From the IMG/VR virus record IMGVR_UViG_3300009164_002570, positions 1-21,036 of that record: a DNA stretch of 21,036 bases; one strand, 5' to 3'. This DNA is from a virus. Positions 1 through 21,036 of this stretch are shown one piece after another; the first letter of the stretch is position 1; each line of letters opens with the position of its first letter. The position numbers and the translations under genes were made by a program. The notes beneath the pieces are model-generated. The model did no database searches, was not told the DNA's origin, and saw only the letters and a list, made by a program, of their open reading frames with translations.

Positions 1-2
1 AC

Positions 3-725
3 GTTACTCCATTAAGTCTTGGTATCGAAACACTAGGTGGTGTTATGACTAAGATGATTAAAAAGAACACTACAATCCCAACTAAGTTTAGCCAAACTTA
101 CAGTACAGCAGATGACAATCAACCAGCTGTTACAATTAAAGTTTATCAAGGTGAACGTGAGATGGTTACAGGCAATAAATTGCTAGGTGACTTTTCATTA
201 GAAGGCATTGAGCCAGCACCAAGAGGCGCACCACAGATTGAAGTAACATTCGATATTGACGCTAATGGTATCTTAGATGTTAAAGCTAAGGATCAAAAGA
301 CTGGTAAAGAAAAAATGATTACAATCAAAGCAAGCAGTGGCTTATCAGAAGAAGAAGTTGAACGCATGGTAAAAGATGCAGAACTCAATGCAGAGGCTGA
401 TAAGAAAATGGTTGAGTTGATTCAGGCACGTAACAGTGCAGAGGGCACACTATTCGGCTTTAAGAAAGACTTTGAGTTGTATAGTGACAAAGTGTCCGAG
501 GAAGAAAAGACCAAGGCATCAGATGCTATCAAGGCTGTGGAAGACGCAATACAAGGCGATGACCCAGTAGTGATACAAGAAAGCATACCAAAATTGTATG
601 AAGCAATTGGTCCTATTACAAAAGTCAAGCATGAAGAGGAAGAAAAGGCTAAAAAAGCTAATGAACCCAAATCAGATGACAACGTAGTAGATGTTGAACC
701 CGTCGAACCAGCAGAAGCGGTTTAA
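3..725 (+). CDS. dnaK: DnaK (Hsp70) chaperone, C-terminal part
   Basis: The reading frame is open from base 3, so the gene starts upstream and about 240 C-terminal residues are visible. The first residues ([16 protein letters not shown]) are the Hsp70 linker and start of the substrate-binding beta-sandwich. Further hallmarks are [38 protein letters not shown] and [11 protein letters not shown] charged, helical lid follows and the acidic tail [12 protein letters not shown] resembles the DDDVVDAEFEEV tail of bacterial DnaK. Hsp70 binds exposed hydrophobic peptides under ATP control and works with DnaJ and GrpE. The lid is somewhat shorter and more divergent than in Escherichia coli DnaK. An internal ATG at 45 is Met-15 of the visible part (GGVMT), not a start. 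No DnaJ or GrpE gene is in view. The family call is firm. That it is phage-borne rests on context. Confidence 0.95.
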
Positions 726-749
726 CATTTCCAAATAAAAAAATAAAGG

Positions 750-778
750 TTGCATTATATTCATGAGTAGTGTATAAT
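750..778 (+). promoter_or_regulatory. sigma70 promoter of the tRNA array
   Basis: TTGCAT (750-755), a 17-bp spacer and TATAAT (773-778). The upstream context AAAGGTTG matches the repeated cassette promoters further right. Predicted start is about 785, just before tRNA-Asn, so this probably drives the first tRNAs and the small ORFs between them. Confidence 0.8.
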
Positions 779-790
779 GTAATCTTACAT

Positions 791-866
791 TCCGCAGTAG
801 CTCAGTCGGTAGAGTAGTTGACTGTTAATCAATTGGTCGGTGGTTCGAGCCCACCCTGTGGAGCCA
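791..866 (+). tRNA. tRNA-Asn (GTT)
   Basis: A 76-nt cloverleaf with encoded CCA. The acceptor stem TCCGCAG/CTGTGGA has one G-T pair, the anticodon loop is CTGTTAA on stem GTTGA/TCAAT, the T-loop is TTCGAGC and the discriminator base is G. Confidence 0.95.
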
Positions 867-885
867 AACATTTTATGGAGTACGT

Positions 886-1080
886 ATGTTAGTTAGTGAG
901 AATGCAGGTTATAAATTAATGTGTGAGACACGCAAATTAGATATACCTCAAGGTAGTAACTATGTGCGTATCTATACATTATACGATTGGGCTAAGAACC
1001 CGTCAGCAGAACAAAACAAACTTGAACTAATTCTTACCGATGATGAATTAGTAGAGTTTAGAAAAGCATTGACAATTTAA
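886..1080 (+). CDS. hypothetical protein, 64 aa
   Basis: Not recognised. It is a small soluble protein with alternating charged and hydrophobic residues and no signal peptide, membrane segment or Cys/His cluster. The middle (NYVRIYTLYDWAKNP) and the end (ELILTDDELVEFRKAL) look like a short beta strand followed by an amphipathic helix. The ATG has a GGAG ribosome site 6-7 bases upstream. It lies 20 bases after tRNA-Asn and 8 bases before the next ORF, so it is probably co-transcribed with the tRNAs. A typical tRNA-array filler gene. The coding call is likely; the function is unknown. Confidence 0.75.
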   Translation: MLVSENAGYKLMCETRKLDIPQGSNYVRIYTLYDWAKNPSAEQNKLELILTDDELVEFRKALTI

Positions 1081-1088
1081 GGAATATA

Positions 1089-1274
1089 ATGTCAGCATAC
1101 AATACAAGTAACGATCCGATGAGACACCACAGTGGTAAACCTAGACTAGGTCCATTGAACGTAAAGCAATTAGAAGAAATGTTAAAAACAGCACGACCAA
1201 AGAATAAAGTAAAAATTCAACGTGCATTGGATAGCAGAAAGAATACACAACAAGTAGCAAAAGTTACTGAATAA
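1089..1274 (+). CDS. hypothetical protein, 61 aa, basic
   Basis: Not recognised. A short, very basic protein rich in Lys, Arg and Asn, with predicted helix in the second half (LNVKQLEEMLKTARPKNKVKIQRALDSRK). The basic helical part could bind nucleic acid, but no known motif is present. The start has an AAGGA-type ribosome site, and the stop is 6 bases before tRNA-Thr. It sits in the same tRNA and small-ORF transcript as its neighbours. The repeated K-x-Q-x-E/A-L pattern looks like a small helical hairpin. Function unknown. Confidence 0.7.
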   Translation: MSAYNTSNDPMRHHSGKPRLGPLNVKQLEEMLKTARPKNKVKIQRALDSRKNTQQVAKVTE

Positions 1275-1280
1275 CAATAC

Positions 1281-1356
1281 GCCCTCTTAGCTCATTTGGT
1301 AGAGCAACGGTTTTGTAATCCGTAGGTGGTCAGTTCGAATCCGACAGAGGGCACCA
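1281..1356 (+). tRNA. tRNA-Thr (TGT)
   Basis: A 76-nt cloverleaf with encoded CCA. The acceptor stem GCCCTCT/AGAGGGC is perfect, the anticodon loop is TTTGTAA and the T-loop is TTCGAAT. The pair closing the anticodon loop is a T-T mismatch, which is unusual; the rest is canonical. Confidence 0.92.
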
Positions 1357-1366
1357 AGATACAAAT

Positions 1367-1924
1367 ATGTTTACAAAATTAAATATTAATCATAGTTTTT
1401 CTATACAAGAGGAAAGAGAACTCAAATACCAATTTGGAAAAGTAATTGATGGTGTTTGGTATGGTAATTCATACTATGCGGCAGAACCAAAAATTGAAAG
1501 TGAATTAAAAAATAAAATTCCTGAAAAATATAGAGACTTATTTGAGGTAACGTTGATGATAATTACATCACCTTATATTCCACCTCATATTGATAACAAT
1601 ATTAAACTGAGTGTAAATTTTTATATGGAGACAGGAGATGCAGTTACATATTTTCATAAAATAAAAGATAATGTAATACCAAATATTGAAATACTCCCAG
1701 AGCAAACAACAACTGGTAAATTATTTTCGCCAAACGATTTAGAAATTGTTGGTCAATTTAAAGCAAATAAAGGTGATGTTTATATATTGGGTGTAAGTGA
1801 AATACATAGTGTTCAGTCAGATACAGGTTCATATAGAGAAGCCTATTGTTTGCAGAGTCATGTGTTTACATACGAACAGATGTTAGATATATTAGCAGAA
1901 GGAGGAATCCTTCCGGTAAAATAA
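1367..1924 (+). CDS. DSBH-fold protein, possible 2-oxoglutarate/Fe(II) oxygenase
   Basis: 185 residues. The pattern fits a double-stranded beta-helix oxygenase: PPHIDNN supplies H74-x-D76, EIHSV gives a distal H147, and YREAY gives R157, which in these enzymes binds 2-oxoglutarate. The strands around them (IKLSVNFYM, GDVYILGV) suit the jelly-roll. Phages carry many small proteins of this kind, some related to aspartyl/asparaginyl hydroxylases, that modify proteins or nucleic acids. The substrate cannot be read from sequence. The start follows tRNA-Thr by 10 bases with no clear Shine-Dalgarno, and the stop is one base before tRNA-Gly. It is more AT-rich than its neighbours, which may mean recent acquisition. 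The fold call is moderate. Confidence 0.5.
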   Translation: MFTKLNINHSFSIQEERELKYQFGKVIDGVWYGNSYYAAEPKIESELKNKIPEKYRDLFEVTLMIITSPYIPPHIDNNIKLSVNFYMETGDAVTYFHKIKDNVIPNIEILPEQTTTGKLFSPNDLEIVGQFKANKGDVYILGVSEIHSVQSDTGSYREAYCLQSHVFTYEQMLDILAEGGILPVK

Positions 1925-1925
1925 T

Positions 1926-1999
1926 GCGGGATTAGTTTAATGGTCAAACGAAACCTTGCCAAGGTTTAGTTAGGAGTTCGATTCTCCTATCCCGCTCCA
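1926..1999 (+). tRNA. tRNA-Gly (GCC)
   Basis: A 74-nt cloverleaf with CCA. Acceptor GCGGGAT/ATCCCGC, anticodon stem AAACC/GGTTT with loop TTGCCAA, and T-loop TTCGATT. It starts one base after the stop codon of the preceding ORF. Confidence 0.95.
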
Positions 2000-2019
2000 A
2001 TTAACTTAAGGAAAATAAA

Positions 2020-2289
2020 ATGAGTGTAAGAGCAAGCCATATTTTAGTAGCTGATTCAGCTAAAGCACACGAATTGCGTCAGCAAATTGTTGAGGGTGCA
2101 GACTTTGCAAGTGTAGCACAAGAAAACAGTTCATGCCCAAGCGGTCGTAACGGCGGAGACTTAGGTGTCTTTGGTCGTGGTCAAATGGTAAAACCATTTG
2201 AAGATGCTACATTTGATACAGCAGTAGGGTCATTGAGCGATGTAGTTGAAACACAATTCGGCTTTCACATAATTAAACGCACAGCATAA
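2020..2289 (+). CDS. ppiC: parvulin-type peptidyl-prolyl cis-trans isomerase
   Basis: An 89-residue single-domain parvulin, about the length of free-standing PpiC. It catalyses cis-trans isomerisation of peptidyl-proline bonds. Diagnostic blocks are RASHILV at the N-terminus, GADFASVAQENSSCPSG, the GGDLGVFGRGQMVKPFEDA core and ETQFGFHIIKRTA at the end. The two catalytic-site histidines (SHILV and FHIIK) and the Cys in SSCPS are present. There is no signal peptide, so it is cytoplasmic. The start has an AAGGA ribosome site. It sits between tRNA genes, away from obvious partners. With the upstream DnaK it adds a second folding helper to this end of the window. Confident call. Confidence 0.95.
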   Translation: MSVRASHILVADSAKAHELRQQIVEGADFASVAQENSSCPSGRNGGDLGVFGRGQMVKPFEDATFDTAVGSLSDVVETQFGFHIIKRTA

Positions 2290-2294
2290 TTAAT

Positions 2295-2387
2295 GCCCCT
2301 GTAGTTTAATGGTTAAAACGGCGGATTTATATCCCGTAAGCAACAGATAATTGGTTCATGTGAGTTCGACTCTCGCCAGGGGTACCA
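2295..2387 (+). tRNA. atypical class II tRNA, anticodon probably TAT
   Basis: 93 nt with encoded CCA. The acceptor GCCCCTG/CAGGGGT (G-T first pair), D-stem GTTT/AAAC and T-stem GTGAG/CTCGC all form. The variable region is about 22 nt with a CAA/TTG hairpin, as in class II (Leu, Ser, Tyr) tRNAs. By position counting the anticodon loop is TTTATAT, giving TAT, on stem GCGGA/CCCGT with an A-C mismatch next to the loop. TAT would read AUA (Ile), yet Ile tRNAs are class I, so identity is open. A shifted loop would give TTA or ATA. Confidence 0.7.
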
Positions 2388-2393
2388 AACAGT

Positions 2394-2422
2394 TTGACAA
2401 CAAAAAAAAGTTAGTATATAAT
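2394..2422 (+). promoter_or_regulatory. sigma70 promoter before tRNA-Met
   Basis: TTGACA (2394-2399), 17 bp, TATAAT (2417-2422). This is a consensus promoter in the 46-bp gap between the class II tRNA and tRNA-Met. Predicted start is about 2429, five bases before the tRNA. Confidence 0.9.
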
Positions 2423-2433
2423 GTTTGAATGTT

Positions 2434-2510
2434 GCGCTGATAGCTCAGTTGGTTAGAGCAGAGGACTCATAATCCTTTGGTCGTAGGTTCGAGTCCTACT
2501 CGGCGTACCA
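2434..2510 (+). tRNA. tRNA-Met (CAT), elongator type
   Basis: A 77-nt cloverleaf with CCA. The acceptor GCGCTGA/TCGGCGT has two wobble pairs, and the anticodon loop CTCATAA sits on GAGGA/TCCTT. It lacks the three G-C pairs and first-base mismatch of an initiator. An Ile tRNA with lysidine-modified CAT cannot be excluded from sequence. Confidence 0.88.
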
Positions 2511-2519
2511 AGAATTTAT

Positions 2520-2593
2520 GCGGGGTTAGTTTAATGGTAAAACAGCAGATTTCCAATCTTCGGTCGAGAGTTCGATTCTCTCACTCCGCTCCA
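2520..2593 (+). tRNA. tRNA-Gly (TCC)
   Basis: A 74-nt cloverleaf with CCA. Acceptor GCGGGGT/ACTCCGC, anticodon loop TTTCCAA and T-loop TTCGATT. The anticodon stem has one C-T mismatch. Together with tRNA-Gly(GCC) it covers all glycine codons except possibly GGG. Confidence 0.92.
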
Positions 2594-2599
2594 TAATGT

Positions 2600-2628
2600 T
2601 TGACAGTGTAATATATCTATGTTACACT
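2600..2628 (+). promoter_or_regulatory. promoter of candidate ncRNA
   Basis: TTGACA (2600-2605), 17 bp, TACACT (2623-2628). Predicted start is about 2635. No ORF follows for 300 bases, so the product is either a non-coding RNA or a leader into tRNA-Leu. Confidence 0.75.
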
Positions 2629-2635
2629 ACTGTTC

Positions 2636-2813
2636 TTTAACAAGTTTTGCCCGTAAGGGCGTTATATTATAGCGTACTTTTGTCATATGTGCGGGACACA
2701 GCCTGCCCAGTTGAAACTATTTAATATTATGAGAGAAGTGCTATACTGTAGTAACAATACTAGTTGTACTACGTTTTGGTATACTACAAGGTTACAGCGT
2801 GTGACAAGCGCTG
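2636..2813 (+). ncRNA. candidate structured ncRNA inside the tRNA array
   Basis: There is no ORF here but there is dense pairing. First comes GCCC-GUAA-GGGC (2649-2660), a GNRA tetraloop hairpin. Directly after it is a long stem: TATAGC (2668-2673) with GCTATA (2740-2745), a two-base GT bulge, ACTT with AAGT, two more pairs, a G-G mismatch, then TCATA (2683-2687) with TATGA (2728-2732). GTTA (2661-2664) may also pair with TAAC (2752-2755). Inside is GCGGG/CCTGC with loop ACACAG. Two further hairpins follow: TTGTA/TACAA (2764-2789) and CAGCG/CGCTG (2795-2813). A consensus promoter lies just upstream, and the next promoter starts within the last hairpin. Function is unknown; a Y-like RNA is one possibility given the Ro60-type gene nearby. 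Confidence 0.5.
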
Positions 2814-2828
2814 GGAGTATGCTATAAT
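2801..2828 (+). promoter_or_regulatory. promoter of tRNA-Leu
   Basis: GTGACA (2801-2806), 16 bp, TATAAT (2823-2828). Predicted start is at the first base or so of tRNA-Leu. Confidence 0.75.
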
Positions 2829-2835
2829 ATGATTT

Positions 2836-2920
2836 GCGACTGTGGTGGAATAGGTAGACACAACAGACTTAAAATCTGTCGCCCACAAGCGTACCGGTTC
2901 GATTCCGGTCAGTCGTACCA
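2836..2920 (+). tRNA. tRNA-Leu (TAA)
   Basis: An 85-nt class II tRNA with CCA. Acceptor GCGACTG/CAGTCGT, large D-loop with GGTAGACA, anticodon loop CTTAAAA, and a normal long variable arm. It is a useful contrast to the odd class II tRNA at 2295. Confidence 0.95.
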
Positions 2921-2937
2921 TTTAACTAAATAATAAT

Positions 2938-3114
2938 ATGAGATTCAATATACACATCAACGACAAATTCTATAAGGTAATTGATTTAGGAAACAAAACA
3001 AAATACAACCCTAAAGAGATTACCGATATGTTACAGCGAGACAAAGACAACGGTCTACTTAAAGATTTTAATGTAGATGAACGTTTTGCTATTCATGTTC
3101 AAAAAGTAGATTAA
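2938..3114 (+). CDS. hypothetical protein, 58 aa
   Basis: Not recognised. This short ORF fits exactly between tRNA-Leu and tRNA-Val. The protein begins MRFNIHINDKFYKVIDLG and ends DERFAIHVQKVD, with a probable helix between (NPKEITDMLQRDKDNG). Two beta strands around a helix would be consistent, and codon use matches neighbouring genes. The start has no clear Shine-Dalgarno (TAACTAAATAATAAT upstream), which lowers confidence. The stop is 5 bases before tRNA-Val. Like other ORFs here it looks like a small cargo gene in the tRNA transcript. Function unknown. Confidence 0.6.
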   Translation: MRFNIHINDKFYKVIDLGNKTKYNPKEITDMLQRDKDNGLLKDFNVDERFAIHVQKVD

Positions 3115-3119
3115 AATTT

Positions 3120-3194
3120 GCCTGGATAGCTCAGGGGTAGAGCGCCTGCTTTACACGCAGGATGTCCGCGGTTCGAAACCGTGTCCAGGTACCA
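3120..3194 (+). tRNA. tRNA-Val (TAC)
   Basis: A 75-nt cloverleaf with CCA. Acceptor GCCTGGA/TCCAGGT, anticodon stem CCTGC/GCAGG with loop TTTACAC, and T-loop TTCGAAA. Confidence 0.95.
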
Positions 3195-3208
3195 AACATA
3201 GGAAAAAA

Positions 3209-3397
3209 ATGACTGATAAAAAAATTGACCCAATTGAAAATCGTTTTGATTTAATTCTAGCCGCTAGTGCCAGAGTACGTGAGTTAAAAAGAGGTCATAG
3301 ACCTAAGATTGCTACAAAAAATCGTGAATGTGTAACAGCAGTAAACGAATTTGAGCAAGGTCTAATTGGTAAAGAATATTTAAAACGCATCAAATAA
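3209..3397 (+). CDS. RNA polymerase omega-subunit-like protein
   Basis: 62 residues resembling the conserved core of bacterial RNA polymerase omega (RpoZ). IENRFDLILAASARVRELKRG (9-29) aligns with the GNRFDLVLVAARRARQM block of omega. KNRECVTAVNEFEQGLI (37-53) aligns with the KTTVIALREIEEGLI helix. Omega wraps the C-terminal end of beta-prime and stabilises the enzyme. The phage copy lacks the long C-terminal tail of the host protein. A phage version could replace or compete with host omega to retarget host polymerase, but that is inference. The start has AGGA, and the stop directly abuts tRNA-Trp with no spacer. Family call fairly strong. Confidence 0.8.
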   Translation: MTDKKIDPIENRFDLILAASARVRELKRGHRPKIATKNRECVTAVNEFEQGLIGKEYLKRIK

Positions 3398-3471
3398 GGC
3401 TCGCTGGTGTAATGGCAGCATAGCGGTCTCCAAAACCGTTGGTCGGGGTTCGAGTCCCTGGTGGGTCGCCA
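3398..3471 (+). tRNA. tRNA-Trp (CCA)
   Basis: A 74-nt cloverleaf with CCA. The anticodon loop CTCCAAA sits on GCGGT/ACCGT, and G is the discriminator, as expected for Trp. The acceptor GGCTCGC/GTGGGTC has three wobble pairs. The first base follows the omega-like stop codon directly. Confidence 0.93.
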
Positions 3472-3472
3472 A

Positions 3473-3706
3473 TCACAAGTTATTGAATTCAGGTCCTGCT
3501 AAAATAAAGGGCTTGTCTTCTACAATGAATTCTTCAATAAATTCACGTTTCACAGATTGAAATGTTGGATCAAGAACAAATATACTGGTAGGTAATACTC
3601 CAGACAATTTAGGATCGTACGGATCTTTACTGAATATTTCGTAGAAAATTTCTACTGTTTGTCGGTGTTCAAATGGTATCATATTATTATTTTTATGTGA
3701 TATCAT
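3473..3706 (-). CDS. hypothetical protein, 77 aa, minus strand
   Basis: Not recognised. It is the only convincing minus-strand ORF, filling the gap between tRNA-Trp and tRNA-fMet almost exactly. No plus-strand frame is open here. The protein looks natural: IPFEHRQTVEIFYEIFSKDPYDPKLSGVLPTSIFVLDPTFQ, followed by KREFIEEFIVEDKPFILAGPEFNNL. It is acidic and aromatic-rich, with no signal or membrane segment. The start is uncertain: ATG at 3706 or the internal ATG nine codons on (MIPFEH), neither with a clear Shine-Dalgarno. An AT-rich TATAAATA element lies just upstream. It would be transcribed against the tRNA operon. Function unknown. Confidence 0.55.
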   Translation of the reverse strand: MISHKNNNMIPFEHRQTVEIFYEIFSKDPYDPKLSGVLPTSIFVLDPTFQSVKREFIEEFIVEDKPFILAGPEFNNL

Positions 3707-3722
3707 GTATTTATAAATATAT

Positions 3723-3797
3723 AGCGGGGTACGTCAGCGGTAGACTACCGGGCTCATAACCCGAAGGACGGAGGTTCGATTCCTTCCCCCGCAACCA
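3723..3797 (+). tRNA. initiator tRNA-fMet (CAT)
   Basis: 75 nt with CCA. Three initiator hallmarks are visible: the first base (A) faces A at position 72, so the acceptor end is unpaired before GCGGGG/CCCCGC; three G-C pairs (GGG/CCC) lie next to the anticodon loop; and the loop is CTCATAA. The 3' end CCCCCGCAACCA matches the bacterial initiator. Confidence 0.9.
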
Positions 3798-3811
3798 ATT
3801 AACTGAAAAAT

Positions 3812-4414
3812 ATGCCTTATATTAAAGAAGTCTTTGATGTAACTACATTTGAGCAAGCCAAGCATGTAGTACTAACAAGCGATCCAGATAATCCTAAGAA
3901 GTTTGAAAACGAAACTAACTTTTTAGTAGATGAAATTCAAAAGCAAAACATAATCACAATGGATAGTACTGTACTAGACTTTGGTTGTGGCATGGGTCGT
4001 GTTAGTAAGAAACTTATTGACACTTTTGATTGTGATATAATTGGTGTAGACATAAGCAAAACTATGTTGACCTTTGCTAACATATACATTAGTAAACCAA
4101 AGAAGTTTAAACCTACAAATTCATATAACGTTCCGGATTCAATAGATATAGCAATCAGTACGTTTGTATTGCAACATGTACAAGATCCAAAAGCAGAAAT
4201 TGAATTACTATACAGCAATCTTAAAGTAGGTGGTTATCTTGTATTAGTTAATGAAGATAAACGTTATGTCCCTAGTGATGTAGACAGCAATCGCTATGTT
4301 GTTTGGAACGATGATGGCTTTGATATCTTTGATGAATTGAATAAGAAATTCTCATTAGTAAACACTGTTAGATATATGGACAGCAAAGCAGACATTATGT
4401 TTTATAAAAAATGA
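3812..4414 (+). CDS. class I SAM-dependent methyltransferase
   Basis: 200 residues with a Rossmann-fold methyltransferase core. Motif I is VLDFGCGMGR (54-63), which binds S-adenosylmethionine. Motif II is IIGVDIS, with D80 at the ribose-binding position. The post-core segment is DIAISTFVLQHVQDPKAEIELL, then LKVGGYLVLVNED. This layout matches small-molecule or protein methyltransferases of the Methyltransf_11/25 type rather than DNA methylases: no NPPY or DPPY motif is seen. The target is unknown; sugar or cell-surface modification is common for such phage genes. The start follows tRNA-fMet by 14 bases with a weak ribosome site. The stop overlaps the next start in an ATGA junction, so the two are translationally coupled. 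Confidence 0.85.
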   Translation: MPYIKEVFDVTTFEQAKHVVLTSDPDNPKKFENETNFLVDEIQKQNIITMDSTVLDFGCGMGRVSKKLIDTFDCDIIGVDISKTMLTFANIYISKPKKFKPTNSYNVPDSIDIAISTFVLQHVQDPKAEIELLYSNLKVGGYLVLVNEDKRYVPSDVDSNRYVVWNDDGFDIFDELNKKFSLVNTVRYMDSKADIMFYKK

Positions 4415-4917
4415 CACCTGATACTTCATTAGCTAGTTATATCAAGGATAAAGGTGACAATGATTTATTCTATGCTGAGAAAGAGCATTATACATTGTTG
4501 TCAATGGTGTCTAAAGAATACAACAACACAATACTATATGACATTGGTTCATATAAAGGTCTAAGTGCGATAGCACTGTCAAGTAATCAAACCAATTTGA
4601 TAATCAGTTATGATATTGAATATCTATTGAAGGTTGATAGACCAAAGAACGTAGAGTTTCGCATTGGAGACTTCTACAACGACAAAGAATTACTACGTAG
4701 CCCATTAATCATGTTTGATATTGATCCGCATGATGGATTACAAGAAAAGAAATTTGTAGGTTACTTAAGTAGTAACAACTACAAAGGTACTGTTATTTTT
4801 GATGACATACATTTAAACGATGGAATGAAAGACTTCTGGAGTTCTATCACACAACAAAAACAAGACTACACTAACCTCGGACATTGGTCGGGTACTGGTG
4901 TAGTACATTTCACTTAA
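4411..4917 (+). CDS. methyltransferase-like protein (Rossmann fold)
   Basis: 168 residues. ILYDIGSYKGLSAIALS (41-57) is a motif-I-like glycine loop, followed by IISYDIEY with the acidic residue expected at motif II. Later FDIDPHDGLQEKKF (102-115) and VIFDDIHLNDGMKDFW (128-143) resemble the metal- or substrate-binding acidic segments of the O-methyltransferase/Methyltransf_24 superfamily. It lacks the second motif-I glycine of the classical GxGxG loop (GSYKG instead), so activity is uncertain. It overlaps the previous methyltransferase by 4 bases (ATGA), so the two probably act in one pathway. Transcription seems to end, or a new unit begins, in the gene-free stretch that follows. Confidence 0.65.
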   Translation: MTPDTSLASYIKDKGDNDLFYAEKEHYTLLSMVSKEYNNTILYDIGSYKGLSAIALSSNQTNLIISYDIEYLLKVDRPKNVEFRIGDFYNDKELLRSPLIMFDIDPHDGLQEKKFVGYLSSNNYKGTVIFDDIHLNDGMKDFWSSITQQKQDYTNLGHWSGTGVVHFT

Positions 4918-4939
4918 TTAATAGTTTGCCCAAAAGTCA

Positions 4940-4968
4940 TTGACAGCAAACACAAATTCATGTACAAT
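4940..4968 (+). promoter_or_regulatory. promoter of the RNA locus upstream of DUF2828
   Basis: TTGACA (4940-4945), 17 bp, TACAAT (4963-4968). Predicted start is about 4975, some 18 nt before module 1. No ORF or ribosome site follows, so the product is probably non-coding. Confidence 0.85.
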
Positions 4969-4991
4969 ACACGTATTGAATGATTAATTTT

Positions 4992-5162
4992 TAGGATCGG
5001 TACAGCAATCATAATAATACTATGGATTGCTAAAGCAATTGAGTATAGCTGGAGCACAGAGGTACGCCCGAGGGCCTTGAAGGTTATACTTGAAGATTGT
5101 CTTTAGATAGAGGAGTTTCGATAAGTCTCCTCGATAAAAACAAAAAGTAGACAACGATCCTG
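4992..5162 (+). ncRNA. structured RNA module 1 of 3
   Basis: Part of the gene-free stretch 4918-5551. The closing helix is TAGGATCG (4992-4999) with CGATCCTG (5155-5162), ending in a U-G pair. Internal helices are GCAATC (5005-5010) with GATTGC (5025-5030); TGAGTATA (5040-5047) with TATACTTG (5085-5092), eight pairs; GCC-CGAG-GGC (5066-5075); TTGTC (5097-5101) with GACAA (5150-5154), stacked on the closing helix; and GAGGAG (5110-5115) with CTCCTC (5127-5132) around an 11-nt loop starting TTTCGAT. An alternative pairing, GATTGC with GCAATT around TAAA, is possible. The 5' signature GGATCGGTACAGCA is shared with modules 2 and 3. No known RNA family was recognised; tmRNA, RNase P, 6S and group I motifs are absent. 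Confidence 0.7.
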
Positions 5163-5175
5163 CTTTCATTCATTA

Positions 5176-5411
5176 TGGGATGTGTTCAGCATAACCAAAC
5201 AACTTAACTTACTGCTATTGAAGTTGGTCGTAGGACAGTAGAAATACTCTTAGTTTACTAAGCGGCGATGGAATAGTTGACAGATTGGAAAGACATTCTA
5301 TGTTTCTAGTGACAGACACAAGTACTAGATAGTCAACATGAATTGTTGATATGGACCGAGTGACATAATTGGTCAGTCCAGAAAAATAAACTAACTGTCA
5401 CGAACATCCCG
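5176..5411 (+). ncRNA. structured RNA module 2 of 3
   Basis: The closing helix is TGGGATG (5176-5182) with CATCCCG (5405-5411), again ending in a U-G pair and followed by TGTTCAGCA. Internal elements: CAACTT (5200-5205) with AAGTTG (5221-5226), whose loop holds TACTG (5210-5214) complementary to CAGTA (5236-5240), a possible H-type pseudoknot; CTTAG-TTTA-CTAAG (5249-5262); GTTGAC (5276-5281) with GTCAAC (5332-5337) enclosing TCTAGT (5305-5310) with ACTAGA (5324-5329); and TGGAC (5352-5356) with GTCCA (5376-5380), a CGAG bulge, then TGAC with GTCA around a 7-nt loop. TGTCAC (5396-5401) could instead pair with either of two GTGACA copies, so conformational switching is possible. No U-rich terminator follows. 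Confidence 0.65.
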
Positions 5412-5426
5412 TTTACCTAAAACACA

Positions 5427-5455
5427 TTTACATTATATCAAAACAGTGATATAAT
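5427..5455 (+). promoter_or_regulatory. promoter of the DUF2828/TROVE-vWA gene
   Basis: TTTACA (5427-5432), 17 bp, TATAAT (5450-5455). Predicted start is about 5462, one or two bases before module 3, so module 3 would form the 5' end of the mRNA. Confidence 0.85.
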
Positions 5456-5462
5456 TCTTTTT

Positions 5463-5520
5463 TAGGATGCTTTCAGCAACTTTAAAATTTCAACCATAAT
5501 GAAACCAAAAGCGCATCCTG
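5463..5520 (+). ncRNA. structured RNA module 3 of 3, 5' leader of DUF2828 mRNA
   Basis: The closing helix is TAGGATGC (5463-5470) with GCATCCTG (5513-5520), eight pairs with the same terminal U-G. TTTCAGCA follows the 5' strand as in the other modules. Inside is TTTCA (5488-5492) with TGAAA (5500-5504) around the 7-nt loop ACCATAA, which resembles a CAT anticodon loop apart from C in place of U33. The module ends 14 bases before the AGGAG ribosome site. At the start of the message it is well placed for autoregulation by the encoded Ro60-like protein, which is inference. Confidence 0.7.
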
Positions 5521-5551
5521 TTGCATAACACACACAAGGAAGGAGTACACT

Positions 5552-6979
5552 ATGTCAACATTTGTAGAAGCAGTAGCAAACCAAGAAGCCCGTACCACTA
5601 ATGGCATGAAGGCACGTAAGTCAACCGCAAATGCTTGCGTTGATTTGTTCTATAACATCGGTGCAAGCCGAGGCAAGAACATCATACCCGCATTCACTGC
5701 GGCTTATGTTGAAAATCCTGACTTGGCATTACGTATTGTCCAATGGGCACGTGATGCACGTGGTGGATCCGGCGAACGTGAATTGTTTCGTCAAGTACTA
5801 ATTCACTTGGAACTAACTAACCCAGAAGATGCTAGCCGTCTATTGGTTAAGATTCCTGAATTGGGTCGTTACGATGACTTGCTTGTGTTTAAGACTAAGA
5901 CTCTTAAGGAACAAGCATACACTATGTTGGGTGATGCATTGCGGGCACGTAATGGATTGGCTGCAAAGTGGACTCCACGCAAGGGTGATGTTGCACGTGA
6001 AATCCGTGAATTCTTTGGCATGAGTCCAAAGCAATATCGTAAGAGCCTTGTTGCACTAACCAATGTTGTTGAAACACAAATGTGTGCAAACGATTGGGAT
6101 AACATCAACTACAACCATGTTCCTTCAGTGGCACATGCACGTTACAAGAAGGCATTTGGTCGTCATGGTACAACCTATGCAGAATATGTAACTAAGTTGG
6201 TTAAGGGCGAAGATGGTGCCAAGATAAACGCTGGTGCAGTGTTCCCTTACGATGTACTGAAGGGTGCTATCCAAGACTACAGTCGCAAGGTTATGACCAA
6301 GACTGAATTGGACGCAATGCAAGCCCAATGGGATGCATTACCAAACTATATAGGTGACGCTAACGTGTTGCCAATGGTTGACAGTTCAGGTTCTATGACT
6401 TGTAGTGCTGGTGGTTATGGTAGCAAGAGTACTTTGTCTTGTTTGGATGTTGCAATCTCATTGGGATTGTACTTTGCAGACAAGAACACTGGTAAGTTCA
6501 AGGACACGTTCTTGACTTTCAGTCGTACTCCAAAGCTGGTTACTCTAAAGGGTAACATCAATCAAAAGATTGACCAAATGAACACTGGTGAAGTCGCTAA
6601 CACCGACTTGAACAAGGCATTTGATTTGGTACTTAAGACTGCGGTAGATAACAATGTCCCTCAAGCAGAAATGCCAGGTACAATCGTTATCTTCAGTGAC
6701 ATGCAATTTGATGCAGGTGTTCATCACGATGACTCTGCAATCGAAATGATAGCACGTAAGTACGAAGTTGCAGGTTACGAACTACCTAAGGTAGTATTCT
6801 GGAACTTGAATGCCGCATACGGTAACGCACCAGTTAAGTTTAACAAGGCAGGTGTTGCGCTAGTCTCAGGATTTAGCCCAGCAATTGCTCAAAGCATTCT
6901 ATCTGGTAACATGGATGACTTCTCACCGGAAGCAATCATGTTGAAGACCGTTATGAAGGATCGCTACGACCTAGCGTAA
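5552..6979 (+). CDS. DUF2828 / TROVE-vWA (Ro60-like) protein
   Basis: 475 residues. Residues 1-265 are the helical RNA-binding part and 270-475 a von Willebrand A domain. Family blocks I recognise as DUF2828 include RDARGGSGERELFR (67-80), IPELGRYDDLLVF (101-113), AAKWTPRKGD, FGMSPKQYRKSL, CANDWDNINYNHVPS (178-192), KINAGAVFPYDVLKG and LPKVVFWNLN. The vWA metal site is intact: DSSGS (277-281), T351 in NTDLNKAF and D383 in FSDMQFD. DUF2828 is organised like the TROVE protein Ro60, which holds Y RNAs and misfolded RNAs. The start has AAGGAAGGAGT 4-5 bases upstream. It has its own promoter, three RNA modules upstream and a terminator plus Y-like stem downstream. RNA binding and partners are inferred. 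Confidence 0.85.
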   Translation: MSTFVEAVANQEARTTNGMKARKSTANACVDLFYNIGASRGKNIIPAFTAAYVENPDLALRIVQWARDARGGSGERELFRQVLIHLELTNPEDASRLLVKIPELGRYDDLLVFKTKTLKEQAYTMLGDALRARNGLAAKWTPRKGDVAREIREFFGMSPKQYRKSLVALTNVVETQMCANDWDNINYNHVPSVAHARYKKAFGRHGTTYAEYVTKLVKGEDGAKINAGAVFPYDVLKGAIQDYSRKVMTKTELDAMQAQWDALPNYIGDANVLPMVDSSGSMTCSAGGYGSKSTLSCLDVAISLGLYFADKNTGKFKDTFLTFSRTPKLVTLKGNINQKIDQMNTGEVANTDLNKAFDLVLKTAVDNNVPQAEMPGTIVIFSDMQFDAGVHHDDSAIEMIARKYEVAGYELPKVVFWNLNAAYGNAPVKFNKAGVALVSGFSPAIAQSILSGNMDDFSPEAIMLKTVMKDRYDLA

Positions 6980-6996
6980 GCTAAATAGTAGTAACA

Positions 6997-7020
6997 CAGA
7001 TGCTTTAGGGCATCTGTTTT
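6997..7020 (+). terminator. rho-independent terminator after DUF2828
   Basis: CAGATGC (6997-7003) pairs perfectly with GCATCTG (7010-7016) around loop TTTAGG, followed by TTTT and AT-rich DNA. It should end the DUF2828 message. The T-run is also the outer edge of the next stem-loop. Confidence 0.85.
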
Positions 7021-7101
7021 ATATAAGTATACTGTATCAGTACCCTGCCCGATAAGACAGGCTCTACTAAGCGAAAGAGATACTAGTGTGCTTATATAAG
7101 A
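7017..7101 (+). ncRNA. Y-RNA-shaped stem-loop before tRNA-Pro
   Basis: No ORF. The strands 7021-7038 and 7079-7097 form 18 pairs with one bulged T (7084): ATATAAG/CTTATAT, TATACT/AGTGTG (two U-G) and GTATC/GATAC. Up to four more pairs (7017-7020 with 7098-7101) use the terminator T-run. The interior holds AGTA/TACT and CCTG (7044-7047)/CAGG (7058-7061) around loop CCCGATAAGA, plus a purine-rich strand AAGCGAAAGA (7069-7078). A terminal stem with a single bulge and a looped interior, about 80 nt, is the general plan of Y RNAs, the usual ligands of Ro60. tRNA-Pro starts three bases on, so RNase P could create the 3' end. No dedicated promoter was seen; read-through of the terminator may supply it. 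Confidence 0.6.
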
Positions 7102-7104
7102 TTT

Positions 7105-7181
7105 CGGAGTGTAGCGCAGCCTGGTAGCGCACCTGGTTTGGGACCAGGGGGTCCAAAGTTCGAATCTTTGTACTCCGACCA
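7105..7181 (+). tRNA. tRNA-Pro (TGG)
   Basis: A 77-nt cloverleaf with CCA. Acceptor CGGAGTG/TACTCCG, anticodon stem CCTGG/CCAGG with loop TTTGGGA, and T-loop TTCGAAT. It stands apart from the main tRNA array, directly after the Y-like stem-loop. Confidence 0.95.
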
Positions 7182-7194
7182 ATTTTACAATATT

Positions 7195-7428
7195 ATGATA
7201 GAATACGTTATTACATTTTTTGCACTATTCTTTACGGATGTGTTCTATACATATTATCTACGTGCAATACAGAACAACAAAGCCTTACCGGCTAGTATTT
7301 GGGCTGTTGTTGTATTCTTTATTGCCAGTATCGCAGTTATTAATTACACTACGGATCACTGGCTGCTTATTCCTGCATGTTTAGGTGCATTTTGCGGGAC
7401 ATTCGTTGGGATGAAAATTAGAAAGTAA
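7195..7428 (+). CDS. small membrane protein, 77 aa
   Basis: Three hydrophobic segments are visible: IEYVITFFALFFTDVFYTYY (2-21), IWAVVVFFIASIAVINYTT (35-53) and LLIPACLGAFCGTFVGM (57-73), ending in the basic tail KIRK. This predicts a polytopic inner-membrane protein. The first segment carries an Asp (FFTDVFY) in the bilayer, often functional in small transporters, but no transporter family is recognised. The start is the ATG 13 bases after tRNA-Pro; earlier in-frame codons lie inside the tRNA and are rejected. The ribosome site is weak. It is probably transcribed with tRNA-Pro. Function unknown. Confidence 0.75.
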   Translation: MIEYVITFFALFFTDVFYTYYLRAIQNNKALPASIWAVVVFFIASIAVINYTTDHWLLIPACLGAFCGTFVGMKIRK

Positions 7429-7436
7429 AGTACTAA

Positions 7437-7465
7437 TTGACATAAATCCCAGAGTATAGTATAAT
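7437..7465 (+). promoter_or_regulatory. promoter of metallophosphoesterase gene
   Basis: TTGACA (7437-7442), 17 bp, TATAAT (7460-7465). Predicted start is about 7472. The mRNA leader carries AGGGAG before the ATG at 7494. Confidence 0.9.
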
Positions 7466-7493
7466 CATACAAACAAAACAATAGGGAGTTATT

Positions 7494-8096
7494 ATGCCAA
7501 GTGTATTTTTAGTTAGTGACACACACTTCGGTCATGCTGGAGTGTGTAGATTCACAGAAAGTGACGGAGTGACAAAGATTCGCCCGTGGACTGATCCTGA
7601 TGAGATGGATGAGGAAATGGTCAAGCGTTGGAACGAGACCGTCAAGCCCACTGATAAAGTTTATCACTTGGGTGATGTAGTCATCAACCGCAAAGCGTTG
7701 AGCATTATGCATCGGTTGAACGGTGACAAGGTATTGATTCGTGGTAATCATGACATTTTCCGTGACACTGAATATCGTGAACACTTCCGTGAATTGCGAG
7801 CCTATCATGTAATGAATGGTATGATTTTGAGTCATATCCCAGTACATGAAGAAAGTTTGGGTCGTTTTGGTGTCAACATCCATGGTCATTTGCACAGTAA
7901 TCGTGTTAAAAAACCCCGTGGATATGATGTTAAAACTGGTACTATGTTGTACAGTAATGAAATCGATCCAAGATATCATTGCGTATGCGTAGAACAAACA
8001 GACTTTAGACCTATATTGTTTGAAGATGTTATCAAACGCATCAAAGATGAAGGCGGAGAAGTGGGTTTCAAGACAGGGAACGGTCCTACAATGTAA
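7494..8096 (+). CDS. calcineurin-like metallophosphoesterase
   Basis: 200 residues with the complete dinuclear-metal signature: SDTHFGH (D9, H11, H14), YHLGDVV (GD 60-61), RGNHD (84-87), ILSHIP (H114) and NIHGHLH (130-134). These bind two divalent metals and hydrolyse phosphomono- or diesters. The compact size and the Asp-Pro-rich N-terminal insertion (PWTDPDEMDEEMVKRW) match a small phage and bacterial subgroup often annotated simply as phosphoesterase. The substrate is unknown; cyclic nucleotides, nucleic acid ends and phosphoproteins are all possible. It has its own consensus promoter and ends in a strong hairpin, so it is a single-gene unit. Codon use matches the neighbours. Confidence 0.93.
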   Translation: MPSVFLVSDTHFGHAGVCRFTESDGVTKIRPWTDPDEMDEEMVKRWNETVKPTDKVYHLGDVVINRKALSIMHRLNGDKVLIRGNHDIFRDTEYREHFRELRAYHVMNGMILSHIPVHEESLGRFGVNIHGHLHSNRVKKPRGYDVKTGTMLYSNEIDPRYHCVCVEQTDFRPILFEDVIKRIKDEGGEVGFKTGNGPTM

Positions 8097-8127
8097 CTAA
8101 GGGGGCAACTTTATAGCCCTCTTAGTT
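8095..8127 (+). terminator. strong hairpin at the end of the phosphoesterase gene
   Basis: AACTAAGGGGGC (8095-8106) pairs with GCCCTCTTAGTT (8116-8127) over 12 positions with one G-T, around a 9-nt loop. It begins in the stop codon. No T-run follows, so it may stabilise the mRNA end or act as an imperfect terminator. Its last bases form the -35 box of the next promoter. Confidence 0.6.
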
Positions 8128-8154
8128 GCATAATATGTTAGTATATTGTATACT
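8126..8154 (+). promoter_or_regulatory. promoter of the S11 peptidase gene
   Basis: TTGCAT (8126-8131), 17 bp, TATACT (8149-8154). Predicted start is about 8161, leaving a leader of only some 17 nt without a Shine-Dalgarno. Confidence 0.7.
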
Positions 8155-8177
8155 ACTGTATTCGCAGTAAATACTAT

Positions 8178-8999
8178 ATGAAGAACATTATCCTAACAAT
8201 ATTCTTGCTGTTTAATACAGTAGCAATGGCTAACACCAATGTGCTATTATTGAATGTAACTGACAACTCTGTCATCCATGGTTCAATTGATAGCTCCAAA
8301 GTTAGTATTGCTAGTATCAGCAAATTAATGACTGTACACACTGTATTAAAAGCAAACCAAAATCTAAACGAAACATTGACTGTAAAATCAAAGTTACGTA
8401 CTCATACAAGACTTGCCCGTGGAATGAAATTAACCAGACTTGACTTGATGAAATTATCACTAGTATACAGCGACAATCTAGCCGCCGTTACACTTAGTGA
8501 AAACTATCCAGGTGGACGTGAGGCATTCATGCGTCAAATGAATGTCAATGCTAAAGAACTCGGAATGACAAGCACATATTTCGGTGATCCAACTGGATTG
8601 GACAACGACAACAGTAGTACTATTAGTGATGTATCTATTCTTACGAGTGAGGTGTCTAAATATCAAACGGTACGTGATGCCGCAAAAACAGAAAAGCTAA
8701 CAGTAACTGCAACTAAAGGAAAGAAAACTATTAAAATTAAAGTTAAACCTACCAGCAACTTTTTTGGTCATGATGGTATGCTTGCCATCAAAACTGGATT
8801 TACTAATGCGGCAGGATTCTGTGTTACAATGTTAATATACTCTAATGAAAAGGTATACAACTTAGTTGTGCTAGGCGCTCATACTAGCAAAGAACGTAAA
8901 AAAATTGTAGAAAAAACATTGAGTTCTATCAATGTGGCCGCAAAAGAGGATAAATACATTAAGCCGATGAAGCGTTCTCGCCATCGTCATTACGGTTAA
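8178..8999 (+). CDS. pbpG: D-alanyl-D-alanine endopeptidase, PBP7-like (S11)
   Basis: 273 residues. Residues 1-18 are a signal peptide (KNIILTIFLLFNTVAMA). The serine-acyl transferase motifs are in order: SISK (46-49, the catalytic SxxK), SDN (98-100, SxN) and KTG (205-207) in IKTGFTNAAG. The context YSDNLAAVTLSENYPGG and YFGDPTGLDNDN is typical of PBP7/PbpG endopeptidases, which cleave DD-crosslinks in periplasmic peptidoglycan. The basic C-terminal tail (KPMKRSRHRHYG) is unlike a membrane anchor. On a phage it could loosen the wall for lysis or modify the host envelope. It has its own promoter, no clear ribosome site, and a small unknown gene follows 16 bases on. The gene symbol is by family similarity. 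Confidence 0.9.
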   Translation: MKNIILTIFLLFNTVAMANTNVLLLNVTDNSVIHGSIDSSKVSIASISKLMTVHTVLKANQNLNETLTVKSKLRTHTRLARGMKLTRLDLMKLSLVYSDNLAAVTLSENYPGGREAFMRQMNVNAKELGMTSTYFGDPTGLDNDNSSTISDVSILTSEVSKYQTVRDAAKTEKLTVTATKGKKTIKIKVKPTSNFFGHDGMLAIKTGFTNAAGFCVTMLIYSNEKVYNLVVLGAHTSKERKKIVEKTLSSINVAAKEDKYIKPMKRSRHRHYG

Positions 9000-9015
9000 T
9001 TTAGAAAGTACAAAT

Positions 9016-9306
9016 ATGAGCAAAGTCAATGTGGTAGTAGAAGAAATAGAAGAAGAAGTTTACGAAGATTGGCAATATGAAAAAAGCAGTCAATTGGCTA
9101 GCGAATTCATTGAGAACACCTTAATGAAAGAGTTAGAGAAATTTGACTTTGAACATACCGATAAAGATTATGTAGAAGGTACTGCTACATTAGGTATGTT
9201 TTTAGAATTGATTCCACGAATCATTGATTTGGGCTATGACAGAGAAATGTTGTTGGCTCAAGTAGAAGAATATATCGAGGAAGCGGAGAACAGGACCTTT
9301 CATTGA
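9016..9306 (+). CDS. hypothetical acidic protein, 96 aa
   Basis: Not recognised. A strongly acidic, probably all-helical protein. An N-terminal Glu-rich stretch (VVEEIEEEVYEDW) is followed by helices around ASEFIENTLMKELEKF and LGMFLELIPRIIDLGYDREMLLAQVEEYIEEAE. It has no signal or membrane segment. Its stop overlaps the TTG start of the following zincin (TTGA junction), so the two are translationally coupled and may act together, for example as partner or inhibitor. That role is inference from the coupling only. Confidence 0.75.
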   Translation: MSKVNVVVEEIEEEVYEDWQYEKSSQLASEFIENTLMKELEKFDFEHTDKDYVEGTATLGMFLELIPRIIDLGYDREMLLAQVEEYIEEAENRTFH

Positions 9307-9725
9307 AGGTCAAGTACTTTTATCAAAATAATAAAAGCATAGTGCATGAGGTAATGATTGATTCATTAGCTACTGCACTTAGCGAATTGATAGAACTCCC
9401 TGATACGATAGAAGTTTGTTTATACAAGCTTGATGAAAATGTCTACGGTGGCATAGACAAATACACACCTAACCGTTTAGGACTGAACAGTAACCTAACG
9501 TTAGAAGATATCCCTAAGATACTTGTACATGAACTGATACACGTACACCAGCGTCACACTGGTAAACTCGCCATTAAGAACAGTACCTACTACTGGCTCG
9601 GCATCCCCTATCACAATACAGAAACAGAAATATCCTACGAAGAATATCGTAACACACCTTGGGAAGTTGACGTAGAAAACCGTGTTGACAAACTGTTAAC
9701 AGAAGTACTACAAAAATTAGTTTGA
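9303..9725 (+). CDS. HExxH zinc metallopeptidase-like protein
   Basis: 140 residues. IPKILVHELIHVHQRHTG (70-87) contains HELIH (76-80), the zinc-binding and catalytic HExxH helix. A conserved Glu in the downstream block TPWEVDVENRVDK (118-130) is a good candidate for the third zinc ligand, as in gluzincins. It has no signal peptide, so it acts in the cytoplasm if active. The start is TTG at 9303, supported by AGGA seven bases upstream and by the 4-base overlap with the previous stop. The next ATG lies at codon 18. The stop TGA is part of the TTGACA of the following promoter. Substrate unknown. Confidence 0.75.
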   Translation: MKVKYFYQNNKSIVHEVMIDSLATALSELIELPDTIEVCLYKLDENVYGGIDKYTPNRLGLNSNLTLEDIPKILVHELIHVHQRHTGKLAIKNSTYYWLGIPYHNTETEISYEEYRNTPWEVDVENRVDKLLTEVLQKLV

Positions 9726-9750
9726 CAATAAATCACATTGGGTATACAAT
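9722..9750 (+). promoter_or_regulatory. cassette promoter
   Basis: TTGACA (9722-9727), 17 bp, TACAAT (9745-9750), with the shared body TTGACAATAAAT and TTGGGTA. The -35 contains the stop codon of the upstream zincin gene. Predicted start is about 9757. Confidence 0.85.
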
Positions 9751-9779
9751 TCATGTATCAATTCACTAAGGAGTTATTC

Positions 9780-10103
9780 ATGTTTGAAAAAGAAACTGAA
9801 CACAAATCTGCCGGCAAGTTTGCTTGGTTCGCTGAACGTGATGCACGTATGCGTAGTGCAGTAAATAGTTCTCTTTTTTCTGATAATCAAAAACTCAGGG
9901 CCGAACGAGTGAAATTGGCCCTTGAACTTGTTTATAATGCTGATAAATTCTATATTGAATTTCGCAAGAAATTTATTAGTGTTAAAGTACAAAACCCTAG
10001 GGTCAAAGATCGTAAGACATTGGACCTGCTTGAACAAGACTACAAGCACGAAGGTTACAAAAAAGTATTAACCGCTCAGGGTTTTACATACAGAATTGCT
10101 TAA
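9780..10103 (+). CDS. hypothetical protein, 107 aa
   Basis: Not recognised. A basic, soluble, mainly helical protein. The N-terminal part is KFAWFAERDARMRSAVNSS, the central helix RAERVKLALELVYNADKFYIEFRKKF, and the C-terminal segment LLEQDYKHEGYKKVLTAQGFTYRI. The last part has an H/Y-rich pattern but no known motif. The start is the ATG at 9780, placed by AAGGAG 6-7 bases upstream. An in-frame ATG at 9753 lies before the predicted transcription start and is rejected. It is followed by a palindrome and a long hairpin, so it is probably a single-gene unit. Function unknown. Confidence 0.75.
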   Translation: MFEKETEHKSAGKFAWFAERDARMRSAVNSSLFSDNQKLRAERVKLALELVYNADKFYIEFRKKFISVKVQNPRVKDRKTLDLLEQDYKHEGYKKVLTAQGFTYRIA

Positions 10104-10110
10104 TAAAAAT

Positions 10111-10126
10111 GAATACTATAGTATTC
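10111..10126. repeat. perfect 16-bp palindrome
   Basis: GAATACTATAGTATTC equals its own reverse complement. It sits 8 bases after a stop codon and directly abuts the long inverted repeat at 10127. It could be a binding site for a dimeric protein or part of a transcript-end structure. Confidence 0.8.
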
Positions 10127-10188
10127 AGTTGTGTGTCAGGTGCTCTAGGACCAATTCTATCATTGGCCTTGAACTCTGACACACAATT
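10127..10188 (+). repeat. long inverted repeat, hairpin-forming
   Basis: TTGTGTGTCAG (10129-10139) pairs perfectly with CTGACACACAA (10176-10186), extended by a G-T and an A-T pair at the base. The 36-nt interior contains CCAAT (10151-10155) with ATTGG (10162-10166) and AGG with CCT. The result is a two-tier hairpin without a T-run. It could be a 3' mRNA stabiliser, processing site or small RNA. It ends 17 bases before the -35 of the GIY-YIG promoter. Confidence 0.75.
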
Positions 10189-10204
10189 AACGAAAATAAA
10201 AAGG

Positions 10205-10233
10205 TTGACGATAAATGGATTCGGGTATATAAT
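10205..10233 (+). promoter_or_regulatory. cassette promoter of the GIY-YIG gene
   Basis: TTGACG (10205-10210), 17 bp, TATAAT (10228-10233), with the body ATAAATGGATTCGGGTA. The ATG at 10240 lies six bases after the -10 box, so the predicted mRNA is leaderless. Confidence 0.85.
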
Positions 10234-10239
10234 ACATTC

Positions 10240-10578
10240 ATGAACTCGAAAACTACTCGCAAACGCAGAACAGACCGCAATCAAGTCATTTACTACATTC
10301 AAGATGTTGTAACACTTGAGTACTACATTGGTCTGACTGCTGTTTGCTACGCAGGTAATGTGCGTAAGACATTGACACGCCGTATGCAAAAACACATGCA
10401 ACGTGCCTTGACTGAGAACAAAGATTGGGGTTTGTCATGTGCCTTGCGTGAACAAGGTGCAGAGCGATTTGTATTCGGTGTCGTGGAGATTGTGAGAGGC
10501 AAGCGTCCTGCTCATGCCCGCGAGACTGAATTGATTAACACATTGCAACCAGCATTGAACACATTCGGAGTAAGATAA
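10240..10578 (+). CDS. GIY-YIG family nuclease, 112 aa
   Basis: A single GIY-YIG domain. VIYYI (16-20) stands for GIY and YYIGLT (28-33) is YIG. An Arg follows in TRRMQKHM (R47/R48), Glu in ARETELIN (E95/E97) and Asn in PALN (107). This full set of catalytic positions supports a metal-dependent DNA endonuclease of the short, free-standing type found in phages. No DNA-binding domain is fused and no intron surrounds it, so it may be a homing nuclease or a repair or restriction-like enzyme. The ATG coincides with the predicted transcription start, which would make the mRNA leaderless. The stop shares a base with the next start (TAATG). Confidence 0.85.
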   Translation: MNSKTTRKRRTDRNQVIYYIQDVVTLEYYIGLTAVCYAGNVRKTLTRRMQKHMQRALTENKDWGLSCALREQGAERFVFGVVEIVRGKRPAHARETELINTLQPALNTFGVR

Positions 10579-10772
10579 TGGACATAATGATTAAATCAAC
10601 ATCATACGGCGAAGTAGGTATTGACACGGAAGCGAGTCCTGGAAACGGTTCTTACTATGTTAAAATGTACGATGGTTCCTATGATGCTGTGGGTTTTGAT
10701 ACACTAGAGGAAGCATGGGCTGAGTTAGAGTTTGTGGCCTGCGGTATCGTTGATGCGGAGTATGAAGAATGA
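10578..10772 (+). CDS. hypothetical acidic protein, 64 aa
   Basis: Not recognised. A small acidic protein with a pattern of beta strands (MIKSTSYGEVGIDTEA, SYYVKMYDGSYDAVGF) and one helix (TLEEAWAELEFVACG). The start overlaps the GIY-YIG stop (TAATG) and the stop overlaps the next start (ATGA), so it belongs to a tightly coupled block. The layout of strands and helix resembles small phage proteins of the hypothetical early class. Function unknown. Confidence 0.75.
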   Translation: MDIMIKSTSYGEVGIDTEASPGNGSYYVKMYDGSYDAVGFDTLEEAWAELEFVACGIVDAEYEE

Positions 10773-11026
10773 ATAAACCACTTGATGACTTTGATGACAT
10801 GCCGGAAATGACTGATGAAATAATGAATGAGTTTAAGGCAATAAAACCTGCTGACCTACATTTAGGTCCAGCAGAAGTAAAACCCCTTGGTAAAAATTCG
10901 TGGATAGATCAATATGGTCCTAAGCCCCCTGGACCCGGAATCATTGCACTGGATGCATTGATTGTATGTTTATTTTGTGCAACGGTTTGGTTTATTATCG
11001 ATGCTTGGATATATGTTTTTAGTTGA
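10769..11026 (+). CDS. small single-pass membrane protein, 85 aa
   Basis: The N-terminal 55 residues are acidic and soluble (DDFDDMPEMTDEIMNEF). A proline-rich linker (YGPKPPGPG) leads into a C-terminal transmembrane helix, IIALDALIVCLFCATVWFII, ending near the C-terminus. This is a tail-anchored topology with the acidic part probably cytoplasmic. It starts in an ATGA overlap with the previous gene. No family is recognised. Phage tail-anchored proteins sometimes recruit factors to the membrane, but nothing specific supports that here. Confidence 0.75.
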   Translation: MNKPLDDFDDMPEMTDEIMNEFKAIKPADLHLGPAEVKPLGKNSWIDQYGPKPPGPGIIALDALIVCLFCATVWFIIDAWIYVFS

Positions 11027-11040
11027 GGAGACATTGAAGA

Positions 11041-11358
11041 ATGAACTATGAATTTATTGGGTGGTGTAAAAAAGATAATCACGATAAAGTGTGGGGTGTA
11101 ATCCTATTAGCCGAAGATGTTCTAGTAAATCCACCTTGGCCCTTTAAGACTAACAAGTATATAACTTTTTGGGGTCGTAGAGGACACAAACTACAAACTA
11201 AATTGTTTGATGGTTCACCATTTGAGGCTGGTGAAATATGTCGTAAGAAAGTGAACAAAGGTTATACAAGAGTAAACAAAGAACAATTGGATGTAGTCTA
11301 TCCAGAGTTTCAGTCTGATTTGGAAAAAACAGCAATGTGGGCAATGTTAAAGTTATAG
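11041..11358 (+). CDS. WGR-domain-like protein, 105 aa
   Basis: The core YITFWGRRGHKLQTKLFDG (40-58) carries the WGR signature W44-G45-R46, and CRKKVNKGYTRVNKEQ (67-82) matches the following K-x-x-K-GY segment of WGR domains. WGR domains occur in PARP proteins and in bacterial and phage proteins and bind nucleic acid ends in PARPs. Here the domain stands alone in a 105-residue protein. The start is the ATG at 11041, with GGAG about a dozen bases upstream, so initiation may be weak. The next gene follows at 8 bases. The domain call is moderate; its function in a phage is unknown. Confidence 0.6.
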   Translation: MNYEFIGWCKKDNHDKVWGVILLAEDVLVNPPWPFKTNKYITFWGRRGHKLQTKLFDGSPFEAGEICRKKVNKGYTRVNKEQLDVVYPEFQSDLEKTAMWAMLKL

Positions 11359-11366
11359 GAGAAAAT

Positions 11367-11861
11367 ATGCCTTGGATTCAAAATGTAGCACTGAGTGATA
11401 TCATAAAAGGTAAACACTATGATCCAGGACCTAACAATGTGTTGATTCAGATTGTTGACTGTGGCATGGAGTTCCCTGAACCCAAATACAAATTCAATAA
11501 TGTTCATCAATTTGAATTCTTAGACTTGGAAAAGAATGACGAGTGTATTGAACCTGAAATGAAAATCACCGATGAGCAAGCCAAGAGTTTGGTACTAATA
11601 CTAAAGCAAGCATTGCTTAATCGTAGTAATGTAATTGTGCATTGTATCGCAGGTGTATGTCGTTCAGGTGCAGTAACAGAGGTTGGGATAATGATGGGCT
11701 TTGATGATACAGAAGATTATCGTAGTCCGAATTTGTTAGTGAAACATAAAATGATGGATGTGTTAGGATTGACGTATGATGAGAATGAACCTCATACTAT
11801 CAATGGCGTAGCATTAGACAGTGGATTGATCGTACCTAAAAAATATAAAGGTGATGTATAA
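11367..11861 (+). CDS. dual-specificity/tyrosine phosphatase-like protein
   Basis: 164 residues. The P-loop IVHCIAGVCRSGAV (90-103) contains H92-C93-x5-R99-S100, the catalytic signature of cysteine-based protein phosphatases. The upstream part (NVLIQIVDCGMEF, FEFLDLE) fits the phosphatase beta-sheet. An Asp or Glu general acid is likely in FLDLEKNDE. It would remove phosphate from Tyr, Ser/Thr or a non-protein substrate. The start is the ATG at 11367 with AGGAG; an earlier GTG at 11337 lies inside the previous gene and has no ribosome site. The stop overlaps the next start (TAATG). The fold call is good; the substrate is unknown. Confidence 0.8.
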   Translation: MPWIQNVALSDIIKGKHYDPGPNNVLIQIVDCGMEFPEPKYKFNNVHQFEFLDLEKNDECIEPEMKITDEQAKSLVLILKQALLNRSNVIVHCIAGVCRSGAVTEVGIMMGFDDTEDYRSPNLLVKHKMMDVLGLTYDENEPHTINGVALDSGLIVPKKYKGDV

Positions 11862-12220
11862 TGGAAGTTATGTTGAGAGACCAGGTTGAAGTAGCAGATG
11901 AACTTTACACAGGTAAAGTAGTTGTTGCTGGTGCAGTTGCAGTAGTGTACAGCCCTGGCTTTGGTGCTGGATGGTATAGTTGGAATCGTCAGTATCCTGA
12001 ACTAGTTTTTGATCCAGCAATAGTTCACATGGTAACAGCAGGAAAATTTGATGAACTTGAAACTTTTATGGTATTGAAATACCCTGATGTATATTTAGGC
12101 GGTCTGAAAGATTTAGAAGTTGAATGGGTTAAAGTAGGTAGAATGTTTAGAATCGCAGAATACGATGGTAATGAATCAATAGAATATAAAGATCAAGATG
12201 ATGAATGGTTTCTAGCGTGA
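11861..12220 (+). CDS. hypothetical protein, 119 aa
   Basis: Not recognised. A mixed alpha/beta acidic protein. The glycine- and aromatic-rich segment YSPGFGAGWYSWNRQYPELVFDP (30-52) is its most distinctive part, followed by two strand-helix units (FDELETFMVLKYPDVYLGGL, DLEVEWVKVGRMFRIAEYDG). I have a vague memory of this GAGWYSWN pattern in phage proteins of unknown function but cannot name a family. It is translationally coupled to the phosphatase gene (TAATG) and followed by a 9-base gap to the next ORF. Confidence 0.75.
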   Translation: MEVMLRDQVEVADELYTGKVVVAGAVAVVYSPGFGAGWYSWNRQYPELVFDPAIVHMVTAGKFDELETFMVLKYPDVYLGGLKDLEVEWVKVGRMFRIAEYDGNESIEYKDQDDEWFLA

Positions 12221-12229
12221 AGGAAAAGA

Positions 12230-12445
12230 ATGTATAAGATAGAAGAAAAAGAATTTTTAACACTTGATTTGGCAATGGCACATGCTAAGGCATTGAATGT
12301 CTTTGTCACAATCAAAGGTGTTGAGTTTGAGATTTGTGGTAAGTTTGGGGTAGATAGTGTCAGTGATGGTGTGTGTCCTGACGGGGTAGCATACGATTGG
12401 AACAAGGCTAGCCGAATTGGTCGTGTTAAAAAGGAACGAGTATAA
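12230..12445 (+). CDS. hypothetical protein, 71 aa
   Basis: Not recognised as a named family. An N-terminal helix (LDLAMAHAKALN) is followed by beta segments VFVTIKGVEFEICGKFGVDSV and a basic tail (DWNKASRIGRVKKERV). The overall pattern of a short helix plus beta hairpin is common among small phage proteins. The ribosome site AAGGA is 6 bases before the ATG, and the stop shares its last base with the next start. It has three Cys-Pro or Cys-Gly contexts (EICGK, VCPDG) but too few Cys for a zinc site. Function unknown. Confidence 0.75.
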   Translation: MYKIEEKEFLTLDLAMAHAKALNVFVTIKGVEFEICGKFGVDSVSDGVCPDGVAYDWNKASRIGRVKKERV

Positions 12446-12753
12446 TGGCAACCATATATCTAGATCCATACGCATACTTTGACGAGAAGTATGTGAGCGA
12501 GATTTTGGCATTGCACCCTGCTGAGTGTATATTTGAATTGGACGCACCTACAAAAATTGTGCAACGGTTGTCAGTTAAAACCAAACATGAGTGGATCGAG
12601 GGCTTGCGATACAAAGGAGACGATGAACAGCAACGCAAAAATCTGCAAGAATTTCGAGCCTGTTGGACGGCCAGCGAAATCTACTGCCCGCATGAGGGCA
12701 TTGACAGACGAGCAGAGTTAGGAATTAAAAGTTTAGATTGGGAGACCGTATGA
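12445..12753 (+). CDS. hypothetical protein, 102 aa
   Basis: Not recognised. A soluble, charged protein with probable helices (EKYVSEILALHPAECIFEL, WIEGLRYKGDDEQQRKNLQEFRACW). It starts in a TAATG overlap with the previous gene and ends in an ATGA overlap with the next. The region has slightly higher GC than its neighbours (12600-12700), though the frame is clearly coding by its overlaps and ribosome signals. No membrane or secretion signal. Function unknown. Confidence 0.7.
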   Translation: MATIYLDPYAYFDEKYVSEILALHPAECIFELDAPTKIVQRLSVKTKHEWIEGLRYKGDDEQQRKNLQEFRACWTASEIYCPHEGIDRRAELGIKSLDWETV

Positions 12754-12950
12754 AATTCAGATTGTTGAAACAGCATTTTGATATGCCAGCAGGATCGGAG
12801 TGGTTTGATGTAGGTCCTGTTATGCCCCTACCTGGTTCAAGTGAATCCCGTCTTGTAACTGAAATAGAAGGAGACACCTCAGAGGGCTGTTTCAGAATTG
12901 TTCCTACGGATAAATTAGAATTAGTAAAAAGTACTACAACCCAAGGTTGA
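12750..12950 (+). CDS. hypothetical protein, 66 aa
   Basis: Not recognised. A small protein with alternating strands (KFRLLKQHFDMPAGSEWFDVGP, SRLVTEIEGDTSEGCFRIVPTDKLELV), likely a small beta-barrel. The ATG at 12750 is chosen because GGGAG lies 5-6 bases upstream and it gives the ATGA overlap; an upstream TTG at 12738 is inferior. The last codons (TTQG) and the TGA stop are part of the repeated promoter body: the TGA is inside TTGACA. It closes the block that began at 10240. Confidence 0.7.
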   Translation: MKFRLLKQHFDMPAGSEWFDVGPVMPLPGSSESRLVTEIEGDTSEGCFRIVPTDKLELVKSTTTQG

Positions 12951-12975
12951 CAATAAATGGCTTTGGGTATACAAT
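12947..12975 (+). promoter_or_regulatory. cassette promoter
   Basis: TTGACA (12947-12952), 17 bp, TACAAT (12970-12975), body ATAAATGGCTTTGGGTA. The upstream CCCAAG forms a short inverted repeat with CTTTGGG. The -35 contains the upstream gene's TGA. Confidence 0.88.
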
Positions 12976-13004
12976 AGAGGCTTCTGTAGTGAAAAGGAGC
13001 TTTT

Positions 13005-13205
13005 ATGTCTTACGTTGTTTTCAAGCACAATAAAGAATACGGTCCTCGCAAGGGTCTTGAGGGTCCGTTTCACTATCCCAATGGTCAGGTTCTGTATTAT
13101 GATCCTAAAGAAGGTGAGTACTACGATCCTCGCACCGACTTCTACGTTGACCGTGACGAGGTCGCCACTCTGCAAAATTCAATTTTTGAAGTACTCAAAA
13201 AGTAG
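13005..13205 (+). CDS. hypothetical protein, 66 aa, Tyr/Asp-rich
   Basis: Not recognised. A small protein rich in Tyr, Asp, Pro and Gly (FHYPNGQVLYYDPKEGEYYDPRTDFYVDRDE). YYDPKEGEYYDPRTDFY is an internal near-repeat of YYDP. A short helix closes the protein (VATLQNSIFEVLKK). The ribosome site AAAGGAG is 5-6 bases before the ATG. It is a single gene between two cassette promoters. The tyrosine-rich, repetitive character suggests a small structured domain, not a disordered peptide. Function unknown. Confidence 0.75.
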   Translation: MSYVVFKHNKEYGPRKGLEGPFHYPNGQVLYYDPKEGEYYDPRTDFYVDRDEVATLQNSIFEVLKK

Positions 13206-13216
13206 TACTTTTTAGT

Positions 13217-13257
13217 TATACCCAAAGGTTGACAATAAATGTCTTTGGGTATATAAT
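13217..13257 (+). promoter_or_regulatory. cassette promoter inside an 11-bp inverted repeat
   Basis: TTGACA (13229-13234), 17 bp, TATAAT (13252-13257). TATACCCAAAG (13217-13227) and CTTTGGGTATA (13243-13253) form a perfect inverted repeat that encloses the -35 and overlaps the -10. This is the clearest example of the promoter stem-loop arrangement in the window. Confidence 0.92.
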
Positions 13258-13288
13258 ACTTGTATTGATTGATTAAAGGAGCTTACAG

Positions 13289-13561
13289 ATGCGTACAAAA
13301 ACAGTGATTGAAGGTTTCAAGAATTCACAAAAATTTCGTGTGATTTTCAAAGGTGATGGATCCGAAAACGAAATCGGTCTGTACATGACAATCAGCCAAA
13401 TGACTGAAATGTTTGCTACCACTCTTGCACGTACACTGGTTTGGGAAGCATTGATTCAATTGTCTTACGAGCGCCGTTTGGCTGAGGCAACTCGCAATCC
13501 TGTCCCGACAGGTCTTGGTACTACAATTCGCAACAAGCAAATTCAATTAGATTTGGTTTAA
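13289..13561 (+). CDS. hypothetical protein, 90 aa
   Basis: Not recognised. It begins with strands (TKTVIEGFKNSQKFRVIFKGDG) and continues with a long amphipathic helix (ISQMTEMFATTLARTLVWEALIQLSYERRLAEA). The ribosome site AAAGGAG lies in the conserved cassette leader. The stop is followed by AGGAG for the next small ORF, so the two are co-expressed. No membrane or secretion signal. The strand-plus-helix layout could be a small DNA- or RNA-binding protein, but no motif supports this. Confidence 0.75.
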   Translation: MRTKTVIEGFKNSQKFRVIFKGDGSENEIGLYMTISQMTEMFATTLARTLVWEALIQLSYERRLAEATRNPVPTGLGTTIRNKQIQLDLV

Positions 13562-13570
13562 GGAGTTAAC

Positions 13571-13738
13571 ATGAAATTAGAAACCGCTCTCAACGTGATT
13601 AACAAGGAAGCTAAGTTTTTGGGCTTGACCTCTTTTGCAATGATGCAATTTATTGCAAAGAATCCCTTGGCACAACCAAAAAAGACATTAGAAGCCTTTA
13701 AGGTTGTGAAAGAAAGTGTTATAAATACTTTTGAGTAA
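13571..13738 (+). CDS. hypothetical protein, 55 aa
   Basis: Not recognised. A short helical protein (MKLETALNVINKEAKFLGLTSFAMMQ...) followed by FIAKNPLAQPKKTLEAFKVVKESVINTFE. AAGGAG lies 5-6 bases before the ATG, overlapping the previous stop region, which supports translation. The size and Lys-rich helices match other phage small proteins. It is followed by 12 bases and then the HNH gene. Function unknown. Confidence 0.65.
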   Translation: MKLETALNVINKEAKFLGLTSFAMMQFIAKNPLAQPKKTLEAFKVVKESVINTFE

Positions 13739-13750
13739 AAAGGTTAAATT

Positions 13751-14170
13751 ATGGCGGCATCATCTCTATTGGAAGTATCAGAATTAAATGCAAATGCCCT
13801 ATGGCTTAGAAACCGGTCAAACCCCGTAACAGCACTTAAAACCTGTTACAATAAAATCAAAAGTTGTTGTAATTTAAATATTCGCCGTAAAGAGCGTGGT
13901 ATTACCTTAGAAGTAACATTTGAGCAGTGTTTGGAGCTGTATAATAAACAAAATGGTAGGTGTGCTATATCCGGAAGAGTGCTGGTTGGTAATGCCGGTC
14001 ATGTAGATAAAATTTCAATTGACAGAATTGATTCAAAGTTACCATACAGTATTGATAACATTCAATTAGTTACAGTTCAAATAAATCGAGGTAAAAGTGA
14101 CTTCCAACCAGAGGATTTTATTGCAATGTGTGCATCAGTTACAGAATTTCAAAAGAAATTAAAAGGTTGA
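13751..14170 (+). CDS. HNH endonuclease-like protein
   Basis: 139 residues. The C-terminal half carries an HNH core of the phage type: GRCAISG (69-75) at the usual Cys position, KISIDRIDSK (87-96) in place of the DHI motif, DNIQLV (102-107) and QINRGKSDF (110-118). The first His of the classical motif is replaced (DRID), as in a known group of phage HNH proteins, so activity is likely but not certain. The N-terminal part is basic (KTCYNKIKSCCNLNIRRKERG) and probably contacts DNA. It is free-standing and not within an intron, so it may be a homing endonuclease. The ribosome site is weak. The stop TGA lies in the next -35. Confidence 0.8.
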   Translation: MAASSLLEVSELNANALWLRNRSNPVTALKTCYNKIKSCCNLNIRRKERGITLEVTFEQCLELYNKQNGRCAISGRVLVGNAGHVDKISIDRIDSKLPYSIDNIQLVTVQINRGKSDFQPEDFIAMCASVTEFQKKLKG

Positions 14171-14195
14171 CAATAAATCGGTTTGGGTATATAAT
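14167..14195 (+). promoter_or_regulatory. cassette promoter
   Basis: TTGACA (14167-14172), 17 bp, TATAAT (14190-14195), body ATAAATCGGTTTGGGTA. The TGA stop of the HNH gene is inside the -35. The following leader (AATCTTAAACAGT, then AGGAG) is shared with the promoters at 20370 and 20946. Confidence 0.9.
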
Positions 14196-14229
14196 AGAAT
14201 CTTAAACAGTAAACAACAGGAGTTTGCAA

Positions 14230-14694
14230 ATGGGTACACGTTCACTTATCGCAGTTGTTCATGGTAATAACTACAAAACAGTTTACTGTCATTGGGATGG
14301 CTATTTGTCATACAATGGTCGTATTTTGCAAGAACACTATGATTCACCTAAAGCAAACAACCTTGTTGCATTTGGTAATATCTCTAGTCTCAAACCCAGT
14401 ATCGGTGAAAAGCATCCCTTCAGTCAATTTGATACTGATATGTCAGCCAAAGAGTTTGAAGAAAAATATAGCAACATGACTACATTCTATGGTCGTGACC
14501 GTGATGAAGAAGGTCAAGAGTTTGTCACACATACTAGCAAAGAATCATTGATTGAACATTTCAATGATGGTTGGTGTGAGTTTGCATACATTATGAAAGA
14601 TAACACCTGGTATGTTATGTTTCAAGGTGATGAGAATTTTTATTTGTTGTCAGAAGAATTAGCCAAAGAAAAAGACACGGTAGAGGTAAAATAA
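14230..14694 (+). CDS. conserved phage protein (MGTRSLIAVV family), 154 aa
   Basis: The N-terminus MGTRSLIAVVHGNNYKTVYCHWDGYLSYNG belongs to a family that recurs in phages and some bacteria with an N-terminal MGTRSxI and a WDGY motif. Its function is unknown to me. The rest is acidic with likely helices (SAKEFEEKYSNM, ESLIEHFNDGWCEF). The start is the ATG at 14230 with CAGGAG upstream; an earlier in-frame TTG gives two extra residues without support. The stop overlaps the next gene's start (TAATG). Recognised as a recurring phage family, not assigned a role. Confidence 0.8.
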   Translation: MGTRSLIAVVHGNNYKTVYCHWDGYLSYNGRILQEHYDSPKANNLVAFGNISSLKPSIGEKHPFSQFDTDMSAKEFEEKYSNMTTFYGRDRDEEGQEFVTHTSKESLIEHFNDGWCEFAYIMKDNTWYVMFQGDENFYLLSEELAKEKDTVEVK

Positions 14695-15017
14695 TGAAAA
14701 AGGTACTAATCACTTTAGCAATGGTAGTCAGTACCTTTGCTCATTCTCAGACATATCCGGCTAATGATCCAATGTGTCGCAACAATCAATTCAACTGTAC
14801 CTACGAACCTAAGTCTTGGCAGGGTACTGTTGAACTACGGGTAGACGCAAACACAACCGAAATTTGTAACAAATTAATGGGTACAAATGATCCCGGTGTT
14901 GTGTCATGCGCTACGCAATACAGCAATTCACGGTGTGTTATACACGTTAAACCTAAAACTTCAATGGCATTAATTGGACATGAGTTCCGTCATTGTAGCG
15001 AAGGCGCTTGGCATTAA
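14694..15017 (+). CDS. exported HExxH protein, 107 aa
   Basis: Residues 1-16 form a signal peptide (KKVLITLAMVVSTFA). Six Cys in the mature part (28, 35, 58, 72, 81, 101) suggest disulfides in the periplasm. ALIGHEFRHCSEGAWH (92-107) contains HEFRH (H96, E97, H100), a zinc-peptidase helix, with H107 as a possible third ligand. The protein is short for a peptidase, so a metal-binding or inhibitor role is an alternative. It is translationally coupled to the gene before it. This is the window's second HExxH protein and, unlike the one at 9303, it is exported. The enzyme call is tentative. Confidence 0.65.
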   Translation: MKKVLITLAMVVSTFAHSQTYPANDPMCRNNQFNCTYEPKSWQGTVELRVDANTTEICNKLMGTNDPGVVSCATQYSNSRCVIHVKPKTSMALIGHEFRHCSEGAWH

Positions 15018-15026
15018 GGAGTAATC

Positions 15027-15242
15027 ATGTTATATCAATTAGTTATCATTACCAATATGGCAGTAGTGCCCTGGCAGGGTGTCCAGTTTCAGAATTTGGA
15101 ACAATGCATGAAAGAAAAAAGTAGACTTTCGGCTAGTATGAATACAGAGTGTATGCCCATAATGAGCCAAGAACAGTTGCAAAAAAACCTGCAATCAAGT
15201 ATAATGATGATTATGAGTGTAATGAAACAACTACCTGAATGA
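15027..15242 (+). CDS. hypothetical protein, 71 aa
   Basis: Not recognised. The N-terminal VIITNMAVVPWQGVQFQNLEQCMKEKSRL resembles a weak signal or short hydrophobic segment followed by a helix. The C-terminal half is Met-rich (SIMMIMSVMKQ). Two Cys (EQCMKEK, TECMP) could form a disulfide if exported. The ribosome site AAGGAG is 5-6 bases before the ATG. The stop overlaps the next start (ATGA). The gene before it is also exported, so both may act in the envelope. Function unknown. Confidence 0.65.
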   Translation: MLYQLVIITNMAVVPWQGVQFQNLEQCMKEKSRLSASMNTECMPIMSQEQLQKNLQSSIMMIMSVMKQLPE

Positions 15243-15481
15243 ATGTAACACCTACTGATAATGTAGAATTCTTAATTAAGCAAGCACAATCCATAAGGAA
15301 TGTTGATGCTAGAATACGCCAACACGGTATTGACTTGCATAATCTACATGAAAAAGAAAGAACTAGACGACAGCAATTGGAAAAGAATAGAGAATTGATG
15401 ATGTTGGATAAACAGTATTATGAAAAAGCCTATGATAAATCCAAGATGATTAAGGGCACAAACGTAGATTTATATATTTGA
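15239..15481 (+). CDS. hypothetical helical protein, 80 aa
   Basis: Not recognised. Highly charged and almost certainly one long helix: DARIRQHGIDLHNLHEKERTRRQQLEKNRELMMLDKQYYEKAYDK has heptad-like spacing of hydrophobics, suggesting a coiled coil. No membrane segment. It starts in an ATGA overlap with the gene before. The next gene begins 30 bases on behind a weak ribosome site. Function unknown. Confidence 0.7.
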   Translation: MNVTPTDNVEFLIKQAQSIRNVDARIRQHGIDLHNLHEKERTRRQQLEKNRELMMLDKQYYEKAYDKSKMIKGTNVDLYI

Positions 15482-15511
15482 ACTTTCTAACTTAGAAAAG
15501 GCAGTGATTGT

Positions 15512-15733
15512 ATGACATGTAAAACAATTTATACAGAGGTTGAAGTTGATGTTGACCTCAGTGATTTTGAAACTGAAGACCTAATTGAAGAATTAGAAAG
15601 TCGTGGTGCTGGTTCTGATTATAGTGATGGTAAAGAAATGCTTGAGGCCATATATGAAAAGCGCAGATTAGGCAAAGACTATCAAGTTGAACTAGACCAC
15701 TTGATTTGGAATGGCTTGGGTAAAGTACTATGA
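15512..15733 (+). CDS. hypothetical acidic protein, 73 aa
   Basis: Not recognised. An acidic N-terminus (IYTEVEVDVDLSDFETEDLIEELESRGAG) is followed by two helices (GKEMLEAIYEKRRLGKDYQVELDHLIWNGLG). I recall similar small acidic phage proteins with a VDVDLSDF-type opening, without a known function. The ribosome site before the ATG is poor (GGCAGTGATTGT). The stop overlaps the next start (ATGA). Function unknown. Confidence 0.7.
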   Translation: MTCKTIYTEVEVDVDLSDFETEDLIEELESRGAGSDYSDGKEMLEAIYEKRRLGKDYQVELDHLIWNGLGKVL

Positions 15734-16011
15734 TTCGTTTAAATTTTGAGATTGACTATCCTTTCACTAGTACGTCATTCAATCATATTTTTAATTATGT
15801 TTGTGGTACGCCCTTCAAACACAAATATTTTGAATTTGAAGTATTTCAAGACTGTGAAAATCTATTGCATTTTAAATTTGATTGGCGTAGAAAAGGTGAC
15901 CATGCAGGTGTTAAACTAGAGTTAGGTTTGTTTGGATATGAAATCATGTTTTCTTTATATGATAACAGACATTGGGATTATAAAAACAATTGCTGGACAA
16001 AAAGTGATTGA
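15730..16011 (+). CDS. hypothetical protein, 93 aa
   Basis: Not recognised. Rich in aromatic and beta-forming residues: IRLNFEIDYPFTSTSFNHIFNYVCGTPF, KYFEFEVFQDCENLLHFKFDWRRKG and VKLELGLFGYEIMFSLYDNRHWDY. It is probably an all-beta domain. It starts in an ATGA overlap with the previous gene. The stop codon lies within the TTGACA of a promoter that drives the next gene. No membrane or secretion signal. Function unknown. Confidence 0.7.
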   Translation: MIRLNFEIDYPFTSTSFNHIFNYVCGTPFKHKYFEFEVFQDCENLLHFKFDWRRKGDHAGVKLELGLFGYEIMFSLYDNRHWDYKNNCWTKSD

Positions 16012-16036
16012 CAATTTGTGTAGGAGATGATAGAAT
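16008..16036 (+). promoter_or_regulatory. promoter embedded in a gene end
   Basis: TTGACA (16008-16013), 17 bp, TAGAAT (16031-16036). The TGA stop of the preceding gene is inside the -35. Predicted start is about 16043, which fixes the next gene's start at ATG 16062 (AAGGAG at 16050-16055) rather than upstream codons. Confidence 0.7.
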
Positions 16037-16061
16037 GATTATTTTAAACAAGGAGAAAGTT

Positions 16062-16463
16062 ATGTTGAGAGGTTTATTTAGAGGTACATTGGACATTTTG
16101 TATGATACACATAATAGTGCTAGGATTAAAATGAATAGCCATATTCGCACATTTGACGATAATACAACTGCCCATACGTTTATTAAACAAAGTGTGATTG
16201 GTTTTTGGAGAATGCTTTTTGAAATTCTATTGAATTTGTATTTGGTGTTTACACTATCATTGGTTACTGCAATAATTTTATGTGTAGTTATTGTTGCTTG
16301 GCCTCTGACGTTTTTGTCTGTTGCTTTTACATCATTGGCAGAAAATATGACTGATGATAGGAGATTTCAGCAACAAATTGACGCGGAGAAAGCCGCACAA
16401 GAAGCAGTAAAGATTGAACCTTCTTTGGATACACCTGTGACTAAAGTTAAATCTAAGGTATAA
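16062..16463 (+). CDS. membrane protein, 133 aa
   Basis: Two transmembrane helices lie close together: MLFEILLNLYLVFTLSLVTA and IILCVVIVAWPLTFLSVAFT (about residues 51-90). A soluble N-terminal region (RGTLDILYDTHNSARIKMN) precedes them and a charged helical tail follows (DDRRFQQQIDAEKAAQEAVKIEPS). The pair is probably a hairpin with both ends in the cytoplasm. The start is the ATG at 16062, chosen because it follows the predicted transcription start and has a good AAGGAG; the alternative ATG at 16035 would lie before it. No family is recognised. Confidence 0.75.
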   Translation: MLRGLFRGTLDILYDTHNSARIKMNSHIRTFDDNTTAHTFIKQSVIGFWRMLFEILLNLYLVFTLSLVTAIILCVVIVAWPLTFLSVAFTSLAENMTDDRRFQQQIDAEKAAQEAVKIEPSLDTPVTKVKSKV

Positions 16464-16465
16464 TT

Positions 16466-17020
16466 ATGGTAACCATTGTAAAACATGAATGGCATAGTCA
16501 TGACCGCCAATATGCAATTGAACTTGATGAAAGTTTGTTGAGTGAAATCTATCCTGACTTGGATGAAGATGAGATTGCACAAAAACTAGCAGACATTGAA
16601 TCCGGTGAAGTTGACTATGAGGAAGTTCTTGACGATGCCTATAATAACGATGTTGAAATTGAATGGGATTTTCAATATGATGATTGTTGGACTGACCGAA
16701 AAGGCGGGTATGATGTTACCTATGAATTAGGAGATGAAGATAGTTGGGTTACACCACCGAAAGATCCTGAACCAACTCACAAATGCACCAAGTGTCGTTG
16801 GATTGGTCAAAGTTATGGAACTCGCACAGCATACTTACGTGAAGATGGAACTGTAATTGAAGATTATTTTGGTACAGAAGAAGAATCACATAGTACAAAG
16901 GATACTTGTCCAATGTGTGATAGTGATACAGAACTAACTGAAGTTGGTCTTAAAGAAAAACAAGAGCGTGATGAACGTGAGGCACGTTGGGCGGCAGAAG
17001 AATCGAAAGATGAAGAATAA
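16466..17020 (+). CDS. acidic zinc-ribbon-like protein, 184 aa
   Basis: An N-terminal acidic region (ESLLSEIYPDLDEDEIAQKLADIESGEVDYEEVLDD) and a WDFQYDDCW segment precede a C-terminal zinc-binding pair: CTKC (107-110) and CPMC (148-151), about 37 residues apart, consistent with a zinc ribbon. The tail is a charged helix. This could be a nucleic-acid-binding or protein-protein module. The ATG follows the previous stop by two bases with a weak AAGG. The end overlaps the following gene by 11 bases. Function unknown. Confidence 0.75.
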   Translation: MVTIVKHEWHSHDRQYAIELDESLLSEIYPDLDEDEIAQKLADIESGEVDYEEVLDDAYNNDVEIEWDFQYDDCWTDRKGGYDVTYELGDEDSWVTPPKDPEPTHKCTKCRWIGQSYGTRTAYLREDGTVIEDYFGTEEESHSTKDTCPMCDSDTELTEVGLKEKQERDEREARWAAEESKDEE

Positions 17021-17228
17021 AGAAGAAATTATCCATGACATGTGTTATACCTATAGACATGATTATGGGTTGCGTAAAACAGACACTGAGCCTCCTTGGA
17101 CATCAGGTATGACTGAGCAGGATGCCAAAATGCTTTACAAGGTAATGGAACAGATATACAATAACAACATTGAACCTATCATTGAACAGTTAAAAGGGAA
17201 AGACAATGCATCTAAAAGAAGTAAATGA
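17010..17228 (+). CDS. hypothetical protein, 72 aa
   Basis: Not recognised. The start is the ATG at 17010, which gives an 11-base overlap with the zinc-ribbon gene; an upstream start would run far into that gene. The protein is helical and charged (KEEIIHDMCYTYRHDYGL, MTEQDAKMLYKVMEQIYNNNIEPIIEQLKG). The segment YRHDYGLRKTDTEPPWTSGMTEQDA has the look of a small conserved phage domain. It overlaps the next gene by 23 bases, so expression is coupled. Function unknown. Confidence 0.7.
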   Translation: MKNKEEIIHDMCYTYRHDYGLRKTDTEPPWTSGMTEQDAKMLYKVMEQIYNNNIEPIIEQLKGKDNASKRSK

Positions 17229-17721
17229 AATAACAGAACATAAAATTGTTGGTGGTAGTGACTATCAATGGCATTGTTATCCTGATGCACGTATGTTAGA
17301 TTATGAAAGTGAATTTGCTTATATCGGTGTGATATACAGTACATCAGACCAAAAAATTTATGAGGTTGATGTAAGTATAAAACCTGATGCATGGGACAAA
17401 GAAGATAAAGATATGCGTCCATATCGTTGGTTGAATCCTGATTACAAAGAAGCATACTTTAGTGAATGTAAAAAGCGTGGTATCAAAAAGAACCTTGCAT
17501 GGGATGATGTTAAGTGGATTGACTTAGAAGTTGCAGAAGATTTCTTAGAGAAGGCTATAGCAATCTTTAATGGTGAATCACATGACACACGTGTTCAAGT
17601 TCCTATTGAATTGGAAGATGACGTTATGTTACACTTGTGCATGGAAGCGCATAAACGTGATATTACACTGAACCAAATGGTTGAGAAAGTGTTACGTGAA
17701 GTAATAAAAACACATGAATAA
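17206..17721 (+). CDS. protein with C-terminal ribbon-helix-helix, 171 aa
   Basis: The C-terminal part TRVQVPIELEDDVMLHLCMEAHKRDITLNQMVEKVLREVI (128-167) has the ribbon-helix-helix pattern: a beta strand (VQVPI), a first helix and a second helix after DITLNQMVEK. RHH domains dimerise and bind DNA, as in Arc and antitoxins. The N-terminal 125 residues are unrecognised (VGGSDYQWHCYPDARMLDYESEFAYIGVIYST). It may be a phage-encoded regulator. The start ATG overlaps the preceding gene by 23 bases behind AAAGGGA. The stop overlaps the next start. The RHH call is moderate. Confidence 0.7.
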   Translation: MHLKEVNEITEHKIVGGSDYQWHCYPDARMLDYESEFAYIGVIYSTSDQKIYEVDVSIKPDAWDKEDKDMRPYRWLNPDYKEAYFSECKKRGIKKNLAWDDVKWIDLEVAEDFLEKAIAIFNGESHDTRVQVPIELEDDVMLHLCMEAHKRDITLNQMVEKVLREVIKTHE

Positions 17722-18001
17722 TTTTTTATATGATACCTTTGAATGGATAAAAAGTGATTACAAAACTAACAAATTTAGATTTTGTGTTGAAGTTGTTGCT
17801 TGGGGTATTAGCATTGGGTGTGCTATCACAATGGCTGCGACAGTTCCAAATCCACCTTTACTGGCTATGTATCCTATTTGGGTTGCAGGGTGTGCTATGT
17901 ATGCTTGGGCTAGTTATACTCGCCGATCGTTTGGTATGCTTGGGAACTATCTATTACTCACCACGATAGATTCAATTGGTTTAATTCGCATGTTAACATA
18001 A
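17714..18001 (+). CDS. membrane protein, 95 aa, conserved phage type
   Basis: A conserved-looking small membrane protein with three hydrophobic segments: CVEVVAWGISIGCAITMAA, LAMYPIWVAGCAMYAWASY and LLLTTIDSIGLIRML. Characteristic residues are VPNPPLLAMYPIW and RRSFGMLGNYLLLTTID. I recall similar proteins in cyanophages and other large phages, without a known function. It starts in a short overlap with the RHH gene. The following AbrB-like gene begins after 8 bases. Function unknown. Confidence 0.75.
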   Translation: MNNFLYDTFEWIKSDYKTNKFRFCVEVVAWGISIGCAITMAATVPNPPLLAMYPIWVAGCAMYAWASYTRRSFGMLGNYLLLTTIDSIGLIRMLT

Positions 18002-18009
18002 GGAAAAAA

Positions 18010-18486
18010 ATGTCAAAGAAACATACAGTATATATTGAAGAAGATCCAGAGACCGGTGACTTGATTCTTCCACTACCAGAAGGTATGTGTGATGACTTGG
18101 GTTGGGAGATTGGTGATACGCTTAAATTTAAAACACACAAAGACGGGAGTTTTACTTTGACTAAGAAAGAAAAGAAAGACACACAATGGGTACTTGTTGA
18201 ATGTGTCAGTACATTCCGTGAACGTTATATGGTTGAAGTGCCCGTTGGCATCGACAAGTTTGGTAAAGATAAGGCTGAGTGGGCATTGGATACTGTTACG
18301 ATGGATGAGGCAAAAGAATTTAGCCAAGAACATATTGGTGAACAAATTATCAGCCATCGTGTTGTGACCAGAGAAGAAGCATTGGCGTTGTGTGATAAAG
18401 ATAATGATTACTGTAGTTCTTGGGATGAAGAATTAAAAATCAAAAACTTTTTCACAACTTGGGAAGAACAAGAAAATGATGACTGA
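18010..18486 (+). CDS. AbrB/SpoVT-type N-terminal domain protein, 158 aa
   Basis: The N-terminal 53 residues (YIEEDPETGDLILPLPEGMCDDLGWEIGDTLKFKTHKDGSFTLTKKEK) match the swapped-hairpin AbrB fold: G-DLILPLPEGMCDDLGWEIGDTL is close to the DNA-binding loop of AbrB and MazE antitoxins. The remaining about 100 residues are acidic and of unknown fold (WVLVECVSTFRERYMVEVPVG, DEAKEFSQEHIGEQIISHRVV). As in other phages, it may regulate transcription. No toxin gene is evident beside it. The ribosome site is AAGGAAA. It overlaps the next gene by 11 bases. Confidence 0.75.
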   Translation: MSKKHTVYIEEDPETGDLILPLPEGMCDDLGWEIGDTLKFKTHKDGSFTLTKKEKKDTQWVLVECVSTFRERYMVEVPVGIDKFGKDKAEWALDTVTMDEAKEFSQEHIGEQIISHRVVTREEALALCDKDNDYCSSWDEELKIKNFFTTWEEQENDD

Positions 18487-18787
18487 ATGCAATCCAACTA
18501 GTGACTGGAAAGACAAAGAGTGGGATAATTTTCGTGATTGGATTGGTAGTGTATTGAAAACTACTGAGGTTCAAGTTACATTCTATAAGAAGGATGGGAC
18601 CGACCGTATTATGAAATGCACACTAAATCCTGAGGTACTTCCTCCTATTGTCGTAAAAGAAGGTAAGAAGGAACGAAAGATTCCCGAAAACTCTATGGCA
18701 GTCTATGACATTGAACTAAAAGAATGGCGTAGCTTTATTATCAAATCTGTAAAACATATCAGTTTCACTATGGATTCCAAAGGTTGA
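18476..18787 (+). CDS. WYL_2-like (DUF2693) small protein, 103 aa
   Basis: The core EVQVTFYKKDGTDRIMKCTLNPEVLPP (31-57) and DIELKEWRSFIIKSVKHI (80-97) match the recurrent phage SH3-like family I know as WYL_2 (formerly DUF2693): a KKDGTxRxMxCTLNPxxLPP stretch and a C-terminal EWRSF strand. Its function is unproven, though the family name recalls ligand-binding WYL modules. The ATG (two in tandem, 18476 and 18479) overlaps the AbrB-like stop. The TGA stop lies inside the -35 of the next promoter. Confidence 0.75.
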   Translation: MMTECNPTSDWKDKEWDNFRDWIGSVLKTTEVQVTFYKKDGTDRIMKCTLNPEVLPPIVVKEGKKERKIPENSMAVYDIELKEWRSFIIKSVKHISFTMDSKG

Positions 18788-18812
18788 CGATAAATAAGGT
18801 TTCTGCTATACT
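18784..18812 (+). promoter_or_regulatory. cassette promoter
   Basis: TTGACG (18784-18789), 17 bp, TATACT (18807-18812). The upstream TGA is in the -35. The start of the next gene (ATG 18820) is seven bases after the -10, so this mRNA is predicted to be leaderless. Confidence 0.78.
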
Positions 18813-18819
18813 TATGGCT

Positions 18820-18975
18820 ATGAAAAAAGAAATCTTAACATTCACCGTTAAACAGCCCAAGCAACGTCATCATATGATGTTGTTCCAAGCTGGCACACCT
18901 TTTAAACAAAAAGTAGTACAAGACAAAACCTTGTACAAACGTAAACCCAAACATTGTAAAACACTCGACCTGTAA
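18820..18975 (+). CDS. hypothetical basic protein, 51 aa
   Basis: Not recognised. A short, very basic protein (KKEILTFTVKQPKQRHHMMLFQAGTPF, then KQKVVQDKTLYKRKPKHCKTLDL). The ATG at 18820 is placed at the predicted transcription start, so the gene may be leaderless; starts further up lie in the promoter and are rejected. Positive charge suggests nucleic-acid binding. It is followed by AAGGA for the lipoprotein gene. Function unknown. Confidence 0.65.
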   Translation: MKKEILTFTVKQPKQRHHMMLFQAGTPFKQKVVQDKTLYKRKPKHCKTLDL

Positions 18976-18984
18976 GGATTCGTA

Positions 18985-19698
18985 ATGAAAAAGACATTGG
19001 CGTTGGCTATACTGCTTAGCCTTCTTGTTGGCTGTAGCACCGTTCAAATTGAAACAGAACCTGCAGTAACCAAACAGTTTTTAACACGAACTCCTAGACC
19101 AACTGTTATCATTGCACATGGGTGTGATGGTGTAGATAATGTTAGCTATACAAATTGGGCAAAGGAAATCCATTCTTGGGGTTACAATACCGTGGTAGCA
19201 GACTCATTTAAAGTCCGACATTTAACGTCCGGTGTATGCGTGAATCCTCCTATTGTTCTTCCCGAAACTAGAGCAAGAGACTTGGTTAAATTGGCTGCTT
19301 GGATTAAAACAGAACCCTGGCATCAAGGTAAAATTGCAGTAATTGGGTTCAGTCATGGCGGCAGCACAGTACTGAATATTTCAAATACCAAGCAAGATTT
19401 TATAGATGCAACAGTTGCATACTACCCATCCTGTCATAAAAAGTTTAGTAGCATTAATACATACGATCCATATATCCCTACACAGGTACATTTGGCAGGT
19501 CGTGATGATTGGACACCGGCAAGTGAATGTGACTACTTACCGAACAAGGACAAACATTTGTATCCTGATGCGACACACGCCTTTGATATGATGATTCCGG
19601 ATCGTGTATATTTAGGACATCGTATGGCTTACAATAAGAAAGCCGACGTATTAGCAAGACAAAGAACGAAAGAGTTCTTAAGTACTATATTGAAATAA
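18985..19698 (+). CDS. lipoprotein of the dienelactone hydrolase type
   Basis: 237 residues. ALAILLSLLVGCSTV (6-20) is a lipobox signal peptide with C17 as the acylated residue, so it is a lipoprotein. The rest is an alpha/beta-hydrolase of the dienelactone hydrolase class: nucleophile elbow GFSHGGS with S123, HLAGRDDWTPASEC with the acid at D174 or D175, and DATHAFDM with H198. Substrates of such enzymes are small esters or lactones; a role in altering the host surface or exclusion is speculation. The start has AAGGA. The short ORF before it is in the same unit. Confidence 0.85.
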   Translation: MKKTLALAILLSLLVGCSTVQIETEPAVTKQFLTRTPRPTVIIAHGCDGVDNVSYTNWAKEIHSWGYNTVVADSFKVRHLTSGVCVNPPIVLPETRARDLVKLAAWIKTEPWHQGKIAVIGFSHGGSTVLNISNTKQDFIDATVAYYPSCHKKFSSINTYDPYIPTQVHLAGRDDWTPASECDYLPNKDKHLYPDATHAFDMMIPDRVYLGHRMAYNKKADVLARQRTKEFLSTILK

Positions 19699-19713
19699 TC
19701 AAAAGGATAACAT

Positions 19714-19977
19714 ATGGACCGATTACTTTGTAAGGATTGTAAGTTTAGTAAGGCTTCTTTTATTGCTAAATTACTACAAAATGAGTACGCATATACCTGT
19801 ACCCATCGTGATAGTTGGTACACCCCTAAGCCTGACAACGTGCTAGGCCTGGACAGGACCAGTTATTTCCAGTCCTGCAAGACTCAGCGCATGTACGGCG
19901 AATCATGCGGTACAGACGCTAATAATTGGTTGCCAAAAGATACTACTAAAGTATTCATGTATTTGCGCCACAAATAG
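19714..19977 (+). CDS. Cys-rich protein, 87 aa, possible zinc binder
   Basis: Six Cys: CKDCKFSK (6 and 9), CTHRDSW (29), CKTQRMYGESC (55 and 65) and one more in the N-terminal region pattern. The C-x2-C and C-x-H motifs suggest a zinc-binding domain. YAYTCTHRDSWYTPKPDNVLGLDRTSYFQSCKTQRMYGESCG is conserved-looking. Similar short Cys-rich proteins occur in large phages, without a known function. The ribosome site AAGGA is 6 bases before the ATG. It is the last gene before a cassette promoter. Confidence 0.7.
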   Translation: MDRLLCKDCKFSKASFIAKLLQNEYAYTCTHRDSWYTPKPDNVLGLDRTSYFQSCKTQRMYGESCGTDANNWLPKDTTKVFMYLRHK

Positions 19978-19988
19978 GCAAAAAAAGG

Positions 19989-20017
19989 TTGACGATAAAT
20001 GGATTCGGGTATATAAT
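19989..20017 (+). promoter_or_regulatory. cassette promoter
   Basis: TTGACG (19989-19994), 17 bp, TATAAT (20012-20017), body ATAAATGGATTCGGGTA, identical to the GIY-YIG promoter core. The leader contains CAGTTGATTAAAGGAG. Confidence 0.9.
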
Positions 20018-20049
20018 ATATCTTGTTCAGTTGATTAAAGGAGTAAACA

Positions 20050-20352
20050 ATGGAACAATTCTCAGCAATTCAACAAGTCAATTCTGCTATCATGTTTGGC
20101 AATTTCACTAATGACGAACTGAATAGCATCAATGATGCCGTTAAGTTTGCCCGTGCTACTATCGCCAAGCAAAACAAACGTGAAATGACTGTTGGTACAG
20201 TTGTCAAATTTAAAAGTAGCCGCACAGGCATGACAGTGACTGGTACTGTCAAAAAGGTAAACAGAAAGTTTATCCTTGTAAATGAGCAAAAGTCAGGTAG
20301 CTTGTTTGGCACGACCTGGAGAGTCCCAGCTAGCATGTTGGAAGTTGCTTAA
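20050..20352 (+). CDS. hypothetical protein, 100 aa, SH3-like C-terminus
   Basis: The N-terminus is helical (AIQQVNSAIMFGNFTNDELNSINDAVKFARATIAKQNK) and the C-terminal half forms a beta-barrel-like module: MTVGTVVKFKSSRTGMTVTGTVKKVNRKFILVNEQ. The VGTVVKFK...GTVKKVNRKFILV pattern resembles KOW/SH3-type barrels, and I recall phage homologues with no assigned role. The ribosome site AAAGGAG is in the conserved cassette leader. It is a single gene between two cassette promoters. The fold guess is moderate; function unknown. Confidence 0.7.
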   Translation: MEQFSAIQQVNSAIMFGNFTNDELNSINDAVKFARATIAKQNKREMTVGTVVKFKSSRTGMTVTGTVKKVNRKFILVNEQKSGSLFGTTWRVPASMLEVA

Positions 20353-20360
20353 AAACAACA

Positions 20361-20398
20361 TACCCAAAGTTGACAATAAATGGCTTTGGGTATATAAT
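20361..20398 (+). promoter_or_regulatory. cassette promoter with inverted repeat
   Basis: TTGACA (20370-20375), 17 bp, TATAAT (20393-20398). TACCCAAA (20361-20368) and TTTGGGTA (20385-20392) flank the -35 as a perfect 8-bp inverted repeat. Confidence 0.92.
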
Positions 20399-20430
20399 AG
20401 AATCTTAGACAGTAAAGAAAAGGAAACGAA

Positions 20431-20673
20431 ATGACTAAAATCACACTTGATATCACTTATGCTATGTACTCTGATGAAGGTAACATGGCTGTTCACGGTA
20501 TTGTGACAACTGCTAAAAGTCAAAATCTGTCATGGAAACAGACTTTCAAGGCATTACGTGACTTGGCTGATTCTAATCCTGACATGTTTGGTGAGGCAAT
20601 GGACACAATGGTTCGTGAATGTGTCTATGATGCGATCGGTGCCGACAAGCGTGGTGAGTGTTTTTATATTTGA
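20431..20673 (+). CDS. hypothetical protein, 80 aa
   Basis: Not recognised. An N-terminal strand (KITLDITYAMYSDEG) leads into helices (VTTAKSQNLSWKQTFKALRDLADSNPDMFGEAMDTMVRECVYDAIGADKRG). No signal or membrane segment. The ribosome site AAAGGAAA is in the conserved cassette leader. It is followed by a 9-base gap to the next ORF, so both are under the promoter at 20370. Function unknown. Confidence 0.7.
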   Translation: MTKITLDITYAMYSDEGNMAVHGIVTTAKSQNLSWKQTFKALRDLADSNPDMFGEAMDTMVRECVYDAIGADKRGECFYI

Positions 20674-20682
20674 GGAACAAAC

Positions 20683-20949
20683 ATGACTAAGAAAATCTCC
20701 ATCAAAGTTTTTGCAGATCCAGGACATGCTTGGGCACGTATTGCAAAGTCCAAGTTGGTGTCACTTGGTATTGCCGACAAAATTAGTACTTACAGTTATC
20801 AAAAGGGTGAGAATGCATTCCTGGAAGAGGACTGTGATTTGACTGTATTGGTTAACGCACTCCGTGAGCGTGGCTATGAAATTAAATTCAACGAAAGCCA
20901 CACTAATCGTCAAAGCAAAATCCGTAGTTATTTTACATACCGGGCTTGA
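20683..20949 (+). CDS. conserved phage protein (DPGHAW family), 88 aa
   Basis: The sequence IKVFADPGHAWARIAKSKLVSLGIADKISTYSYQKGENAFLEEDCD and HTNRQSKIRSYF recur in a family of short phage proteins I recall; they have no known function. Features: an N-terminal strand, DPGHAW, a helix, an EEDCD acid stretch and a basic C-terminus. The ATG follows AGGA. The TGA stop lies in the -35 of the last promoter. No membrane or secretion signal. Confidence 0.75.
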   Translation: MTKKISIKVFADPGHAWARIAKSKLVSLGIADKISTYSYQKGENAFLEEDCDLTVLVNALRERGYEIKFNESHTNRQSKIRSYFTYRA

Positions 20950-20974
20950 CAATAAATCAATTCGGGTATATAAT
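20946..20974 (+). promoter_or_regulatory. cassette promoter
   Basis: TTGACA (20946-20951), 17 bp, TATAAT (20969-20974), body ATAAATCAATTCGGGTA. The TGA stop of the upstream gene is inside the -35. The leader AATCTTAAACAGTTGATTAAAGGA is typical of the cassette. Confidence 0.9.
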
Positions 20975-21007
20975 ATAATCTTAAACAGTTGATTAAAGGA
21001 AACAAAA

Positions 21008-21036
21008 ATGAAAGCACTTAACGCATACATCTCCCA
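21008..21036 (+). CDS. start of an ORF cut by the window edge
   Basis: The ATG at 21008 follows AAAGGA in a cassette leader and opens MKALNAYIS. The rest is outside the window, so nothing more can be said. Confidence 0.7.

What the first reader, a model, noticed from the sequence alone, without database searches (positions are those of the whole stretch)
4992..5520. Three paralogous RNA modules with a shared signature and covarying stems, upstream of a Ro60-like gene
Three separate stretches start with the ungapped pattern U-R-GGAU-S-N-N-U-W-CAGCA (4992, 5176, 5463) and end with S-AUCC-Y-G (to 5162, 5411, 5520). The ends pair in each case with the same terminal U-G pair. The pairs change together: A-U in modules 1 and 3 but G-C in module 2; C-G in module 1 but G-C in modules 2 and 3. 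That is compensatory change between copies, strong sign of selected RNA structure. The modules differ greatly in size (about 171, 236 and 58 nt), as if one terminal scaffold carries different inserts. No ORF is present, and two consensus promoters flank the locus. I recognise no known RNA class. Beside a DUF2828/TROVE-vWA gene, they may be its RNA partners.
Basis: partly seen in the sequence, partly recalled or inferred. Interest (0 to 1): 0.88.

Follow-up and report, generated by a model that had tools for sequence, protein, structure and literature searches.

The report
Phage Ro-protein RNAs mimicking tRNA parts
Upstream of a Ro60-like gene, this phage has three members of a large, apparently undescribed RNA family found beside such genes in very different phages; each member pairs the same 'handle' with a different payload, often a copy of part of a transfer RNA, and the handle resembles an RNA class thought unique to social amoebae.

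Summary
The three modules share an end stem plus an unpaired CAGCA(A) box. The same architecture occurs on the gene strand near Ro-like (DUF2828/DUF7788) genes in 71 of 84 diverse viral loci (215 forward, 0 reverse hits) and in 21 of 22 isolated Ro-encoding phages, with different but compensating stem sequences. A covariance model built only from isolated phages finds the window's third module at E=3.7e-10. Of 29 contigs found by the RNA pattern alone, 23 carry the Ro-like gene. The neighbouring protein is predicted to have the Ro60 fold.

Payloads are modular. About 60-nt members often carry an anticodon stem-loop mimic (78/245; 2.2 expected). The 90-135-nt members carry a T-arm (112/153; 0.3 expected), in the YrlA permuted order or as a whole tRNA body. 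The handle also matches Dictyostelium Class I RNA (all five diagnostic bases in module 3), below Rfam's cut-off.

Best reading: phage Y-RNA-like partners of a Ro protein that display tRNA mimics as adaptors or decoys for tRNA-directed enzymes. Family and gene association are shown. Binding and function are inferred.

The parts
4940..4968 (+). Sigma-70-like promoter (TTGACA-17-TACAAT) upstream of module 1
   Evidence: 11 of 12 consensus bases; TTGACA-17-TATAAT also precedes the array in L035
4992..5162 (+). Module 1 (M1): handle UAGGAUCG / CGAUCCUG plus CAGCAA box; about 170-nt structured payload with a T-arm-like hairpin (GAGGAGU-UUCGAUA-AGUCUCCUC)
   Evidence: 18 of 32 consensus pairs with compensatory change over 18 homologues
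5176..5411 (+). Module 2 (M2): handle UGGGAUGU / ACAUCCCG plus CAGCA box; about 235-nt multi-hairpin payload, no tRNA-like part recognised
   Evidence: 20 of 35 consensus pairs with compensatory change over 23 homologues, including the terminal pair
5427..5455 (+). Second promoter (TTTACA-17-TATAAT, extended -10) with a perfect 9-bp palindrome ATTATATCA...TGATATAAT (5432-5440 / 5447-5455) over the -10
   Evidence: L035 and L075 have different palindromes at the same place
5463..5521 (+). Module 3 (M3): short 'Class I-like' RNA in the leader of the Ro-like gene: handle UAGGAUGC / GCAUCCUGU, box UUUCAGCAA, inner 5-bp hairpin UUUCA-ACCAUAA-UGAAA (anticodon-loop-like in many orthologues; here C instead of U at position 33)
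   Evidence: Cross-clade model R1: 43.9 bits, E=3.7e-10; Rfam Dicty_Class_I_RNA 26.0 bits, 1-56/56, below the 41.5 cut-off
5536..5545 (+). Ribosome-binding site (AAGGAAGGAG) between M3 and the start codon
   Evidence: Sequence
5552..6979 (+). Ro60-like protein, 475 aa: DUF2828 + DUF7788 (vWA with MIDAS residues D277, S279, S281); phrog_850 'RNA-binding protein'
   Evidence: Pfam E=4.5e-41 and 1.1e-27; PHROG E=3e-141; AlphaFold2 pLDDT 83.6; top PDB folds are TROVE/Ro60

Best explanation
The three modules are noncoding RNAs (M3 possibly also acting as the gene's leader) of a phage-wide family that are the RNA partners of the adjacent Ro60-like protein. A common handle, meaning a 6-9 bp stem joining the RNA's ends plus an unpaired UWCAGCAA box, is what the Ro-like ring protein binds (inferred). 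The rest of each RNA is an exchangeable payload (shown). Payloads are very often tRNA parts: an anticodon stem-loop, a T-arm, a permuted T-arm/acceptor/D-arm domain as in YrlA, or a whole tRNA body whose acceptor stem is replaced by the handle (shown by sequence). The most likely action, like a set of Y RNAs, is that the payloads engage enzymes that act on tRNA, either as decoys for host tRNA-cleaving defences or as adaptors that bring tRNA ends, nucleases, ligases or modification enzymes to the Ro particle (inferred). The copy in the gene's leader may also let the protein regulate its own synthesis (inferred).
For: Association with the gene: 215 forward vs 0 reverse RNAs in 89 diverse Ro loci, 71 of 84 with one within 1 kb upstream; 37 vs 3, with 1.15 expected, in 20 isolated phages; 21 of 22 isolated Ro phages have members; 23 of 29 contigs found by RNA pattern alone carry DUF7788 against 673 of 50,697 phage records with the Ro-like gene. 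Structure: 115 of 148 CAGCAA boxes upstream of Ro have a 6-nt complement followed by G, against 8.7 with swapped downstream sequence; the 7th stem pair, not required in selection, is paired in 27 of 28 with 11 double changes; M1 and M2 covary. Independent model: R1 finds 13 of 13 huge-phage contigs at E 2e-12 to 4e-6, Ro-less control phages none below 0.02. Ro fold. tRNA mimicry; YrlA domain.
Against: No expression or binding data exist for these loci. The published high transcription beside the Ro-like gene of Listeria phage CKA15 (PMC12282133) could not be matched to my RNAs and may concern larger neighbouring RNAs. In GAP32, BF, nt-1 and others the RNAs lie far from the Ro gene, in tRNA clusters. 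M2 shows no tRNA-like part, M1 only a partial one, and the window's M3 has C instead of U33. One Ro phage (PMS3) shows no member. The decoy/adaptor action is not tested by any of this. In Salmonella, YrlA was reported not to be cut by the anticodon nuclease (PMC7790460), which allows an inhibitor but not a sacrificial substrate.
Confidence: 0.72

Rival explanations
1. M3 and its leader-positioned relatives are mainly cis-regulatory: a 5'-UTR element through which the Ro-like protein (or translation state) controls its own mRNA; M1 and M2 are upstream leftovers or extra binding sites.
For: In the window a promoter ends 8 nt before M3 and M3 is followed by the RBS and start codon. In 54 of 85 diverse loci the last RNA ends within 100 nt of the gene's start. 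In DLP_6 the RNA lies next to the RBS.
Against: Many members lie kilobases away among tRNA genes or downstream of the gene. Large members covary in their payloads. The tRNA-mimic payloads are not needed for a leader operator.
Confidence: 0.12
2. The RNAs are simply bacteriophage YrlA Y RNAs, already known; the short ones are degraded or minimal versions.
For: Long members carry the YrlA domain order T-arm, stem, D-arm and sit beside a Ro-fold gene. Y RNAs in mycobacteriophages have been reported (cited in PMC12282133).
Against: No member in 26 genomes reaches the YrlA cut-off. The YrlA model's ends do not coincide with the handle. About 245 short members form a coherent class with their own hairpin. 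None of the window's three modules matches YrlA.
Confidence: 0.12
3. A repeated selfish or regulatory DNA element (for example, remnants of inserted tRNA genes or processing signals) without RNA function.
For: Copies are scattered, multiple per genome, and near tRNA genes.
Against: Double compensatory changes, strict strand orientation with the Ro gene, and phage-specific stem sequences with a constant box spacing.
Confidence: 0.02

Closest known systems
YrlA (RF02553), bacterial Y RNA with tRNA-like domain
   Same: Encoded with a Ro60-fold protein; the 90-135-nt members carry T-arm, closed acceptor-like stem and D-arm in the same permuted order
   Different: Different terminal handle (UWCAGCAA box, CUGUU end); below the Rfam cut-off everywhere; most members are other classes (about 60-nt anticodon mimics, whole tRNA bodies, 150-250-nt payloads); many copies per phage
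Dictyostelium Class I RNA (RF01414)
   Same: About 60 nt, short end stem kept by compensatory change, adjacent 11-nt motif (T3, C6, C9, A10, A11 all present in M3; exact CCUUACAGCAA in Aeromonas phage 4_4572), 3' end CUGU with C paired to the 5' G, many genes per genome (PMC7919456)
   Different: Below the Rfam cut-off; one nucleotide less between the 5' G and the motif; sigma-70 instead of DUSE promoters; the known amoeba partner is an RRM protein; long members have no amoeba counterpart
Vertebrate and Deinococcus Y RNAs with Ro60/Rsr
   Same: RNA ends paired in a stem that carries the presumed Ro-binding site; variable module at the other end (established knowledge)
   Different: No Rfam Y RNA hit; different box sequence
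Phage tRNAs that counter tRNA-cleaving defences (T5 tRNA-Tyr, PMC11555353)
   Same: Phage RNAs presenting tRNA features, in tRNA clusters
   Different: Here the RNAs are tRNA fragments on a handle, not functional tRNAs; counter-defence is untested

Membership tests
Ro60/TROVE protein family (the neighbouring gene) | Ro60 fold: helical-repeat ring plus vWA domain | tested here: met
   AlphaFold2 pLDDT 83.6; the seven PDB hits below E=0.001 are all TROVE/Ro60/Rsr
Ro60/TROVE protein family (the neighbouring gene) | Pfam TROVE domain by sequence | tested here: not met
   Pfam gives DUF2828 + DUF7788, no TROVE match at E<=1
Ro60/TROVE protein family (the neighbouring gene) | Binds Y RNA / misfolded RNA | not testable with these tools
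   No binding data
YrlA Y RNA (RF02553) | Score above the Rfam gathering threshold | tested here: not met
   0 of 26 phage genomes; no YrlA match on the window's modules
YrlA Y RNA (RF02553) | tRNA-like domain: T-arm and D-arm | tested here: inconclusive
   Met for 90-135-nt members elsewhere; not found in the window's M2 and M3, only a T-arm-like hairpin in M1
YrlA Y RNA (RF02553) | Encoded with a Ro60 orthologue | tested here: met
Dictyostelium Class I RNA (RF01414) | Short end stem maintained by compensatory change | tested here: met
Dictyostelium Class I RNA (RF01414) | 11-nt motif with T3, C6, C9, A10, A11 | tested here: met
   M3 GCUUUCAGCAA has all five; M1 four; M2 three (against PMC7919456)
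Dictyostelium Class I RNA (RF01414) | Score above the Rfam gathering threshold (41.5) | tested here: not met
   Best 34.5 bits, E=1.4e-5; M3 26.0 bits
Dictyostelium Class I RNA (RF01414) | DUSE promoter about 60 nt upstream | not tested
   Phage loci have sigma-70-like promoters
Vertebrate Y RNA | Rfam Y RNA model match | tested here: not met
   No match on the window's modules up to E=5

The most novel reading that the evidence does not exclude
The phage handle RNAs and the Class I RNAs of social amoebae are one RNA class, recognised by Ro/DUF2828-type proteins, that spans viruses and eukaryotes (DUF2828/DUF7788 proteins also occur in giant viruses). In phages it has become a modular library of tRNA-part decoys against tRNA-targeting immunity.
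Probability: 0.25. Interest if true: 0.96.

Novelty: new variant of a known kind. Interest (0 to 1): 0.88.

Why it matters
Hundreds of phages (673 records, among them Felix O1-like, Vibrio, Listeria, Campylobacter and mycobacteriophages) encode a Ro60-like protein of unknown purpose. This finding supplies its likely RNA partners, a recognition rule (end stem + UWCAGCAA, 10-nt spacing) and a search model. The exchangeable tRNA-part payloads make a direct, testable link to tRNA-cleaving phage defence and RNA repair. The match to Dictyostelium Class I RNA, described as unique to social amoebae and linked to their multicellular development, suggests a protein family to test as its partner.

Tried and rejected
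Chance: rejected by strand, shuffle, swapped-partner and reversed-pattern controls. Bacterial chromosomes: a scan with a degenerate pattern gave only scattered single hits without the extra conserved A after CAGCA (6 of 24 against 375 of 420 in viruses); I took these as background, not relatives. Known Rfam family: none over threshold. Dictyostelium CM as proof of homology: not claimed, because a Ro-less phage (T4) also gave E=0.0024 at a site without the family architecture, although 13 of 26 Ro phages score below 0.01, most at independently defined sites. I did not equate the highly transcribed CKA15_059-061 of Listeria phage CKA15 with these RNAs; in LP-048 the likely counterparts are larger neighbours. 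Several key Y RNA papers are not held, so prior reports in mycobacteriophages rest on citations in other papers. No paper in the library links DUF2828 with phage or RNA. A Pfam TROVE match was expected and not found; the fold comparison settled it.

Full report
What is in the window. The window is a 21-kb phage fragment with 11 tRNA genes. Between two small ORFs and a 475-aa gene at 5552-6979 lies a noncoding stretch holding the three modules exactly as described. The gene is DUF2828 + DUF7788 by Pfam and phrog_850 'RNA-binding protein'. A predicted structure (pLDDT 83.6), built from an alignment of 50 relatives with invariant MIDAS residues, matches solved Ro60 proteins and little else: TROVE domain 9kop, Ro60 of Thermus phage phiLo 9l5y, Ro autoantigen 1yvr, D. 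radiodurans Rsr 2nvo. So it has the Ro60 fold without a Pfam TROVE match.

The modules are a family. In 80 close relatives the modules recur upstream of the gene in changing number and order, and further copies lie kilobases away. The consensus is UUAGGAU-N5-CAGCAA ... AUCCUGUU. The pattern hits every related contig searched and never its reversed control. A position not in the pattern, the base after CAGCA, is A in 375 of 420 viral hits but 6 of 24 chance hits in bacterial genomes.

The rule is general. In isolated phages with 30-47% identical Ro-like proteins the same rule holds with other stem sequences: paired base 1, G, eight bases, then CAGCA, and after the payload the complement ending C-U/A-G. 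Twenty phages gave 37 forward and 3 reverse hits in 7.4 kb around the gene, with 1.15 expected: Synechococcus phage BUCT-ZZ01 (3), Listeria LP-048 (3), Aeromonas 4_4572 (about 8), Felix O1-like Alf5 and SFPB (4 each), Mycobacterium Rumpelstiltskin (3), Klebsiella phi1_175008, Campylobacter CPX, DLP_6 and S13. Others have them elsewhere in the genome, in or near tRNA clusters (nt-1, Ahp1, phiWae14, BF, GAP32, Ci1, Milchi) or with a slightly different first pair (PJN02, EF1 and Staphylococcus S-CoN_Ph14 directly beside the Ro gene; phiM12). Only Mammaliicoccus PMS3 gave none. In 89 metagenomic loci with proteins mostly 44-52% identical to the queries: 215 forward, 0 reverse, 71 of 84 with an RNA within 1 kb upstream.

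Controls against circularity. Taking every CAGCAA within 1 kb upstream without regard to pairing, 115 of 148 have a perfect 6-nt complement followed by G downstream. With downstream sequences swapped among loci the mean is 8.7 and the maximum 19. On the minus strand it is 13 of 347 and inside the Ro ORF 2 of 42. The 7th stem pair, not demanded in selection, is paired in 27 of 28 with 11 double changes. Model R1, built from isolated phages only, finds the window's M3 at E=3.7e-10 and members in 13 of 13 huge-phage contigs (best E 1.7e-12 to 3.9e-6). Seven Ro-less phages give nothing below 0.02. Of 29 contigs found through the RNA pattern alone, 23 carry DUF7788; the Ro-like gene occurs in 673 of 50,697 phage records overall. 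M1 and M2 homologues covary over the payload too.

Payloads are tRNA parts. Among 541 crudely non-redundant RNAs, 78 of 245 short ones carry a stem plus 7-nt loop of anticodon type (C/U-U-NNN-R-A; 2.2 expected in shuffles), mostly with 5-bp stems. The anticodon triplets vary (UUU 19, UGU 14, UCU 7, UGA 5, others), and position 36 is U in 59 and A in 13 of 78. In the 69-89-nt class 12 of 24, and in the 90-135-nt class 112 of 153, carry a T-arm (expected 0.0 and 0.3). Two layouts occur. One is permuted (T-arm, closed acceptor-like stem, D-arm), the YrlA design, which Rfam's YrlA model recognises below its cut-off. The other is a normal-order tRNA body whose acceptor stem is replaced by the handle (L375 3801, L151 2286, L398 3364). 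These counts are not corrected for phylogeny, but the excess is far beyond what redundancy is likely to give. In the window, M1 has a T-arm-like hairpin, M3 a hairpin whose orthologues are anticodon-like (window loop ACCAUAA; L035 CUGUAAA), and M2 nothing recognisable.

Resemblance to Dictyostelium Class I RNA. The amoeba RNAs are 42-65 nt, with a 6-bp end stem under compensatory change, an 11-nt motif with T3, C6, C9, A10, A11, and a 3' end CUGU, and were reported as unique to dictyostelids (PMC7919456). M3 has all five motif bases and the CUGU end, and two RNAs of Aeromonas phage 4_4572 carry the exact 11-mer CCUUACAGCAA. The amoeba-trained Rfam model gives E<0.01 in 13 of 26 Ro phages, most at sites I had defined independently (for example 4_4572, SFPB, LP-048, BUCT-ZZ01, phi1_175008), best 34.5 bits. 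No score passes 41.5, and T4 gives one E=0.0024 hit without the architecture. I treat this as a strong lead, not membership. DUF2828/DUF7788 proteins also appear in giant viruses, which makes a eukaryotic branch conceivable.

How it most likely works. Shown: family, handle, payload exchange, tRNA mimicry, Ro-fold neighbour, genetic linkage. Inferred: the ring protein grips the handle, as Ro60 grips the Y RNA stem, and the payload contacts tRNA-directed enzymes. Decoy is favoured by the varied anticodon-loop payloads, the phages' tRNA arrays, and the proposal that YrlA could competitively inhibit an anticodon nuclease (PMC7790460). Adaptor is favoured by D. radiodurans Rsr-Y RNA-PNPase as summarised in PMC12282133 and by RNA ligase or RtcB genes near the Ro gene in BF, GAP32 and LP-048. 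Autoregulation through the leader copy is plausible. In Listeria phage CKA15 the Ro-like protein was found in virions, and noncoding loci within 2 kb upstream make up 7-34% of all transcripts (PMC12282133). I could not show these are the same RNAs.

Verdict. Works like: Y RNAs. Member of: neither YrlA nor Class I RNA by the tested thresholds. It is a new, large, modular variant of Ro-associated RNAs.

Noticed in passing
window 5432-5455; L035 and L075 about 60 nt upstream of the leader RNA: The promoter before the leader RNA contains an inverted repeat over its spacer/-10 whose sequence differs between relatives (ATTATATCA/TGATATAAT; CTACAGTT/AACTGTAG) while the palindrome is kept: a likely operator.
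   Followed up: partly
L329 (Listeria phage LP-048) 2003-2420 and 2424-3040: Two larger noncoding stretches, each behind a TTGACA promoter, the first ending in a tRNA-like gene; probable counterparts of the extremely highly transcribed CKA15_059-061 (PMC12282133).
   Followed up: no
L449 (Staphylococcus phage S-CoN_Ph14) 3001-4511: The Ro-like gene is annotated as two overlapping CDSs, suggesting a frameshift or programmed frameshift.
   Followed up: no
BFVD fold matches of the window protein: Ro-like DUF2828/DUF7788 proteins in Pithovirus LCPAC304, Cafeteria roenbergensis virus, a mimivirus and Marseillevirus LCMAC202; whether CAGCAA-box RNAs accompany them is unknown.
   Followed up: no
L082, L087, L329: An RNA ligase gene lies one or two genes upstream of the Ro-like gene in phages BF and GAP32, and RtcB 1.3 kb downstream in LP-048, suggesting an RNA-repair neighbourhood.
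   Followed up: no
window 3-725: The first ORF reads like the C-terminal part of a DnaK chaperone, unusual in a phage tRNA region (identified by eye only).
   Followed up: no
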